Source: Streptomyces sp. NBC_00094 (GTDB lineage Bacteria > Actinomycetota > Actinomycetes > Streptomycetales > Streptomycetaceae). From it: a stretch of DNA of 64,000 nt. Below the pieces are notes generated by a model. That model saw only the letters and a list, made by a program, of their open reading frames with translations, ran no database searches and was not told the DNA's origin. The stretch is from NCBI RefSeq assembly GCF_026343125.1, contig NZ_JAPEMB010000001.1:3911501-3975500 (forward strand), written 5' to 3'. Shown piece by piece: positions 1 to 64,000 of this stretch. The position numbers were made by a program, and so were the translations under genes. Each line of letters opens with the position of its first letter. Position 1 is the first letter of the stretch.

Positions 1-22
1 GCCGGTACGGCTGACCGGCTCG

Positions 23-1576
23 CTACGAGCCGGTCCGCGTGAAGGTGCCGAGACCTTCCTGGTCCAGGTACTCGACGCGGACGGTCTTCCCGTCCGGGGA
101 GAACGTGACGCCGGTCGGGCCGACGGCGTTCTCCCCGCGCGTCGCGAAGCTGAACGTGTCGCCGTCGTAGTGCGTGAGGCGGTACGTCTGGGGCTCCGGC
201 CCCAGCTTCAGCACCAGGCCGCCGCCCTCCTCGGTCACCGTCAGCCTGCCGAAGTAGTCGTTGGCGTACGTGCCGGCGTAGGCGTCGGCGGCCTTCGCGG
301 GGGTGGCGTCGGCGGGCACCTTCGCGTAGTCCGTCTCCGAACGGCCCGCGTCCTCCTGCTGCTGGTAGAGGCCGTCGACCAGCGGCAGCCAGTCCCGGCT
401 CGGCTCGCCGTCCTGCGCGGTGTCGAAGAAGTCGAGGGCGACGGTGTCCGCGACGCCGGCCGGCGCCCCGTTGGTGAGGACGACGATCCCGAGCTGCTCG
501 CCCGGCAGCATCGTGACGTTGGTGTGCGCGCCGAGCGCGAACGCGCCGGTGTGCGAGAGACGCAGCCGGCCCTCGTCGTCGTACGACACGTTCCAGCCGA
601 GGCCGTAGAAGCCGGTCCGGCCGGCCGGTGCGCGGGGCGGCGAGGCGACGGCCTCGGGGTGGTGGGTGAGGGTCAGGGCGTCCTCGTCGACGATCCGGCG
701 GCCGTCGAGCTCGCCGTTCGCCAGCTGGAGCCGCAGCCAGGTCGCCATGTCGCCGGCCGAGGAGCTGACGCCGCCGGCCGGTGACTGGGCGTCCGGGTCC
801 CGCACGTACCGCGGCTTCCAGCTGCCGTCGGACTCCTGGACGTGGCCGACGGCCCGGTCGGGGTTGGTGGCGAAGTCCTCGAAGCGGGAGCTGGTGTCGT
901 CCATCCCGGCGGGCTTGTACAGCGTGTCCTCGGCGAGCTTCTCCCACGGCACGCCCTCCCGCCCGGCGACGGCCTCGGCCGCCGCCGTGAGGCCGAAGTT
1001 GGTGTACGCGTAGCTCGCGCGGAACGGCGCCAGCGGCTCGTACCGCAGGTGGGACAGGATGTACGCCTGGTCGTAGCCGAGGTCCTCCAGGAGGTCTCCG
1101 GCGTGGTCGGGCAGGCCGCTGCGGTGCGAGAACAGGTCGGCGACCGTCACATGGGAGCTCACCCACGGGTCCTTCAGCCGGAACTCCGGCAGGTCGGGGG
1201 CGACGGGCCGCTGCCAGCCCTCGACGCCGACGGCCCCGGCGACGACGGTCGACGCGATCGGCTTCGACACCGAGGCCAGCTGGAAGACGGTGTCGGCGTC
1301 GACCTTGGCCGCCTTGCCCACCTCACGGACCCCGTACCCCTTCACGACGAGGACCCGGTCCTCGTACACGACGGCGACGGAGACGCCGGGGACGCCGGTG
1401 CGCTTCATCAGCTCCGTGACCGTGGCGTCGAGCCGGCCGACCGCCCGGTCCACGTCCGCCCGGTCGAGCACGGGAGGCGGCTGCGGCGGGGGCGGATCCG
1501 GGGTGGGCGAGGGGCTCGGCGCGGCACCCAACAGCGCCACGAGCCCCGCCGTGACCAACCAGCGGACGGTACTCAC
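23..1576 (-). CDS. Secreted serine hydrolase, beta-lactamase (class C/PBP-like) family
   Basis: A 517-residue protein with a short hydrophobic N-terminus (about residues 5-19) followed by a proline-rich stretch, which suggests export and a flexible linker. The class C beta-lactamase/DD-peptidase fold is shown by an SVSK catalytic tetrad (S102 to K105, nucleophile and general base), a YTN motif near residue 191 and an HTG near residue 345, in the right order. Members act on peptidoglycan-like peptides, esters or beta-lactams; the substrate cannot be read from sequence. The start is a GTG; a GGAGGG lies almost against it, so the true start is not certain. It converges on nothing nearby and is followed upstream by cobK, 45 bp away on the same strand. 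Confidence 0.88.
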   Translation of the reverse strand: MSTVRWLVTAGLVALLGAAPSPSPTPDPPPPQPPPVLDRADVDRAVGRLDATVTELMKRTGVPGVSVAVVYEDRVLVVKGYGVREVGKAAKVDADTVFQLASVSKPIASTVVAGAVGVEGWQRPVAPDLPEFRLKDPWVSSHVTVADLFSHRSGLPDHAGDLLEDLGYDQAYILSHLRYEPLAPFRASYAYTNFGLTAAAEAVAGREGVPWEKLAEDTLYKPAGMDDTSSRFEDFATNPDRAVGHVQESDGSWKPRYVRDPDAQSPAGGVSSSAGDMATWLRLQLANGELDGRRIVDEDALTLTHHPEAVASPPRAPAGRTGFYGLGWNVSYDDEGRLRLSHTGAFALGAHTNVTMLPGEQLGIVVLTNGAPAGVADTVALDFFDTAQDGEPSRDWLPLVDGLYQQQEDAGRSETDYAKVPADATPAKAADAYAGTYANDYFGRLTVTEEGGGLVLKLGPEPQTYRLTHYDGDTFSFATRGENAVGPTGVTFSPDGKTVRVEYLDQEGLGTFTRTGS

Positions 1577-1621
1577 CCCTCCATTGAACGCCGGGAGGAA
1601 TCCCCTGTCGCGCCAAGGCTT

Positions 1622-2350
1622 CTAGGACAGCGCCCAGGCGGCGGCCTCCTCCGGGGTCGCCGCCACCGGAACGCCCTCCGGGACCGGGGGGCGGCGGACG
1701 ACCACGACCGGGACGCCCGCCTCCCGGGCCGCGGTCAGTTTCGGGGCGGTCGCCGCGCCGCCGCTGTCCTTCGTCACCAGGACGTCGACGCGGTGGCGGT
1801 GCAGCAGCTCCCGTTCTCCTTCGAGCGTGAAGGGGCCGCGGTCGAGGAGGACTTCGGTGCGGGCCGGCATCGGGGCGTCCGGGGCGTCGACCGAGCGGAC
1901 CAGGAACCACTCGGGGCGGTCCGCGAAGGCCGCGAGGCCCAGGCGGCCCGTCGTCAGGAACACCCGGTCACCGAGGCCGTCCAGAGCCCCGGCGGCCTCC
2001 TGCAGGGAGGCCACGGAACGCCAGTCGTCGCCCGCTACCGGGACCCAGCCGGGACGGCGGAGCGCCAGCAGGGGAACATGGGCGGTGGCGGCCGCCCGGG
2101 CCGCGTTGAAGCTGATCCGCTCCGCGAAGGGATGGGTGGCGTCGATGACCGCGTCCACGCCGTGCTCGCGCACCCAGTCGACGAGCCCGTCGACACCGCC
2201 GAAGCCACCGATCCGCACCCCGCCCTCGGGCAGCCGCGGCGAGGCCACCCGCCCGGCGAGCGAACTCGTCACCCGCACGTCGGTGCCCGTGTGGAGCAGG
2301 CCGGCGAGGGTGCGGGCCTCGGTGGTCCCCCCGAGAATGAGTACGTGCAC
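1622..2350 (-). CDS. cobK: Precorrin-6A reductase
   Basis: CobK reduces the precorrin-6A (or cobalt-precorrin-6A) macrocycle with NADPH in corrin-ring synthesis. The 242-residue product has the family's N-terminal nucleotide-binding signature LILGGTTEA, the ATHPFAE motif near residue 75 and the C-terminal VTKDSGG motif. Its length is typical. The GTG start at 2350 is preceded by an AGAGG. The start lies only 15 bp from the start of cbiD on the other strand, so the two promoters must lie inside each other's coding sequence. With cbiD, cobM and cobL nearby the window holds the late ring-methylation steps of the cobalamin pathway. Confidence 0.93.
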   Translation of the reverse strand: MHVLILGGTTEARTLAGLLHTGTDVRVTSSLAGRVASPRLPEGGVRIGGFGGVDGLVDWVREHGVDAVIDATHPFAERISFNAARAAATAHVPLLALRRPGWVPVAGDDWRSVASLQEAAGALDGLGDRVFLTTGRLGLAAFADRPEWFLVRSVDAPDAPMPARTEVLLDRGPFTLEGERELLHRHRVDVLVTKDSGGAATAPKLTAAREAGVPVVVVRRPPVPEGVPVAATPEEAAAWALS

Positions 2351-2365
2351 AGGAGCCTCTTCGTG

Positions 2366-3490
2366 ATGTCGGGCGGCGGGCGCGAGGCCCAACTCAAGCA
2401 CACCGGTCTGCGCCCCGGATGGACGACCGGTGCCTGTGCGACGGCGGCGACGACCGCCGCGTACACGGCCCTGCTCACCGGCGAGTTCCCGGACCCGGTG
2501 ACGGTCACGCTGCCGAAGGGGCAGACGCCGGCGTTCGCGCTCACCGCCGAGTCCCTCGGCTCCGGTACGGCCATGGCGGCCGTCGTGAAGGACGCGGGCG
2601 ACGACCCCGACGTGACGCACGGCGCGGTGATCCGCTCGACCGTACGGCTCCTGCCGGCCGGCTCCGGCGTCGTCTTCCGGGCGGGCGAGGGCGTCGGCAC
2701 GGTCACCCTGCCCGGCCTCCCCCTGGACGTCGGCGAACCGGCGATCAACCCGGTGCCCCGGCAGCTGATGCGCGAGCACGTCGCCGCGGTCGCGGCCCGG
2801 CACGAGGCGCCGGGCGACGTGGAGATCACCGTCTCCATCGACAACGGCGCCGAGATCGCCCGCTCCACCTGGAACCCGCGCATCGGCATCCTCGGCGGTC
2901 TGTCGGTCCTCGGCACGACCGGCGTCGTCGTCCCGTACTCCTGCTCCGCCTGGATCGAATCCATCCGCCGGGGCGTGGACGTGGCCCGCGCGGGCGACCT
3001 CACGCACGTCGCGGGCTGCACCGGCTCGACCTCCGAGCGCACGGTCACCGAGCTCTACGACCTGCCGGAGATCGCCCTCCTCGACATGGGCGACTTCGCG
3101 GGCGCGGTCCTCAAGTACATCCGCCGCCACCCCGTGGACCGCCTCACCGTCTGCGGCGGCTTCGCCAAGCTCTCCAAGCTGGCCGCCGGACATCTGGACC
3201 TCCACTCGGCCCGCTCCCAGGTCGACAAGGCCTTCCTCGCCGACCTGGCCCGCACCGGCGGCGCCTCCGAGGCCCTCGCCGCCGAGATCGCCGACGCCAA
3301 CACGGGCCTCGCCGCGCTCCGCCTCTGCGAGGCCGCCGGCGTCCCCCTCGGCGACCTCGTCGCCGCCCGCGCCCGCGACGAGTCCCTCGCGGTCCTGCGC
3401 GGCGCGCCGGTCGCGGTGGACGTGATCTGCATCGACCGCGCGGGCATCGTCGTGGGCCGTTCGACGGTACGGGGCCCGGGCGGCGCGTAA
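2366..3490 (+). CDS. cbiD: Cobalt-precorrin-5B C1-methyltransferase
   Basis: CbiD methylates C1 of cobalt-precorrin-5B using S-adenosylmethionine. The 374-residue product opens with the family hallmark GWTTGACATAA (about residues 17-27) and contains the conserved GGLSVLGTTGVV and VCGGFAKLSKLAAGH segments. Length fits the family. Two starts are possible, GTG at 2363 or ATG at 2366, both served by AGGAG at 2351-2355; the ATG is listed. It diverges from cobK with almost no intergenic DNA. Its presence together with cobK, cobM and cobL is the mixed gene naming usual in actinomycetes. Confidence 0.93.
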   Translation: MSGGGREAQLKHTGLRPGWTTGACATAATTAAYTALLTGEFPDPVTVTLPKGQTPAFALTAESLGSGTAMAAVVKDAGDDPDVTHGAVIRSTVRLLPAGSGVVFRAGEGVGTVTLPGLPLDVGEPAINPVPRQLMREHVAAVAARHEAPGDVEITVSIDNGAEIARSTWNPRIGILGGLSVLGTTGVVVPYSCSAWIESIRRGVDVARAGDLTHVAGCTGSTSERTVTELYDLPEIALLDMGDFAGAVLKYIRRHPVDRLTVCGGFAKLSKLAAGHLDLHSARSQVDKAFLADLARTGGASEALAAEIADANTGLAALRLCEAAGVPLGDLVAARARDESLAVLRGAPVAVDVICIDRAGIVVGRSTVRGPGGA

Positions 3491-3532
3491 ATCGCCGCGA
3501 CAGCGCGCGGCCCCGCCATCGAGAATCCGACC

Positions 3533-4111
3533 ATGACCGACTTCTCGCACAAGCCCACGCTCACCGGTGGCCTGGTGGTCCTCCGCCCCGTCACGGAGGA
3601 CGACGTCCCCGCGCTGCTGCCGCTGTTCGAGGACGCGGAGGTGACCAGGCTGACCGGCTGCCACACGCGCTTCGACGAGCCGGCACTGCGGAAGTGGTAC
3701 GCCTCCCGGGGCGCACAGGACGACCGCCTCGACCTCGCCGTCGTGGAGCGCGCGACGGGCCGGGTCGTCGGCGAGGCCGTCCTCAACGAATGGGACGAGG
3801 ACAACGAGAGCTGTTCCTTCCGCATCGGCTTCGTCCCGGACGCGGTCGGGCGGGGCCTCGGCACGGAGGCGACCCGGCTGATCGTCGGCCACGGCTTCGA
3901 GGCCCTCGGCCTCTACCGCATCCATCTGGAGGTCTACGCCTTCAACCCCCGCGCCCGCCGCGCCTACGAGAAGGCGGGCTTCCGGGCGGAGGGCGTGCTG
4001 CGGGGCGCGCTGCTGTGGGAGGGCGAACGGGTCGACGCGACGGTGATGTCGATCCTGGCGCCGGAGTACCGGGCGGGCCGGACCCGGCGGGAATTGTCGG
4101 ACACCCCCTAG
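3533..4111 (+). CDS. GNAT-family N-acetyltransferase (RimJ/RimL type)
   Basis: A 192-residue acetyltransferase of the GNAT superfamily, which transfers an acetyl group from acetyl-CoA to an amine on a small molecule or protein. The RimJ/RimL-like fold is seen from GLVVLRPVTEDD at the N-terminus, the acetyl-CoA loop region VGRGLGTEATRL near residue 105, and the typical NPRARRAYEKAGFR near residue 142. The substrate is unknown. It starts 42 bp after cbiD. The last 13 residues (RAGRTRRELSDTP) and the TAG stop are encoded by DNA matching the end of the MITE-like element at 63714-63881, so the C-terminus appears to have been supplied by an insertion. Confidence 0.9.
   Translation: MTDFSHKPTLTGGLVVLRPVTEDDVPALLPLFEDAEVTRLTGCHTRFDEPALRKWYASRGAQDDRLDLAVVERATGRVVGEAVLNEWDEDNESCSFRIGFVPDAVGRGLGTEATRLIVGHGFEALGLYRIHLEVYAFNPRARRAYEKAGFRAEGVLRGALLWEGERVDATVMSILAPEYRAGRTRRELSDTP
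4071..4111. repeat. Diverged end of MITE-like element, forming the 3' end of the GNAT gene
   Basis: These 41 bp match 63841-63881, the right end of the complete element near the right edge, at 38 positions; the first 28 bp are identical. Both copies finish in CTAG, and here TAG is the stop codon of the acetyltransferase. No other part of the element is seen next to it, so this is a solitary end. Confidence 0.75.
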
Positions 4112-4136
4112 CGGACCCGCCCGCCGCCCCACCCGC

Positions 4137-4826
4137 TCAGGCGGCCGGGTAGCCGATCTCCCGTACGTCCTCCGCGAGGCCGTCGAGGTCCGTCTCCGGG
4201 TCGAGGGCCGGGTTGAGGGCCGCCACGATCTCCGGGGTCAGGGGGCGCAGGGCGAGGACGTGCCGTACGGCTTCGAGACCGACGGGGCGTTCGTAGTAGT
4301 CCGAGGCCCACTCCGCGTACGCCTCCGCCGAGCGGTCCGTGAGCAGGTGGAGGAGGCGGCCGGAGCCGTCCGGGTCCGGGTGACCGTCGAGGTCCGGGAA
4401 GGCGACCGGTCCCGTCCGCCAGGCCGTGTCCGCGGTCTCCCGCCAGAGGCAGGCGGTGGTCACGTGCACCCCGTCCTCGTCCGTGAACGCGGGCTCCGTC
4501 AGGTACTCCCGGAAGGCCTCCGGGACACCGTCGAGGACCCCGGGCCAGGTCCGGCCGTCCGCGAGCGGCCCGAAGGGGCTCAGCGGCGACTCGTGGTCGA
4601 AGACGCGCGCGTACGCCCCCGCCGGAGAGAGCACGATCGTGTACTCGCCGCCGGAGCCGTCCCGCATCGACGCCAGCTGCTCGGTCTCCGACCAGTGCGC
4701 GTCGAAGGAGTAGTACCGGCCCTCCCAGTCCGGGCTGAGGACGGCGTCCAGCATCGCGAGCCCCCGGGAGTGGTCGCGCAGTTCCTCGATACCCGGCAGC
4801 GCCCGGGCCACGTCGTCAACGGTCAT
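4137..4826 (-). CDS. Conserved hypothetical protein, cytoplasmic
   Basis: I do not recognise a named family. The 229-residue product is acidic and soluble, with no signal peptide or membrane segment. It begins MTVDDVARALPGIEELRDHSRGLAMLDAVLSP and is rich in Trp and Asp (YYSFDAHWSETEQLASMRDGSGGEY), a style seen in Streptomyces SMI1/immunity-like or YwqJ-like hypothetical proteins, but no diagnostic motif supports that. The ATG at 4826 is preferred over a longer GTG/ATG reading to 4907 because the upstream 27 codons look unlike the rest and run into the bL37 promoter area. It is divergent from bL37 and converges on the GNAT gene with 25 bp between stops. Confidence 0.7.
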   Translation of the reverse strand: MTVDDVARALPGIEELRDHSRGLAMLDAVLSPDWEGRYYSFDAHWSETEQLASMRDGSGGEYTIVLSPAGAYARVFDHESPLSPFGPLADGRTWPGVLDGVPEAFREYLTEPAFTDEDGVHVTTACLWRETADTAWRTGPVAFPDLDGHPDPDGSGRLLHLLTDRSAEAYAEWASDYYERPVGLEAVRHVLALRPLTPEIVAALNPALDPETDLDGLAEDVREIGYPAA

Positions 4827-4924
4827 AGGTCCATGACACCGCACGGTGCCGACAGCCGACATGCGGCCCCCCTGCCGCGAATCTACGCTTACCGGGACAT
4901 ACCCCACGAGCGAGAGGGAGTCCC

Positions 4925-4999
4925 ATGGCGAAGCGAGGCAACAAGCGTCGGGCCCGCAAGAAGAAGAACGCGAACCACGGCAAGCGGCCGAACGCCTGA
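4925..4999 (+). CDS. 50S ribosomal protein bL37
   Basis: A 24-residue, strongly basic peptide beginning MAKRGNKRRARKKKN and ending ANHGKRPNA. It closely matches the small actinobacterial large-subunit protein bL37, known from mycobacterial ribosome structures, where the same MAKRG start and ANHGKRPNA end occur. It sits in 23S rRNA and has no enzymatic role. A good GAGAGGGAG ribosome-binding site at 4910-4918 precedes the ATG. It is monocistronic and is closed by a very strong hairpin at 5003-5060. Such genes are often missed because of their size. Confidence 0.88.
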   Translation: MAKRGNKRRARKKKNANHGKRPNA

Positions 5000-5002
5000 G
5001 GC

Positions 5003-5060
5003 GGGACCACGCGCCGGGGCCCCGGGGATCGGACTCCCCGGGGCCCCGGCGCGTGGTCCC
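5003..5060. terminator. Very strong bidirectional hairpin terminator
   Basis: A perfect 26-bp stem (arms 5003-5028 and 5035-5060) with a 6-nt loop. It lies between bL37 and the convergent SGNH hydrolase gene and can serve both strands. There is no T-run, as is common in Streptomyces. Confidence 0.88.
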
Positions 5061-5078
5061 GGGTTCCGGGCCCGGGGT

Positions 5079-6332
5079 TCAGAGGGAGTCGAGGTCGACG
5101 GCCTCCGCCATCGCCCGGTAGCCGGCCGCGTTCGGGTGGAGACCGTCGCCGCTGTCGTACTCCGGACGCAGATGGTCGCCGTCCGCGACGGCGCGGTCGA
5201 AGTCGGCGACCGCGTCGTACTCGCCGCTCGTGCGGATCCAGTGGTTGACCTCGTCCCGGACCCGTTCGGGGTCGTACGTCCCCACGACGAAGGGCGGCGA
5301 GGGGAAGGGCGGGATCGTGGCGCCGACGATCCGCAGCCCGGCCCCGTGCGCCGTGCGGATCAGGATCCGGTACCCCTCGATGAGTTCGGCGGCCGTGACC
5401 CGCCGGTTCGGCCGGGTGCAGCGGGTCTCCTGGGTGGTGCCCATCAGGATGTCGTTGGTGCCTTCGAGGACGATGACCGTGCCGGCCCGGGGCTGGCCGA
5501 GGACGTCGCGCGCGAACCGGTCGACGGCCTTCTCCCCGTAGCAGGCGGAGTCGCTCAGGACCCGGTTGCCGCCGATGCCGAGGTTGAGGACCGGGCGGGG
5601 GTCGCCGGACGCGGCGAGGCGGTCGGCGAGCCGGTCGGGGTAGCGGTCGTCGGCCCCGGGCGTGGCCCCGAAGCCGTCCGTGAGGGAGTCGCCGAACGTG
5701 ACGACCCCCCTGGGTCCGGGCCGCGCGGCCACCTCGACGCCCTCCAGGACGTACCAGGGCGGAGTCCGCTCCGTGTACGCGCCGGGGTCCTCGTCGGCGC
5801 GGTGGTCGCCGCTCGCGCGGTACGAGTCGCCGAGCGCGTACTGGTGGAAGGTGACCGGGCCCGTGGGGCCCTCGAAGTACAGGGTGACGGCGACCCGCCG
5901 CTGGATCCGCACGGCCATCGGGACCGGGTCGCTGACGACCTTCCCGCCGGCCGGGACGGTGACCGAGCGGGCACCGCCGAAGGTCACGTGGCGGACCGTG
6001 CCGGGCACGAGCGCGGCACCGTCGCCGGCGCGGGCGACGGTGGCGCCGGTGAGCCGCAGCGGCGTGCTCCCGTACGCGTGGGAGAGCCGGATCCGCAGCT
6101 CGGGGCCGGTGGCGGTGACCCGGACGACCTGGCGCACGGAGTGGCCGTCGAAGCCCTTCTCCGACCAGGTCGGATAGAACTTCGAGGTGGGCCGCTGGAC
6201 GGCGGCCGTCCACGCGCCGGTCCAGGGACCGCCGACCGGCCCGGCGTCCCCGACGGCGGAGGCGGGGACGGCCAGCAGGACGAGGGCGAGGGCGGCGACC
6301 GGGAGCCTGCGCGAGGACGGCATGCGGATCAT
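5079..6332 (-). CDS. Secreted SGNH/GDSL-family hydrolase
   Basis: A 417-residue exported esterase/lipase-like enzyme. A signal peptide (residues 1-27, ending near ASA) is followed by a jelly-roll-like N-terminal domain and a C-terminal SGNH domain. The four blocks are present: GDSLTDG with nucleophile S216, GIGGN near 253-256, GTND at 291-294 and DGLHPN near residue 395 with the catalytic Asp and His. The natural ester or glycan substrate is unknown. The ATG at 6332 is used; ATG 6323 is equally possible and gives a cleaner signal peptide. It lies 13 bp downstream of cobM on the same strand, so it may be read through from the cob genes, and ends at the 5003-5060 terminator. Confidence 0.9.
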   Translation of the reverse strand: MIRMPSSRRLPVAALALVLLAVPASAVGDAGPVGGPWTGAWTAAVQRPTSKFYPTWSEKGFDGHSVRQVVRVTATGPELRIRLSHAYGSTPLRLTGATVARAGDGAALVPGTVRHVTFGGARSVTVPAGGKVVSDPVPMAVRIQRRVAVTLYFEGPTGPVTFHQYALGDSYRASGDHRADEDPGAYTERTPPWYVLEGVEVAARPGPRGVVTFGDSLTDGFGATPGADDRYPDRLADRLAASGDPRPVLNLGIGGNRVLSDSACYGEKAVDRFARDVLGQPRAGTVIVLEGTNDILMGTTQETRCTRPNRRVTAAELIEGYRILIRTAHGAGLRIVGATIPPFPSPPFVVGTYDPERVRDEVNHWIRTSGEYDAVADFDRAVADGDHLRPEYDSGDGLHPNAAGYRAMAEAVDLDSL

Positions 6333-6345
6333 TCTCGGCGGCTCG

Positions 6346-7095
6346 TCAGCAGACGTGCCGGTCCCGCGCCGGGTCGTAGAGGTGGCTGTCGCGGAACTCC
6401 GAGGCCGCGAGGGTGCGGCCGACCAGGATCACCGCCGTCTTGGTGATGCCGGCCGTCTTCATCTGGTCCGCGATGTCCTCCAGCGTGCCCCGCAGGACGA
6501 TCTCGTCGGGGCGGCTGGCCATCGCCACGACGGCGGCCGGGCAGTCGACGCCGTAGTGCGGGACGAGCTCGCCGACGACCCGGTCGACGTACCGGGCGGC
6601 GAGGTGGAGGACGAGCAGGGCGCCGCTGCGGCCGAGCGTCGCGAGGTCCTCGCCCTCGGGCATCGGGGTGGCCTGCTGGGCGATCCGGGTGAGGATCACC
6701 GTCTGGCCGACGGTGGGAACGGTCAGCTCCCGCTTGAGCGCGGCCGCCGCAGCCGCGAACGCGGGGACGCCCGGCACGACCTCGTACGGGATCTCCAGGG
6801 CGTCGAGCCGCCGCATCTGCTCCGCCACCGCGCTGAAGACCGACGGGTCCCCGGAGTGCAGCCGCGCCACGTCGTGGCCGGCCTCGTGCGCGCGGGCGAT
6901 CTCGTCGACGATCCGGTCCAGGTCGAGCTGGGCGGTGTCGACGAGCGTGGCGTCCGGCGGGCACTCGGCGAGCAGCTCGGTGGGGACGAGGGAGCCGGCG
7001 TAGAGGCAGACCCCGCACTTCGCGAGGGTCCGCGCGCCGCGCACGGTGATGAGGTCGGCCGCGCCGGGGCCCGCGCCGATGAAGTAGACGGTCAT
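6346..7095 (-). CDS. cobM: Precorrin-4 C11-methyltransferase
   Basis: CobM (CbiF in the anaerobic route) transfers a methyl group from S-adenosylmethionine to C11 of precorrin-4. The 249-residue protein has the tetrapyrrole methylase opening VYFIGAGPGAADLITVRGA, the LHSGDPSVFSAVAEQ block near residue 85 and the EVVPGVPAFAAAAA block near residue 108, which are typical of this subfamily. Its ATG overlaps the stop of cobL by four bases (ATGA), so translation is probably coupled. Confidence 0.94.
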   Translation of the reverse strand: MTVYFIGAGPGAADLITVRGARTLAKCGVCLYAGSLVPTELLAECPPDATLVDTAQLDLDRIVDEIARAHEAGHDVARLHSGDPSVFSAVAEQMRRLDALEIPYEVVPGVPAFAAAAAALKRELTVPTVGQTVILTRIAQQATPMPEGEDLATLGRSGALLVLHLAARYVDRVVGELVPHYGVDCPAAVVAMASRPDEIVLRGTLEDIADQMKTAGITKTAVILVGRTLAASEFRDSHLYDPARDRHVC

Positions 7096-8330
7096 GCGGA
7101 TCGATCTCCTGGATCTGCTGTTTTCGTTACGGACCACTGCGTGACCGGCATCGCCTGGCGCCAGCCCGTGAACCCGCCCACCGGGACGGCCGCGGCGACG
7201 GCGAGCCGGACGAGTTCGCCGCCGTGCCGGCGGTAGCGGTCGGCGAGCAGCGCCTCGGACTCCAGCGTCACGGTGTTGGCGACGAGCCGGCCGCCGGCCG
7301 GGAGCGCGTCCCAGCAGGCGTCGAGCAGGCCGGGGACGGTGAGCCCGCCGCCGATGAAGACGGCGTCGGGGGTGGGGAGGCCGGTGAGCGCCGCGGGGGC
7401 CGGTCCGGTGACGACGCGCAGGGCGGGGACGCCGAGGGTGTCCGCGTTGCGGGTGATGCGCGCGGCCCTCTCCGGGGACTTCTCCACCGCGATCGCCCGG
7501 CACGCGCGGTGGGTCCGCATCCATTCGATGCCGATGGAGCCGGAGCCGCCGCCGATGTCCCAGAGCAGTTCGCCGGGGGCGGGCGCCAGCGCGGCGAGCG
7601 TGGCGGCGCGGACGTACCGCTTCGTGAGCTGCCCGTCGTGCTCGTACGCCTCGTCGGGCAGTCCGGGCGTGGCACCGAGCCGGAGCGTGCCCGGGTCGCG
7701 TACGCAGTCGAGCGCGAGGACGTGGAGGGCGTCGGTCCGCTCGTACGGCCAGTCCGCGGCGGTGGCGTCGAGGAGCCGTTCGCCGGGGCCGCCCAGCTGT
7801 TCCAGGACCCGGACGCGGGTGGCGCCCCAGCCGGTGCGGCGCAGCAGCGCGGCGACCTCGGCGGAGGTGTCGGGGCCTTCGCCGAGGACGAGGAGCCGGC
7901 GCCCGGGGTGGAGGGCGGCGGAGAGCGCGGCGAGCGGCCTGGCGACGAGGGAGACGGTCTCGACGGCCTCCAGGGGCCAGCCGAGGCGGGCGCAGGCGTA
8001 CGAGACGGAGGACGGGTGCGGGTGGATCCGGAGGCGGTCGGCGCCGACGGCCTCGGCGAGGGTGCGGCCGATCCCGTAGAAGGAGGGGTCCCCGCTGGCG
8101 AGGACGGCGACCGCGCGGCCCTCGTGGGCGGCGAGCAGTCCGGGGACGGCGGGCCGGAGGGGGGAGGGCCAGGCGATCCGCTCGCCGGGGCACTCTCCGG
8201 CGGGGACGAGGTCGAGCTGGCGGGGGGCGCCGATGAGGACCTCGGCGGCGTGCAGCACGCGGCGGGAGCTCTCGGGGAGCCCGTCCCAGCCGTCCGCGCC
8301 GATTCCGACGACCGATATCGCAGCGTTCAC
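7092..8330 (-). CDS. cobL: Precorrin-6Y C5,15-methyltransferase (decarboxylating), CbiE-CbiT fusion
   Basis: CobL methylates C5 and C15 of precorrin-6B/6Y and removes the acetate carboxyl at C12. The 412-residue protein has the expected two parts: an N-terminal tetrapyrrole methylase (CbiE-like, residues about 1-205, opening ISVVGIGADGWDGL) and a C-terminal Rossmann methyltransferase (CbiT-like, residues about 220-400) with the SAM-binding motif DIGGGSGSIGIEW near residue 250. It overlaps cobM by 4 bp and follows a 46-residue membrane-protein gene on the same strand. No cobalamin riboswitch was recognised upstream. Confidence 0.94.
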   Translation of the reverse strand: MNAAISVVGIGADGWDGLPESSRRVLHAAEVLIGAPRQLDLVPAGECPGERIAWPSPLRPAVPGLLAAHEGRAVAVLASGDPSFYGIGRTLAEAVGADRLRIHPHPSSVSYACARLGWPLEAVETVSLVARPLAALSAALHPGRRLLVLGEGPDTSAEVAALLRRTGWGATRVRVLEQLGGPGERLLDATAADWPYERTDALHVLALDCVRDPGTLRLGATPGLPDEAYEHDGQLTKRYVRAATLAALAPAPGELLWDIGGGSGSIGIEWMRTHRACRAIAVEKSPERAARITRNADTLGVPALRVVTGPAPAALTGLPTPDAVFIGGGLTVPGLLDACWDALPAGGRLVANTVTLESEALLADRYRRHGGELVRLAVAAAVPVGGFTGWRQAMPVTQWSVTKTADPGDRSA

Positions 8331-8362
8331 GTCGGGGACTCTACGTGAGCCCTCCGCGCGCC

Positions 8363-8503
8363 CTACTTCTGGGCGTTCTGCCCCACGTAGAAGAGGATCC
8401 AGACGAAGCCCGCGAAGGCGTGCGTCGCGAAGACGTACACGAAGACGCGGAGCATGACGCCGCGCTCTTTCCAGCGTTCGTTGTCGTACGTCTTCTCGGC
8501 CAT
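8363..8503 (-). CDS. Small membrane protein, DUF6126-like
   Basis: A 46-residue protein beginning MAEKTYDNERWKERGVMLR, followed by one hydrophobic helix (VFVYVFATHAFAGFVWILFYVG). The charged N-terminal ERWKERG and the single C-terminal helix resemble the small Streptomyces family DUF6126; that assignment is from memory of the family. Function is unknown. An upstream in-frame ATG at 8575 exists but its extra residues have no matching character, so the ATG at 8503 is preferred. It lies 32 bp before cobL and is divergent from the flavin monooxygenase. Confidence 0.72.
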   Translation of the reverse strand: MAEKTYDNERWKERGVMLRVFVYVFATHAFAGFVWILFYVGQNAQK

Positions 8504-8559
8504 GCGATCCAGGGTACGGGCCGGGAATACGTCGTGCGGGCGCGCCGTTGGACGTGTTA

Positions 8560-8573
8560 GTTTAAGCTTCAAC
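8560..8573. promoter_or_regulatory. Candidate palindromic operator upstream of the LLM flavin monooxygenase
   Basis: GTTTAAGCTTCAAC is a nearly perfect 14-bp palindrome in an AT-rich patch 21 bp before the GTG start of the monooxygenase. A related sequence, GTTGAACGCTGAAC, lies upstream of the pirin gene at 51387-51400; the shared pattern is GTTnAAnnnTnAAC. The style suits a MarR-type regulator, which is inference. Confidence 0.45.
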
Positions 8574-8594
8574 AATTACTGAGGAACGCGAGAG

Positions 8595-9683
8595 GTGAGC
8601 ACGATGCAGTTCGGGATCTTCACCGTCGGCGACGTGACGACCGACCCCACCACCGGCCGTACCCCCACCGAGCACGAGCGGATCAAGAACACCGTCGCCA
8701 TCGCGCTCAAGGCCGAGGAGGTCGGGCTCGACGTCTTCGCCACCGGCGAGCACCACAACCCGCCGTTCGTGCCCTCCTCCCCCACCACCCTCCTCGGCCA
8801 CATCGCCGCCCGCACCGAGAACCTGATCCTCTCCACCTCCACGACCCTCATCACCACCAACGACCCGGTGAAGATCGCCGAGGACTACGCGACCCTCCAG
8901 CACCTCGCCGACGGCCGCGTGGACCTGATGATGGGCCGCGGCAACACCGGGCCGGTCTACCCGTGGTTCGGGCAGGACATCCGCCAGGGCATCCCGCTCG
9001 CCATCGAGCACTACGCGCTCCTCCACAAGCTGTGGAGGGAGGACGTGGTCGACTGGGAGGGCAAGTTCCGCAGCGCCCTCCAGGGCTTCACGTCCACCCC
9101 GCGCCCGCTCGACGACGTCCCGCCGTTCGTCTGGCACGGCTCCATCCGCTCGCCCGAGATCGCCGAGCAGGCCGCCTACTACGGCGACGGCTTCTTCGCG
9201 AACCACATCTTCTGGCCCAAGCACCACACCGAGAAGATGGTCCGGCTCTACCGGCAGCGGTACGCGCACTACGGCCACGGCACCCCCGAGCAGGCGATCG
9301 TCGGCCTCGGCGGCCAGGTCTTCATGCGGAAGAACTCCCAGGACGCGGTACGCGACTTCCGCCCGTACTTCGACAACGCGCCCGTCTACGGCCACGGCCC
9401 GACCCTGGAGGAGTTCTCCCGGGAGACCCCGCTGACCGTCGGCTCGCCGCAGGAGGTCATCGAGCGCACCCTGTCCTTCCGCGACTACGTGGGCGACTAC
9501 CAGCGCCAGCTGTTCCTGGTCGACCACGCGGGACTGCCCCTCAAGACGGTCCTGGAGCAGCTCGACATCCTCGGCGAGGAGGTCGTCCCGGTGCTGCGCA
9601 AGGAGTTCGAGAACCTGCGCCCCGTCGGCGTCCCCACCACCGCCCCGCTCCACCCCGCCGTCCAGGCCACGAAGGAGGCGTAA
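8595..9683 (+). CDS. LLM-class flavin-dependent monooxygenase
   Basis: A 362-residue bacterial luciferase-like (F420/FMN) oxidoreductase with the family start QFGIFTVGDV, the FATGEHHNPPF block near residue 50 and the VDLMMGRGNTGPVYPWFGQ block near residue 107. These enzymes use reduced flavin supplied by a partner reductase. The next gene, 2 bp on, encodes just such an NAD(P)H-dependent FMN reductase, a pair commonly seen in actinomycetes. The GTG at 8595 has GAGGA nine bases before it; ATG 8604 is an alternative. The substrate is unknown. Confidence 0.92.
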   Translation: MSTMQFGIFTVGDVTTDPTTGRTPTEHERIKNTVAIALKAEEVGLDVFATGEHHNPPFVPSSPTTLLGHIAARTENLILSTSTTLITTNDPVKIAEDYATLQHLADGRVDLMMGRGNTGPVYPWFGQDIRQGIPLAIEHYALLHKLWREDVVDWEGKFRSALQGFTSTPRPLDDVPPFVWHGSIRSPEIAEQAAYYGDGFFANHIFWPKHHTEKMVRLYRQRYAHYGHGTPEQAIVGLGGQVFMRKNSQDAVRDFRPYFDNAPVYGHGPTLEEFSRETPLTVGSPQEVIERTLSFRDYVGDYQRQLFLVDHAGLPLKTVLEQLDILGEEVVPVLRKEFENLRPVGVPTTAPLHPAVQATKEA

Positions 9684-9685
9684 CC

Positions 9686-10309
9686 ATGCAGACCCTGAAG
9701 CTGGTCGCGGTGTCCGCCGGACTCGGCGCACCCTCCTCCACCCGACTGCTCGCCGACCGGCTGCTCCAGGCGACCCGGTACCGGCTGGCCGAGCAGGAGT
9801 ACGCCGTCGACGTCCAGGTCGTCGAACTGCGCGACCTGGCCCTCGACATAGCGAAGAACTTCGTCACCGGCTTCCCCTCGGAGAAGCTCCAGGACGCGAT
9901 CGACGCGGTGACCGGCGCGGACGGGGTCATCGCGGTGACCCCGGTCTTCACGGCCTCGTACAGCGGTCTGTTCAAGTCGTTCTTCGACCTGATCGACCCG
10001 GTCGCCCTGACCGGCACCCCGGTCCTCATCGGGGCGACCGGCGGCACCGCCCGCCACTCGCTCGTCCTGGACCACGCCCTGCGCCCGCTCTTCGCCTACC
10101 TGCGGGCCCACACGATCCCGACCGCCGTCTACGCGGCCTCGGAGGACTGGGGCTCCGGCGGCGACGAGTGGACGGACGGACTGCCGTCCCGGATCACCCG
10201 GGCGGGCCGTGAACTGGCGGACACGGTCGCCGCCCGGCCGTCCCGGCGGGCCGACGAGGACGACATCGTCCCCTTCGAGAAGCAGCTGGCCGACCTGCGC
10301 CTGGATTGA
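9686..10309 (+). CDS. NAD(P)H-dependent FMN reductase (CE1759 family)
   Basis: A 207-residue flavodoxin-like reductase that supplies reduced FMN. It shows the flavin-binding start VAVSAGLGAPSSTRLLADRL and the conserved VTPVFTASYSGLFKSFFDL and IGATGGTARHSL segments. Its ATG follows the stop of the monooxygenase by 2 bp, with GGAGG in the end of that gene, so the two form a translationally coupled two-component oxygenase. Confidence 0.92.
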   Translation: MQTLKLVAVSAGLGAPSSTRLLADRLLQATRYRLAEQEYAVDVQVVELRDLALDIAKNFVTGFPSEKLQDAIDAVTGADGVIAVTPVFTASYSGLFKSFFDLIDPVALTGTPVLIGATGGTARHSLVLDHALRPLFAYLRAHTIPTAVYAASEDWGSGGDEWTDGLPSRITRAGRELADTVAARPSRRADEDDIVPFEKQLADLRLD

Positions 10310-10362
10310 GCCCTTTGTACGGTTGTGGGGGAACAGCCCCGACAACGTAACGGAGGTCGGCG

Positions 10363-10791
10363 ATGGCCGGCGGCAGGATCGTGGTGGGTGTGGACGGATC
10401 GGCGGCTTCTCTGAGGGCGCTGAAGTGGGCGGCCGCGCAGGCCGCCCTCACCGGGGGCTCCCTCCAGGCGGTGATCAGCTGGGAGTACCCGGCTTCCTGG
10501 GCGACGCTGATGCCGGGCGTACCGCCGGAGTTCGACCCCGAGCGGCTCGCCAAGCAGATCCTGGACGAGTCCCTGGACAAGGCGCTCGACCCGAAGGCCG
10601 CCGCCGCGGCCACCCGTACGGTGGTCGGCGGCAACGCCCCGCAGGCCCTGCTCGACGCGGCGAAGGGCGCGGCCCTCCTGGTCGTCGGCGACCGCGGCCA
10701 CAGCGGCTTCAAGGCGGCGGTCCTGGGCTCGGTCTCGGCCCACGTCACCCAGCACTCGCCCTGCCCCGTCGTCGTCGTCCGCGGAGAGTGA
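10363..10791 (+). CDS. Universal stress protein, UspA family (ATP-binding type)
   Basis: A single-domain 142-residue Usp. It starts RIVVGVDGSAASLRALKWA and carries the nucleotide loop VVGDRGHSGFKAAVLGSVSAHV, matching the G-2x-G-9x-G(S/T) pattern of ATP-binding Usps. Such proteins respond to starvation, redox or dormancy signals. It ends 5 bp before a VOC-family gene with which it is probably co-transcribed. Confidence 0.93.
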   Translation: MAGGRIVVGVDGSAASLRALKWAAAQAALTGGSLQAVISWEYPASWATLMPGVPPEFDPERLAKQILDESLDKALDPKAAAAATRTVVGGNAPQALLDAAKGAALLVVGDRGHSGFKAAVLGSVSAHVTQHSPCPVVVVRGE

Positions 10792-10796
10792 ACACC

Positions 10797-11171
10797 ATGG
10801 ACATCAAGCTGGAGCTGATCGGCGTCCCCGTCACCGACATCGACCGGGCCAAGACCTTCTACGAGCGGGTGGGGTTCCACGCCGACCACGACATCCCGGT
10901 CGGCGACGACATCCGCTTCGTCCAGATGACCCCGCCCGGCTCGGCCTGCTCGATCGCCTTCGGCAAGGGCATCACCGCGATGGCCCCGGGCTCCCTCGAC
11001 AACATGCAGGTCGTCGTCACGGACATCGAGGAGGCCCACGCCGACCTCACCGCCCGCGGGATCGAGGTCAGCGGGATCGACGACCAGCCCTGGGGCTCCT
11101 TCGTCTACTTCGCCGACCCCGACGGCAACCGCTGGGCGGTCCAGCAGACCACCCCGCGCACGGCCTCCTGA
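10797..11171 (+). CDS. VOC (glyoxalase/dioxygenase) superfamily protein
   Basis: A 124-residue single-domain protein with the paired beta-alpha-beta-beta-beta units of the vicinal oxygen chelate fold, seen from VPVTDIDRAKTFYERVGF at the N-terminus and FADPDGNRWAVQQ at the C-terminus. The motif end E-less pattern does not identify a metal site or reaction; glyoxalase, dioxygenase or resistance functions are all possible. It is 5 bp after uspA and ends before a 14-bp-stem hairpin. Confidence 0.9.
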   Translation: MDIKLELIGVPVTDIDRAKTFYERVGFHADHDIPVGDDIRFVQMTPPGSACSIAFGKGITAMAPGSLDNMQVVVTDIEEAHADLTARGIEVSGIDDQPWGSFVYFADPDGNRWAVQQTTPRTAS

Positions 11172-11198
11172 AAGGGTCCCCCTCCGGGGGAGGCAGAC

Positions 11199-11234
11199 GG
11201 TTGCACAGCCGCATGTACGCGCGGCTGTGCAACC
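11199..11234. terminator. Bidirectional hairpin terminator
   Basis: Perfect 14-bp stem (11199-11212 and 11221-11234) with an 8-nt loop, between the VOC gene and the convergent ABC permease gene. The arm sequence GGTTGCACAGCCGC recurs with one change inside the last codons of the permease at 11249-11262. Confidence 0.8.
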
Positions 11235-11240
11235 CCGCGT

Positions 11241-12107
11241 CTACTTCCGGTTGTACAGCCGCATCGTGACCCAGCCGAAGACCAGCACGAACACCGCCGA
11301 CCAGCCCAGCGTCCACGCGATGTCCGCGCCCGGCCACCGGCCCGCCATCAACTCGCGTACCGCCGTCGCCAGATGGGTCACCGGGTTGTTGTTCACGAAG
11401 GCCTGGAGCCAGCCCGGCATCGTCCGCGGGTCGACGAAGACGTTGGAGAGGAAGGTCAGCGGGAAGATCACCATCATCGAGACGCCCATGACGGACTTCT
11501 CGCTGCGCAGCAGCAGGCCGAACATCGTCCAGATCCACGAGAACGCGAACGAGAACACCAGCAGCAGCGCGACGCCGAGCAGGATGCCGACGATCCCGCC
11601 GTCCGGCCGGTAGCCGATGATCACGCCGACCGTGAGCATGACCGCCGAGGCGATCAGATAGCGGACGACGTCGCCGAGGAGATAGCCGACCATCGGCGCG
11701 GGCCGCCAGATCGGCAGGGTCCGGAAGCGGTCGAAGACGCCCTTCTCGATGTCGGTGTTGACCGAGACGCCCGTGTACATCGTGATCATCACGACGCTCA
11801 TCACGAGGATGCCCGGCAGCAGGAACTGGATGTACTCGTCGACCGAGCCGGCCAGCGCGCCCCCGAAGAGGTACGTGTACATCAGCACCATCATGATCGG
11901 GAACGCCGTCACGTCGAACAGCTGCTCCGGCACGTGCTTGATCTTCAGCATGGCCCGCCAGCCGAAGGTCAGCGAAGCGGAGAGCGCGCTGGGGCGCGGC
12001 GGGCGGGACCGGCCCACGAAGAGCGCCGCGAGGTCGTCCGCCTTCGGCGCGACGAAGTCGAGGGCCTCGGTCGACTGCGGGTCCTTTCCGGTGGTGACGG
12101 TGGTCAT
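11241..12107 (-). CDS. ABC-2 type transporter permease (DrrB-like)
   Basis: A 288-residue membrane protein with a cytoplasmic N-terminus and six predicted hydrophobic segments between about residues 55 and 285 (for example [41 protein letters not shown]). It matches DrrB/ABC-2 drug and lipid exporters, which pair with a DrrA-type ATPase. The motif [15 protein letters not shown] after the second helix is typical. The ATG overlaps the upstream ATPase stop by four bases. Cargo is unknown; antibiotic self-export or lipid export are plausible. Confidence 0.92.
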
Positions 12108-13072
12108 GCCGTCGTTCCCTTCCGGTCGGTGAGGGCGAGGAAGACCTCGTCGAGGCTGGGCTGCCCGAGCGCGAAGTTGTCGACCGTGATCCCGGACCTG
12201 GCGAGCTCGGCGAGGGCGCGCGCGGCCTGTTCGGAGGCGCCCAGGTCCGTCCCGTGGCCGTTGACGGTGGCGGTGAGCGCGACCGGGTCGGGGTCGAGCT
12301 GGACGGTGGCGTTCAGGGCGCCCCGGAGGACGCGCTCGGCCTCCGGGCGCTGCTCGGGGTCCCGGAGGCGTACGTGCACCGAGCCCGAGCCGACGGAGGC
12401 CTTCAGCTCGCCCTTCGTACCCTCCGCGATGACCTTGCCGTGGTCGATGACGGCGATACGGGACGCGAGCTGGTCGGCCTCGTCGAGGTACTGGGTGGTG
12501 AGGAGCACGGTGGTGCCCTGGGAGACGACCGCGCGGACGATGTCCCAGACCTGGTTGCGGCTGCGCGGGTCGAGGCCGGTCGTCGGTTCGTCGAGGAAGA
12601 GCAGGTCGGGGGTGTTGAGGATGGACGCGGCGATGTCGATACGGCGCCGCATACCGCCCGAGTAGTTCTTGACCTGCTTGTCGGCGGCCTCCGCGAGCCC
12701 GAACGCGGCGAGCAGCTGCGCGGAGCGTTCGCGGGCGGCGGGGCGGGTGTGGCCGAGCAGCCGGCCGAGCAGGACCAGGTTCTCGGTGCCGGTCAGGTCC
12801 TCGTCGACGGAGGCGTACTGGCCGGTGAGGCTGACCCGGCCCCGTACGGCGTCGGCGTCCTTGACGACGTCCTTGCCGAAGACGCTGGCCCGGCCGCCGT
12901 CGGGGCGGAGGAGGGTCGCGAGCAGTTTGACGGCGGTGGTCTTGCCGGCGCCGTTGGGTCCGAGGACGCCGTAGACGGTGCCGGCGGGGACGCGCAGGTC
13001 GATGCCGTCGACGGCGCGGTTCGTCCCGAAGACCTTGACCAGGCCCTCGGTCTCGATGGCGAGGTCGGTCAT
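12104..13072 (-). CDS. ABC transporter ATP-binding protein (DrrA-like)
   Basis: A 322-residue ATPase that energises the permease downstream. Walker A (GPNGAGKTT, near residue 38), the Q-loop ([11 protein letters not shown]), the signature [12 protein letters not shown], Walker B ([12 protein letters not shown]) and the switch [10 protein letters not shown] are all intact. The C-terminal 90 residues form the regulatory domain found in daunorubicin-resistance ATPases. The ATG has GGAGGAAC immediately upstream. It overlaps the permease start by 4 bp. Confidence 0.94.
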
Positions 13073-13256
13073 GCCGTTCCTCCGGGCTATCGGAAAGAGA
13101 GCGCTTCTCCCAGTCTCCGTCGGCCCGCTGCTTCTCGCCACGGCGGACGAGTCCGGACCGACGGCCGTGCGGACGAGCGCCGCTCCCCCGCACGGCGGAG
13201 GCGGACCCTTCCCCGGGGCGACGCCGGGCCCCCGGGCCCGGCGGGACGCTGGACGC

Positions 13257-13817
13257 ATGATGAAGATCAAGGCCCTGCCGGACGTGCCCCGTTGGGCCGT
13301 CCTCGCCGCCCACGCCGTCCCTCTCGTCACCCTCCCGTCCGGACTGTGGCGCCTCGCACTCGTCGCCGGGCTCCCGGTCACGCAGGACGCCGAGCTCGGG
13401 ACGATGGGCTTCGGAGTGTCCGTGTACGTCGTCTCGCTCAGCGTCGTCTCCGAGCTGCTCGCCTTCCTCACCCTGGGGCTCGTCCGCTCCTGGGGCGAGG
13501 TCTTCCCCCGGTGGATGCCCTTCCTGGGCGGGCGCCGGGTGAACCCGACCGCCGCGACGGGCGCCGCCTTCGCCGGGGTGGCGGGGCTGTGCGCGATCGC
13601 CGGGTGGGGCGTGTACGCCTCGGTCGCGGACCTCGGACCCGGCATCCCCGCCTCCCCGGCGCAGAACGCCCTGCTGATCGCCTGCTACGCGCCCCTGGTG
13701 GCCTGGCCGGTGCTCGTCGCCGCCGTGGCGGCCTCGTACCACCGGCGCAGGACCGGGACCCGACGCTCGGGGCGTCAGTACGGCGCGGGGCGGCCCGCGG
13801 CGTCCTCGTGGGTGTAG
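13257..13817 (+). CDS. Hypothetical membrane protein, four helices
   Basis: A 186-residue protein with four hydrophobic segments (about residues 12-35, 50-75, 100-122 and 138-160). The short charged loops [15 protein letters not shown] and the C-terminal [12 protein letters not shown] suggest cytoplasmic faces. It looks like a common Streptomyces membrane hypothetical and no function can be given. Its last 43 bases overlap the 3' end of the next gene, which is on the other strand. Confidence 0.8.
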
Positions 13818-14188
13818 TAGAGGTAGAACGCGCCGGCGGTGACGCTCCCCCCGACGATCAGGCCGAGGACCGTCGCCGACAGGATGCTCACGTCGGACAG
13901 GCTGTAGAGGAAGCCGACCGCGATGCCCGCGAGGCCGCCCCAGGCCGCGGCGTGGAGCTCGCGCGGCAGGGCGCGGCGGACGCGGTGGAGCCCGTACACG
14001 GCCCCGGCGAGCACGATCGCCGAGATCAGTCCGAGCCAGAACAGTCCCCAGGTGACGGGGGCGCCGGACTTCTCGATGAACGCCGCGTAGAAGCCGTAGA
14101 TCACACCGAGCGTGGCCGGGAGTGCCCAGCCGAGGGTGCTGCTGCCGGTCGCCCGGCGCGAGGCCGGTACCGCTGCGTGTGCGGCCAT
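13775..14188 (-). CDS. Hypothetical small membrane protein
   Basis: A 137-residue protein with four hydrophobic helices (about residues 20-40, 47-67, 80-100 and 103-125) and short loops. It is annotated in many Streptomyces only as a membrane protein. It ends in an antisense overlap of 43 bp with the preceding plus-strand gene, and its start is followed upstream by a RidA-like fragment and a MocR gene on the same strand. Confidence 0.75.
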   Translation of the reverse strand: MAAHAAVPASRRATGSSTLGWALPATLGVIYGFYAAFIEKSGAPVTWGLFWLGLISAIVLAGAVYGLHRVRRALPRELHAAAWGGLAGIAVGFLYSLSDVSILSATVLGLIVGGSVTAGAFYLYYTHEDAAGRPAPY

Positions 14189-14268
14189 GGCTGGAGCTCC
14201 TTCGTCTCTCGCCCCCCTGGTTCCCGCACCCTCCAGGGCACACCCGCGCCCGGCGCCCCGCAAGTGGA

Positions 14269-14409
14269 TCAGACGCCCTCGGGCACCGCGGGCCGTACGG
14301 CGACGGCGACGGCGACGATCTCGAAGAGCAGGCCCGGCAGGGCGAGCGCGGCGACCCCGCCGGGGTCCGCGCGGGCAGCACGCGCACGGCGGACCCCCGC
14401 GCGCGTGCG
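14269..14409 (-). pseudogene. Remnant of a RidA-family protein, C-terminal end only
   Basis: Minus-strand translation ends GGVAALALPGLLFEIVAVAV followed by RPAVPEGV and a stop. The segment ALPGLLFEIVAVAV is characteristic of the last strand of RidA (YjgF/YER057c) proteins. Upstream of it the frame gives only Arg/Ala-rich sequence and runs into the 3' end of the MocR gene, so the rest of the gene is gone. RidA genes often accompany PLP enzymes, which fits the MocR neighbour. Confidence 0.5.
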
Positions 14410-15927
14410 TCAGGCCCTTTCGGCGGCGAGCGCCGCGAGGCGGGCGAGCGCCGCGTCGAGCACCGCCCTGGGCGGCGAGGCGAGGCCCACCCGGATCGCG
14501 TCCGGGGCCGTGCCCGGCCCCACCGCGAAGGCGCTGCCGGGGGTGACGGCCACACCCGCGCGTTCGGCGGCGGCCGCCGCGAAGGTCTCCGCCCGCCAGG
14601 GCGCGGGCAGCTCCCACCAGCAGTAGTAGGCGTGCGGGGACGTCCGGACCGCGCCCCAGGGCCCGCCGCCGGACCCGCCCCCCGCCTCGCCCCCCGCCTC
14701 GTGCCCCGCCTCGTGCCCGGCCTCGTGCCCGCCGAGGTGGAGCCGGACCAGGGCGTGCCGGGCCACCGTGTCGGCGCGCTTGGCCGCGACGACCTCGGCG
14801 ACGGTGCCGTCCCCGGCCCACCGCGTGGCCGCGGCGAGCGCGAGCCCGCCCGCCGTCCAGGCCCCGGAGCGCAGCGCCTCCGCCACGGCCGTACGCAGCC
14901 GCCCGGGCACGACGAGATAGCCGACGGTCAGCCCGGGGGCGAGCCGCTTGGAGAGGCTGTCCACGAGCAGGACCCGCTCGGGGGCGTACGCGGCGAGCGG
15001 CGCGGGCACGGCGAGCGGCCCCGCCGGCGGTACCGCAAGCGGCACGGCACCCGGCCCGACGCCCGGCATGGCACCCCGCCCAGCGCCCGCCACGGCGCCC
15101 GGCCCGGCATCCGGCCCCCGCCCCTCCCCCACGAGGAACGCCCAGGTCGTGTCCTCCACCGCCATCAGGTCCAGGCCGCGCAGCAGCTCGGCCAGTTCGG
15201 CCCGTCGCGCCGCTCCCATGGTCGTGGAGAGCGGGTTGTGCAGGGTCGGCTGGAGGTAGACCGCGGCCAGCGGCGTCGCCCGGTGGGCCGCCGCGAGGGC
15301 CTCCGGACGGACCCCCTCCGCGTCGAGGGCGAGCGGCACCAGCCGGATGCCGAGCCGCTCGGCGACCGCCTTGACCAGCGGATACGTGAGCGCCTCGACG
15401 CCCAGCCGGCCGCCGGGCGGCACCAGCGCGGAGAGCGCGGCGGCGATGGCCTGGCGGCCGTTCCCCGCGAAGAGGACGCTCGAAGGGTCCGGTGCCCAGC
15501 CGGGCCTGGCGAGCACGGACACCGCCGCGTCACGGGCCTGCGGGGTGCCCGTCGCGGCGGCCGGGCCCGAGACCGCCTCGGCCAGCACGTCGGGCCGGGC
15601 GAGCGCCGCGAGCGCGCGGGCCATCAGCTCCGACTGTCCCTCCACGACCGGGTAGTTGAGCTGGAGGTCGACGGGCGCGTCCCCGGTGGGCTCGGCGAGC
15701 GCGGACCCGGGCAGCGGCGGCGCGGCCCGGACGAAGGTGCCGCGCCCGACCTCCCCGACGACCAGGCCGCGCCGGGCGAGCTCCCCGTAGACGCGGATGG
15801 CCGTCGAGTTCGCGATCCGGTGGCGGCGGGCGAAGACCCGCTGCGGCGGCAGCCGGTCACCGGGCCGCAGCCGCCCGTCGCGGACGGCCGCCTCGACCCG
15901 GTCCGCGATCCTCCGGTACTCCTCCAC
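14410..15927 (-). CDS. MocR-type regulator: GntR HTH fused to aminotransferase-like domain
   Basis: A 505-residue protein with an N-terminal winged HTH of the GntR family (about residues 1-68, GDRLPPQRVFARRHRIANSTAIRVYGEL) and a fold-type I aminotransferase-like domain carrying the PLP lysine in DSLSKRLAPG (K327). MocR proteins use PLP-bound ligands to control amino-acid, vitamin or GABA-type genes. Two low-complexity inserts stand out: a Gly/Ala/Pro segment at about 269-310 and a GHEAG repeat at about 399-422. GTG start with GGGAGGGG upstream. It diverges from an alpha/beta hydrolase, its likely target, across an intergenic region with two direct repeats. Confidence 0.9.
   Translation of the reverse strand: MEEYRRIADRVEAAVRDGRLRPGDRLPPQRVFARRHRIANSTAIRVYGELARRGLVVGEVGRGTFVRAAPPLPGSALAEPTGDAPVDLQLNYPVVEGQSELMARALAALARPDVLAEAVSGPAAATGTPQARDAAVSVLARPGWAPDPSSVLFAGNGRQAIAAALSALVPPGGRLGVEALTYPLVKAVAERLGIRLVPLALDAEGVRPEALAAAHRATPLAAVYLQPTLHNPLSTTMGAARRAELAELLRGLDLMAVEDTTWAFLVGEGRGPDAGPGAVAGAGRGAMPGVGPGAVPLAVPPAGPLAVPAPLAAYAPERVLLVDSLSKRLAPGLTVGYLVVPGRLRTAVAEALRSGAWTAGGLALAAATRWAGDGTVAEVVAAKRADTVARHALVRLHLGGHEAGHEAGHEAGGEAGGGSGGGPWGAVRTSPHAYYCWWELPAPWRAETFAAAAAERAGVAVTPGSAFAVGPGTAPDAIRVGLASPPRAVLDAALARLAALAAERA
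14687..14737. repeat. Short in-frame tandem repeat in the MocR gene
   Basis: Degenerate 12-bp units of the type CCCGCCTCGTGC repeat about four times. They encode the GHEAG/GGEAG run near residues 399-415 of the MocR protein and vary in number easily, so the length of this loop probably differs between strains. Confidence 0.7.
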
Positions 15928-15944
15928 GGCGACCCCTCCCCCTT

Positions 15945-15978
15945 ATTGCACCGAGAGCAAAGATCTCATTGCACCGAG
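15945..15978. promoter_or_regulatory. Candidate MocR operator: two direct repeats
   Basis: ATTGCACCGAG occurs twice, at 15945-15955 and 15968-15978, with starts 23 bp apart (about two helical turns), in the 77-bp region between the divergent mocR and alpha/beta hydrolase genes. Direct repeats at this spacing are known for MocR regulators such as GabR and PdxR. Confidence 0.6.
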
Positions 15979-16004
15979 CAGTTGGCCACACCTAGCCTCC
16001 GACC

Positions 16005-16817
16005 ATGGACTTCGCAGAGATGACCGATGGCGTCCCGCTCGCCTACGAGGACCGGGGCTCCGGCCCCGTGCTCCTCCTCGTCCACGGCCACCCCTTCGAC
16101 CACACCATGTGGCGGCCGCAGATCGACCGCTTCTCGCTCACGCACCGGGTGATCGCCCCCGACCTGCGCGGTTACGGCATCACCCCGCTCGGTCCGCGCC
16201 CCGACGTCACCGGCCTCGGCGACTTCGCCGAGGACCTCGTCGGCCTCCTCGACGGCCTGAGGATCCGGGAGTGCGTCGTCGCCGGCCTCTCCATGGGCGG
16301 CCAGATCGCCATGGAGCTGCACCGCCGCCACCCGGAGCGCGTCCGGGGCCTCGTCCTCGCCGACACCTTCCCCGCCGCCGAGACCGAGGAGGGCAAGGCC
16401 GCGCGGAACGCCATGGCCGACCGGCTGCTCGACGAGGGGATGCGCGGGTACGCCGACGAGGTCCTGGACCGGATGGTCGCCCCGTACAACACCCATGCCG
16501 CGCCGCACGTCCACCGCATGATGTGCGCGACCGACCCGGCCGGTGCCGCCGCCGCTCTGCGCGGCCGGGCCGAGCGGCCGGACTACCGCGCGTCGCTCAC
16601 CACCGTCGCCGTGCCCGCGCTCGTCGTGGTCGGCCGGGACGACACGTACACGCCGGTCAGGGACGCGGAGGAGATGCACGCGCTGCTCCCCCACTCCATG
16701 CTCGCCGTGATCGAGCGGGCCGCGCACCTGCCCAACCTCGAACGGCCCGAGGAGTTCGACTCCGTACTGGACTCGTACCTCCGGCTCCTGCCTCGCTCAC
16801 TCGTTCGGCCCAGCTGA
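16005..16817 (+). CDS. Alpha/beta hydrolase
   Basis: A 270-residue cytoplasmic hydrolase. The oxyanion region HGHPFDHTMW, the nucleophile elbow GLSMGG (S96), an acid in VVGRDDTYTP near residue 208 and the histidine in ERAAHLPNLE near residue 240 complete the triad. The family includes esterases, lactonases and haloperoxidase-like enzymes; the substrate is not evident. It diverges from the MocR regulator and may be controlled by it. Confidence 0.9.
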   Translation: MDFAEMTDGVPLAYEDRGSGPVLLLVHGHPFDHTMWRPQIDRFSLTHRVIAPDLRGYGITPLGPRPDVTGLGDFAEDLVGLLDGLRIRECVVAGLSMGGQIAMELHRRHPERVRGLVLADTFPAAETEEGKAARNAMADRLLDEGMRGYADEVLDRMVAPYNTHAAPHVHRMMCATDPAGAAAALRGRAERPDYRASLTTVAVPALVVVGRDDTYTPVRDAEEMHALLPHSMLAVIERAAHLPNLERPEEFDSVLDSYLRLLPRSLVRPS

Positions 16818-16854
16818 AAGTTCGGAATCGTACGAACACTCCGACGATGGGGTC

Positions 16855-17280
16855 ATGAGCCAGAACACCGCACCCCGCAAGTCCAGCACCTCCGGAGCCT
16901 GGGCCACCGGCGGCACCCTCTTCGCCGGTGTCCTGATGCTGGTCACCGGATTCATGGACGTCTTCCAGGGCATCGCCGGCATCGCCGAGGACGACGTCTA
17001 CTCCCGGGTCGGCGACTACGTCTTCAAGTTCGACCTCACCACCTGGGGCTGGATCCACCTGATCCTCGGCGTCATCCTCGCCGTCGCCGGCTTCGGCATC
17101 CTCAAGGGCGCCGAGTGGGGTCGGGTCGCCGGCATCGCGCTGGCCTCCCTCAACGTCCTCTTCCAGTTCCTCTTCCTGCCCTACCAGCCGTGGTGGGCGC
17201 TGTTCTCCATGGCCATCTCGATCTTCGTGATCTGGGCGCTGGCCACGGACGACGCCTACGGTCCCAGCGAGAAGTACTGA
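16855..17280 (+). CDS. DUF7144-family membrane protein
   Basis: A 141-residue integral membrane protein with four helices: ATGGTLFAGVLMLVTGFMDVFQGIAGI, IHLILGVILAVAGFGIL, VAGIALASLNVLFQFLF and LFSMAISIFVIWALA. The pattern GAWATGGTLFAGVLM...G.MDVFQGIAGI and the WALFSMAIS helix are typical of this widespread actinobacterial family. Function is unknown. It ends 11 bp before a lipoprotein gene and the two are probably one transcript. Confidence 0.88.
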   Translation: MSQNTAPRKSSTSGAWATGGTLFAGVLMLVTGFMDVFQGIAGIAEDDVYSRVGDYVFKFDLTTWGWIHLILGVILAVAGFGILKGAEWGRVAGIALASLNVLFQFLFLPYQPWWALFSMAISIFVIWALATDDAYGPSEKY

Positions 17281-17291
17281 GGCGGCCGCCC

Positions 17292-17738
17292 ATGAGAGCG
17301 CACCTGCGACGACGCACCACGGGAATCGCCCTCGCCGCCTCCGTCCTCCTCACCGTCACCGTCACCGGCTGCGACGCGGCGAAGGAAGCGGCCGGCGACA
17401 TCGTCTCCTCCGCCACGGCCGCCGCCGCGTCGGCCGCCGAGGAGAAGATGAACGAGGTCAAGGACGGGGTGAACGCCACCGGCGACGTGAACGCCGGCGC
17501 GACGAGCACCGACGGGGACCGCACGGTCGCCGAGATCACCGCGACCAACCCGCTGGACAAGACCGCCGACTACACGGTGATGGTCACCTTCAAAGACGCG
17601 GACGGGAACTTCCTCGACTCGGTCGTCCTGAACATCGACGGCGTCGAGGCGGGGAAGTCCAAGTCCGGTACGGCCCGCAGCAACCGGACGCTTTCCGGCG
17701 ACACCAAGGCGGAGATCGCGCAGGCCCTGCGACACTGA
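17292..17738 (+). CDS. Putative lipoprotein with FxLYD-like domain
   Basis: A 148-residue exported protein. The signal sequence ends in a lipobox, TVTGC, with the modified cysteine at about residue 27. An Ala/Glu-rich spacer (about 30-60) is followed by a small beta domain, VAEITATNPLDKTADYTVMVTFKDADGNFLDS, with the look of extracellular FxLYD or DUF4352 domains. It would be anchored on the outer face of the membrane. Function unknown. It lies between the DUF7144 gene and a GTG-started phosphatase-like gene, 5 bp apart. Confidence 0.83.
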   Translation: MRAHLRRRTTGIALAASVLLTVTVTGCDAAKEAAGDIVSSATAAAASAAEEKMNEVKDGVNATGDVNAGATSTDGDRTVAEITATNPLDKTADYTVMVTFKDADGNFLDSVVLNIDGVEAGKSKSGTARSNRTLSGDTKAEIAQALRH

Positions 17739-17743
17739 GGGGC

Positions 17744-18763
17744 GTGGACCGAGCCCTCACCGTCGAGCCCGTGACGAACGACTCCCCGACGGCCCCCGAG
17801 CCGCCACCCCTCCGGCCCAGGCACCGCCTCACCGCCTGGGCCGCAGGGCTGCTCCTGGTCGTGCCGGCCCTGCTCGCCGGCTGCCGGACGCTCGACACGG
17901 ACGGGGTCACGCCCGTACCGCAGCTGCTCTCCCTCCTGCCCTGGTTCACCGTGCCGGCCGGGCTCGCGGTGCTCCTCGCCGCCGTCGCCCGCCGCCGCGC
18001 CCTCACCTTCACGGCCGTCGTCGTCCTGGCCGCCGTCGGCTGGAGCTCCCTGCCCTACATGCCGCAGCTCGTCACCGCCTACGGCCTGCCCCTCACCCAG
18101 GTGCGGGTGCTCGCCGCCAACGTCGAGTTCGGCCAGGCCACCGGGGCGTTGACCGAGGCGATCCGGCGCGAGCGCCCCCAGCTGGTCTTCGTCTCCGAGT
18201 GCGACCGCGCCTGCGGACACGCCCTCACCACCGCGTTCGCCGCCGAACTCCCCCACCACGCCTCGGTCGACGCCGACGGCTCCGTCGGCTCCGTCCTGCT
18301 CAGCGCGTACCCGCTGACCGACGAGCGGGTGATCCCGGCGGTCATGGGCATGCCGGGCGCCACCGCCGAGATCGCCGGAGTTCCCGTACGCCTCCAACTC
18401 GCCCACCCGCTGCCGCCGATGCCGGACCAGGTGGACCTGTGGAAGCGGGAGCTCGGCCGGATCGCGAACGCCGCCCGGCACCGCACCGGCCCCCTCCTGG
18501 TCGCCGGAGACTTCAACGCCTCCCAGGACCACGCCGCCTTCCGCTCGATCCTGGACTCCGGGAACCTCCAGGACGCCGCCCGCCTCGCGGACGTGAGCCG
18601 GACCCCCACCTGGCCCATGGAAGGCCCCCTGCCGCCGTTCGTCCAGATCGACCACGTCCTGGTCACCGAGGACTTCAGCGTCCGGGGCATCCGCTTCCTC
18701 GACCTCGCGGGCTCCGACCACCGGGCCGTCCTCACCGATCTCGACCTGCGCGGCGGGCGCTGA
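17744..18763 (+). CDS. Membrane-anchored endonuclease/exonuclease/phosphatase family protein
   Basis: A 339-residue protein with three N-terminal hydrophobic segments (about residues 30-48, 65-85 and 88-105) and a C-terminal EEP domain outside the membrane. Metal and catalytic motifs are present: AANVEFG, the acid in LVFVSECD, AGDFNAS, and the final IDHVLV and GSDHRAV. The reaction could be phosphodiester or phosphoester hydrolysis of lipids, nucleotides or nucleic acids. The start is GTG 5 bp after the lipoprotein gene. Confidence 0.9.
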   Translation: MDRALTVEPVTNDSPTAPEPPPLRPRHRLTAWAAGLLLVVPALLAGCRTLDTDGVTPVPQLLSLLPWFTVPAGLAVLLAAVARRRALTFTAVVVLAAVGWSSLPYMPQLVTAYGLPLTQVRVLAANVEFGQATGALTEAIRRERPQLVFVSECDRACGHALTTAFAAELPHHASVDADGSVGSVLLSAYPLTDERVIPAVMGMPGATAEIAGVPVRLQLAHPLPPMPDQVDLWKRELGRIANAARHRTGPLLVAGDFNASQDHAAFRSILDSGNLQDAARLADVSRTPTWPMEGPLPPFVQIDHVLVTEDFSVRGIRFLDLAGSDHRAVLTDLDLRGGR

Positions 18764-18781
18764 TCGGCCACGCTTGAAAGC

Positions 18782-19018
18782 ATGGACAACGAGGAGATCC
18801 TGGACGACATCGGCGCCCTCGTCGAGGAGGAACGCGCCCTGAGGCAGCGCACGGGCGGCCTCCTCCCGGAGGAACGCGCCCGGCTCGCCGACCTCGAGGT
18901 ACGCCTCGACCAGTGCTGGGACCTGCTGCGCCAGCGCCGGGCGAAGACCGAATTCGGCGAGGACCCGGACACGGCCACCCTCCGCCCGGCCTCCGAGGTC
19001 GAGTCCTACCGCAACTGA
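18782..19018 (+). CDS. DUF2630-family protein
   Basis: A 78-residue acidic, alpha-helical protein (EEILDDIGALVEEERALRQR and ERARLADLEVRLDQCWDLLRQRRA). The helices and the C-terminal DPDTATLRPASEVESYRN are those of DUF2630, common in actinobacteria. A coiled-coil or protein-binding role is likely but not shown. Confidence 0.9.
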   Translation: MDNEEILDDIGALVEEERALRQRTGGLLPEERARLADLEVRLDQCWDLLRQRRAKTEFGEDPDTATLRPASEVESYRN

Positions 19019-19087
19019 CCCCCGGACCACGACCAAGGCGCCACGACGCGGCCACGGCCCGCACCAGGGGCGACGTAAGTTGGACGC

Positions 19088-21064
19088 ATGCCACGCCCCG
19101 CCCGGCCCGCACGCCCTGTACGCCCCGTACGGCTCGCCCCGCCCAGCTGGCTCACCGCCGGGCTGCGGCCCGAGCCCACCCCCATCCCCTGGGCCGCCGT
19201 CGTCCGCGCCTCCGTCGCGCTCTCCGCGCCGCTCGCCGTCGGACTCGCCACCGGACAGGCCGCCTACGGGGCCCTCGTCTCCATGGGCGCGCTCTCCGCT
19301 GTCATCGGCGACACCGCCGACGCCTACCGGATGCGGGTCTTCAACATCGCCGTGCCGCAGCTCTTCGGCGCCCTCGGCGTCACCCTCGGCACCCTCGTCT
19401 TCGGGCACGGCTGGTACGCCGTCGCCGCGCTGACCCTCGTCGCGCTCGTCTCCGGGATGATCTCGTCGATCGGTGCCGTCGCCTCCGTGTCGGGGCTCCT
19501 GCTGCTCCTCAACTGCGTGGTCGGCGCGGGCCTCCCCATGCCGGGGCCCTGGTGGAAGGCGCCCCTGCTCCTCACCCTCGGCGGGCTCTTCGTCCTCGTC
19601 CTCACGCTCCTCGGCTGGCCCCTGCGCCGTGCCGCCCCCGAACGCGCCTCCGTCGCCGCCACCTACCGGGCGCTCGCCGACCTGTACGAGGCCACCGGCA
19701 CGCCCGCGTACGACGAACAGCGGCAGGCCGTCACCGCCTCCCTGAACCAGTCCTACGACCTGGTCCTCTCCCGCCGCACCCGCCGGCACGGCCGTGCGCC
19801 CCACCTCGTCCGGCTGCTCTCCCAGCTCAACGTCCTCATCCCGCTCCTCGAAGCCGCGCCCGCCGCCCACCTCCGCGCCCGGCTCGTCGGCCCGCTGCCC
19901 GCCGCGATCCCGGCGGCCGTACGGGAGCTCGCCGACGCCGTCGAGGAGGGCCGCACCGGCACCCCCGTCCTGGACCTGCCCGCTCCCGAACGGCCCGCGG
20001 AGAGGGCCGTCGACCACGCCCTGCGCCACGCGGCGGCCGTCGTCCACAAGACCGACCCCGACCCTTACAACGTCGACGACCGGCTCGGCCGCCCCGCCGC
20101 GCTCCGCGTCCGGGCCCGCAGGGCCTCCCGCGCCGTCCTGCTCTCCGAGGCGTCCTGGCGGTACGGGCTGCGGCTCGCGCTCTGCATCGGCCTCGCCCAG
20201 GCCCTCGTCTCACTGATCGCCGTTCCCCGCTCGTACTGGGTCGCGCTCACCGTCACCTTCGTCATGAAGCCCGACTTCGGTTCGGTCTTCTCCCGGGCCG
20301 TGCTCCGCGCCCTCGGCACCGCCGCCGGACTCGTCCTCGCCGCCCTCGTCCTCGCCGAGGTCCCGCGCGGCTGGTGGGACGTGCCCGTGATGATGGTGCT
20401 CGCGGCCCTCATCCCGGCCTTCTCGGCGAAGGGGTACGCCTTCCAGACGGCGGCCATCACCCCGGTCATCCTGCTGCTCTCCGACACCCTCAACCAGCAG
20501 GGCTTCGACCTCGTCATGCCCCGCCTCTACGACTCGCTCATCGGCTGCGCGATCGCCCTGATCGCCGGCTACCTCCTCTGGCCGGAGTCCTGGCACACCC
20601 GCATCGGGGACCGGCTCGCGGACGCGGTCGCCGACACCGCCGCGTACGTGCGAAGCGCCTTCGCCCCCGGGACGGAGGACGGGCCGGCCGTCCGCCACCG
20701 GGCCCGCCGGAAGCTCTACCGGGACCTGTCGGCCGTCCGCTCCGAGTTCCAGCGCGCGCTGACCGAACCGCCGCCCACCGGCCCCCGCGCCGCCGCCTGG
20801 TGGCCGCTCGTCGTCGCCGTCGAGCGGATCGTCGACGCGACGACCGCGGCCCGGATCCGCGTCGCCCACGGCGCCCCGGACCCCGACCCGGCCGAGGTCG
20901 CGGCCGTCGAGCGGGAGTTGCGCGAACTCGCCGACGGACTGCGCTCCTCCGAGACCCTCGTGGAGGTCCGCGCGGAGCTCCCCGGCGACGAGAACGGAGT
21001 CCTCGCACCACTCCGCCAGGAGGTCCGCGCCGCCCGCGCCATCGCCGGTCCCGACCTGCGATAA
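19088..21064 (+). CDS. FUSC-family membrane exporter-like protein
   Basis: A 658-residue protein with two membrane blocks, about residues 38-180 and 355-500, each followed by a soluble helical region. The second block has RYGLRLALCIGLAQALVSLI and SYWVALTVTFVMKPDFGSVFSRAVLRALGT, the signature of FUSC/YccS/AaeB aromatic-acid efflux proteins. Substrate unknown. An Arg/Pro-rich N-terminus precedes the first helix. It stands alone between DUF2630 and an APC permease. Confidence 0.9.
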   Translation: MPRPARPARPVRPVRLAPPSWLTAGLRPEPTPIPWAAVVRASVALSAPLAVGLATGQAAYGALVSMGALSAVIGDTADAYRMRVFNIAVPQLFGALGVTLGTLVFGHGWYAVAALTLVALVSGMISSIGAVASVSGLLLLLNCVVGAGLPMPGPWWKAPLLLTLGGLFVLVLTLLGWPLRRAAPERASVAATYRALADLYEATGTPAYDEQRQAVTASLNQSYDLVLSRRTRRHGRAPHLVRLLSQLNVLIPLLEAAPAAHLRARLVGPLPAAIPAAVRELADAVEEGRTGTPVLDLPAPERPAERAVDHALRHAAAVVHKTDPDPYNVDDRLGRPAALRVRARRASRAVLLSEASWRYGLRLALCIGLAQALVSLIAVPRSYWVALTVTFVMKPDFGSVFSRAVLRALGTAAGLVLAALVLAEVPRGWWDVPVMMVLAALIPAFSAKGYAFQTAAITPVILLLSDTLNQQGFDLVMPRLYDSLIGCAIALIAGYLLWPESWHTRIGDRLADAVADTAAYVRSAFAPGTEDGPAVRHRARRKLYRDLSAVRSEFQRALTEPPPTGPRAAAWWPLVVAVERIVDATTAARIRVAHGAPDPDPAEVAAVERELRELADGLRSSETLVEVRAELPGDENGVLAPLRQEVRAARAIAGPDLR

Positions 21065-21273
21065 ACCTTCCGCGGGGGGCGTACGGGAGGACTTACCGGC
21101 GGTCACGGAACGGAACCTTCCCCACCGCCGTTACCGGAGGCCATCCGGGCGACTACGATGCGCTCGATCTCACCGTGATCCACCGTGATCCGCGCCCGCC
21201 GACGTCCCCACAACCAGACGGGCATACGGGCCACTTCGCCCTGCCTCACCCCCCGCGCCCCGAGGACTCCACC

Positions 21274-22752
21274 ATGCGCACCACCCACAGCAGAGGGCTC
21301 CAGCCCAATGTCCTCGGCACCTTCGACACGATCGTGATGGCCGTCGCCGGCAGCGCGCCCGCCTACTCGCTCGCCGCGACCACCGCCGTCCTCTTCGGTG
21401 CCGTCGGCTACGCCGGACCCGCCGCCCTGCTCTACTGCGCGATACCCATGCTCGGCATCGTCCTCGCCTACGCCCGCCTCGGCCGGATCGACGTCAACGC
21501 CGGCGCCGGCTACTCCTGGGTGGGCCGCACCCTCCACCCCTTCCTCGGCTTCCTCTCCGGCTGGGCCCTCGTCTTCGCCGCCACCGTCTTCATGGTGGCC
21601 GGCTCGCTGCCCGCCGGTTCCCTCACGCTCTCCCTGATCGACCCGGACCTCGCCGACAACGCCCCGCTCGCCGCGACCGTCGGCGCCGGCTGGTTCCTGA
21701 TGATGCTGCTCGTCGTCCTGGGCGGCGCCCGGCTCACCGTACGGGCGCAACTCGTCATGTCGGGCGTCGAGATGCTGATCCTCGTCGGCTTCGTCCTCGC
21801 CGCCGTCGCGCACCGCGGCCGCGCCACCGCCTTCGACTGGTCCTGGTTCGCCCTCGACCGGTTCGAAGGCCCCCAGGGCTTCGCCGCCGGCGCCCTCATC
21901 GCCGCCTTCTACTACTGGGGCTGGGACGTCACCAGCAACCTCAGCGAGGAGACCCGGAACAGCCGCCGCACGGCGGGGCTCGCCGCGCTCATCGGCGTCG
22001 GCTTCGTCTTCGTCCTCTTCGAGGCCTTCACCGTCGCCGTGAACGTCCTGCTCACCGCCGAGGAGATCCGCACCGCCGGACCCAACGTCCTCGCCGTCCT
22101 CGGCCAGGAGATCTGGCCCGGCGTCGGCGGCAAGCTCCTCGTCGTGGCCGTCGTCCTGTCCACCGTCGCCACCCTGGAGACCACCCTCCTCCAGGTCACC
22201 CGCTCGCTCTTCGCGATGGGCCGCGACCGGACCCTGCCCGCCGCGCTCGGCACCGTGCACCGCCGCTGGAACACCCCCTGGGTCGCCATCGCCACCGTCG
22301 GCGGCGCCGCCGCCCTCATGTTCGCCGCCGCCGCGGCCGCCCAGTCCGTGCAGCGGATCCTCAGCGACGCCGTCGCCGCCATCGGCCTCCAGATCGCCTT
22401 CTACTACGGCCTCGCCGGCATCGCCGCCGTCGTCGCGTACAAGTCGCTCCTGCTGCGCTCCGTACGCAACTTCGTCCTCGGCGGACTGTGGCCGCTGCTC
22501 GGCTCCGGGTTCATGCTCTGGTGCTTCGTCGAGTCCCTCGGCGAACTCTCCACGACCGCCCTCGCCATCGGCCTCGGCGGACTGCTCCTCGGCGTCGTCC
22601 CGCTGCTCGTGTACTGGCGCAAGGGCAGCGACTACTACCGCCCGGCCCGCCTCGACGCCGTCCGCGCGCTCGCCGCCGCCGAGGACTCCGGCCGGGCGAC
22701 ACCGCGCGCCCGCACGGGCAACCACGACAAGAGCTACGCCACCGACTTCTGA
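21274..22752 (+). CDS. APC-family amino acid permease
   Basis: A 492-residue transporter with about twelve membrane helices and the APC superfamily start GTFDTIVMAVAGSAPAYSLAATTA, including the GSAPAYS substrate loop in helix 1. YYWGWDVTSNLSEETRN in helix 6 and the following loop is typical of the actinobacterial branch. It probably imports an amino acid or amine by proton symport. A run of hydrophilic residues at the C-terminus ends NHDKSYATDF. The intergenic region before it (21065-21273) contains a tandem CACCGTGATC pair at 21170-21190. The next gene starts 26 bp on. Confidence 0.92.
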   Translation: MRTTHSRGLQPNVLGTFDTIVMAVAGSAPAYSLAATTAVLFGAVGYAGPAALLYCAIPMLGIVLAYARLGRIDVNAGAGYSWVGRTLHPFLGFLSGWALVFAATVFMVAGSLPAGSLTLSLIDPDLADNAPLAATVGAGWFLMMLLVVLGGARLTVRAQLVMSGVEMLILVGFVLAAVAHRGRATAFDWSWFALDRFEGPQGFAAGALIAAFYYWGWDVTSNLSEETRNSRRTAGLAALIGVGFVFVLFEAFTVAVNVLLTAEEIRTAGPNVLAVLGQEIWPGVGGKLLVVAVVLSTVATLETTLLQVTRSLFAMGRDRTLPAALGTVHRRWNTPWVAIATVGGAAALMFAAAAAAQSVQRILSDAVAAIGLQIAFYYGLAGIAAVVAYKSLLLRSVRNFVLGGLWPLLGSGFMLWCFVESLGELSTTALAIGLGGLLLGVVPLLVYWRKGSDYYRPARLDAVRALAAAEDSGRATPRARTGNHDKSYATDF

Positions 22753-22778
22753 CGGCAGCCGAACCGAAGGAGGCCCCC

Positions 22779-23768
22779 ATGGCCGTACGCCGCCGCTCCG
22801 CGCGCCCGGCGCGAGCCGAGCGCTTCGCGCCCGACTTCGACCCGGACTTCGGCGACCGCGCCCTGACCGAGGCGCGCCACGACATCGTCATCGGCCGCTG
22901 GCAGGGCGTCCGGAACCTGATCGCCACCACCGGCGACGACTGGGCGCGCCGCACCCACCGGCTGCGGCTCCTCTCGCACGCCGCCGCCGGCAGCTCCACC
23001 GTCGAGACCTGGCGGGCCGCCGAGCCCGGCAACCCCGACGCCGCCGTCCTGCGGGCCGCGACCGAGGTCGTACGGGTCTTCGACGCGGCCATCGCGGCCG
23101 GCCGGGGCGCCACCGTCGAACGCGGCCGGATCGACGCCGCCGTCGACGCCTGCCGGGGCGCGGCCGAGGCGGCGCCCGACGACCCCATGCCGTGGGTGTC
23201 CCTGCTCTCGGTGGCCCGGCTGTACGAGGGCGGGGTGGCGCGCCGCGAACTGCGCCACTGGTTCGACGAGTTGCGGCGCCGCGACCCGTACAACACGGAG
23301 GGCCACATCCAGGTGCTGCGCTACTGGTCGGCGCGGTGGCACGGCACGCACGGCAGCATGTACGACTTCGCCCGCGACGCGGCGGGCGTGGCCCCGCCCG
23401 GCTCGGCGCTGCCGGTCCTGGTGCAGGTGGCCCGGGTCGAGGAGTACCGGTACATCGCGGACGGGGCGCTCGGCCGCGGTCCGGTGCGGGGCTTCGACCA
23501 GCACTGGAAGCACGAGCTGGCGGTGACGGAGCTGCGCCGCACCCACGCGCGGTGGATCGGCGGCCGGGACCCGGGCAGCCCGGTGGCGCCGGAGGAGGTC
23601 GGAGACCTCAACTTCCTGGCACACGCGGCCTGTTACGCGGGCCAGGTCGACATCGCCCGGGAGCTGCTCGGGATGCTCGGCGCGCGGGCCGCGTGGGTGC
23701 CGTGGGCGTACACGGGGGACCCGGAGGAGCAGTTCGTGCGGTTCAGGGAGGGCCTGGGGGTGGAGTAG
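22779..23768 (+). CDS. Hypothetical TPR-like protein
   Basis: A 329-residue soluble, mostly alpha-helical protein. Tetratricopeptide-like helical pairs can be seen (DAAVLRAATEVVRVFDAAIAAG, DDPMPWVSLLSVARLYEGG, DPYNTEGHIQVLRYWSARWHG), without a catalytic motif. A clear GAAGGAGG lies before the ATG. It follows the APC permease by 26 bp and may be co-transcribed. I cannot name a function. Confidence 0.8.
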   Translation: MAVRRRSARPARAERFAPDFDPDFGDRALTEARHDIVIGRWQGVRNLIATTGDDWARRTHRLRLLSHAAAGSSTVETWRAAEPGNPDAAVLRAATEVVRVFDAAIAAGRGATVERGRIDAAVDACRGAAEAAPDDPMPWVSLLSVARLYEGGVARRELRHWFDELRRRDPYNTEGHIQVLRYWSARWHGTHGSMYDFARDAAGVAPPGSALPVLVQVARVEEYRYIADGALGRGPVRGFDQHWKHELAVTELRRTHARWIGGRDPGSPVAPEEVGDLNFLAHAACYAGQVDIARELLGMLGARAAWVPWAYTGDPEEQFVRFREGLGVE

Positions 23769-23788
23769 GGCCACCCCACCCCCAGGCC
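23751..23788. terminator. Bidirectional terminator overlapping a stop codon
   Basis: A perfect 13-bp stem (23751-23763 and 23776-23788) with a 12-nt loop. The TAG stop of the plus-strand gene lies in the loop and its last codons form the left arm. It serves that gene and the convergent phoX-like gene. Confidence 0.78.
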
Positions 23789-23801
23789 CGCCCCGGCGTC
23801 A

Positions 23802-25859
23802 TCAGACGCCGATGTCGCGGCCGTCCGTACGCCAGACGGAGACGACCGACGGGCGGACGATCTTTCCGGGTCCGTCGGGCCACTCCGACTTCGGGTTCTC
23901 GACGGAGGCGCCGTCGAGCTCGCCCGGGTGCTGCACGGCGACGACGACGCGCCGGTCCTGGATGATCGGGCCGCAGGTCTCGGCGCCCTTGGGCACGGTC
24001 AGGAACTGCTTCAGCTCACCGCGCCGCTCGCCCTGCGTGGCGACACCGAACAGACCGTCGTGCGAGCCGAGCTGGTTGCCGTCCGTGGAGATCCACAGGT
24101 TGCCGTGCGGGTCGAAGGCCACGTTGTCCGGGCAGGAGATCGGGGAGACCTTCTCCTTGGGGAAGCCGGCGAAGTAGGTCGCCGGGTCGTTCGGGTCGCC
24201 GGCGACGAGGAAGAGACGCCAGGCGAAGCCGTCGGCGGCCGGGTCGTCCCAGTGCTCGGCGAGCTCCAGGATCTGCCCGTGCTTGTTGAGGTTGCGCGGG
24301 TTGGCCTCGTCGGCGGGCGCGTAACCGGTCTTGCCGCGGTTGGAGTTGTTGGTGAGGGCGACGTAGACCCGGCCGCTGCGCGGCGACGGCTCGACGTCCT
24401 CGGGGCGGTCCATCTTCGTCGCGCCGACCTTGTCACCGGCGAGGCGGGTGAAGACGTACACCTCCTCGGCGGTCATGCCGGGGACGTGCGAGACGTCGCC
24501 GGTCGCGAGCGGGATCCACTGGCCGGAGCCGTCGAACTCGCCGTCGTTCGGGAGCTTGCCGGTGCCGTCGATCTCGGCGGCCGGGGAGTCGCCGGTCAGC
24601 TTGGCGACGTACAGCGTGCCCTCGTCGAGGAGCGTCAGGTTGTGCTCACGGGCGGCCCGCGAGCCCCCCTTCTTCATCCGCTTGCTCGACACGAACTTGT
24701 AGAAGTAGTCGAAGCGCTCGTCGTCGCCCATGTAGACGACCGGGCGGCCGTCCTCGGTGAGACGGGGCTGCGCGGCCTCGTGCTTGAAGCGGCCGAGCGC
24801 GGTGCGCTTGCGGGGCGTGGACTCCGGGTCGTACGGGTCGAGCTCGACGACCCAGCCCTGGCGGTGCACCTCGTTGGGCTCCTGGCGGAGGTCGAAGCGC
24901 GTGTCGAACCGCTCCCACTTGCGCTCGGAGGCCCCGGTCCCGACCCCGTACCGCTTGTCGGTCGGCGACGACCCGTACGCGAAGTACTGGTTGAAGTTCT
25001 CCTCGCCGTGGAGGGTGGTGCCCCACGGGGTGGTGCCGCCGGCGCAGTTGTTGAGCGTGCCGAGGACGGTACGGCCCTCGGGGTCGGCGCTCGTCCGCAG
25101 CAGGGCGCCGCCGGCGGCGGGGCCGGTCAGCTCGAACTCGCTCGTCGTGTGCAGACGTCGGTTGAGGTGGTGGCGGGTGACCGGCGTGAGCTTGCCGGAG
25201 CGGTGCTCCTCCTGGACGACGACGACCGACAGGCCGTGCGCGGCCCAGGCGATCTCGACCTGCTCGCGGGTCGGGTTCTCGGAGTCGTAGCCGCGGAACA
25301 TCAGGACTTCGTCGGTGTACTCGTGGTTCGCGACGAGGACCTGGCGGTGGTGCTCCCCGCGCAGCGGCAGCAGGGAGAGGAAGTCGTTGTTGTAACCGAA
25401 CTGGCCGGCCTGGGCCTTGGCGGTCTGCTTCTCCGCGTCGAAGGCGGGGGTGCCGCGGAGGATCGGCTCGCCCCAGCGGATGACGACGTTCTGCGCGTAG
25501 CCGGCGGGGACGGTGACCTGGTCGGCGGTGTTGGGCGCGACCGGGGCGAAGCGGAGCCCGCGGGCCCCGTCGGCCTTGCCGGCGGTACCGGCGCCGGGCT
25601 TCTGCGTGTGGGCGACGGCCTCCGGGGCGCCACCGAGGACGACGGCACCACCGGCGGCGGAGGCGACCGTCACGACGGCGGCGGCGCGCAGGGCGGAACG
25701 GCGGGAGAGCACGCCGGCTATGACGTCGCCGACGTACTCGTTGTCGCTGGTGTTGGGCACCTCGTGGAAGCAGGCGTCACCACACCGGAAGCGACAGGTG
25801 AGAGCGGAACGGCCGCCTCCGTGGGGGTTCATGCTCAGCAGCGGCAGCAGTTTGCGCAC
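23802..25859 (-). CDS. PhoX-family alkaline phosphatase, Tat-exported
   Basis: A 685-residue secreted phosphatase of the PhoX type, which uses iron and calcium and releases phosphate from many organic esters. A twin-arginine signal, LSRRSALRAAAVV (R53-R54), follows a long n-region. The mature part has the beta-propeller blocks LFVANHEYTDEVL-like (NHEYTDE), GRTVLGTLNNCAGGTTPWGT, and GDDERFDYFYKFVS, characteristic of PhoX. GTG start at 25859 with GGAGGAGG upstream; the open frame continues to 26000 but those codons look like promoter DNA. It is normally induced by phosphate starvation; no PHO box was identified by eye. Confidence 0.92.
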   Translation of the reverse strand: MRKLLPLLSMNPHGGGRSALTCRFRCGDACFHEVPNTSDNEYVGDVIAGVLSRRSALRAAAVVTVASAAGGAVVLGGAPEAVAHTQKPGAGTAGKADGARGLRFAPVAPNTADQVTVPAGYAQNVVIRWGEPILRGTPAFDAEKQTAKAQAGQFGYNNDFLSLLPLRGEHHRQVLVANHEYTDEVLMFRGYDSENPTREQVEIAWAAHGLSVVVVQEEHRSGKLTPVTRHHLNRRLHTTSEFELTGPAAGGALLRTSADPEGRTVLGTLNNCAGGTTPWGTTLHGEENFNQYFAYGSSPTDKRYGVGTGASERKWERFDTRFDLRQEPNEVHRQGWVVELDPYDPESTPRKRTALGRFKHEAAQPRLTEDGRPVVYMGDDERFDYFYKFVSSKRMKKGGSRAAREHNLTLLDEGTLYVAKLTGDSPAAEIDGTGKLPNDGEFDGSGQWIPLATGDVSHVPGMTAEEVYVFTRLAGDKVGATKMDRPEDVEPSPRSGRVYVALTNNSNRGKTGYAPADEANPRNLNKHGQILELAEHWDDPAADGFAWRLFLVAGDPNDPATYFAGFPKEKVSPISCPDNVAFDPHGNLWISTDGNQLGSHDGLFGVATQGERRGELKQFLTVPKGAETCGPIIQDRRVVVAVQHPGELDGASVENPKSEWPDGPGKIVRPSVVSVWRTDGRDIGV

Positions 25860-26118
25860 TTCGTCCTCCTCCGGCGCACACTGCGCCGACATGGTGTCGG
25901 GTCGTCCTTCGGCGGCGACGCTATGTGCGTAGATCTGCACAGGAGCGGCGCCGGAGTGAACGCCGAATGAATGCACGGCAACCGGAGGCGACCGGGTCAC
26001 CGAGGAGGGAGGGGGTGGCCGCTAACCTTACGTGTCTGCCCTGGCCAGGGATGAACGTCCCGAAACGCCCAGTACGGACATTCACACTGCACCCCCACTC
26101 ATGCGAAAGGGTTCGCCC

Positions 26119-27732
26119 ATGGGTATTCGGAGCATGCTGCGCAAGGTATTCGGCCGGGACCGCGAGGACACCCCGTCGACCTCCGTCCCGCCCCAGACGC
26201 GTGAGATCACGTCGGCGTCGACGTCCACGGACACCCCGGAGCCCCCGGAGACGGCGGCCCGCCGCGCGGCGGACGACCTGGTGGCGGCGTCGTTCGACAA
26301 CCCGCAGGTCCCGAAGGCACGGAGCGCGGAGACGGAGACGGAGACGCCGGAGACGGCTGAGGTGACTACTGCTGCCGAGGTTGTCGAGGCGCCGGAGGCT
26401 GCTGCCGCTGCGGAGGTTGCTGAGGCGCCGGAGGCCGCTGCCGCTGCAGAGGTTGCTGAGGCGCCGGAGGCCACTGAGGCCGAGGCGCCGGAGGCTGCGG
26501 CTGCGGAGGCCGAAGCGCCGGAGGCGGAGACGCCTGCCGCGGCGGAGGCCGAGGCGCCGGAGGCCGCCGCTGTCGCGGAGGCCGAGTCCGCGCCGACGGA
26601 GGCGGAGCCGGAAGCGGAAGCGGAGCCGGAAGCGACCACCGTCGTGGAGGACGCCCCCGCGTCCGAAACCGCCCCGCAGGAGCAGGACGTGGAGCCCGTG
26701 GCGGCCGCCGCCACGGACGCTCCGGAGGAGCAGGAGGTCACGGCGGAGGCCGAGACCGAGGCCCCCGAGACGGTCACCGCCCCGGCGGAGCCGGAGGCGG
26801 CCACCGTCGCGGCTGCCGAGCCGGAGGGCCAGGCCGACGAGGTCCCGGCCGACGAGGACGCCACCCCGGCCGAGGTCGAGGCCGTCGCCGAGGCCGAGGT
26901 AGAGGCCGAGGTCGAGGCCGAGGTAGAGGCCGAGGTCGTCGCCGCCGAAGCGGACAGCCCCGCCACCACCACCGAGGCGGACGCCACCACGGAGGCGGAC
27001 ATCGCCACCGAGGCGGACCCCGCCGACCACGCGGACACCGCCACCGACGCGGACACCCCCGCCGAAGGCTCCCCCGCCCTCCCCCTCGCCAAGGTGAAGG
27101 CCCTCGCCCCGCACCTCGCCGACGCCTACAAGGCCGCCGGCGCCGCGCTCAAGAAGCAGGGGCTCACCGGAGCGCGGGCCGCCGTGTACCTCGTCGTGGA
27201 CCGGTCCGGTTCGATGCGCGGGTACTTCAAGGACGGTTCCGTGCAGCGCCTCGCCGAGCAGACCGTCGCGCTCGCCGCGCACCTCGACGAGACCGCCACC
27301 GTCACGACCGTGTTCTTCTCCACGGACATCGACGGCACCGTCGACCTCGCGCCCGCCGACCTCACGCCCACCCGCGTCGAGGAGATCAACGGCACCCTGG
27401 GCCGGCTGGGCCGTACCAACTACCACCGCGCGGTGGAGGAGGTCCTCGCCCACCACGAGAAGGCCGACCCGACGCGGCCCGCCCTGGTCGTCTTCCAGAC
27501 GGACGGCGCGCCCGAGTCGAAGACGGCCGCCACGCAGGCGCTGGCCGAGGCGGCGGACCGCCCGCTGCACTGGCGCTTCGTGGCCTGGGGCGAGGAGGAC
27601 AACAAGGCCTTCGACTTCCTCCGGAAGCTCGACGGCACGCCCCGTACCGCCGCGTACTTCCCCGGCCCGGCCCCGGTCGAGTCGGCGCACCCGGCGTTCT
27701 ACCGCGGTCTCCTCGCCGACCTGGAGTTCTGA
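26119..27732 (+). CDS. VWA-domain protein (TerF-like) with long acidic Ala/Glu repeat region
   Basis: A 537-residue protein. After a basic start ([17 protein letters not shown]) comes about 290 residues of low complexity built from [13 protein letters not shown] and [10 protein letters not shown] units. The C-terminal third (from about residue 356) is a von Willebrand A domain with an intact metal site: D361-x-S-x-S365 in VVDRSGSM, T in GRTNYHRA near 433 and D462 in QTDGAP. It resembles the VWA part of TerF/TerY stress proteins. The ATG at 26119 has GAAAGGG nine bases before it. The acidic region may be a disordered or adhesive spacer. A hairpin at 27739-27779 ends the gene. Confidence 0.85.
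26340..26940. repeat. Degenerate tandem coding repeats (Ala/Glu/Pro)
   Basis: Repeating blocks of GAGGCGCCGGAGGC-like units, about 36 bp per larger unit in 26380-26480, encode the [12 protein letters not shown] repeats. Such runs change length by slippage. Confidence 0.75.
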
Positions 27733-27738
27733 GAGGTA

Positions 27739-27779
27739 GCGGGGGTGACGGCGACCGCCGGTGTCACCGTCACCCCCGC
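27739..27779 (+). terminator. Hairpin terminator of the VWA gene
   Basis: A 13-bp perfect stem (27739-27751 and 27767-27779) with a 15-nt loop immediately after the stop codon and before metG. Confidence 0.75.
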
Positions 27780-27850
27780 CCCGCCGCCCGACCGTGGCCC
27801 CCGGTTTAACGATGTGAGTGGATCTTCGTACGACCGTTAGGATTTCGACC

Positions 27851-29458
27851 ATGGCGGCCACTGGATCCGAGAAGCAGGGGGCGAAGGCGTTCTACGTCAC
27901 GACCCCCATTTACTACGTCAACGACGCTCCTCACCTGGGCCACGCCTATACGACCGTCGCAGGCGACGTGCTCACGCGCTGGCACCGTCAGCGCGGCGAG
28001 AAGGTGTGGTACCTCACCGGCACGGACGAGCACGGTCAGAAGATCATGCGCACGGCCGAGGCGAACGACGTCACGCCCCAGGCCTGGTGCGACAAGCTCG
28101 TCGAGGAGGCCTGGAAGCCCCTCTGGGAGCACCTGAACATCGCGAACGACGACTTCATCCGCACCACGCAGAAGCGTCACACCGACCGCGTCCAGGAGTT
28201 CGTGCAGGACCTGTTCGACAAGGACGAGATCTACAAGGGCGGGTACGAAGGCCCGTACTGCGTGGGCTGTGAGGAGTACAAGCTCCCCGGGGACCTCATC
28301 GAGGCCGAGGACGGCACGAAGCTGTGCGCCGTCCACAAGAAGCCGGTGGAGATCCTCAAGGAGGAGAACTACTTCTTCAAGCTGAGCGAGTACGGCCCGA
28401 AGCTCCTGGAGTTCTACGAGGCGAACCCGGGCTTCATCCAGCCGGAGTCGGCCCGCAACGAGGTCGTGAACTTCGTCAAGCAGGGCCTGGAGGACCTCTC
28501 CATCTCGCGCTCGACGTTCGACTGGGGCGTCCCGGTGCCGTGGGACGACAAGCACGTCATCTACGTGTGGATCGACGCGCTCCTGAACTACGCGACGGCC
28601 GTCGGCTACAACGAGAACCCGGCGAAGTTCGACGAGACCTTCCCGGCGAACGTGCACCTCATCGGCAAGGACATCCTGCGCTTCCACGCGGTGATCTGGC
28701 CCGCGATGCTGATGGCGCAGGGCCTGCCGGTACCGGGGCGCGTGGCCGCCAACGGCTGGCTGATGGTCGGCGGCGAGAAGATGTCGAAGTCGAACCTGAC
28801 GGGCATCAAGCCGCAGGACCTGACCTCGCACTTCGGCGTGGACGCGTACCGCTGGTACTTCCTGCGGGCGATCGCGTTCGGCCAGGACGGTTCGTTCTCG
28901 TGGGAGGACTTCTCCGCCCGCTACACGAGCGAGCTGGCGAACGACTACGGCAACCTCGCCTCGCGCGTGGCGGCGATGGTCGGCAAGTACTTCGGCGGCG
29001 CCCTGCCGGCGTCGGCGGCCGACGGTGACGCGGAGAAGGCGATCCAGGACGGCCTGGCCAAGGCGGTCGCGACCGCCGACCTGAAGATCGGCGAGGAGCT
29101 GGACTTCCAGGGCGGCATCCTGGCGATCTTCGACTTCGTGAAGCAGGTCAACGGCTACATCACGGAGCAGGAGCCGTGGAAGGTCGCGAAGGACGAGTCG
29201 CCGGAGGGCCAGGCCCGCCTGGCGACGATCCTCTACACGGCCGCCGAGTCGCTCCGCGCGGTCGCGGTGCTGCTCAACTCGGTCATGCCGGAGACCTCGC
29301 AGGCCCTCTGGGACTCCCTGGGCGCCGAGGTGTCCCTGGGCGCCCTGGCCGCGCAGCCGGTCCAGGACGCCGCCACGTGGGGACAGCTCCCGGCGGGCGC
29401 GACGGTGACGAAGGGCGCGGTGCTGTTCCCGCGCCTGGAGGAGCCGAAGAAGGACTGA
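27851..29458 (+). CDS. metG: Methionyl-tRNA synthetase
   Basis: A complete 535-residue class I synthetase that charges initiator and elongator tRNA-Met. The HIGH-type motif is HLGHAYTT (about residue 22), the zinc knob CVGCEEYKL...CAVHKKP follows, and KMSKS lies in GGEKMSKSNL. The anticodon-binding helical domain fills the C-terminal 150 residues. The ATG at 27851 is only 8 nt after a TAGGAT that could be either a -10 box (nearly leaderless mRNA) or a weak ribosome site. The last 466 bp (28993-29458) are repeated at 33911-34376 beyond the toxin locus. Compared with that copy this one reads D, P, Q, S, V and V where the other reads G, E, K, P, I and A. Confidence 0.97.
   Translation: MAATGSEKQGAKAFYVTTPIYYVNDAPHLGHAYTTVAGDVLTRWHRQRGEKVWYLTGTDEHGQKIMRTAEANDVTPQAWCDKLVEEAWKPLWEHLNIANDDFIRTTQKRHTDRVQEFVQDLFDKDEIYKGGYEGPYCVGCEEYKLPGDLIEAEDGTKLCAVHKKPVEILKEENYFFKLSEYGPKLLEFYEANPGFIQPESARNEVVNFVKQGLEDLSISRSTFDWGVPVPWDDKHVIYVWIDALLNYATAVGYNENPAKFDETFPANVHLIGKDILRFHAVIWPAMLMAQGLPVPGRVAANGWLMVGGEKMSKSNLTGIKPQDLTSHFGVDAYRWYFLRAIAFGQDGSFSWEDFSARYTSELANDYGNLASRVAAMVGKYFGGALPASAADGDAEKAIQDGLAKAVATADLKIGEELDFQGGILAIFDFVKQVNGYITEQEPWKVAKDESPEGQARLATILYTAAESLRAVAVLLNSVMPETSQALWDSLGAEVSLGALAAQPVQDAATWGQLPAGATVTKGAVLFPRLEEPKKD
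28993..29458. repeat. metG 3'-end direct repeat, copy 1
   Basis: 466 bp that recur at 33911-34376 with no gaps and 16 mismatches. The first 200 bp are identical; all differences lie in the last 266 bp. Homology starts abruptly at 28993 and ends at the metG stop codon. Confidence 0.97.
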
Positions 29459-29482
29459 CACCGGTCCCTCTCCCGTACGCAC

Positions 29483-29527
29483 ACGGCCGGTGGCCGCCGT
29501 CCCTCCTGGGAGGCGGCCACCGGCCGT
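29483..29527 (+). terminator. Terminator after metG copy 1
   Basis: A perfect 16-bp stem (29483-29498 and 29512-29527) with a 13-nt loop and a short T-run. It differs in sequence from the terminator behind metG copy 2. Confidence 0.85.
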
Positions 29528-29563
29528 TTCGACCCACCACGCCCGGCTGCGAGCTCGTCGGCG

Positions 29564-30226
29564 TCAGCTGTCGGCGCCCGACAGTTCCGTGGCGGCCGAC
29601 TGGAGCCAGGCACCGTACGAATGAGGGGCCGGCGGTGCCACCTCCATGCCGAGTTCGGCGGCGGCCAGGGCGTAATCGGACTCGTCGAGAGGGAGGGCGA
29701 GGAGTTCGTTCAGCTCGCCGCAGAGCCGGGCGACCAGCTGGGGGTCGGTGGTGGCGCGGTAGTCGGCGAGCGCGGCGGCGTGGTCGGCGAACTCGTCCAC
29801 GATGTCCTGGGAGAACCAGCCGCCCAGCAGCTGCGCCGTCTCCGGGAAGCGGGCGTGCCACTCCCAGTGGGTCCGCGGGGACGAGGGCGGGGGGACTTCG
29901 CCGCCCTCGACGCTCTGCTTGAGGTGGTCGGCGAGGACCAGAAGCCAGTCCTGGATCGCGGACTCCGGTATTCCGGTGTCGGGGACGGCGTAGAACTCGC
30001 CCATGCTCAGGCGCAGCCGGCCCGGGGGGTTGCGGCTGTACTCGCGCAACTGGCGCTCCGCCTCGGAGATGGCCCACGAGCGGGTGTGCCAGGTGTGGCG
30101 GAGGTAGGCCTCCAGGGCAGCGCTGCGCTTCTCCGGAGTGTCGTCGGCCGGCTGCCCGAGGTACGCGCGCATCACCTGGTCGAGCTCGCCGTAGCGGTGG
30201 TCGTGCTCAAGGGGCTTCATGGACAC
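29564..30226 (-). CDS. Putative CDI-type immunity protein (CdiI_2-like)
   Basis: A 220-residue soluble protein. Its C-terminal half reads FPETAQLLGGWFSQDIVDEFADH, then CGELNELLALPLDESDYALAAAELG and SYGAWLQSAATEL. The order LLGxxFxQD...ELxxLL...E...LG...WL is that of CdiI_2 immunity proteins, which neutralise contact-dependent toxins. The N-terminal 100 residues are of unknown type. It is the last gene of the minus-strand toxin locus and directly follows the orphan RNase A-like gene by 12 bp, so it may protect against that or a related toxin. Assignment rests on pattern memory. Confidence 0.7.
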   Translation of the reverse strand: MSMKPLEHDHRYGELDQVMRAYLGQPADDTPEKRSAALEAYLRHTWHTRSWAISEAERQLREYSRNPPGRLRLSMGEFYAVPDTGIPESAIQDWLLVLADHLKQSVEGGEVPPPSSPRTHWEWHARFPETAQLLGGWFSQDIVDEFADHAAALADYRATTDPQLVARLCGELNELLALPLDESDYALAAAELGMEVAPPAPHSYGAWLQSAATELSGADS

Positions 30227-30238
30227 GGTCGTGAGCCT

Positions 30239-30538
30239 CTACAGAGAGAACGGGAGGGTGGTCTGGACGACGAACCCGTGCGGGCTCGCCGGCTCCCGGC
30301 GCAGCACGACGCGGGCCGCCCGGACGTCCACCGGCTGCAGCCCGGCCAGCGCCATCGCTTCCAGGAGCACCCGCCCTACGGGCTCCGCACGGGACGGCCA
30401 GGCGGCCTCGATGGTGAGCCGGGCGCGGGTGCCCTGAGCGAGCCAGCGGTGGATGACCTGCTCGTTGGCGGTCACGACCTGCTGGGTGGCCCACTGGGCG
30501 GTCTCCCGGTCGGGGTAGGTGGCGGAACGGGTCAGCAT
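30239..30538 (-). CDS. Orphan RNase A-like (CdiA-CT type) toxin fragment
   Basis: A 99-residue protein that corresponds to the C-terminal part of bacterial RNase A-like toxin domains: ATYPDRETAQWATQQVV, then NEQVIHRWLAQGTRARLTIE, PVGRVLLEA, VVLRREP and the final FVVQTTLPF. It lacks the preceding GHxxxxHVG segment that carries the proposed catalytic His and Arg, so it is probably inactive alone, like the displaced toxin ends of CDI and Rhs loci. No good ribosome site was seen. It lies between a putative immunity gene and a CdiI_2-like gene. Confidence 0.68.
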   Translation of the reverse strand: MLTRSATYPDRETAQWATQQVVTANEQVIHRWLAQGTRARLTIEAAWPSRAEPVGRVLLEAMALAGLQPVDVRAARVVLRREPASPHGFVVQTTLPFSL

Positions 30539-30600
30539 GAGGGCATTCTCTCGCGGTCGGTCGGCACGGTCGGTCCGGAGTTCCGTACGGTTCCGTACGG

Positions 30601-31170
30601 TCAGTAGTCGGCGAAGGTCCAGAACACGCCGACCTCGGCCTCGGAGAGGACCACGAGCCCGATGTCCTCGGAGTACACGGACATCTGCGTCCAGCCCCGG
30701 CTGCTGGAGAAGTAGTCAGGGGTCCTGTTGTCACGCGCCTCGGTGACGTTGGTGAGGCAGACGGGCGAGGCGCCGAAGCGGGCGAGCACGGTACGCGCCC
30801 GCTCCATGAGCCCGTCGAGACGCTCCGGGCGGTCCTTCAGGACCTTCGGCAGCATGCAGCCGTCGTCAGTCATGGCGACGAGCTGCTGGGCGGCGGACTC
30901 CGGGGCGATCTCGTAGAGACGTCCTCCGAGCTTCTCCAGGTCCGGCGGCTGGAACGGGTGGGCCGGCTCGTCCGCCCCGGGCGAGCCCACCCACTCGTCC
31001 AGGACCGCCCAGCCCCGGGGATCGGCCACCGACCGGTTCATGACGGCCAGGACGTCGAGGCGCCAGTCCTCGTGGCGGCGCGGGCCGGTGGCCATGTAGG
31101 CGAAGGAATCCTCGTGCAGGTACCGGAGGGCACCTTCCCAGTCCGTCTGTTCCACGTGCTCGGGCGTCAT
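30601..31170 (-). CDS. Hypothetical protein, putative immunity to the RNase A-like toxin
   Basis: A 189-residue acidic, soluble protein with no recognised family. It ends SVYSEDIGLVVLSEAEVGVFWTFADY and has no membrane segment. Its ATG is 14 bp after the stop of the large toxin gene, in the position where immunity genes stand in polymorphic toxin loci, and that position is the only basis for the proposal. Confidence 0.62.
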   Translation of the reverse strand: MTPEHVEQTDWEGALRYLHEDSFAYMATGPRRHEDWRLDVLAVMNRSVADPRGWAVLDEWVGSPGADEPAHPFQPPDLEKLGGRLYEIAPESAAQQLVAMTDDGCMLPKVLKDRPERLDGLMERARTVLARFGASPVCLTNVTEARDNRTPDYFSSSRGWTQMSVYSEDIGLVVLSEAEVGVFWTFADY

Positions 31171-31184
31171 GTGCGGGGGCCTTT

Positions 31185-32978
31185 CTACGGAGCCGGCATG
31201 GAGGTGAGGACAGTGAACTCCGGATCAAGACCGGGCGTGTACTTGATCCTGGTCTCGACGAACTTCACCTGCTCCACCGTGGCGTTCATGCCGTTGTTCT
31301 GATAACCACGGCCCGGAATGGGCGGCACGTTGTCGTCCTTCTTGGACACGCTCGTCCCGCTGTACCCGTCGTTGGGTGCCTTCGACCGGAAGAGCTCCGT
31401 CGCGCCGGGGTCCGGGGGCGGCGGTCCCTTCAGCCACGCCTTGATCGCGGCCGAGTTGTCGTTGATGGTGTGCTGGGTGAGCTCCTGCGCCCGGTCGTAC
31501 GTCGGGAACGAAGACGACCCGCTGATCCTGGGATTCCCGTAGGGCCAGGTGGGCGTGGTGTGACCGGGATTGTTCTGCTGGTCCCGCAGCCGCTGTTTCA
31601 GCTGCTCGTCCGTCTTGCCGACATGCTTGTCGAGCGTGTGACCGTTGTTCAGCCACTCGTTGCTCGCCAGATCCAACGTGTAGTTCCCGTTGGCGTCTTC
31701 CTTGATCCAGCGCTGAGGGTCCTTGAACTCGTCGAGCGCCCGCGCGCCGAAACCGTGCGCCCGGGCCACCCCGGCCTCGAACTTCGGTGCGCTGAGGTAC
31801 GCCTCGTCCAGCGCCGGCATCATCACGTCGAACCGGGCGGTGAGTGCGTTCAGCGTCGACTGGTACTTCCCGACGATGCGGTTGATGTCCGCGGTGTCGA
31901 GTTTGAGGACGATCTGGATGTCGAACTCGGCCAGCGCGCCCACACCCTTGGCGGCGCCCTTGCCGATGGTCTTGAAGAAGCCGCCGACGTCCTTCATGCC
32001 GACGCCGTCCTTGAGGTTCAGGTCCTTGTCGACGACGTCGAGGACCTCCTTCGCCGACTCCCTGACGGCCTCCACGAACTCGTCCCAGATGTCGCCGTTC
32101 AGCTCCACTGCGGCCTCGGCGTACTCCCGCAGGATGTCGCTGATCTTCTTCGCGGTGTCGAAGAGGACCGTCATCACCGGCTGACTGCCGGTCGGCGGCC
32201 CGTGCCCGTTGTTGCCGCCCTTCTGTGCCCACTGATAGCCCTCCCGGGAGTGTCCCCAGGCCGTGGCGCCCCACACCGCGCTGCAGAACACCTTCATGGC
32301 GTCCTGCCACTCCGTCTGCTGCGGGTTGGTGATGGTGGAGACCTCGCCCGTCAGCGTGCCCGACACCACGCTCAGACAGATCGTCGTGTCCGACCAGCAC
32401 TGCGAGAGCGAGTTGAGGTAATGCTGCTGCGGGTACGGGTAGACGTCGGCCAGCTTCCCGATCCGGAGTGCCTTCTTGAGGAGCGGTTGCAGGACGGTCC
32501 GTACGACCGGGGGTATGAGTTCGAGCAGCCTCCGGATGAAGTCGTCGCCACCGTCGTCGTCGCCCCACTTGAGGTCGGGGATCTGCCCGTAGTCCGGTTG
32601 CTTGTCGACGACCGAGGGCACCGGCATCTGCTGGGCGGACTGGCCGGGCTTGGGGTGCGCGGCGGCGTCCGCTTTCGCGTACGCGTTGGCCGTCTCCGTG
32701 AAGCCGACGGCGACGCCGCCGACGCTGAGGACGCTCTTCGCCCAGACGTCCAGCCAGCGGTTGCCGACCTTCATGTACGCCTGGGAGAACTCGCGGGCGT
32801 CCGTGCCGGCCCCACCGGCGTCCGGGTACTTCCGCAGCCCATCAAGGAGTTTGTTCGCACCGGAGTTCAGCGCCGACTGCTGGCTCGCCACCCGGCCCGA
32901 GACCCGCCACAGGTCGCTGGGCTTGACGTCGATGGTGCCGCCGCCGCCCGGCGGCTGCGCGGGGGTCGGCCCGGCCAT
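31185..32978 (-). CDS. WXG-type secreted polymorphic toxin with C-terminal RNase A-like domain
   Basis: A 597-residue protein without a signal peptide. The N-terminal 110 residues are helical and WXG/LXG-like (NRWLDVWAKSVLSVGG near residue 75), as expected for type VII (ESX) substrates. A long helical middle follows. The last 152 residues start GHTLDKHVGKTDEQLKQRL (His447, His452, Arg463) and continue FPTYDRAQELTQHTINDNSAAIKAWLKG to FVETRIKYTPG and FTVLTSMP, the bacterial RNase A-like fold first described in a Yersinia CDI toxin. In that family His and Arg of this first segment are catalytic. The ATG overlaps the WXG100-like gene stop by one base. Predicted to cleave RNA in competitor cells or act intracellularly. 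Confidence 0.8.
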   Translation of the reverse strand: MAGPTPAQPPGGGGTIDVKPSDLWRVSGRVASQQSALNSGANKLLDGLRKYPDAGGAGTDAREFSQAYMKVGNRWLDVWAKSVLSVGGVAVGFTETANAYAKADAAAHPKPGQSAQQMPVPSVVDKQPDYGQIPDLKWGDDDGGDDFIRRLLELIPPVVRTVLQPLLKKALRIGKLADVYPYPQQHYLNSLSQCWSDTTICLSVVSGTLTGEVSTITNPQQTEWQDAMKVFCSAVWGATAWGHSREGYQWAQKGGNNGHGPPTGSQPVMTVLFDTAKKISDILREYAEAAVELNGDIWDEFVEAVRESAKEVLDVVDKDLNLKDGVGMKDVGGFFKTIGKGAAKGVGALAEFDIQIVLKLDTADINRIVGKYQSTLNALTARFDVMMPALDEAYLSAPKFEAGVARAHGFGARALDEFKDPQRWIKEDANGNYTLDLASNEWLNNGHTLDKHVGKTDEQLKQRLRDQQNNPGHTTPTWPYGNPRISGSSSFPTYDRAQELTQHTINDNSAAIKAWLKGPPPPDPGATELFRSKAPNDGYSGTSVSKKDDNVPPIPGRGYQNNGMNATVEQVKFVETRIKYTPGLDPEFTVLTSMPAP

Positions 32979-33280
32979 CAGGCGCCACCCCAGCCCTGAA
33001 GCACGGAGCGGTGCGCCGCGTCGTAGTTCAGGTGGCCTTTGACGACCACCTCGTGCAGCCACGCCTGGGCGGCCTTCAGGTCCCGCGCCGAGCGGTCCCA
33101 CTTGTCGAGCTCGTCGATGAACGCCTCGCGGGCCTCCCCATCCCAGCTCAACACGGCTTTCTCCGTACGGGTGTAAAGGCTGTCGAGCTTCTCGTTCAGG
33201 ATGCGAAGGACGTCCTCCAGCTCTCCCGACAGTCGTCGGAGCGTGGCGAAGTCGACGGTGATGCGCTCGTCTTCAGACAT
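32978..33280 (-). CDS. WXG100-like protein (WDG variant)
   Basis: A 100-residue, two-helix protein. The turn between the helices is SWDGEAREAFIDEL, a WXG variant, and the flanking helices (RLSGELEDVLRILNEKLDSLY, KAAQAWLHEVVV) are amphipathic. It probably pairs with the next upstream WXG100-like protein or with the N-terminus of the toxin for export by an ESX system encoded elsewhere. It ends in TGATG with the toxin start. Confidence 0.82.
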   Translation of the reverse strand: MSEDERITVDFATLRRLSGELEDVLRILNEKLDSLYTRTEKAVLSWDGEAREAFIDELDKWDRSARDLKAAQAWLHEVVVKGHLNYDAAHRSVLQGWGGA

Positions 33281-33300
33281 CGTGCTGCTGCCCCCCGTGG

Positions 33301-33708
33301 TCAGATGTCCAGAATGCGGCTCTGCGGCCGCGACGGTACCGAATCGGGAACGGGGGCGGGGTCGGGCGATCCCCAGGCCCGGGCCGTCGCCGGCACGTCC
33401 GTACCTTCCTGCAGCTTCCTGATCCGGCCAAGAGTGTCCAACTCCTGCTGCGTGAAGCCGTCACGGCTGAGCCGAGTGGCCTCCTCCAGCAGGATCATGA
33501 CGTTCCGGATCCGCACGGCGTCCTCCGCGACCTCCTGGTGCAGACTGCGGTACGCCTTCGCCGTCGGCCCCTGCCAACCCGCGGCGATGCTGTCCACGAT
33601 GGCGTCCATCCGCCGTGTCTGCTGCTCCAGGTACCCCTGCATCGCGTCGAGGTCGCCGGCGAGCTTCGTCAGCTCACCCTCCGACACATCGAGATCGGCG
33701 TTCTGCAT
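33301..33708 (-). CDS. WXG100-family type VII secretion target with C-terminal tail
   Basis: A 135-residue protein. The first 85 residues are a WXG100 helical hairpin with GWQGPTAKAY as the turn, and the helices before and after it have the 100-residue family pattern. The tail from about residue 95 (RKLQEGTDVPATARAWGS and on) is Pro-rich and disordered. It is the first gene of the minus-strand toxin operon, 202 bp from the metG repeat, so the operon promoter should lie in 33709-33910. Confidence 0.82.
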   Translation of the reverse strand: MQNADLDVSEGELTKLAGDLDAMQGYLEQQTRRMDAIVDSIAAGWQGPTAKAYRSLHQEVAEDAVRIRNVMILLEEATRLSRDGFTQQELDTLGRIRKLQEGTDVPATARAWGSPDPAPVPDSVPSRPQSRILDI

Positions 33709-33890
33709 CCCGGACCCCCGCCCGTCGTCACGTACTTCCGTTCACGCGTTCACTCGAGCGTACTCACGAACTCCGGTGCCCTCGCCGGGAGGACGGCTCA
33801 GCGGCCCGTCGCACACCTCACGAAGCCCGCCCGCGCGGCGGGTGAGCGCGAGCGCGGGCCCGCGCGGTCTCCTCCGCGAGGAGATCCGCC
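33709..33890. other. Intergenic segment with the presumed toxin-operon promoter
   Basis: No gene was seen here. It lies between the first WXG100-like gene and the metG repeat. GC-rich sequence contains two GTTC/GAAC half sites around 33750-33775; I could not identify a convincing -10/-35 pair. Confidence 0.4.
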
Positions 33891-34376
33891 TTGCCGACGG
33901 AGTGGACGTCCGGCGGCGCCCTGCCGGCGTCGGCGGCCGACGGTGACGCGGAGAAGGCGATCCAGGACGGCCTGGCCAAGGCGGTCGCGACCGCCGACCT
34001 GAAGATCGGCGAGGAGCTGGACTTCCAGGGCGGCATCCTGGCGATCTTCGACTTCGTGAAGCAGGTCAACGGCTACATCACGGAGCAGGAGCCGTGGAAG
34101 GTCGCGAAGGGCGAGTCCGAGGAGGGCAAGGCCCGCCTCGCGACCATCCTCTACACAGCCGCCGAGTCGCTCCGCGCGGTCGCCGTCCTCCTCAACCCGA
34201 TCATGCCCGAGACCTCGCAGGCCCTCTGGGACTCCCTGGGCGCCGAGGCGTCCCTGGGCGCCCTGGCCGCGCAGCCGGTCCAGGACGCCGCCACGTGGGG
34301 ACAGCTCCCCGCGGGCGCGACGGTGACGAAGGGCGCGGTGCTGTTCCCGCGCCTGGAGGAGCCGAAGAAGGACTGA
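33891..34376 (+). pseudogene. metG': Truncated second metG copy (C-terminal domain only)
   Basis: A 3' fragment of metG: 155 codons equal to residues about 381-535 of the intact protein, covering the anticodon-binding helical domain. No catalytic motif is present. The frame is open and a TTG at 33891 with an AGGAG eight bases upstream could start a 161-residue product, so expression cannot be ruled out. Six amino acids differ from copy 1 (G, E, K, P, I, A here); most changes are silent. The NPIMPE and EASLG spelling here is the usual one for Streptomyces MetRS, so this copy may be the original 3' end. Confidence 0.85.
33911..34376. repeat. metG 3'-end direct repeat, copy 2
   Basis: Matches 28993-29458 with a fixed offset of 4918 bp. 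Together they flank the 4.45-kb toxin locus as direct repeats. Confidence 0.97.
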
Positions 34377-34395
34377 CGTCCCCTGTCGTACGGCG

Positions 34396-34433
34396 AAGGC
34401 CGCCACCCCTGATCACGGGGGTGGCGGCCTTTT
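34396..34433 (+). terminator. Terminator after metG copy 2
   Basis: A 14-bp stem (34396-34409 and 34418-34431) with an 8-nt loop, followed by a T-run (CTTTTCC). Its sequence is unrelated to the one behind copy 1. Confidence 0.85.
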
Positions 34434-34442
34434 CCTTGCGGG

Positions 34443-34796
34443 TCACCAGGTCAGAGCGAGGGCGGCGACGGCGGGGGCCATGTAGACGAGCGGGAAGGGC
34501 ACGTGGGCGTACGAGCGGGCCCGCACGATGGTGATCACGGCGCCGGCGAAGTACAGGATCAGCCCGATCGCGGCCAGCGTCCCGATCACCGGCACGAAGA
34601 ACCCGACGACGAGCCCGACGGCCCCGGCGGCCTTGGCGGCCCCGAGCCAGTTCCACCACGACCGCGGCACGCCGTACGCGGCGAGGGGCTCGACGACGAA
34701 CGCGGCCTTGAAGAAGATCGCCGCGGCGGAGAACCCGGCCATGAAGGCGGCGACGGCGGTGACGACGACTGCGGTGGTGGACATCTCGGTGAACAT
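34443..34796 (-). CDS. DoxX-family membrane protein
   Basis: A 117-residue protein with four hydrophobic helices and the DoxX-like pattern FFKAAFVVEPLAAYGVPRSWWNWLGAAKAAGAVGLVVG. The ATG at 34796 has GAAGGAGCC eight bases upstream and is preferred to longer or shorter starts. DoxX proteins are linked with redox and thiol homeostasis, but the role here is not known. It converges on the metG' terminator. Confidence 0.88.
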   Translation of the reverse strand: MFTEMSTTAVVVTAVAAFMAGFSAAAIFFKAAFVVEPLAAYGVPRSWWNWLGAAKAAGAVGLVVGFFVPVIGTLAAIGLILYFAGAVITIVRARSYAHVPFPLVYMAPAVAALALTW

Positions 34797-34896
34797 CGCG
34801 ACGGCTCCTTCAGCCTCTCCTGTGTCCGCCTCGACCGAGCCGGACACAGCACTGACGGAGCCCGAACGGGATGTGTGACGGCCCGCGCGAAGAACT

Positions 34897-35463
34897 TCAG
34901 TGGACCCAGTTCTTCAAGGGTTCCGTGTCGAGCTCCATCCCCACCGGCTCCGGCAGGGTGACCGTCTTGCCGAAGGGCACCGTCACGACCATCTCGTACC
35001 GCTCTCCGTCCGGCTGGGAGTGGACCTTCACCTCGCCTGCGGTCCTGTCGATCAACAGGTAGACGGGAATCCCCGTCTCGGCATAGGCATGCGGCTTCTC
35101 CACCCGGTCACGCTGCCCGGTGTCCGAGTCGCCGGACGTCACCTCGACGGTCATGAGGACCCCGTCGGGACTGGCCCACTCCCCCTGACCGACGAAGGTG
35201 TCGCTCGGCGCGAGGCAACCGTCGGGACGGGCATTGCCCTTGCGGTACTTCTCGACCCTCAGCCCTTGATCGGGATAGAGCCACCAGCCGGCGTCGACCT
35301 GAAGGCACAGGCGCGTGAGCCACTCGATGATCCGCCCGTGATCGCCGTCCGGCAACGCCTTCTCCCCGATCTTCCCGTGGATGAATTCAAGGCGCAGGGA
35401 TTCGTCCACGCGTTCGCCGAGACGGGCGAGTTCCTCGAACCCCTCCTGAGTCAGGACGCTCAC
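34897..35463 (-). CDS. Uma2-family putative restriction endonuclease-like protein
   Basis: A 188-residue protein of the large, mostly uncharacterised Uma2 family, which has a PD-(D/E)XK nuclease fold. Visible features are the FIHGKIGEK strand, NARPDGCLAPSDTFV with the catalytic Asp, LMTVEVTSGDSDTGQRDRVEKPHAYAETGIPVYLLID with the acidic/lysine motif. GTG start at 35463 follows AGGAGGAG seven bases on; the open frame extends to 35544 but carries no ribosome site. A perfect 18-bp palindrome lies about 90 bp upstream. Biological role unknown. Confidence 0.85.
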   Translation of the reverse strand: MSVLTQEGFEELARLGERVDESLRLEFIHGKIGEKALPDGDHGRIIEWLTRLCLQVDAGWWLYPDQGLRVEKYRKGNARPDGCLAPSDTFVGQGEWASPDGVLMTVEVTSGDSDTGQRDRVEKPHAYAETGIPVYLLIDRTAGEVKVHSQPDGERYEMVVTVPFGKTVTLPEPVGMELDTEPLKNWVH

Positions 35464-35552
35464 GGCAGACTCCTCCTGGATCGGTGGTGCCTTCCACGGT
35501 ACGTGTTCCCCGACCCGCGGGGCCGGGTTCGTCGCTGTCGCCATGACGGGCA

Positions 35553-35570
35553 CGTTGGCATATGCCAACG
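35553..35570. promoter_or_regulatory. Perfect 18-bp palindrome, candidate operator
   Basis: CGTTGGCATATGCCAACG is fully symmetrical and much more AT-rich at its centre than its surroundings. It lies 90 bp before the Uma2 gene start and about 104 bp before the divergent citG-like gene, so it may control either. Confidence 0.5.
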
Positions 35571-35673
35571 ACCTGGGATCCGGGAATCCGTAGCCTTCAC
35601 CCCTGTGGGTGACACAGCCGACCCACAGGCCGACCCGAGGAAACGCCCAGGTCCGGTGCCTAGCGTGCGCGGC

Positions 35674-36441
35674 ATGGTCGTGACGCGTGAGGACGAGGTG
35701 CTGGCCCGGGCCGCTGTGGAAGGTCTGCTGGCGGGGGTGGAGTTGACGCCCAAGCCGGGGCTGCCGGACGTGGACCTCGCGGCACTGAGGTGGTCCGCGC
35801 GGGCCTTGGAACCGGGACTCGTGGCGATGGCGGCGGTCGCGCGGCGCATCGGGGAGCCCTCGGCGGGGCTGCGAGGTGAGCTCGGTGCCATCGGCCGGTC
35901 CACGGAGCGGGACATGGCGCGGGCCGACGGGGGTGCGGCGCTGCACCACGGGGCCGTGTGGCCGCTGGGGCTGCTCGTGGCGGGGGCCGCGCTCGCGCCG
36001 GATGGGGCAGTGGAGGAGATCACCGCGCTCGCGGGGCGAATCGCCGCCTACCCGGACCGGGGGGCACCGCGCACGCCCTCCCCCGGCTCGGCCGTCTCCG
36101 TCCGGTACGGCGCCGCCGGCGCGAAGGGCGAGGCGCGGGCCGGGTTCCCGCACGTGCGGCGGGCGTTGGCGACGCTGCGTACGGCGCGGGACGCCGGAGC
36201 CCGGGAGCCCGAGGCCCGCCTGAACGCCCTGCTCACGGTGATGACCACGCTCCAGGACACCGGCCTGCTCCACGCGGCCGGCCCGCACGGCCTGCGGGAG
36301 GTCCAGGACGGGGCCCGGGAGGTCGTCGAGGGGCACCTGGCCGTCGACGACCTCGACCGGCGACTGCGGGAGCGCGGCCTCCGGCCCCGGGGCAGCGGCC
36401 ATCTGCTGGCCGCCGCCCTGTTCCTGGACGGCCTCCGTTAG
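35674..36441 (+). CDS. Triphosphoribosyl-dephospho-CoA synthase (CitG/MdcB) family protein
   Basis: A 255-residue protein with the CitG signature VELTPKPGLPDVDLAALRW near residue 23, and AAGAKGEARAGFPHVRRALATL and LNALLTVMTTLQDTGLLHAAG later, as in MdcB/CitG enzymes. These make the prosthetic-group precursor of malonate decarboxylase or citrate lyase from dephospho-CoA and ATP. No mdc or cit genes are in this window, so it stands alone. It ends by overlapping the next gene by 4 bp on the opposite strand. Confidence 0.83.
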   Translation: MVVTREDEVLARAAVEGLLAGVELTPKPGLPDVDLAALRWSARALEPGLVAMAAVARRIGEPSAGLRGELGAIGRSTERDMARADGGAALHHGAVWPLGLLVAGAALAPDGAVEEITALAGRIAAYPDRGAPRTPSPGSAVSVRYGAAGAKGEARAGFPHVRRALATLRTARDAGAREPEARLNALLTVMTTLQDTGLLHAAGPHGLREVQDGAREVVEGHLAVDDLDRRLRERGLRPRGSGHLLAAALFLDGLR

Positions 36442-37391
36442 GCGGAGGTCCCCGTGTGGGTCTCGTCCGGGTCGACGCCCATCGTGAGGGTGGCGAGGAC
36501 GCCCTTCTCGATCTTCTTCGCCTTGTACTTGAGCGTGAGCAGGCCGCCCTCGGCTCCGTTGCCGGGGTAGATGGTGTCGGTGTCGAGCGTCGTGCGCTCC
36601 GTCGTGCTCGTGGAGTACGGAGCGACCTTCGCGGAGTCCAGGACCGCGCTCTCGGCGAAGAAGAGCTGGCCGGTGTGGCAGGTGTGACCGCCCTCGTACC
36701 CGGTCGCCGTCATCTTCCCGCCGACGTGCACCTTGGTGTGGACGTGGACGCAGCGGCCCCGGTACCAGCCGGGGAAGACCGTCGTGAACTCCACGTAACC
36801 GTGCTTGTCGGTGAGCTGGGTGCCGCGCAGGTACCGCTTGTCGTCGGTGGGCTCCTCGTGCCCGCCACCGCCACCACCACCGCCCGGTCCGCCGGTCGGG
36901 GGCGTGCCCGTGGGCGGGGTGCCGGTGGGCGCGTCGGTGGGCGGGGTGCCCGTGGGCGGCGTACCGGTCGGAGGCGTACCGCCCCCGGGGGCACCACCCC
37001 CACCACCCGTGCTCAGGCTCTCGTACCCGGAGTAGATCCCGAGCGCGTCGCAGTGCCAGATGTCGACGGCGGCGCCCGCCAGCGGCTTGCAGGTGTCGGA
37101 GTCGATCACCTTGAGGCGGACGGTCATCGGGATGCCCTCGCGGTCCTCCGTGATGTCCTTCCGGATCTTGTCCGCGTCGATGTAGTACGGCCCTTCGGTC
37201 GTCTCCGACGTCAGCCGATAACAGGCCTCGCCCGCCGTGGCCTTCGCGGACGCCTTCTTCCCGGCCGCTCCGTCCGCCGAGGCGGTGGAGACGACCCCGG
37301 CGCCGATCCCCGCCGCGACCACGACCCCACCACCGGCGACGAGTGCCCGCCGCCGGGTCATGTCCCGCCTGTGCTTCTGGTTTTCGCTCAT
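36438..37391 (-). CDS. Intradiol ring-cleavage dioxygenase, exported, with PTG-rich insert
   Basis: A 317-residue protein with a Tat-like N-terminus (TRRRALVAGGG, then an Ala/Gly helix). The dioxygenase core starts TSETTEGPYYID and has WHCDALGIYSGYES with the first iron Tyr, then FPGWYRGRCVHVHTKVHV with the second Tyr and the two His ligands. Between about residues 126 and 172 lies a low-complexity insert of GTPPT and GGGGG units. Such exported single-domain dioxygenases are common in Streptomyces and are proposed to attack lignin-derived catechols. It converges on citG with a 4-bp overlap. Confidence 0.9.
   Translation of the reverse strand: MSENQKHRRDMTRRRALVAGGGVVVAAGIGAGVVSTASADGAAGKKASAKATAGEACYRLTSETTEGPYYIDADKIRKDITEDREGIPMTVRLKVIDSDTCKPLAGAAVDIWHCDALGIYSGYESLSTGGGGGAPGGGTPPTGTPPTGTPPTDAPTGTPPTGTPPTGGPGGGGGGGGHEEPTDDKRYLRGTQLTDKHGYVEFTTVFPGWYRGRCVHVHTKVHVGGKMTATGYEGGHTCHTGQLFFAESAVLDSAKVAPYSTSTTERTTLDTDTIYPGNGAEGGLLTLKYKAKKIEKGVLATLTMGVDPDETHTGTSA
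36862..37015. repeat. In-gene tandem repeat (GTPPT linker)
   Basis: Units such as GGCGGGGTGCCGGTGG repeat about seven times inside the dioxygenase gene and encode the Gly/Pro/Thr insert. Number of units is probably variable between strains. Confidence 0.75.
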
Positions 37392-37456
37392 GGGCGAGGA
37401 CCCTAGGAACCGGGCCTGTCAGGAACGTGGGAGCGGGCTGTGGGTTCCTGTGTACG

Positions 37457-37723
37457 TCAGTTACGGACGGCGTACGAGACGAATCCCGCCCAGGCGGTCG
37501 GCGTCAGCGCGAGCTGGGGACCGCCGAGGTTCTTGGAGTCACGGACGTGGACGGTGGCGGGGGTGGTGGCGATCTCGATGCAGGAGTCGCCCTCGTTGCC
37601 GTCGCTGTAGCTGCTCTTGCGCCAGGCGACCTCAATGCAGGAGTCGCCCTCGCTGCCGCTGCTGTAGCTGCTCTTGAACCACGCCAGTTCGGAGGAGTCC
37701 CCGGCCGAGGTGTTGCGGATCAT
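37457..37723 (-). CDS. DUF397 protein with two repeats
   Basis: An 88-residue protein with two tandem SSYSxGxEGDSCIE units (residues about 18-31 and 37-50), followed by VHVRDSKNLGGPQLALTPTAWAGFV, the DUF397 family pattern. In Streptomyces these proteins stand next to XRE regulators with DUF5753 and to small anti-sigma-like ATPases; the trio is related to the whiJ and abaA loci. It overlaps the XRE gene by 4 bp (ATGA). Confidence 0.93.
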   Translation of the reverse strand: MIRNTSAGDSSELAWFKSSYSSGSEGDSCIEVAWRKSSYSDGNEGDSCIEIATTPATVHVRDSKNLGGPQLALTPTAWAGFVSYAVRN

Positions 37724-38595
37724 GTCTCTCCCAGCAGTTGCTCGATGAGGGCGGTCGACTCACGCGGAGCGAGGGCCTGAGCCCGGATGATGCCATAGCG
37801 CAACTCCAGGATATGGAGCTGTTTCCGCTCGGTCACGGGTCGCCCGTTGGCCACTACCGGAGAGCGTCCCACCACCGATCCGTCCCCGAACTTCAGTACC
37901 TCGATGCCTCCGTCCACACCGGCGTGCTCCTCGCGGTCCATCGGCATCACCTGAAGCTCGACGTTCCGCAACCGTCCCACCTCTAGCAAGCGCTCCAGTT
38001 GGGGGCGCCGCAGACTCCGCCCGCCCAACGGGCGGCGCAGCGTCCACTCCTCCAGGACGAAGCTGAGCTCAGGGGCAGGATCCCGCTGGAAGATGCTCTG
38101 CCGGGCCATGCGACCAGCCGCCATCCGCTCCACCTCGTCCTCCGTGTACGCCGGCCGCCGCATCAACAGCAGCCCGCGCGCGTACTCCGGCGTCTGCAAG
38201 AGGCCGTGGATGTTGAGCGGGTCGTAGAGCTGGATCTCGACTGCCCGCTCCTCCATCTTCGCCAAGGCCCGCACCTTCTTCGGGTACCGAACCTTCGCCA
38301 CGTCCTCCTTCATCGCCGAGATCAGCCCGTCCGCTCCCAGGGCCTCGTCCGCCTTGTCCAGGAACTCAGGACGGGGGATCCGCTTCCCGGCCTCGATCTT
38401 GTAGATCATGTCCTCGCCGTAACCGGTGGCCTCACCGAGCTCGGCGGCGCGCATCCCCACCGCCTCCCTCCGCAGCCTCAACTGCCGCCCCACGGTGGCG
38501 ACTACGGCCACACCCCAGTCATCGTCGGGATCGACCTCCCACCCCGGCTCGTCCGCCTCGCTCTTGAGCCGCTGCGCCCCACCGTCCACCGACAT
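37720..38595 (-). CDS. XRE-family HTH regulator with DUF5753 (WhiJ-like)
   Basis: A 291-residue DNA-binding protein. The HTH lies at about residues 30-85 (LRLRREAVGMRAAELGEATGYGEDMIYKIEAGKRIP), followed by the DUF5753 ligand-like domain (AVEIQLYDPLNIHGLLQTPEYARGLL to the end). WhiJ-type proteins control development together with a small DUF397 partner. The ATG at 38595 with a GGGAAGGG six bases upstream is used. It diverges from the ATPase gene. Confidence 0.93.
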   Translation of the reverse strand: MSVDGGAQRLKSEADEPGWEVDPDDDWGVAVVATVGRQLRLRREAVGMRAAELGEATGYGEDMIYKIEAGKRIPRPEFLDKADEALGADGLISAMKEDVAKVRYPKKVRALAKMEERAVEIQLYDPLNIHGLLQTPEYARGLLLMRRPAYTEDEVERMAAGRMARQSIFQRDPAPELSFVLEEWTLRRPLGGRSLRRPQLERLLEVGRLRNVELQVMPMDREEHAGVDGGIEVLKFGDGSVVGRSPVVANGRPVTERKQLHILELRYGIIRAQALAPRESTALIEQLLGET

Positions 38596-38747
38596 ACCGC
38601 ACCCTTCCCTCGCCCCTTCGTGGCGCGACACCTACCCCCGGGAGGGATCCGGACAGCCCGGACAGCAGTGGACAAGCTCCGGACAGTCACCCTACGCATC
38701 GGCGTCGTCACTGTTCACGGTAGGCGGGGACGGCCACGCTCGGTGAC

Positions 38748-39179
38748 GTGAATCCGCAGAACACCACCCAAGTCCTTTCGCCCGCACGCCACTTCACCGT
38801 TCTCCTGTCTCCCACGCCACGCGGGGCCCGGCTCGCACGCCTGCTCGCCGTCGCGTGGATGCGGGATCACGAGGTGCCGTACGGCGTGACGGAGACCGCC
38901 ACCCAGGTCGTCGCCGAACTCGCCACGAACGCCGCGACGCACGGCCGGGTCGCCGGCCGGAGCTTCCGGCTCGCGCTCCTGTCGCAGCGGGATGTCCTCC
39001 GTATCGAAGTGACGGACACCCGGAGCGAGAACCTCCCGCACCTCCAACCACCCCACCCCGAGGGCGACTCCGGACGCGGGCTGCTCCTCGTCGAGGCGCT
39101 GGCCGACCGGTGGGGCGTCGGGCTCGGTCCCGTACCCAGGAAGACCGTATGGGCCGAACTCGACCTGTCACGCCCCTGA
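38748..39179 (+). CDS. Anti-sigma-like ATP-binding protein (HATPase_c)
   Basis: A 143-residue Bergerat-fold ATPase resembling RsbW/AbaA-type anti-sigma kinases: VVAELATNAATHG (N-box) near residue 54, VTDTRSEN near 87 and the glycine loop EGDSGRGLLLVEALADRWGV near 107. It starts at a GTG, divergent from the XRE gene. These small ATPases may act on sigma factors or anti-anti-sigma proteins during development. Confidence 0.9.
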   Translation: MNPQNTTQVLSPARHFTVLLSPTPRGARLARLLAVAWMRDHEVPYGVTETATQVVAELATNAATHGRVAGRSFRLALLSQRDVLRIEVTDTRSENLPHLQPPHPEGDSGRGLLLVEALADRWGVGLGPVPRKTVWAELDLSRP

Positions 39180-39504
39180 CCTGCGAAGACGACTCAGCCA
39201 TCGACCCCCAGAAATGCGGGCTTCGGTGGGGCGGACGGTCTCCCAAAGGACGACCACGGAGAAGGAACCCCAACCAAGCCCCACCCCTCCGCCCCGCTCA
39301 GGCCGGACTCACTCGCTTGAGCAACGAACACCAAATCGGCTGGCTTTGGGGAAGGTCGGATGATCTACCCTCAGCACGACACCACATCACCGCTGGCATG
39401 CGTCGACCTCCGCCGGGACTGCGAATCCCAACGCGAGGGCCTGACCAAGAGGAAGACAACACCTTCCCCATGGATACCCAGAACACTAAGACTTGATCCG
39501 TAAT
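39180..39504. other. Gene-free 325 bp at the downstream end of the TnpB element
   Basis: No gene recognised. GC content is lower than its surroundings. The minus-strand tnpB-like gene ends at 39505, so the segment would hold the element's right end and any omega-RNA-like transcript. I see GC-rich inverted segments around 39210-39310 but no clear hairpin of the IS200/IS605 type. Confidence 0.4.
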
Positions 39505-41523
39505 TCACCAGAGGGTGAGCTGTGGATTGCGGCCGGGGCGGTGTCCGGGCTTTCCGGCGTGGTCACGCACGAGGCGTGTCTCATCCGGGGTCGCTCGGGA
39601 CCGCCGTCCGGCGGTTCGGGGAGCAGAGGTCTCACATTGCCGTGGAACTGCCGCATGACCAGCACCGCGAACGGTGATCTGGCTCGGTGCGGTTGACTCC
39701 CGCAGGGCTTCTTCCAGCCCTTGTGCGAAAACGATCTGTGCGTGCCTGGACGCGGCGGTGTCCAGGTACGCGGTCTTGGGGTCGTCCACGTCGGTGAAGC
39801 GGACGAAGGCGGCCAGGGCGGCGGAGACAAGGTCGCGCTTCCCGGTGAGGCCGCAGGCAGTGCACTTGTGCTCGCGGTCGCGGAGCGTCTTTTTCACGCG
39901 CTCGCCGCACAAGCAGTGCTGGGACAGGGCCGTGGACCAGGTGGAGGCCCGTACGAGCCGCCCGCCCGCAGCCTGACACTCACGCTCAAGAGTCGAGATC
40001 AGCAGGCCGGGGGTGGTCTGCGAGAGGCGCTTGCCCCATAGCCGGTACCAGGTGCGGATGTCGCAGTCCTCCACCACCAGCGTGGGGCCGTGGGCGGCGA
40101 TGATCTGTCGGGCGACGGGGCGGGCGCGGTGGCGTCGGTGCTCGGCGGCCGATGCTGCGGCTTCGGCCTGACGGGCGCGCAGCTCCCGGTAGCCGTACGA
40201 GATTCGGTCACGCCGGAACGCCTGCTTCGGTACCCCGTCGACACGGGTAGCGCGGGCGCCGCCGGGCACGGCGACCGCCTTGACCTTGAGGCCCTTGGCG
40301 GCCCGGTCCTCGGCGCGCCTGGTCTGCTTCTTCGACAGCCCGTACTGCGCGGTGTTGGTGGCCCGGCGGGAGCGTTCCAGCGCCCGTGCACGGCCCCGCC
40401 GCTTCTTCGCCTGCTGTTCCAACAGGGCCCGTTCCTGCGGGCTGAGGGTGATCTCGGTGGACTGCGGTTTGCCGTCGGCAGGGTCCAGGGTGGCGGGCAG
40501 GGAGACGATCGAGACGTTGGAGACGTTGCCGTCCACGCCGCCGATCCTGTCCATCTCGGCGGCCTGCTGGCGCATCTGCCTGACGGCGGGGGCGGTGTAG
40601 CCGGGGCCGAGGTTCAGCAGGTGTGCCTCGTACACCCAGCCGCCCGGTGCGGACGCCTTACGGCGGCGGACGAGATCGACCTTGTGCCAGCGGCCGGGGT
40701 TGGCGAGGAAGTGTTCGACGCGGGCCCACTGGCCGGGCTGCTGCGGGATACGCACCGGGAGTACGAGGTCGCCCCGGTTCCCGTCCGGGCCGCCCGCGAA
40801 CACCACGGCGAGCGGGCCGGCGTGGTCCCACCACGTGGCCTTCCTGGTACCCGGCTTTCCCGACACCGTGGCGTTGCCTGTGGGGGCAACGCCGGACGGC
40901 GCCGCCGGCACTCGCATCCTGCGAGGCTGGGCGAAGGTGTGCTGACCGCTGTCGGTGTAGGCCATGAGGTGGCCGTGGAGCGAGCCGACGAGACGGAAGG
41001 TCTCCCACTTGCGTTCAATGGTGTGGGAGCGGGCCCGGCCGGGGATACGGGTGAAGTGGTACCAGCGGCCCGTCTTCGGGCGGCCGTGCCGCTTGCCGGT
41101 GGCGTCGGCGAACAGGTGGCGCTGCACGCCGTTCCACACCTCGTCGGCCATGTGCATGGCCAGGGCCTTCGAGACGTGGTGCTTGAGATGCCCGGCGTCT
41201 TCGAGATGCTTGTACGCGCACCGCTCCAGCGCCTCACGGGACAGACCGAGGCGCTGCCGTACGGCTTTCGCCCCGCGCTCCTCACGCTCGTGGAACGCGG
41301 TCCAGTAGGCATCGACCCTGGCACGGGCGTCCCGCTTGACTGCCCGCTTGATGTTCCACATCGCGCCGAACAACTTGCCGAGCCGGGCGAGGTCGGCGGG
41401 GTCGGTGACGGCCAGCGGCAACACCATCACCGACACCATCCCGTCGTCGGGCTTCTTCCACTTCGGGGCCCTGTTCCTGCCCCGGAACCTCCGCTGCGTC
41501 TGGGCAGCCCGCATGACCATCAC
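39505..41523 (-). CDS. Long TnpB/IS605 OrfB-type RuvC nuclease
   Basis: A 672-residue RNA-guided-type nuclease relative of TnpB. The RuvC triad is intact: D331 in GGVDGNVSNV, E485 in LVVEDCDIRTW and D564 in GKRDLVSAALAAF. A zinc ribbon lies between (C537-x-C539 and C554-x2-C557 in CLCGERVK and KCTACGLTG). At about 670 residues it is far longer than usual TnpB proteins (about 350-450), mainly by an N-terminal extension of some 250 residues. No TnpA transposase is adjacent. Several starts (GTG 41523, ATG 41520, ATG 41514) follow GAGGGGG. It may be a mobile-element remnant or a domesticated nuclease. Confidence 0.86.
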   Translation of the reverse strand: MMVMRAAQTQRRFRGRNRAPKWKKPDDGMVSVMVLPLAVTDPADLARLGKLFGAMWNIKRAVKRDARARVDAYWTAFHEREERGAKAVRQRLGLSREALERCAYKHLEDAGHLKHHVSKALAMHMADEVWNGVQRHLFADATGKRHGRPKTGRWYHFTRIPGRARSHTIERKWETFRLVGSLHGHLMAYTDSGQHTFAQPRRMRVPAAPSGVAPTGNATVSGKPGTRKATWWDHAGPLAVVFAGGPDGNRGDLVLPVRIPQQPGQWARVEHFLANPGRWHKVDLVRRRKASAPGGWVYEAHLLNLGPGYTAPAVRQMRQQAAEMDRIGGVDGNVSNVSIVSLPATLDPADGKPQSTEITLSPQERALLEQQAKKRRGRARALERSRRATNTAQYGLSKKQTRRAEDRAAKGLKVKAVAVPGGARATRVDGVPKQAFRRDRISYGYRELRARQAEAAASAAEHRRHRARPVARQIIAAHGPTLVVEDCDIRTWYRLWGKRLSQTTPGLLISTLERECQAAGGRLVRASTWSTALSQHCLCGERVKKTLRDREHKCTACGLTGKRDLVSAALAAFVRFTDVDDPKTAYLDTAASRHAQIVFAQGLEEALRESTAPSQITVRGAGHAAVPRQCETSAPRTAGRRSRATPDETRLVRDHAGKPGHRPGRNPQLTLW

Positions 41524-41744
41524 CCCCTCGGCATCGCCCCGGCCTCAGACCCAACGCTAGAGACCATCCCCGCACGCACGGGCGAATCACGCACACATTC
41601 ACCAGCACTCGCGACACATCGCACATCTGTACGGCCAGTAGGTGGCGACGCGGCTCAAGGTCACCGTCCAGCACGTCGACAACCTCGACTGCAGCCGCAC
41701 CGACTCCCCGCCCCCGCCTACACCGACCGCACCCCCTGTGGCCC

Positions 41745-41988
41745 GTGGACCGCCTCGCCGCCTGGCGCAGCGGCACCCGAAGCGCAGAGGTCACGTGCGG
41801 CGACGGCGCCTACCCCAGCGCCCCCGAGGTCATCACCAACAAGACCAAGAGCGAGCCGTCCGCCAAGCACCGGGCACGCGCCGAACACGGCATCAACCGA
41901 CTCAAGGACTACCGCGAGCTGCGACACAATCAACTCCACCACCCGCGCCGTCGCCGTCCTCCACAACCTCAAGATCGACTGGGCGTAA
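41745..41988 (+). pseudogene. Frameshifted IS5-like DDE transposase remnant
   Basis: One frame gives VTCGDGAYPSAPEV and RARAEHGINRLKDYRELRHNQL. After a frameshift near 41925-41940 a second frame gives STTRAVAVLHNLKIDWA and a stop. Together these are the C-terminal third of an IS5-type transposase. The 5' two thirds are missing. Confidence 0.7.
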
Positions 41989-42046
41989 CTACGGAACACC
42001 TCTTAGCCCGCACGCCCAGTCCCGTAACGACGGGAAAAACCACTCC

Positions 42047-42838
42047 TCCCGGAGTACCCGCAGGCGCTACGGCGGCGTCGTCCACGACAACGCCCGCCAC
42101 ACCACCCGCTTCACGGTGGTCGGCAACCATCTCGCCCAGCACGAGAACCTGTCTCTCGTCGCCATCGGCCTGGCCGTCCACATCCAGTCCCTGCCGACCG
42201 GCGCCCAGGTCGACATCGACACCCTCTCCGAGCGCTTCCCCGAGGGAAGGACCCGGATCGCCAACGCCCTGCGCGAGCTGGAGGCCCACGGCTATCTGCG
42301 GCGCACCCGCGTACGCACCGAAGGGGGCCGCATCGTCACCCGTACGGTCTCCTGCAACCATCCGGGCAGGACAGGCGGCGGGGACGAGCCGAGCCCCCGG
42401 CCCCCGTCCCCGCCCCGGCGGGCCGCCGAGAAACCACCGCGCCGCCGAGCGCTCCCCGCCGTACCGCAGCCCGTGTATCCCACCCCGGATCTCCTCCAGA
42501 CCTCCCTCGGCGTCCTCTCCGGACTCCGCCGCGAGGACGATCGCCTGCTGATCTCCGCAACGGACGCCGAACACCTGGTCCCGGGCGTCGCCGCCTGGCT
42601 GGAGCGCGATCTCACCCCGGAGGCCGTCCACCGCGCCCTGACCGCCCGCCTCCCCGAGGAACCCCTGCACCGCCCGGCCGCGTTCCTGGCCCACCGCCTC
42701 GCGGCCCAGCTCCCACCCCTGCCGCCGTTCCGCGCGCCCGAGAACCCGAATGCCGGGTACCCCCTCCAGAACTGCGACTCCTGCGACCGCGCCTACCGCG
42801 CCCCCGAACCGGGCACCTGCGGCGGCTGCCGCAGCTGA
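42047..42838 (+). CDS. Helix-turn-helix protein, 5' end unclear
   Basis: The conserved part begins RRRYGGVVHDNARHTTRFTVVGNHLAQHENLSLVAIGLAVHIQSL and includes a winged HTH-like segment LSERFPEGRTRIANALRELEAHGYLRRTRVRT, as in a common Streptomyces replication-initiator-like or transcription HTH family. The C-terminus has NCDSCDRAYRAPEPGTCGGC, a four-cysteine motif. No convincing start codon lies before the conserved region: the frame runs on upstream through the IS remnant. The gene may therefore be 5'-truncated, or use an unusual start. The start given marks the first residues like the family. Confidence 0.62.
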   Translation, partial: SRSTRRRYGGVVHDNARHTTRFTVVGNHLAQHENLSLVAIGLAVHIQSLPTGAQVDIDTLSERFPEGRTRIANALRELEAHGYLRRTRVRTEGGRIVTRTVSCNHPGRTGGGDEPSPRPPSPPRRAAEKPPRRRALPAVPQPVYPTPDLLQTSLGVLSGLRREDDRLLISATDAEHLVPGVAAWLERDLTPEAVHRALTARLPEEPLHRPAAFLAHRLAAQLPPLPPFRAPENPNAGYPLQNCDSCDRAYRAPEPGTCGGCRS

Positions 42839-42871
42839 CCAGCCCCTCGTTCCCACACCCTGAGGAACCTC

Positions 42872-43795
42872 GTGGTCAACCCACCTCATGAAGCGATGCA
42901 CCACATCTTCCGGCACGACCTCCACCTCTTCAGCCGCCTGAAGGACGTGCTGGATCTTCCCCTCCCGGCCGTCGTCGACGCGGTCGTCCTGCCCAACGAC
43001 CTCACCGAGACGAGGCCCGTCGAGCGCCGCGTGGACACCCTCCTGCGGCTCGACAGCACCAAGGACGGCTCCCTCCTCCTCGCCATCGAGGCGCAGGGCA
43101 AGAAGGACCCGTCCAAGCCGGCGAGCTGGGCGTACTACGTCTCGTACCTGTGGACGAAGTACGCGCTGCCGACGGCGCTGCTGGTCGTCTGCCAGGACCG
43201 CGCCACGGCGGAATGGGCCGCCCGGCCGGTTGCCAGCGGCCCCGGCTACATGCCCACCCTCAGCATCCAGCCGATCGTCGTGGGCCCGCACAACATGCCC
43301 GTCATCACCGACCCGGCCAAGGCCGCCGAGGACCTGGCACTCGCCGCTCTGTCAGCCATCACGCACGCGGGCGATCCGGACATCGGTGCCATACTGAAAG
43401 CACTGTCCGGCGCGCTGGCAGGCGTTCCCGAGAACGTCGCCGACCCGATCATCGAATTCACCGCACAGGGGCTGAGCAAGCGCCCGGCCCAAGACCTCTG
43501 GAGGACCCTGGTGGCCGTGGACCTCTCCTTCTACAAGTCGTACCTCTCCGAAGAACTCCGGGAGGAAGGCCGAACCGAAGGCAAGGCCGAAGGCAAGGCC
43601 GAGGGCAAGGCCGAAGGCCGCGCCGAGGCCAGCGCCGCCGCCATACTGCTGGTCCTGGAACAGCGCGGCCTCGACGTGCCCGACGACGTCCGCGACCGCG
43701 TCACCGGCTGCGGCGATCCCGAGACGCTGCGCGGCTGGCTGACCCGTGCCGTCACGGCGTCCTCGGCCGAGGAGATCTTCGGGGACGAAGCGTAG
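42872..43795 (+). CDS. Rpn/PD-(D/E)XK nuclease-like protein
   Basis: A 307-residue protein resembling Rpn (recombination-promoting nuclease)/transposase-31-type proteins. The proposed PD-(D/E)XK core is VVDAVVLPND, then LLLAIEAQGKKDPSK with the E-x-Q and a lysine. A Lys/Glu/Gly run EGKAEGKAEGKAEG (about residues 232-247) precedes the C-terminal helices. GTG start with GAGGA five bases before. It follows the mobile patch and has a 12-bp tandem repeat in its DNA. The nuclease role is inference. Confidence 0.72.
   Translation: MVNPPHEAMHHIFRHDLHLFSRLKDVLDLPLPAVVDAVVLPNDLTETRPVERRVDTLLRLDSTKDGSLLLAIEAQGKKDPSKPASWAYYVSYLWTKYALPTALLVVCQDRATAEWAARPVASGPGYMPTLSIQPIVVGPHNMPVITDPAKAAEDLALAALSAITHAGDPDIGAILKALSGALAGVPENVADPIIEFTAQGLSKRPAQDLWRTLVAVDLSFYKSYLSEELREEGRTEGKAEGKAEGKAEGRAEASAAAILLVLEQRGLDVPDDVRDRVTGCGDPETLRGWLTRAVTASSAEEIFGDEA
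43571..43621. repeat. 12-bp tandem repeat in the Rpn-like gene
   Basis: GAAGGCAAGGCC-type units repeat about four times and encode EGKA units in a predicted coiled-coil. Copy number is likely variable. Confidence 0.75.
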
Positions 43796-43888
43796 GGATC
43801 CGGCCGCCCGCGCCGCCTGACGAATGCGTTGCCGACCACCGACCACCGACCGCCTGACAACCGACTCGGCTGATCTCCGCCGCGTATG

Positions 43889-43932
43889 CCGAAGGGGCCC
43901 GGGACCGTATCCACGGTTCCGGGCCCCTTCGG
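43889..43932 (-). terminator. Terminator of aspS
   Basis: A 19-bp stem with one G-T wobble (43889-43907 and 43914-43932) and a 6-nt loop, directly downstream of aspS on the minus strand. Confidence 0.82.
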
Positions 43933-43950
43933 GTGACAGAACGTCAGTGA

Positions 43951-45777
43951 CTACCGCGCGGCGTCCGGGTGGACCGCCTCCGTGACCGGGCGCTCGTCGG
44001 ACGGCTTCTCCGCCGCCTTCTCGACCGGCTTGCGCAGCTGGATGTTCAGCTCGCGCAGGCGGGACTCGTCCAGCTCGGTCGGGGCGCCCATCAGGAGGTC
44101 CTGGGCGTTGCCGTTGAGCGGGAAGGCGATCGTCTCGCGGATGTTGGGCTCGTCCGCGAGGAGCATGACGATGCGGTCGACGCCGGGGGCGATGCCGCCG
44201 TGCGGCGGGGCGCCGTACTCGAAGGCGCGGAGCATGCCCGCGAACTCGTGCTCGACGGTCTCGCGCGAGTAGCCCGCGATCTCGAAGGCCTTGAACATGA
44301 TCTCGGGCTCGTGGTTCCGGATCGCGCCCGAGGACAGCTCGATGCCGTTGCAGACGATGTCGTACTGCCAGCCGAGGATGTCCAGCGGGTCCTGGGTCTC
44401 CAGGGCCTCGAGACCGCCCTGCGGCATCGAGAAGGGGTTGTGCGAGAAGTCGATCTTGCCGGTCTCCTCGTCCTTCTCGTACATCGGGAAGTCGACGATC
44501 CACGCGAAGCGGAAGACGTTCTCCTCGAACTGGCCGGCGCGCTTGGCGGCCTCGACCCGGACCGGGCCCATGATCTTGGAGACCTCGTCGAACTCGCCCG
44601 CGCCGAAGAAGATCGCGTGACCCGGCTCCAGGCCGAGGCGCTCGGTGAGGACCTTGACGTTCTCCTCGGTGAGGAACTTGGCGATCGGGCCGGTGAGGGC
44701 GTTGCCCTCGCCGACGCGGACCCAGGCCAGGCCCTTCGCGCCGAGGGAGACCGCGAAGTCGCCGAGCGCGTCGAAGAACTTGCGGGGCTGGTCACCAGTG
44801 TTCGGCACGGCCAGGGCACGGACGTGCTTGCCGGCGAAGGCCTTGAACTCGGACGCCTCGAAGACGTCGGAGATGTCGACGAGCTCCAGGGCCGTGCGCA
44901 GGTCGGGCTTGTCGTTGCCGTACTTGAGCATCGACTCGCGGAACGGGATCCGCGGGAAGGGGGACGTGACGTGGCGTCCGCCGCCGAACTCCTCGAAGAT
45001 CTCCGTCATCAGCTTCTCGATCGGCTGGAAGACGTCCTCCTGCTCGACGAAGCTCATCTCGACGTCGAGCTGGTAGAACTCGCCCGGCGAGCGGTCCGCG
45101 CGGGCGTCCTCGTCGCGGAAGCAGGGCGCGATCTGGAAGTACCGGTCGAAGCCGGAGATCATCAGCAGCTGCTTGAACTGCTGCGGCGCCTGCGGCAGCG
45201 CGTAGAACTTGCCCGGGTTCAGGCGGGACGGGACGACGAAGTCGCGGGCGCCCTCGGGGGAGGTCGCGGCGAGGATCGGGGTCGCCATCTCGTTGAAGCC
45301 GAGGGCCACCATCTTGGAGCGGATGGAGGCGATGACGGCGGAGCGCAACATGATGTTGCGGTGCATGCGCTCGCGGCGCAGGTCGAGGAAGCGGTACTCC
45401 AGGCGCCGCTCCTCGTTGACGCCGTCGTCGGCGTTGATGGTGAACGGGATCTGCTTCGCGGCACCCAGGACCTCGACCGTGACGGCCTCGATCTCGACCT
45501 CGCCGGTGGCGAGCTCCGGGTTGACGTTCTCCGCGCCACGCGAGACGACCTTGCCGTCGACGCGGACGACGGTCTCCTTCGTCAGCTTGTCGAGGACCTC
45601 GGCCGCGGCGGTGCCGGGGCGGGCGACGAGCTGCGTGATGCCGTAGTGGTCGCGCAGATCGATGAAGAGGATGCCGCCCAGGTCGCGCCGATTGTGCAGC
45701 CAGCCGCTCAGCCGGACGTCGGTGCCGACGTCAGAGGCGCGGAGCTCGCCGCAGGTGTGGGACCTGTACCGATGCAT
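43951..45777 (-). CDS. aspS: Aspartyl-tRNA synthetase
   Basis: A 608-residue class IIb synthetase. The OB-fold anticodon domain begins [34 protein letters not shown], motif 2 is [21 protein letters not shown], and motif 3 is [18 protein letters not shown]. The bacterial GAD insertion domain is present between motifs 2 and 3. In many actinomycetes AspRS also makes Asp-tRNA-Asn for GatCAB. It is divergent from the phosphatase gene. A well-formed hairpin lies downstream. Confidence 0.97.
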
Positions 45778-45954
45778 CGTCGTTCATCCAGTCTTCGGGA
45801 TCTTGGGATGGGGCGCCGTCACCGCACGCCGTGACTCGCGGGACGCAAGTCACAGGACACGCAGACAGACCCACCCAGGGTACCGGCCTGCCCATGATCC
45901 CTTTTCGAATACTCTCAGTGGCGACCTGCTGTCCGATATTCATAAAGTGGGGCA

Positions 45955-48069
45955 ATGCGCACCGAGGACGTCCTGGCCGCGATCGCGACCGGCCTGTGGC
46001 GCTGGGACAACGCGTCCGGGATCGTCTCGCTCGACGCCGAGGCGGCCCGGCTCCTCGGGCTGCCCGCCGAGTCCGTCCAGCTCACCGAGGCGGCCGTACG
46101 GGCCCGTTTTCACCCGGTCGACTGGAACGAGATCGACGGGGTCGTCCATCTGGCCGTCGCCGAGGACACCCTCGCCGAGGCCAGGCTGCGGATCATGGAC
46201 GGGCACGGCCGGGTGATCCGTACCGTACGGAGCAGGTCGAAGCCGCTCATCGAGGGTGACGACTACCAGCTGGTCGGCACCCTCCAGGAGGTCGCCGAGC
46301 AGCTCCCCGGCACCGCCGCGCACACCCCGATCACCGGCGACTGGCGCCGCTCCCGCGAGGCCTTCCTGCTCGACGCGGGGCGGGCGCTCGCCGAGGCCCG
46401 GTCGACGGCCGAGGTCCTGCGGGTGGCGGCCTCGCTCTCCATGCCGGGCTTCTCCCCCGACGGGCTCGCCGTCTTCGGCGTGGCCGGCGACCGGCTGACC
46501 GTCATCGGCCACCACGGACACGACCAGGGCGACGAGGGACCGTTCTCGTCGATGTCGCTCGACACCGACTACCCGGCGGCCGAGGTCGTACGGAACGGGC
46601 GGGCGATCTACCTGCCGACGCCGGACGAGTACCTGCGCCGCTACCCCACGACCTGGCCGCTCGCCCAGCGCTTCGGCCGCCGCTCCTGGGCCTTCGTGCC
46701 GCTGGTCGTCGCCGGGCGCACCATGGGCGCCTGGATGGCCGCCTTCAAGCACCCGGTCGCCTTCACGCCCGACGAGCGCTCGGTGCTCACGACGGTGGCG
46801 CGGATGCTCGCGCAGGCCCTCGCGCGCGCCGGGGTGGCCGAGTCGGAGCGCGAGCTGTCCCTGGGGCTCCAGCGGACGATGATGCCGGTCCTCGGCCCCG
46901 GCATCCCCGGCATCCAGGTCGCCGCCCGGTACGTGCCGACCGGTGGCGGGCTCCAGGTCGGCGGCGACTGGTACGACATGATCCGGCTGCCCGGCGGCAC
47001 GTCCCGCACCGGCGGCCACGGCGCCGGGCGCATCGCCCTCGTCATCGGCGACGTCCAGGGCCACGACGTGCGGGCGGCGGGCCTGATGGGGCAGCTGCGG
47101 ATCGCCCTCCGCGCGTACGCCTCCGAGGGCCACCGGCCGGACGCGGTGCTCTCGCGGGCCTCGCGCTTCCTGTACGGGATCACGGACGACGACGGGGAGA
47201 ACGGCGGCCCGCGCTTCGCGACCTGCCTCTACCTGGAGGTCGACCTGGAGACGGGCACCGTCGACATCGCCCGGGCGGGCCATCCGGACCCTGCCGTACG
47301 GATGAACGACGGAACGGTCCTCCTGAGGCCCACGGCCGGCGGGCTCCCGCTCGGCATCGTCCCCGACACGGACTACCCCACGACCCGGCTCACCCTGGAT
47401 CCCGGCGAGACGCTGATGATCTGCACCGACGGCCTCCTGGAGACCGGCGGGCACGACCTGGACACCGGCTGGGAGCGGGTCAGGAAGATCCTGGAGTCCC
47501 ACGACGGCGAGGACCTGGAGCAGCTCGCCGACACCCTCGTCGAGGCCGTCCACGGCCCCGGCTCGCACCACACGACGGGCCCGCTCGCCGACCGCCGCGA
47601 GGACGACATCGCGGTCCTGCTGCTCTCCCGCCGGCCCGTGGGCCCGGTGGTGGAGGCCCCGCGCCGCACCCTGATGACGATCGCCCAGGCGGAGCCGGAG
47701 CGGATCGCCGAGGCCCGCGAGCAGCTGCGGCAGCTGCTGCACGACTGGGCGGACGAGGAGCAGCTCGACTCGGCGGTCCTGATGGTCTCCGAGATGACCA
47801 CCAACGTCCTCGTCCACACGGACGGTGACGCCCTCCTGGTCGCCGAGGTCGCCTGCGCGGAGGAGGGGCGGCGGCTGCGCGTGGAGGTCTCCGACCAGAG
47901 CGACGAGCTGCCGCACAAGCGGCACCCGGGCGAGATGGCGTCGAGCGGCCGGGGCCTGATGCTGATGGAGATGCTGGCGGACGCGTGGGGCGTCGACCCG
48001 CGGGGCGAGGGCAAGTCGATCTGGTTCGAACTGAACGAGCGACCGTCGGGGAAGGGCTGCTGCGGGTAG
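45955..48069 (+). CDS. SpoIIE-type PP2C phosphatase with PAS, GAF and ATPase domains
   Basis: A 704-residue cytoplasmic signalling protein. Domains in order: a PAS-like sensor (about 1-115), a GAF domain (about 135-310), a SpoIIE/PP2C phosphatase (about 315-540, with VGGDWYDMIRLPGG, IGDVQGHDVRAA and TDGLLETGG), and a Bergerat-fold anti-sigma-like ATPase at the C-terminus (VSEMTTNVLVHT, SGRGLMLMEMLADAWG). It probably dephosphorylates anti-anti-sigma factors and switches stress sigma factors in response to a ligand. The ATG at 45955 is divergent from aspS. Confidence 0.94.
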   Translation: MRTEDVLAAIATGLWRWDNASGIVSLDAEAARLLGLPAESVQLTEAAVRARFHPVDWNEIDGVVHLAVAEDTLAEARLRIMDGHGRVIRTVRSRSKPLIEGDDYQLVGTLQEVAEQLPGTAAHTPITGDWRRSREAFLLDAGRALAEARSTAEVLRVAASLSMPGFSPDGLAVFGVAGDRLTVIGHHGHDQGDEGPFSSMSLDTDYPAAEVVRNGRAIYLPTPDEYLRRYPTTWPLAQRFGRRSWAFVPLVVAGRTMGAWMAAFKHPVAFTPDERSVLTTVARMLAQALARAGVAESERELSLGLQRTMMPVLGPGIPGIQVAARYVPTGGGLQVGGDWYDMIRLPGGTSRTGGHGAGRIALVIGDVQGHDVRAAGLMGQLRIALRAYASEGHRPDAVLSRASRFLYGITDDDGENGGPRFATCLYLEVDLETGTVDIARAGHPDPAVRMNDGTVLLRPTAGGLPLGIVPDTDYPTTRLTLDPGETLMICTDGLLETGGHDLDTGWERVRKILESHDGEDLEQLADTLVEAVHGPGSHHTTGPLADRREDDIAVLLLSRRPVGPVVEAPRRTLMTIAQAEPERIAEAREQLRQLLHDWADEEQLDSAVLMVSEMTTNVLVHTDGDALLVAEVACAEEGRRLRVEVSDQSDELPHKRHPGEMASSGRGLMLMEMLADAWGVDPRGEGKSIWFELNERPSGKGCCG

Positions 48070-48212
48070 GAGGCGCGGCGGGGCCCCGCCCGCTTCCACC
48101 GGCGCGCGGCGCGCCTCGCACGACCGCGCGGCGCCTCGCACGGCGCGCGCCCCTCCCCCGTACGGCGCAGACTGGTGTCGTACGGCCGCCCGGGGGGACC
48201 ACGGAGTTCGCC

Positions 48213-49028
48213 ATGGACACCCACAAGGTCGGCAGTGACACCACCGTGCTGGCCGACAGCCTCGAAGTCCCCGGGATCGGGCACATCCCCGCCAACGCCT
48301 ACGTCCTGACCGCCGCCGAACCGGTCGTCGTCGACACCGGCCTCTCGGTCGAGGACCGTGACTTCGTCGCGGCGCTCGGCGAGGTCATGGACCCGGCCGA
48401 CGTGCGCTGGATCTGGCTCACCCATCCCGACCGCGACCACACGGGCGGGATCTTCGACCTGCTCGACGCCGCCCCGCACGCGCGCGTGGTCACGACCTTC
48501 GTCGGCGCGGGCATCATGACGACCGAGCGGGCGCTGCCCATGGACCGGGTGTACTTCCTCAACCCGGGCCAGTCCCTCGACGTGGGCGACCGCGCGCTGC
48601 ACGCCTTCCGGCCGCCGCTCTTCGACAACCCGGCCACCGTCGGCTTCTACGACGACCGGACCCGGATCTGCTTCAGCTCCGACTGCTTCGGCGGCCCGAT
48701 GCCGAGCGCCGAGATCGCGGAGAGCGGGCACGCGAGCGACCTCAAGCCGGAGGACCTGCGGCAGGCGCAGCTGCTGTGGGCGTCGATCGACAGCCCGTGG
48801 GTGCACATCGTGGACCCGGAGAAGTACCGGGCGACGATCGCGCCGCTGCGGGAGATGAACCCGGAGATCGTGCTGTGCACGCACCTCCCGCCGGCCGTAC
48901 GGATGACGGACCGGATGCTGGAGACGCTCGCGCTGGCCCCGGACGCCGACCCGTTCGTCGGCCCCGACCAGGTGGCCCTGGAACAGCTCCTGGCCTCCTT
49001 CGAGCCGGGCGGGATGGCAGCGGCCTGA
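48213..49028 (+). CDS. Metallo-beta-lactamase-fold protein (flavodiiron-like)
   Basis: A 271-residue protein with the MBL fold and the metal motif THPDRDHTGG near residue 71, a variant of HxHxDH in which the first His is replaced by THP. The later ligands seem to be SSDCFGG near residue 150 and CTHLPP near 227. The pattern resembles ODP or FprA di-iron proteins that lack one ligand. No flavodoxin domain is attached. Its role (oxygen or NO response, or hydrolysis) is unknown. Confidence 0.82.
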   Translation: MDTHKVGSDTTVLADSLEVPGIGHIPANAYVLTAAEPVVVDTGLSVEDRDFVAALGEVMDPADVRWIWLTHPDRDHTGGIFDLLDAAPHARVVTTFVGAGIMTTERALPMDRVYFLNPGQSLDVGDRALHAFRPPLFDNPATVGFYDDRTRICFSSDCFGGPMPSAEIAESGHASDLKPEDLRQAQLLWASIDSPWVHIVDPEKYRATIAPLREMNPEIVLCTHLPPAVRMTDRMLETLALAPDADPFVGPDQVALEQLLASFEPGGMAAA

Positions 49029-49042
49029 TCGACGAGACACCC

Positions 49043-50134
49043 CTAGGCGGTGCCCTCAGGCGCCGCCGCGGTTCCCTCCGGCGGCGCGTCGCGGGGCACC
49101 TCGTACCGCGAACGCAGCTCACCGAGGATCCCCGTCGCCGCGGCGGTCAGCGGTACGGCGAGCAGCATCCCGAGGATGCCGGCGACGGACGCGCCCGCCG
49201 TGATCGCCAGCATGACCGCGGCGGGATGCATCTGCACGGTCTTGCTCTGCACGAAGGGCTGCAGGACGTTCCCCTCCAGGACCTGGACGGCCAGGACGAT
49301 GCCGAGCACCCACAGCGCGATGGCGAAGCCCCGGTCGGCGAGGGCGACGAGGACGGCGACGGCGCCGGAGAGGAAGGCCCCGAGGTACGGGATGTACGCG
49401 GTGACGAAGACGAGCGCGGCGAGTCCCACCGCGCCCGGCACGTCGAGGACGAGCAGTCCCGCGCCGATGATGACCGCGTCGACCAGGGCGACGAAGGTCG
49501 TCCCGCGCATGTACCCCTCGACGGCCTCGAACGCCCGGCGGGCCATGGCTTCGACGAGGTCGCCGGTGGCGCGGGGGGCGAGGGAGCGCAGGGCGCCGGC
49601 GGCGCGGTCCCCGTCCTTCAGGAAGAAGAAGATGAGGAGCATCGCGAGGACGGCGGTGGCCATCATCTCGCCGACGACGCTGAGGCCGCTGATCACCCCG
49701 GAGGCGGCGGTGCCGCCGAACCGCTTGAGGAGGCCCTCGGCGTTCGCGGCGAGGTCGTCGAGGGAGGTGCCGGCCGCGCCGAAGTGCTTCGCGATGTCCT
49801 CGGCGGCCTGCCGCAGCGAGTCGACGATCTGACTGCCGCTCTCGATGAGCGCGAGGACGACGATGTACGTGGCGCCGCCGACGACCGCGACGACGGCGAC
49901 GACGGTGAGCGCGGCGGCGAGCGCCTTCCGCACCTTCATGCGGAGCAGCCGCCGGTAGAGCGGCCCGAGGAGGGCGGTGCCGAGGATCGCGAGGAGGACG
50001 GGGGTGACGGCCGTCTGGAAGAAGATGCACAACCAGATGCCGACGGCGGCGACCCCCGCGGCGAGCAGCAGGACGACACACCAGGCGGCGAAGCGACGGG
50101 CGGGTTCGGGGAGGAGCGCTCTGGTCGTCTGCAC
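49043..50134 (-). CDS. AI-2E family transporter
   Basis: A 363-residue membrane protein of the AI-2E (YdiK/PerM) family, with about eight helices (for example CVVLLLAAGVAAVGIWLCIFF, ALAAALTVVAVVAVVGG and ALVDAVIIGAGLLVLD). VFVTAYIPYLGAFLSGAVAVLVAL and LEGNVLQPFVQSKTVQMHPAAVML are the conserved C-terminal block. Ligands exported by this family differ; AI-2 export is known only for a few. GTG start. Acidic proline tail at the C-terminus. Confidence 0.92.
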   Translation of the reverse strand: MQTTRALLPEPARRFAAWCVVLLLAAGVAAVGIWLCIFFQTAVTPVLLAILGTALLGPLYRRLLRMKVRKALAAALTVVAVVAVVGGATYIVVLALIESGSQIVDSLRQAAEDIAKHFGAAGTSLDDLAANAEGLLKRFGGTAASGVISGLSVVGEMMATAVLAMLLIFFFLKDGDRAAGALRSLAPRATGDLVEAMARRAFEAVEGYMRGTTFVALVDAVIIGAGLLVLDVPGAVGLAALVFVTAYIPYLGAFLSGAVAVLVALADRGFAIALWVLGIVLAVQVLEGNVLQPFVQSKTVQMHPAAVMLAITAGASVAGILGMLLAVPLTAAATGILGELRSRYEVPRDAPPEGTAAAPEGTA

Positions 50135-50321
50135 CCGTCCACCGGACCACGCGCTTCGGCGTGTCGTCGCGCGCTGACGGCCGTACGGGTGACATCCCGT
50201 CAGTGACCGGCCGGTGATCCGTCAGCGCGCTCCCCGCACTCCCTTACCGCTAGGCGCCCGTAACGCTGTTCACCTACTCGCCCGTACCGCCACTCGCCCG
50301 TCCCTTGATTCGCTCTCCCGT

Positions 50322-50401
50322 CATCCGCTCATCCCGTCATTCGCCCATCCCGTCATTCGCCCATCCCGTCATTCGCCCATCCCGTCATTCGCCCATCCCG
50401 T
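50322..50401. repeat. 16-bp tandem repeats at the 3' end of the pirin gene
   Basis: Four perfect copies of CATTCGCCCATCCCGT (50338-50401) and one diverged copy before them (50322-50337). The last unit on the minus strand supplies the final codons (MGE) and stop of the pirin gene. The spacing is constant with no spacers, so this is not a CRISPR. Confidence 0.9.
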
Positions 50402-51347
50402 GCACCGCCGGGATCGTGCCGAGCCGGCCCGCCTGGAAGTCCTCGAAGGCCTGGCGGAGTTCGTCCTGGGTGTTCATGACGAACGGGCCGTAGTGCGCCA
50501 TGGGCTCGCGGATCGGCAGGCCGCCGAGGAGCACGACCTCCAGGTCCGGGGTGTTCCCGTCCTGCTTCTCGTCGGCGCGCAGGGTGAGCGCGCCGCCCTT
50601 GCCGAAGACGGCGGTCTGGCCCGTGCGGACCGGGCGGCGCTCGGCGCCGACGGTTCCGCGGCCGGCCATGACGTACGCGAGGCCGTTGAAGTCCTCGCGC
50701 CACGGCAGGCTGATCTCGGCGCCCGGCCGCAGGGTGGCGTGGATCATCGTGATGGGGGTGTGGGTGATGCCGGGGCCCTCGTGGCCGTCGAGCTCGCCCG
50801 CGATGACGCGGAGCAGCACGCCGCCGTCGGGGGAGGTGAGCAGCTGGACCTGGCCGCCGCGGATGTCCTGGTAGCGGGGGGCCATCATCTTGTCGGCCGC
50901 GGGCAGGTTCACCCAGAGCTGGAGCCCGTGGAAGAGTCCGCCGCTGACGACGAGGGCCTCCGGCGGGGCCTCGATGTGGAGGAGGCCGGCGCCCGCGGTC
51001 ATCCACTGGGTGTCACCGTTGGTGATGGTGCCGCCGCCGCCGTTGGAGTCCTGGTGGTCGAAGGTGCCGTCGATGATGTAGGTGACGGTCTCGAAACCGC
51101 GGTGGGGGTGCCAGGGCGTGCCCTTGGGCTCGCCGGGGGCGTACTCCACCTCGCCCATCTGGTCCATCATGATGAACGGGTCGAGGTACTGGTAGTTGAT
51201 CCCGGCGAACGCGCGTCGCACCGGGAATCCCTCGCCCTCGAAGCCGGACGGGGCCGTGGTGACGGCCAGCACGGGGCGGGAGACGGCGTCGGCCGGGGCG
51301 GCGACGCGCGGCAGGGTGAGCGGGTTCTCGACAGTCACAGCGGGCAT
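50385..51347 (-). CDS. Pirin-family protein
   Basis: A 320-residue bicupin of the pirin family. The cupin metal motif in the N-terminal half is WHPHRGFETVTYIIDG near residue 98 (His-x-His plus later ligands). Pirins include quercetin dioxygenases and redox regulators. GTG/ATG start with a palindromic motif 40 bp upstream shared with the flavin monooxygenase gene. The C-terminus is set by a 16-bp repeat array. Confidence 0.92.
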   Translation of the reverse strand: MPAVTVENPLTLPRVAAPADAVSRPVLAVTTAPSGFEGEGFPVRRAFAGINYQYLDPFIMMDQMGEVEYAPGEPKGTPWHPHRGFETVTYIIDGTFDHQDSNGGGGTITNGDTQWMTAGAGLLHIEAPPEALVVSGGLFHGLQLWVNLPAADKMMAPRYQDIRGGQVQLLTSPDGGVLLRVIAGELDGHEGPGITHTPITMIHATLRPGAEISLPWREDFNGLAYVMAGRGTVGAERRPVRTGQTAVFGKGGALTLRADEKQDGNTPDLEVVLLGGLPIREPMAHYGPFVMNTQDELRQAFEDFQAGRLGTIPAVHGMGE

Positions 51348-51386
51348 GACCGGACCTCCTAGGTGTGACCTTGTATGTCCACTTTA

Positions 51387-51400
51387 GTTGAACGCTGAAC
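51387..51400. promoter_or_regulatory. Candidate operator upstream of the pirin gene
   Basis: GTTGAACGCTGAAC follows the pattern GTTnAAnnnTnAAC also found at 8560-8573 before the flavin monooxygenase. Its centre is about 46 bp before the pirin start, inside a likely promoter. Confidence 0.45.
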
Positions 51401-51423
51401 TTTCTGCCACCAGGAACGCGGAA

Positions 51424-51449
51424 CGCCCGGGAGGAATTCCTCCCGGGCG
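51424..51449 (-). terminator. Terminator after the SseB gene
   Basis: A perfect 26-nt palindrome (13-bp arms) with an EcoRI site at its centre, located 21 bp beyond the stop codon of the SseB gene. Confidence 0.78.
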
Positions 51450-51470
51450 CCTCATGAGGTCAAGGATCGG

Positions 51471-51923
51471 TCAGCCGTACATCCGGCGCATCGCGTAGTC
51501 GACCATCTGCTCCACGGCCTTCGCGTCGAAGACCATGCGGTGGTCGCCCTCCATGTCGAGAACGAAGCCGTAGCCGGTCGGCAGCAGGTCGATCACCTCG
51601 GCGCCGGTGATGACGAAGTACTTCGACTCCTTGCCCGCGTACCGCCGCAGCTCCTTGAGCGAGGTGAACATCGGGATCACCGGCTGCTGGGTGTTGTGCA
51701 GGGCCAGGAAGCCGGGGTTGTCGCCACGCGGGCAGTAGACCTTGGAGGTCGCGAAGACCTGCTGGAAGTCCTCGGGGGCGAGGGTGCCGGTGGTGAAGGC
51801 CCGTACGGCGTCGGCGAGAGACGGAGGCGAGGGCTCCGGATAGAGCGGGGGCTGCTGCGCGTACCCCTGCTGCGGCGGGGCGTACTGCTGCTGGGCACCC
51901 GGATTCTGGTCGTAGCCGTACAT
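51471..51923 (-). CDS. SseB-family protein
   Basis: A 150-residue protein. A Gln/Pro/Tyr-rich N-terminus (QQQYAPPQQGYAQQPPLYPEP, about 12-32) precedes the SseB-like domain (VYCPRGDNPGFLALHNTQQPVIPMFTSLKELRRYAGKESKYFVITGAEVIDLLP). Function in Streptomyces is unknown. The ATG at 51923 is the first good start. Confidence 0.87.
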   Translation of the reverse strand: MYGYDQNPGAQQQYAPPQQGYAQQPPLYPEPSPPSLADAVRAFTTGTLAPEDFQQVFATSKVYCPRGDNPGFLALHNTQQPVIPMFTSLKELRRYAGKESKYFVITGAEVIDLLPTGYGFVLDMEGDHRMVFDAKAVEQMVDYAMRRMYG

Positions 51924-51972
51924 GGGTCCTGAGCCTACTGCGTCACAGATGGCCCGTAAGGGGTTGCTCTTA

Positions 51973-52021
51973 TTACCGACGGGTAGCATCATCGGAGAGA
52001 GCGTGTTGCTACTCGCTGGTA
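51973..52021 (+). promoter_or_regulatory. Two related inverted repeats upstream of the acyl-CoA dehydrogenase
   Basis: TTACCGACGGGTAG at 51973-51986 and TACTCGCTGGTA at 52010-52021 share the form TACnnnCnGGTA. The two sites are 36 bp apart in the 140-bp promoter region. They look like binding sites for a TetR-type fatty acid regulator; this is inference. Confidence 0.4.
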
Positions 52022-52067
52022 CGTGTAAGAGGAACCTGCCTCCCCGAGCCTTTACGGAGCCGTCGCC

Positions 52068-53897
52068 ATGGGGCACTACAAGTCGAATCTCCGCGACATC
52101 GAGTTCAACCTCTTCGAGGTCCTCGGCCGCGACAAGGTCTACGGCACCGGTCCGTTCGAGGAGATGGACGTCGAGACCGCCAAGAGCATTCTCGACGAGA
52201 TCCGTCGCCTCGCCGAGAACGAGCTCGCGGAGTCCTTCACCGACGCCGACCGCAACCCGCCGGTCTTCGACCCGGAGACGAACACCGCCCCCGTCCCGGC
52301 CTCCTTCAAGAAGTCCTACAAGGCCTTCATGGACTCCGAGTACTGGCGCCTCGGCATCCCCGAGGGCATCGGCGGCACCGTCGCCCCGCGCTCCCTCGTC
52401 TGGGCCTACGCGGAGCTGCTGCTCGGCGCGAACCCGGCCATCTGGATGTACTCCTCCGGCCCGGCCTTCGCCGGCGTCCTCTACAACGAGGGCAACGAGG
52501 CGCAGAAGAAGGTCGCCCAGATCGCGGTCGAGAAGCGCTGGGGCTCCACCATGGTCCTCACCGAGCCCGACGCCGGTTCCGACGTCGGCGCCGGCCGCAC
52601 CAAGGCCGTCCAGCAGGAGGACGGCTCCTGGCACATCGAGGGCGTGAAGCGCTTCATCACCTCCGGTGAGCACGACATGGAGGAGAACATCCTCCACTAC
52701 GTCCTCGCCCGCCCCGAGGGTGCCGGCCCCGGCACCAAGGGCCTCTCCCTCTTCCTCGTCCCGAAGTACGAGTTCGACTGGGAGACCGGCGAGCTCGGCG
52801 CCCGCAACGGCGTCTACGCCACCAACGTCGAGCACAAGATGGGCCTCAAGGCCTCCAACACGTGCGAGATGACCTTCGGCGACCGGCACCCCGCCAAGGG
52901 CTGGCTCATCGGCGACAAGCACGAGGGCATCCGCCAGATGTTCCTCATCATCGAGTTCGCCCGCATGATGGTCGGCACGAAGGCGATCTCCACCCTCTCC
53001 ACGGGCTACCTCAACGCCCTGGAGTACGCCAAGGAGCGCGTGCAGGGCACCGACCTGGCCAACTTCATGGACAAGGCCGCGCCCAAGGTCACCATCACGC
53101 ACCACCCCGACGTCCGCCGCTCGCTGATGACGCAGAAGGCGTACGCCGAGGGCATGCGCACCCTCGTCCTCTACACGGCCTCCGTGCAGGACGAGATCGC
53201 CATCAAGGAAGCGGCCGGCGAGGACGTCAAGGCGCTCCACGGCCTGAACGACCTGCTGCTCCCGATCGTGAAGGGCTACGGCTCCGAGAAGGGCTACGAG
53301 CAGCTCGCGCAGTCGCTCCAGACCTTCGGCGGCTCCGGCTTCCTGCAGGAGTACCCGATCGAGCAGTACATCCGGGACGCCAAGATCGACACCCTCTACG
53401 AGGGCACCACGGCCATCCAGGGCCAGGACTTCTTCTTCCGCAAGATCGTCCGCGACCAGGGCGCGTCCCTGAACGCCCTGTCCGAGGAGATCAAGAAGTT
53501 CCTCGCGGTCGGCACCGGCGGCGAGGAGCTGGCCGGCGCCCGCGACGCGCTCGCCAAGGCCGCCGTCGACCTCGAAGGCATCGTCGGCACGATGATCACC
53601 GACCTCACCGCCACCGGCGAGGACGTCAGGAACATCTACAAGGTCGGCCTCAACACCACCCGCCTGCTGCTCGCCTCCGGCGACGTCGTCGTCGGCTACC
53701 TGCTCCTCAAGGGCGCTGCCGTCGCCGCCGAGAAGCTGGCCGCCGGCGCCACCCCCAAGGACGTCCCCTTCTACCAGGGCAAGATCGCGGCCGCGAAGTT
53801 CTTCGCCGCGAACGTCCTGCCGGGCGTCTCCGCCGAGCGCGCGCTCGCCGAGGTCGTCGACGGCTCGGTGATGGACCTGGACGAGGCCGCGTTCTAG
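52068..53897 (+). CDS. Acyl-CoA dehydrogenase (FadE5-like)
   Basis: A 609-residue FAD enzyme that oxidises acyl-CoA in beta-oxidation. Its length and the start [21 protein letters not shown] match actinobacterial FadE5 proteins, longer than typical ACADs (about 380). [15 protein letters not shown] is the conserved FAD/substrate loop and [19 protein letters not shown] carries the catalytic Glu. The C-terminal 150 residues form an extra helical domain. Possible regulatory repeats lie upstream. A strong terminator follows. Confidence 0.95.
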
Positions 53898-53940
53898 TCG
53901 TACGTCTCGTACGCACGACGGGTACGCCCACGTCCTGCCG

Positions 53941-53994
53941 GCACAGCCCGTCCCCGGGGAGGGGGGCGGGCTGTGCTGTTTCCTTTTTCCTTTT
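53941..53994 (+). terminator. Terminator of the acyl-CoA dehydrogenase gene
   Basis: A GC-rich stem (53941-53955 with 53961-53976) followed by a T-rich tract, TTTCCTTTTTCCTTTT, close to a classical Rho-independent terminator, which is unusual in this genome. Confidence 0.85.
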
Positions 53995-54187
53995 GAGGCT
54001 CGGTTCGCCTCCGGGGCGCTCCAGCCGGGCTCACGGTCCCGACCGTGCTCGACCCCTCCTTCGTCGGGGCCTCCGCGCGCTCGGGACCGTTCCCCCGGCG
54101 CGCCCCTTCGGCTCACTCGCCGGTCCCGGGGGTGAACGTCCTCCGGGGCCCCGCATCCGCATTCCGGTCCCTGACTAAGGTGAACCC

Positions 54188-55495
54188 ATGAGCAGCGCAG
54201 CTTCCCGCCCCACGGCCGGCCCCTTCGACCGCGGTCACACCGATGACCTCATGTCCTTCCTGGCGGCCTCGCCGTCGGCGTACCACGCGGTGGCGAGCGC
54301 CGCCGGGCGGTTGGAGAAGGCCGGTTTCCGCCGCGTCGAGGAGACCGCCGAGTGGGACGGCACGAGCGGCGGGAAGTACGTGATCCGCGGCGGCGCGATC
54401 ATCGCCTGGTACGTGCCGGAGGGCGCGGCCGCCCACACCCCGTACCGCGTCGTCGGCGCCCACACCGACTCCCCCAACCTGCGCGTCAAGCCCCGCCCCG
54501 ACATGGGCGCCCAGGGCTGGCGTCAGGTCGCCGTCGAGATCTACGGCGGGACCCTCCTCAACACCTGGCTCGACCGCGACCTCGGCCTCGCCGGCCGTCT
54601 CACCCTCCGCGACGGCAGCCACCACCTCGTCAACGTGGACCGGCCGCTGCTGCGCGTCCCGCAGCTCGCCATCCACCTCGACCGCCAGGCCAACGACGGC
54701 CTGAAGCTGGAGCGCCAGCGCCACATGCAGCCCGTCTGGGGCCTGGGCAAGGTCCACGAGGGCGACCTGATCTCGTTCGTCGCCGCCGAGGCCGGCGTCG
54801 ACGCCGAGGACGTCACCGGCTGGGACCTCATGGTCCATCCCGTCGAGGCGCCCGCCTACCTCGGCCGCGACCGCGAGCTCCTCGCCGGACCGCGCATGGA
54901 CAACCTCCTCTCCGTGCACGCCGCCGTCGCCGCGCTCGGCTCCCTCGCGGGCCGCGACGACCTGCCGTACATCCCGGTCATCGCCGCCTTCGACCACGAG
55001 GAGAACGGCTCCGAGGCCGACACCGGCGCCCAGGGCCCGCTCCTCGGCAACGTCCTGGAGCGCTCGGTCTACGCCCGCGGCGGCTCCTACGAGGACCGCG
55101 CCCGCGCCTTCGCCGGCACGATCTGCCTCTCCTCCGACACGGGCCACGCCGTGCACCCCAACTACGCGGAGCGCCACGACCCGACGCACCACCCGCGCGT
55201 CAACGGCGGCCCGATCCTCAAGGTGAACGTCAACCAGCGGTACGCCACCGACGGCAGCGGCCAGGCCGTCTTCACCGCCGCCTGCGAGAAGGCGGGGGTG
55301 CCCTGGCAGTCCTTCGTCTCCAACAACGACATGCCCTGCGGCACCACGATCGGCCCGATCACCGCCGCCCGTCACGGCATCAAGACCGTCGACATCGGCG
55401 TCGCGATCCTCTCGATGCACAGTGCCCGCGAACTCTGCGGCTCCGACGACCCGTACCTCCTGGCGAACGCGCTCGTCGCCTTCCTGGAGGGCTGA
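54188..55495 (+). CDS. M18-family aminopeptidase
   Basis: A 435-residue zinc aminopeptidase (aspartyl aminopeptidase/ApeB family). Metal ligands are seen in GAHTDSP (His), DHEENGSEA (Glu-Glu), LSSDTGHAVHPNY and LSMHSARELCG (His near the end). No signal peptide, so cytoplasmic. It releases N-terminal acidic or neutral residues from peptides. It ends at a strong bidirectional hairpin. Confidence 0.95.
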   Translation: MSSAASRPTAGPFDRGHTDDLMSFLAASPSAYHAVASAAGRLEKAGFRRVEETAEWDGTSGGKYVIRGGAIIAWYVPEGAAAHTPYRVVGAHTDSPNLRVKPRPDMGAQGWRQVAVEIYGGTLLNTWLDRDLGLAGRLTLRDGSHHLVNVDRPLLRVPQLAIHLDRQANDGLKLERQRHMQPVWGLGKVHEGDLISFVAAEAGVDAEDVTGWDLMVHPVEAPAYLGRDRELLAGPRMDNLLSVHAAVAALGSLAGRDDLPYIPVIAAFDHEENGSEADTGAQGPLLGNVLERSVYARGGSYEDRARAFAGTICLSSDTGHAVHPNYAERHDPTHHPRVNGGPILKVNVNQRYATDGSGQAVFTAACEKAGVPWQSFVSNNDMPCGTTIGPITAARHGIKTVDIGVAILSMHSARELCGSDDPYLLANALVAFLEG

Positions 55496-55502
55496 GAAAG
55501 CG

Positions 55503-55544
55503 GAAGGGGCCGCCTGTTCCTCTGGAGGAACAGGCGGCCCCTTC
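55503..55544. terminator. Bidirectional terminator
   Basis: An 18-bp perfect stem with a 6-nt loop (arms can extend to 20 bp) between the aminopeptidase and the convergent NHL/thioredoxin gene. Confidence 0.86.
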
Positions 55545-55578
55545 TGCTTCCCGGAGACGTCCCGGGTACGTCCGGCGG

Positions 55579-57387
55579 TCAGTCGTCCATGCCCGCGAGG
55601 ATCAGCGGCAGACGGGCGGTGCCCGCCTCCGTGACCTTCAGCGGAACGCCCCAGTCCTGCTGGTGGACGTGGCAGGCCGGGTACTCGTTGTCCGGGTCGT
55701 CGTCGCAGGACGCCGCCATCGCGGAGACATGCAGGACGCCCTCCGTGATCTCCGGGTTCAGGTCGAGCTCCCGGAAGAGGTCCGTGCCCGTGCCCTCGCC
55801 GCCGAGCAGCAGCTCCGGCGGGGTCGAGGAGACCAGGAGCCGGGTCGCGGGGCCGTACCGGTCGTCCTGCTTCTGTCCGGTCGGGGCCTGGAAGACGACG
55901 TCGAGGCGGAGACGGCCGGGGGCGACCTCGGTGGCCTCGCGCCGCGTGCGGTGGGCGACCGCCTCGACCTGGACGGCCTCCTCGGGCAGCCGCAGCCGGG
56001 TCAGCCGGTGCCGGGCGGACTCGACGACGACGATGTCGCCGTCGACGAGCACGGCGTCGCTCGGCTCGCGCAGATCGGTCGCGAGGGTCGTCACCTCGCC
56101 GGTGGCGGGGTCGTAGCGGCGCAGAGCGTGGTTGTACGTGTCGCTGACGGCGACCGAGCCGTCGGGGAGCGCGGTCACGCCCAGCGGGTGCTGGAACAGG
56201 GCCTGGCCGGCGGCGCCGTCGCGGTGGCCGAAGTCGAAGAGGCCGGTGCCGACGGCCGTGTGCACGATCCGCTCGGTGTCGATCCAGCGCACGGCACTGT
56301 TCTCGGAGTCGGCGATCCACAGCCGGTCCTCGGTGGCGGCGAGCCCGGACGGCTGCGCGAACCAGGCCTCGGCGGCGGGGCCGTCGACGAGGCCCTCGTT
56401 CGTCGTCCCGGCCGCGACCTCGACGGTCCCGCTCTCGGGGTCGTACGTCCACAGCTGGTGGACGCCGGCCATGGCGATCCACACCCTGCCCTGCCACCAG
56501 GCCACGTCCCACGGCGAGGACAGGTCGACCTCCAGGGCCGGCCCGGAGGTGGGCGAACCCTGCCACCACTGCTTCCCGGTACCGGCGACCCGCTCGATCT
56601 CCCCGGTGGCCGGGTCGAGGACGCGCAGGGCGTGGTTCACGGTGTCGGCGACGACGACCTTGCCGTCGGGCAGCAGGGCGAGCCCCTGCGGCTCCCGGAA
56701 GACGCCCTCCCCGATCCGCCGCACCACGGTCTCGCCGTCCGGCGCGAGCTCGACGAGCTGGTGCCGGGTGGTGTCGGAGACGAGGAGGTTCCCGGAGGGC
56801 AGCAGGATCGCCTTGCCGGGGAACCGCAGGTCGGTGGCGACGGGCTCCGGCGGCACGTACGGCCCGTCCCCGCGCCGCAGCGTCCCCTTGGCCTCGTGCT
56901 CGGCCTCCAGCTCCTCGACGAGCGTCCGGATCGCGTTGGCGTGCCCCTCACCGGCGTGCTGGGCGACGACGTACCCCTCGGGGTCGATCACGACGAGCGT
57001 CGGCCAGGCCCGGACGGCGTACTGCTTCCAGGTCGCGAGCTCCGGGTCGTCGAGCACGGGGTGGTGCACCTCGTACCGCTCGACGGCGTCGACGACGGCC
57101 TGGTGCTCGGCCTCGTGCACGAACTTCGGCGAGTGCACCCCCACGATCACCAGGGTGTCGCGGTGCTTCTCCTCCAGGTCCCGGAGCTCGTCGAGGACGT
57201 GCAGGCAGTTCACACAGCAGAAGGTCCAAAAATCAACAACAACGCACTTACCTCGCAGGTCGGCAAGGGTGAGCTCTTTACCTCCAGTGTTGAGCCAGCC
57301 GCCCTTGCCGATCAACTCGGGGGCACGGACACGGGCACGTCGGCGGGGCTCGGGCGCGGGGGCGGGCGCCGGGGCGGCATCGTTCAT
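55579..57387 (-). CDS. Thioredoxin-fold and NHL-repeat protein (NHLRC2-like)
   Basis: A 602-residue cytoplasmic protein. An Ala/Pro N-terminus leads into a thioredoxin/TlpA-like domain (about 22-165) with the redox motif CCVNC (C58-x-x-C61). A six-bladed NHL beta-propeller follows (about 190-480; blocks PQGLALLPDGKVVVADTVNHALRVLD and HPLGVTALPDGSVAVSDTYNHALRRYD) and a beta C-terminal domain. This is the NHLRC2 architecture. Codons 57215-57300 around the CxxC motif are strikingly AT-rich compared with the rest. It is divergent from the LURP-one gene. Confidence 0.93.
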   Translation of the reverse strand: MNDAAPAPAPAPEPRRRARVRAPELIGKGGWLNTGGKELTLADLRGKCVVVDFWTFCCVNCLHVLDELRDLEEKHRDTLVIVGVHSPKFVHEAEHQAVVDAVERYEVHHPVLDDPELATWKQYAVRAWPTLVVIDPEGYVVAQHAGEGHANAIRTLVEELEAEHEAKGTLRRGDGPYVPPEPVATDLRFPGKAILLPSGNLLVSDTTRHQLVELAPDGETVVRRIGEGVFREPQGLALLPDGKVVVADTVNHALRVLDPATGEIERVAGTGKQWWQGSPTSGPALEVDLSSPWDVAWWQGRVWIAMAGVHQLWTYDPESGTVEVAAGTTNEGLVDGPAAEAWFAQPSGLAATEDRLWIADSENSAVRWIDTERIVHTAVGTGLFDFGHRDGAAGQALFQHPLGVTALPDGSVAVSDTYNHALRRYDPATGEVTTLATDLREPSDAVLVDGDIVVVESARHRLTRLRLPEEAVQVEAVAHRTRREATEVAPGRLRLDVVFQAPTGQKQDDRYGPATRLLVSSTPPELLLGGEGTGTDLFRELDLNPEITEGVLHVSAMAASCDDDPDNEYPACHVHQQDWGVPLKVTEAGTARLPLILAGMDD

Positions 57388-57455
57388 GCTTCAAGCTTGC
57401 CATTCGCGCTGCGTGAGCCGCGTGAGAAGAGACAGGGCGGGGCAGGCATATCCGC

Positions 57456-57941
57456 GTGAAATATCTCGTACGGGACAAGATCTTCGCGATCGGCGACGAC
57501 TACTGGATCGAGGACGAGCAGGGCCGCCACGCCTTCCTCGTCGACGGCAAGGCCATGCGGCTGCGCGACACCCTGGAGCTCAAGGACCCCGACGGGCAGG
57601 TCCTGATCACCCTGCGCCAGAAGATGCTCAGCCTGCGGGACGCGATGACGATCGAGCGGGACGACCGCCCCCTCGCGAGCGTCCGCCGCAAGCGGCTCTC
57701 GCTGCTGCGCAACCACTACCGGGTGACCCTCGTCGAGGGGACCGAACTGGACGTCAGCGGCCGGATCCTGGACCGGGAGTTCACCGTCGAGTACGACGGC
57801 GAACTCCTCGCCCACATCTCCCGGCAGTGGTTCCACGTCCGCGAGACGTACGCCGTGAACGTGGTCCGCGAGGACGCGGACGCGGCCCTGCTCGTCGCGG
57901 TGGCGGTGTGCGTGATCCGGATGGCCGAGCGGGAGGACTGA
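57456..57941 (+). CDS. LURP-one-related (LOR) family protein
   Basis: A 161-residue protein with the Tubby-like LOR fold: MKYLVRDKIFAIGDDYWIEDEQGRHAFLVDGKAMRLRDTLELKD and later QKMLSLRDAMTIE. The family may bind phospholipids, but its function in bacteria is unknown. GTG start. It ends 8 bp before the stop of the PLP enzyme on the other strand. Confidence 0.9.
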   Translation: MKYLVRDKIFAIGDDYWIEDEQGRHAFLVDGKAMRLRDTLELKDPDGQVLITLRQKMLSLRDAMTIERDDRPLASVRRKRLSLLRNHYRVTLVEGTELDVSGRILDREFTVEYDGELLAHISRQWFHVRETYAVNVVREDADAALLVAVAVCVIRMAERED

Positions 57942-57949
57942 ACCGGCCT

Positions 57950-59185
57950 TCAGGAGGACTTCGTCAAGGCCTGCTCCAGGTCCGCCCACAGGTCCTCGAC
58001 GTGCTCGATGCCGACCGAGATCCTGACCGTGCCCGGGCCGATCCCGGCCGCCGCCAGGGCCTCCGCGTCGAGCTGGTGGTGCGACGTGGAGGCCGGGTGC
58101 ATCACCAGGGTCTTCACGTCGCCCAGGGAGACGCTCAGCGAGGCCACCCGTACCGCCTCGACGAAGGTACGGCCCGCCTCCCGGCCGCCCACGAGGTCCA
58201 CCGACACGACCCCGCCGCCCCCGTCGGGCAGCAGCCGCTCGGCGATCGCCCGGTCCGGGTGGCTCGCGAGGGCGGGGTGGCGGACGCCCGCGACCGCCGG
58301 GTGCGCCTCCAGCCGGGCGCCGAGCTCGGCCGCGTTCGCGCACTGGCGCGCGATCCGCAGCGACAGGGTCTGCATGCCGCGCAGGGTGAGCCAGGCGGCG
58401 AACGGGTCGGTGGACGCGCCCTGTTCGACGGTGTGGTGGCGGACACGGCGGAACAGCTCCGGGTCCTTGAAGACGGCGACGCCGCCGAGGACGTCCGCGT
58501 GCCCCGCGAGGTACTTGGTGGCGGAGTGGATGACGATGTCGGCGCCGTGGTGGAGGGGCCGGCAGAGCAGCGGGGAGGCGAAGGTGTTGTCGACGACGAC
58601 CGGTACCCCCGCCTCGCCGGCGACGGCGGCGAGCGCGGGCAGGTCGGAGACCCGGGTGGTCGGGTTGGCGATGGTCTCCAGGTAGAGGAGACGGGTCTCG
58701 GGACGCAGGGCGGCCCGCACCTCCTCCGGGTCCGTGCCGGAGACGTAGGTGACGTCGACGCCCCAGCGCGTGGCCAGGTCGGTGAGAACCGCGTACGTAC
58801 CGCCGTACAGGCAGGTCTGGGCGACGACATGGCCCCCGCTGCCGAGCAGGCCGTGGAGGACGCCGCTGACGGCGCCCATGCCGGAGGCGAAGGAGAGGCC
58901 GGCGGCGCCGCCTTCGAGGCGGGCCACGGCGTCCTCCAGGGTGCGGACGGTGGGGTTGCCGTGGCGGCTGTACATGAACGCGTCGGTGGAGGTGAAGGCC
59001 TCGGCGAGGGCGTCGGCCGAGTCGAAGGCGAAGACGTGGCCCTGGTGGAGCGGGACACCGAGCGGCCTGCTGCCCCGGATCTCGACGTGCGGCGGGTGGA
59101 CGGCGAGGGTCTCGGAGCGAAGCGTCTCGGGACGGGACGCACCTGAGAGGGAAGGGGACGTGGCGGCGGAGTCGGCGTGGCTCAT
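57950..59185 (-). CDS. Cys/Met transsulfuration-family PLP enzyme
   Basis: A 411-residue PLP enzyme of the cystathionine gamma-synthase/beta-lyase/methionine gamma-lyase family. The Schiff-base lysine is K224 in HSATKYLAGH, and YSRHGNPTV (near 72) and VVDNTFASP (near 198) are family blocks. The exact reaction, C-S lysis or C-S bond formation, cannot be read reliably. It is divergent from a MocR regulator whose candidate boxes lie in the 63-bp intergenic region, which suggests direct control. Confidence 0.92.
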   Translation of the reverse strand: MSHADSAATSPSLSGASRPETLRSETLAVHPPHVEIRGSRPLGVPLHQGHVFAFDSADALAEAFTSTDAFMYSRHGNPTVRTLEDAVARLEGGAAGLSFASGMGAVSGVLHGLLGSGGHVVAQTCLYGGTYAVLTDLATRWGVDVTYVSGTDPEEVRAALRPETRLLYLETIANPTTRVSDLPALAAVAGEAGVPVVVDNTFASPLLCRPLHHGADIVIHSATKYLAGHADVLGGVAVFKDPELFRRVRHHTVEQGASTDPFAAWLTLRGMQTLSLRIARQCANAAELGARLEAHPAVAGVRHPALASHPDRAIAERLLPDGGGGVVSVDLVGGREAGRTFVEAVRVASLSVSLGDVKTLVMHPASTSHHQLDAEALAAAGIGPGTVRISVGIEHVEDLWADLEQALTKSS

Positions 59186-59223
59186 GCGCCCAGTCTGTGG
59201 ACCCGGCGTTTGCCTTCCCAGGG

Positions 59224-59260
59224 CCAATCCCGGCAGATTGGTTCGGTAATGGAGCCAATC
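59224..59260. promoter_or_regulatory. Candidate MocR operator (three CCAATC boxes)
   Basis: CCAATC at 59224-59229 and GATTGG at 59236-59241 form a perfect inverted repeat with a 6-bp spacer; a third CCAATC lies at 59255-59260 just after the MocR start codon. It lies between two divergent genes, and the third box falls inside the MocR coding sequence, as for autoregulated regulators. Confidence 0.6.
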
Positions 59261-60718
59261 GACACGTCCGCTGACACCCTGGGTGCGCTGGTCGCGCGCC
59301 TCGGCCGCTGGTCGGCCGGGCGCGGCCCGCTCCACCTGCTGCTCGCCGCCCGGCTGCGACAGCTGATCGACGAGGGCGCGCTGCCGCCCGGCGCGCTCCT
59401 TCCGCCGGACCGACGGCTCGCGACGGCCCTCGCCGTGGGCCGTACGACGGTGGTCGCCGCGTACGACACCCTGCGCCAGGAGGCGCGGCTGGTACGGCGG
59501 CAGGGCAGCGGGACCCGGGTCGCCCCGGCCGCGCTGGCCGCTCCGGCATCCGAGGCGCCCCGCGTGGCGGAGACGTCGAACCCGCTCTTCCTGCACCTCC
59601 TGGAGGCGCCGGACGACGTGATCCTGCTGAGCTGCGCCGCGCCCGCGCAGCCGCCGCCCGAGCTGGCGGAGGCGTACCGCTCCCTCGTCCTGCCCGACGC
59701 CGACCTCGGCTACCACCCGGCCGGGCTCGGGGCGCTGCGGACGGCGGTCGCCGGGCGGTACGCGGCGCGGGGCGTGCCGACCGGGCCGGAGCAGATCCTG
59801 GTCACCACCGGCGCCCAGCAGGCGCTCTCGCTGCTCACCCGGCTGCTGCTCGCCCCCGGCGACGGGGTGCTGGTGGAGGCGCCGACGTATCCGGGGGCGC
59901 TCGACCTGTTCCGGGAGGCGGCGGCCGTACCGCTGCCGGTGGCGGTCGGGCCCGACGGCGTGGACGTGGCGGAGGCGGTACGGGTGATGGAGCGTCACCG
60001 TCCGGCGCTGGCCTATGTCGTGGCCCGTTTCCAGAACCCGACCGGGACCGTCCTGCCGCCGCTCGCCGGCCGCCGGCTCGTCGAGGCGGCGAACGCGCTG
60101 GGCGTGCCGCTCGTGGACGACGAGGTCCTCGCCGACCTGGCGTTCGACACCGGGCCCCAGGAGCCCTCCCTCTCCTCCTACGGCGACGTGATCGCGGTCG
60201 GCTCGCTGAGCAAGGTCGTGTGGGGCGGGCTGCGGATCGGCTGGGTCCGGGGCCCGGCGCCGCTGATCGCCCGCCTCGCGCGGCTCAAGGCCCTCCACGA
60301 CCTCGGCAGCGACCTGCCGTCCCAACTCGCCGCGACCCGCCTCCTCGACGGCTTCGGCCCGGTCCTGGCGGCCCGCACGGCGGCGGTACGAGCGGGCCAC
60401 GACCACCTCCGGGCCGAGCTCGCCCGCCTCCTGCCCTCCTGGTCCTGCGCACCGGCGACGGGCGGCCAGACCCTGTGGGTACGGCTCCCGCACGGCGACG
60501 GCGTGTCCTTCGCCCAACTCGCCCTCCGCCACGGGGTGGCCGTCCTCCCGGGCGCCACGACCGACGCCCTCGGCGGCAGCCTCCGTCACCTCAGGCTCCA
60601 CTTCCAGGCGCCGCCCGAGGTCCTCACGGAGGCGGTACGGAGGCTGGCGGCGGCCTGGGCGGAGTACACCCCGGGCCCGGAGCCGGAGCGCGCCTCCCTC
60701 CATGCGATCGTCGTCTGA
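59249..60718 (+). CDS. MocR-type PLP-dependent transcriptional regulator
   Basis: A 489-residue protein. N-terminal GntR-type winged HTH at about residues 25-90 (LLPPDRRLATALAVGRTTVVAAYDTLRQEARLVRRQGSGTRV) is followed by an aminotransferase-like domain (about 120-480) with the PLP lysine K322 in VGSLSKVVWGGLRIGW. It most likely controls the divergent transsulfuration gene. The ATG at 59249 is used rather than longer starts because the family N-terminus fits. Confidence 0.92.
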   Translation: MEPIDTSADTLGALVARLGRWSAGRGPLHLLLAARLRQLIDEGALPPGALLPPDRRLATALAVGRTTVVAAYDTLRQEARLVRRQGSGTRVAPAALAAPASEAPRVAETSNPLFLHLLEAPDDVILLSCAAPAQPPPELAEAYRSLVLPDADLGYHPAGLGALRTAVAGRYAARGVPTGPEQILVTTGAQQALSLLTRLLLAPGDGVLVEAPTYPGALDLFREAAAVPLPVAVGPDGVDVAEAVRVMERHRPALAYVVARFQNPTGTVLPPLAGRRLVEAANALGVPLVDDEVLADLAFDTGPQEPSLSSYGDVIAVGSLSKVVWGGLRIGWVRGPAPLIARLARLKALHDLGSDLPSQLAATRLLDGFGPVLAARTAAVRAGHDHLRAELARLLPSWSCAPATGGQTLWVRLPHGDGVSFAQLALRHGVAVLPGATTDALGGSLRHLRLHFQAPPEVLTEAVRRLAAAWAEYTPGPEPERASLHAIVV

Positions 60719-60745
60719 CGACCGAAGGAACCTCGGGGAGGCACC

Positions 60746-61354
60746 ATGCACACCGCCGTCACGCCGTTCGCGCTGCGCCCGTGGCGCGAGGGCAAGGGGT
60801 ACGAGCGGCGGGCCGGATGGCGGGGTGTGTCCACCGAGTTCGGCGAGATCACCGTGGAGGCCCCGCTGCGGCAGACCGTGCCGGAGGTGGTGGTCTCCGA
60901 GCTGCGGGGCGGGCTGCTCCCGCCGGTCTCGTACGAGACGCGGGGCATCCACACCGAGACGATCCGGCTGCCGACCCTGAACCGCGCGACCCTCCGCGTC
61001 GGCGACGCCCACGTCCACACGACCCGCAACAGGATCGGCGCGACGGCCCGTCAGCGGGCGCTCCGGCTGCGGTACGGCGGCGACCACTACCGGCTGTGGG
61101 CGCGGGACCGGCGCTCCTGGACGCTGGAGCGCGCGGCGGACGCCGAGGACCCGGGGGTCACGGTGTCGGTGCGCGGGGCGGGGTGGGGGAGCCGACGGCG
61201 GCTCGACGTCACGGTGGCGGGCCGGGCGGCCGCGGCGGACCTGTCCCTGGCGCTGATCTTCGCGGGGGTGGACCGCGCGGCGCTCACCCGGGGCGGGGCG
61301 GTCCGCGCGGGCTTCTCCCGGGTCACGCAGCTGTGGGCGGAGGCGCAGGCCTAG
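60746..61354 (+). CDS. Hypothetical protein
   Basis: A 202-residue, Arg-rich, beta-rich cytoplasmic protein. Readable features include a GLLPPVSYETRGIHTETIRLPTLNRATLRVGDAHVHTT stretch and TVAGRAAAADLSLALIFAGVDRAAL. No family recognised. A GGGGAGG precedes the ATG, 28 bp after the MocR stop. A 15-bp tandem repeat follows the stop. Confidence 0.72.
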   Translation: MHTAVTPFALRPWREGKGYERRAGWRGVSTEFGEITVEAPLRQTVPEVVVSELRGGLLPPVSYETRGIHTETIRLPTLNRATLRVGDAHVHTTRNRIGATARQRALRLRYGGDHYRLWARDRRSWTLERAADAEDPGVTVSVRGAGWGSRRRLDVTVAGRAAAADLSLALIFAGVDRAALTRGGAVRAGFSRVTQLWAEAQA

Positions 61355-61370
61355 GGGGACGTCCGGTAGC

Positions 61371-61430
61371 CGGATGGTCCGCTGCCGGGTGGTCCGCTGC
61401 CGGGTGGTCCGCTGCCGGGTGGTCCCGCCG
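61371..61430. repeat. 15-bp tandem repeat between two genes
   Basis: About four copies of CGGGTGGTCCGCTGC, the last diverged. Located 17 bp after the stop of the preceding gene and about 90 bp before the next start. Confidence 0.88.
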
Positions 61431-61517
61431 GGCGGGAGGGGGGACGCTGGAGGTGAGCGCGTCCGGGTGTCGAGGGCGTACCGAATGGAGCGCCTGCCCG
61501 GCCGGAAAGGCCGCGTC

Positions 61518-61817
61518 ATGCGCATGCTGCTGAAGGTTCAGATGGACACCGCGTCCTCCAACGAGGCCATCAAGCAGGGCAATCTGCAGAAGATCATGGA
61601 GACGGCGATGGAGCAGATCCGCCCCGAGGCGGCCTACTTCGGCGCCGAGGACGGCTGTCGGACCGCCTACATCTTCTTCGACCTGGCCGACCCGTCCCTC
61701 ATGCCGAAGATCTCGGAGCCCTTCTTCCTCCAACTCGGCGCCAAGATCTCCTACAGGCCGGTCATGAACCGGGAGGACCTGGCCAAGGGCCTCGCCGCGC
61801 TCATGACCAGCAGCTGA
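61518..61817 (+). CDS. Conserved hypothetical small protein
   Basis: A 99-residue protein starting MRMLLKVQMDTASSNEAIKQGNLQKIMETAMEQIRPEAAYFGAEDG and continuing TAYIFFDLADPSLMPKISEPFFLQLGAKISYRPVMNREDLAKGL. It has the look of a small ferredoxin-like (DUF3303 or EthD-like) alpha/beta protein seen in many actinomycetes. No active-site motif. ATG at 61518. Confidence 0.8.
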   Translation: MRMLLKVQMDTASSNEAIKQGNLQKIMETAMEQIRPEAAYFGAEDGCRTAYIFFDLADPSLMPKISEPFFLQLGAKISYRPVMNREDLAKGLAALMTSS

Positions 61818-61922
61818 CCTCCGGGAAGCCCGCCTCGCGGCAGCCGACCTCCCGGAAGCTGACCTCCCGGAAGCCGGCCTCCCAGCAGCCTCGCGGCAGC
61901 CGGCCTCCCGGAAGCCCCGCTC
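61817..61922. repeat. Degenerate short repeats in an intergenic region
   Basis: Units of the type GACCTCCCGGAAGC and GGCCTCCCGGAAGCC recur about six times between two convergent genes. No gene; no terminator hairpin of note. Confidence 0.75.
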
Positions 61923-61930
61923 CCGGCCGC

Positions 61931-62734
61931 TCAGGGGCGGCGGACGCGCGGCGCCGCCACGCCCAGGACCCGGTCCTTCAGCGCCGGGAACTGTTCCCGG
62001 GTCTCCGTCACCTTCGCCGGGTCGAGGACGACCCGCAGGGTCTCCTCGTCCGGGCCGGCCTCCGCGAGGACCTCGCCCCAGGGGTCGACGACGATCGAGT
62101 GCCCGGCCTGTTCGACGCCCGCGTGGGTGCCGGCGGTGCCGCAGGCGAGGACGTACGCCTGGTTCTCGACCGCCCGCGCCTGGGCGAGGAGCGTCCAGTG
62201 CGCGCGGCGGCGCGCGGGCCAGCCGGCCGGGACGACGAACGCCTGGGCGCCCGCGTCGACGAGGCCGCGGAAGAGCTCGGGGAAGCGCAGGTCGTAGCAG
62301 GTGCCGACGCCGAGGGTGAGGTGCGGCAGGTCGACGGTGACCAGGTCCTCCCCGGCGGCCATCAGCACCGCCTCGCCCTTGTCGAAACCGAAGCGGTGGA
62401 TCTTCCGGTAGGAGGCGGCGAGTTCACCGTCCGGGGAGAGGACGAGCGAGGTGTTGTAGAGGGCGCCGCCCTCCGCCTCGACGAAGGAGCCGGCGTGCAG
62501 CCAGACCCCGGCGTCCCGCGCGGCCGCCGCCATCGCCTGGTGCGTCGGTCCGTTCAGCGGCTCGGACTCGGCCGCGAACGACTCGTACGCGAAGGCCCCC
62601 ATGGGCCACAACTCCGGGAGGACGACCAGGTCGGCGTGGCCGGATTCCTCCCGTACGAGACGTGCCACGCGGGCACGTCGGGCGTCGACCGGTTCGTCCG
62701 GGTCTACCGCGATCTGGATCAGCGAGGCGCGCAC
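61931..62734 (-). CDS. Carbon-nitrogen hydrolase (nitrilase superfamily amidase)
   Basis: A 267-residue amidase. The Glu-Lys-Cys triad is E41 (VVLPELWPMG), K111 (SYRKIHRFG) and C146 (VGTCYDLRFPEL). It resembles Nit/omega-amidase-type proteins that hydrolyse small amides, but the substrate is not evident. GTG start at 62734. Confidence 0.94.
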   Translation of the reverse strand: MRASLIQIAVDPDEPVDARRARVARLVREESGHADLVVLPELWPMGAFAYESFAAESEPLNGPTHQAMAAAARDAGVWLHAGSFVEAEGGALYNTSLVLSPDGELAASYRKIHRFGFDKGEAVLMAAGEDLVTVDLPHLTLGVGTCYDLRFPELFRGLVDAGAQAFVVPAGWPARRRAHWTLLAQARAVENQAYVLACGTAGTHAGVEQAGHSIVVDPWGEVLAEAGPDEETLRVVLDPAKVTETREQFPALKDRVLGVAAPRVRRP

Positions 62735-62889
62735 ACTACCACCGTCCTGGCATTCGAGCCGTCAACACCGGCCTACGATCGTCACACGAAAGCACTGCCG
62801 GGGTGCCTCCGGGCAGCGTAACTTAGCGTCCGAGCCGCCCACCCAGTCGTGTTTTCAGCCCGCGCACCGAAGAACCGCCGAGGGGTCCC

Positions 62890-63717
62890 GTGACCGTCCA
62901 TCCCAGCCTCCAGAACTACGCCGACGCCTGGACCCATTCCATCGAGGCGATAGCCGAGCTGGTGCAGCCGCTCGCGGAGGGCGAATGGAACCGGCCGACC
63001 CCGTGCATCGGCTGGTCGGTGCGGGACATCGTCTCCCATGTCATCGGCGTGGAGACGGAGATGCTCGGCGACCCCCGGCCGATCCACTCCCTGCCGCGCG
63101 ATCTGTACCACGTACGCAGTGACTTCGCCCGCTACATGGAGGTCCAGGTCGATGTGCGGCGGCACCACACCGCGCCGGAGATGACCTCCGAGCTGGAGTA
63201 CATCCTCATCCGCCGGGCACGGCAGCTCCGCAACGAGAACCGCTCCCCCGAGCACCTGATCCGCGCCCCCCTCGGCGCCGAGCAGACGCTCGAACTGGCC
63301 TACCGGCTGCGCGCCTTCGACGTGTGGGTACACGAGCAGGACCTGCGGACCGCGCTGGGTGTGCCGGGCAACCTGGACTCGGCCGGTGCGCACGTCACCC
63401 GGGACGTGCTCCTGGCGGCGCTGCCGAAGGTGGTCGCCAAGGACGCCGGGGCGCCCCCGTCCTCGGCGGTGGTGCTCGACGTGACCGGTCCGGTGGAGTT
63501 CCTGCGGACGGTACGGGTCGACGCGGAGGGCCGGGGGACGGTCGACGGAGCGCCCTCGCTGGGCCCCGCGGTGACGATCGCGACGGACTGGGAGACGTTC
63601 GTCCGGCTCGCCTGCGGCCGCGTCCGGCCGGCGGACGTCGCCGACCGGGTCAAGACGGAGGGCGACGCGGAGCTGGCGCGGGCCATCCTCGACAACTTCG
63701 CGGTGACGCCCCGCTAG
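62890..63717 (+). CDS. Maleylpyruvate isomerase-family mycothiol-dependent enzyme
   Basis: A 275-residue protein with the DinB/MDMPI fold: RPTPCIGWSVRDIVSHVIGVETEML near residue 36 (His metal ligand), and RAFDVWVHEQDLRTALG near 145 (His-x-x-x-Asp). These enzymes use mycothiol as cofactor or nucleophile. The TAG stop is part of the CTAG end of the MITE-like element that follows, so the native stop may have been replaced. GTG start. Confidence 0.9.
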   Translation: MTVHPSLQNYADAWTHSIEAIAELVQPLAEGEWNRPTPCIGWSVRDIVSHVIGVETEMLGDPRPIHSLPRDLYHVRSDFARYMEVQVDVRRHHTAPEMTSELEYILIRRARQLRNENRSPEHLIRAPLGAEQTLELAYRLRAFDVWVHEQDLRTALGVPGNLDSAGAHVTRDVLLAALPKVVAKDAGAPPSSAVVLDVTGPVEFLRTVRVDAEGRGTVDGAPSLGPAVTIATDWETFVRLACGRVRPADVADRVKTEGDAELARAILDNFAVTPR

Positions 63718-63881
63718 GGCCTGTCTGACAATTCGCGTCGGATCAGGCCGGGTCGTTCGGTGCGTGCGGTCGGCGTGCGGTCGGGACGTCCTCGTAGCGG
63801 GCTACGTGGGCGTTTCGGCCGTGCGTCGAGCGTGCGTGCCGGGCGGGCCGGACCCGGCGGGAATTGTCAGACAGGCCCTAG
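63714..63881. mobile_element. MITE-like element with inverted ends
   Basis: A 168-bp non-coding element with 21-bp perfect terminal inverted repeats whose core is GGGCCTGTCTGACAATTC. Both ends are bounded by CTAG. Imperfect pairing continues inward and the centre forms a hairpin around CGTAGCGGGCTACG, so the whole element can fold on itself. No transposase inside. Confidence 0.82.
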
Positions 63882-63945
63882 GGGCGCCCTGACGAACCCG
63901 GTGTCCCGGCCGGGCCCGGCGTGATCCGCAGGACCGCGCCCGGCT

Positions 63946-64000
63946 CTACACCGGTACGTGCACGGCCTCCACGCGGCTCGCGACGAGCCGTTCCCGCTCC
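63946..64000 (-). CDS. C-terminal end of a gene running off the right edge
   Basis: Minus-strand codons give ...ERERLVASRVEAVHVPV and a TAG stop at 63946. Codon use is typical of the genome. Too short to identify. Confidence 0.6.
   Translation of the reverse strand, partial: ERERLVASRVEAVHVPV

Follow-up and report, generated by a model that had tools for sequence, protein, structure and literature searches.

A leftover end of a 168-bp mobile element as the apparent source of the C-terminus of a Streptomyces acetyltransferase

The last 14 residues and the stop codon of a GNAT acetyltransferase gene of Streptomyces sp. NBC_00094 appear, on sequence comparison, to be the leftover end of a mobile element. 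The gene was analysed within a stretch of 64,000 nucleotides (the window), in which it occupies positions 3533 to 4111 on the plus strand as an open reading frame encoding 192 amino acids, with a match to the Pfam family Acetyltransf_3 at residues 16-151 (E 1.5e-22). Positions 4071-4111 and 63841-63881, the latter being the element's right end, shared 38 of 41 bases (mismatches at 4099, 4104 and 4105), as the sequence-only reading had reported. The next-ranked matches on both strands of the window were the inverted left end of the element itself (63714; 31/41) and a site at 8246 (27/41). Chance or composition was rejected as the source of the similarity, the best unrelated match reaching 27/41.

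The similarity starts further to the left, at about 4066, and the segment 4066-4111 (plus strand), which is absent from orthologues, agreed with several copies in the same genome at 42 of 46 bases. Positions 4067-4108 form 14 element-like codons, YRAGRTRRELSDTP, followed by TAG, and this TAG, the GNAT stop codon, belongs to the terminal CTAG of the element end (4108-4111). The reading GTACCGGGCGGG of the GNAT gene recurs exactly in L024, a copy in this genome, so that the 14 codons and the stop (4067-4111) are element-derived. The window copy has GACACCCCC, 10 other aligned copies have GACAGGCCC, and the GACACCCCCTAG form is present at one end of a full element in another genome (G118:C1:482365-482543). 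The earlier proposal that the right end of a '63.7-kb element' had donated the last 13 codons of the gene thus stood as to donation, end and location. The tail was found to comprise 14 codons, the element at 63.7 kb is itself 168 bp long, and the donor is not an intact insertion but a solo right end that lacks the left part and has no second CTAG on its left side.

The intact element (63714-63881, plus strand) is multicopy, carries 21-bp inverted ends and has CTAG at both ends. The CTAG at its left end contains the TAG stop of a gene on the plus strand (62890-63717; third-position GC 0.97), whose frame is open for 296 codons up to that stop and whose GTG start at 62890 is our reading. The same genome holds 10 copies, the one at 63714-63881 included, that span 166-168 of the 168 bases at an identity of at least 77%, besides one left-truncated copy, one divergent copy (69%) and fragments. 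The element is therefore short and multicopy with terminal inverted repeats, as expected of a MITE, and at 168 bp, with a longest frame of 55 codons across it, it has no transposase of its own. One forward frame is open throughout 63714-63881, which makes a read-through fusion possible in principle. Most copies are flanked by CTAG on both sides, which fits either a target duplication or conserved element ends. When either end is read outward, one frame gives ..RRELSD(R/T)P followed by a stop, and this is the sole frame that stops at the end of the element. An end pattern was found in 39 of 199 and 60 of 392 genomes of the genus (overlapping samples), and the reversed control pattern in 0; the maximum among the 392 genomes was 66 exact end matches (G314), and another genome, G095, was rich in solo ends. 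Matches to the element were present in 7 plasmid records, one of them spanning more than 80% of the element, and in none of the phage records. A search of the whole window against Rfam at the gathering threshold returned a single match, to the Streptomyces sRNA scr4677 (39219-39469, 124.9 bits); as this lies elsewhere, a known structured RNA at the GNAT end or at 63714-63881 was ruled out.

Several variant arrangements were observed. Copies of about 38 bp, hardly more than both ends, occur at L010 2054-2092 and at L012 (G000:C1:4462553 and 1319340, respectively), and a solo right end in the same genome (L011, G000:C1:6787964-6788001, minus strand) starts directly after the TGA of the upstream open reading frame. 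A unit of about 1 kb at L009 (8796 to ~9790; G000:C1:2603295-2604290) is bordered on one side by a left end of this family and on the other by the right end of a different CTAG repeat (L014 type); its interior looks coding, and it is possibly a composite mobile unit. Copies of the 168-bp type are directly abutted, in the flanks of L010, L017, L020 and L021, by another repeat bounded by CTAG, whose ends resemble GGGGTGTCTTG(C/T)CGATCAGGCC.

The GNAT 3' end was compared with 74 related loci (of which L027 and L099 have an early stop in the frame used and L097 and L098 are partial) and with 29 loci from a larger genus sample, many of them from genomes already included. Of these 103 rows, which cover 81 distinct 3' regions and in which genomes recur, 0 had sequence resembling the element at a distance of 400 bp or less from the matched GNAT end. 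The refuting outcome named beforehand, a tail common to the orthologues by descent, was not what the comparison returned, and shared ancestry of the tail among GNATs was ruled out. Close relatives end in a few variable residues. Trp179 is present in all 24 other sequences of a 25-sequence alignment, and the window GNAT has Tyr; correspondingly, GAG is followed by TGG in 28 of the 29 larger-sample rows and by TAC in the window. In several close relatives the GNAT gene closes with TCAGGC..GGGTAG, its stop apparently overlapping the end of the convergent gene. This motif persists in the window at 4137-4152, 3' of the new stop. Read in the old GNAT frame of the orthologues' stop, positions 4108-4152 (plus strand) give LADPPAAPPAQAAG and a stop, an ending that resembles orthologue L058 (..GQAAG and stop). 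Because of this likeness, the native tail probably once continued into 4108-4152, with its last codons surviving as a remnant. The convergent open reading frame (4137-4907, minus strand; 256 amino acids from the longest start) has its stop at 4137-4139, and its last 235 codons had no Pfam match; 25 bases separate this stop from the CTAG at 4108-4111, which is thus not the stop of that neighbour. At two relatives (L092 and L354), the GNAT stop or the bases directly after it fall in the palindrome ATACCCCCTAGGGGTAT, which we presume to resemble a copper-repressor site.

The expectation that the same peptide would close other, unrelated proteins was examined on a sample of ends drawn from 16 stretches of the same genome, 140 from other genomes of the genus and loci L388-L417. 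The sample was non-random, as places were taken from among the matches listed and the last two batches favoured unpaired ends. Genes were called from open frames with a third-position GC of at least 0.88 and a margin of 0.1, so that weaker captures may be missed. Among the matches listed, there were 282 distinct ends, of which 232 finish in CTAG and 50 do not; 59 were solo (no left partner within 400 bp) and 223 partnered, with 6 too near a contig edge to judge. A coding frame runs through the end to its TAG in three cases, those of the window, L165 and L190 (third-position GC of 0.96, 0.96 and 0.99, respectively), all of them solo (3/59 solo against 0/223 partnered ends). Capture of an element end as a C-terminus is therefore uncommon. 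At 25 further ends, a gene reads toward the inner side and stops short of the end. L234 and L430, candidates for read-through in the other two frames, were judged doubtful and not counted as captures, as their translations look non-coding.

The L165 gene (genome G095) encodes a small secreted protein that ends in ..PVLSGNGGPAAGGRELSDRP and a stop (..GGRELSDRP). We take this protein to be rodlin-like; it had no Pfam match. One of its sister copies ends in ..PVLSGNGSVGS and a stop, another lacks a stop there and continues, and the element tail was absent from all of the relatives' rows compared. Upstream of the captured gene (L165, 309-1296) lies a rodlin-like gene without its usual stop, open into the next gene. 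The L190 gene (genome G131) encodes a purine/cytosine-type permease (Transp_cyt_pur, E 4.8e-111) that ends in ..YVALMAGRRRGGREWSDRP and a stop (..GGREWSDRP). Its closest relative ends in ..YVALMARRTP and a stop, and the tail was present in 0 of 21 relatives. At both loci, examination of 300 codons on the opposite strand showed a gene open as far as the same CTAG (third-position GC of 0.97 and 1.00), so that one palindromic CTAG is the stop of two convergent genes. In GNAT, L165 and L190 alike, the element sequence closes a conserved gene in frame and is absent from orthologues, as would be required of a MITE-derived C-terminus. Of 7,738 six-frame stop codons at GNAT loci that had been picked without regard to the element, 0 were followed by the tail peptide pattern; another set gave 4 matches, which were the three captures, one of them present twice. 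The suggested repeated C-terminal capture was thus borne out by two unrelated proteins, in two other genomes, with the same element-encoded peptide, and the same outcome seems, from these sequences, to have arisen independently at least twice elsewhere. The unrelated proteins share a tail because one outward frame of either end reads ..RRELSDRP and a stop.

We consider it likely that an insertion of an IS5-like MITE, followed by a deletion, replaced the GNAT tail, and that such captures recur by way of CTAG stops. A non-autonomous element of this kind would have entered a CTAG close to the gene's 3' end. A later deletion would then have taken the left part of the element together with the last native codons, joining the GNAT frame to the right end in the sole frame that finishes at the terminal CTAG, so that a variable native tail would have given way to 14 element-encoded residues and a stop. 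We infer the insertion to have preceded the deletion; an intact element was found in none of the 81 distinct GNAT 3' regions of relatives examined. The deletion perhaps occurred at a short GC-rich homology: GGGCGGCCGG directly follows GAG T in L058, and GGGCGGGCCGG lies close to the right end of the element, a likeness that makes this a plausible cause. The solo end could instead have arrived as such, by one-ended or aberrant transposition or as a very short derivative with a cryptic left site. Solo ends are indeed common (59/282 among the matches listed), and two-ended derivatives of about 40-80 bp exist, so that short ends seem mobile; the left boundaries of solo ends, however, vary from place to place, and the missing second CTAG on the left in the window likewise speaks against arrival in this form, which we regard as unlikely.

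Insertion followed by deletion leaves the tail as a tolerated accident, presumably neutral. That it was selected for a new function, for example as a stability or interaction signal, might be suggested by the same peptide on three unrelated proteins, but a single frame of the element end already accounts for the common peptide, and each case comes from one genome and so offers no conservation to cite. In an AlphaFold2 model of the GNAT protein (mean pLDDT 76), moreover, residues 182-192 had values below 50, with a low-confidence helix at 177-188, and selection of the tail is accordingly rated as highly improbable. The reverse direction, in which the GNAT gene would be the source of the element's end, can draw on nothing beyond the match itself; it is refuted by the absence of the sequence from GNAT relatives and by its nature as an inverted-repeat arm present in many genomes, and we give it next to no credence.

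The recurrence of captures was related to the position of the element. The tetranucleotide CTAG is rare, frequently provides a TAG stop and, as a palindrome, reads TAG on both strands. Captures probably recur because the element sits at CTAG, often a TAG stop, which places copies at gene ends, and also because either end reads ..RRELSD(R/T)P and a stop outward in one frame. In an initial set of 139 ends with CTAG, the outer side showed a clear coding phase at 87. The TAG was the stop of that gene in 57 of the 87, compared with 21 of 68 background CTAG sites with clear flanks (p = 2.3e-5). Counted per intact element, a CTAG supplied the TAG stop of a gene in 41 of 70 cases, against 21 of 88 background CTAGs (p = 1.6e-5). 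The assumption that the element is frequent near gene ends was thereby upheld for intact copies. The enrichment was computed on ends still having CTAG. Among the 50 ends without it, clear flanks were in stop phase in 4 of 24, compared with 91 of 145-146 for ends that have CTAG. The excess may therefore be due in part to preservation of CTAG at places where it acts as a stop. Such preservation, a choice of target and the survival of insertions that do no harm are all compatible with the enrichment and are inseparable on the present counts. We tentatively suggest, at somewhat less than even odds, that stop codons act as landing sites for a MITE family that targets CTAG. Insertion would keep the stop of the host gene because CTAG is palindromic and gives TAG on both strands, and an eroded single end would give a shared convergent stop and a family-specific C-terminal peptide. 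If true, this would be a target-sequence-based route for changing bacterial protein C-termini, and it would explain why other bacterial MITEs favour 3' ends, a preference described in print as unexplained.

The mobilising family was approached through the termini. CTAG is the commonest target of IS5 elements (15 of 24 listed targets in the portion available of PMC5493358), and this preference is shared by the 168-bp element, of whose distinct ends 232 of 282, among the matches listed, finish in CTAG. In the same genome, elements with a PF13340 gene carry outer termini such as CTAGGGCCTGTTGCG and CTAGGGCCTGTCCGATGGG and share only the outer 11-12 bases with the 168-bp element. No transposase-bearing element with the complete end CTAGGGCCTGTCTGACAATTC was found among 46 PF13340 loci (16 from the same genome and 30 from eight element-rich genomes); the loci examined are thus related to the 168-bp element at their ends but not identical to CTAGGGCCTGTCTGACAATTC. 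We infer an IS5-like transposase family for the element.

MITE-derived bacterial C-termini are already documented, and the GNAT tail is another such case. The three independent cases illustrate the rewriting of protein ends by a short mobile element. The count of CTAG as a stop offers a concrete, testable reason for the build-up of the element at gene ends; for annotators, a Streptomyces protein ending in ..RRELSD(R/T)P and a stop flags an element-derived tail. No published description of the 168-bp element was recognised in the literature searched, and the MITE review PMC10969869 makes no mention of stop codon, C-terminal, CTAG or Streptomyces. Within that literature, the element family, the truncated-end geometry with a convergent shared stop and the CTAG-stop count are new. 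According to the available parts of the respective sources, the enterobacterial RU-1, RU-2 and RU-3 (ERIC-type) MITE-like repeats give in-frame C-terminal ends to conserved proteins, one example being an amidase whose native stop was lost to RU-1 (Delihas 2007, PMC2759123). These repeats differ in family and ends, the Streptomyces donor being a truncated single end with its own terminal CTAG as the stop. The Rickettsia palindromic elements (RPE) are small repeats translated in frame inside protein genes; their insertions preserve the downstream part of the protein, whereas the Streptomyces element replaces the C-terminus (review PMC2229807). In Coxiella, QMITE1 and QMITE2 overlap gene 3' ends, and one protein gains an element-derived C-terminal extension; in the part of the paper available, its authors give the reason for the 3' preference as unknown and offer no explanation by CTAG stop codons (PMC5896051). 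These elements belong to another family than the Streptomyces element.
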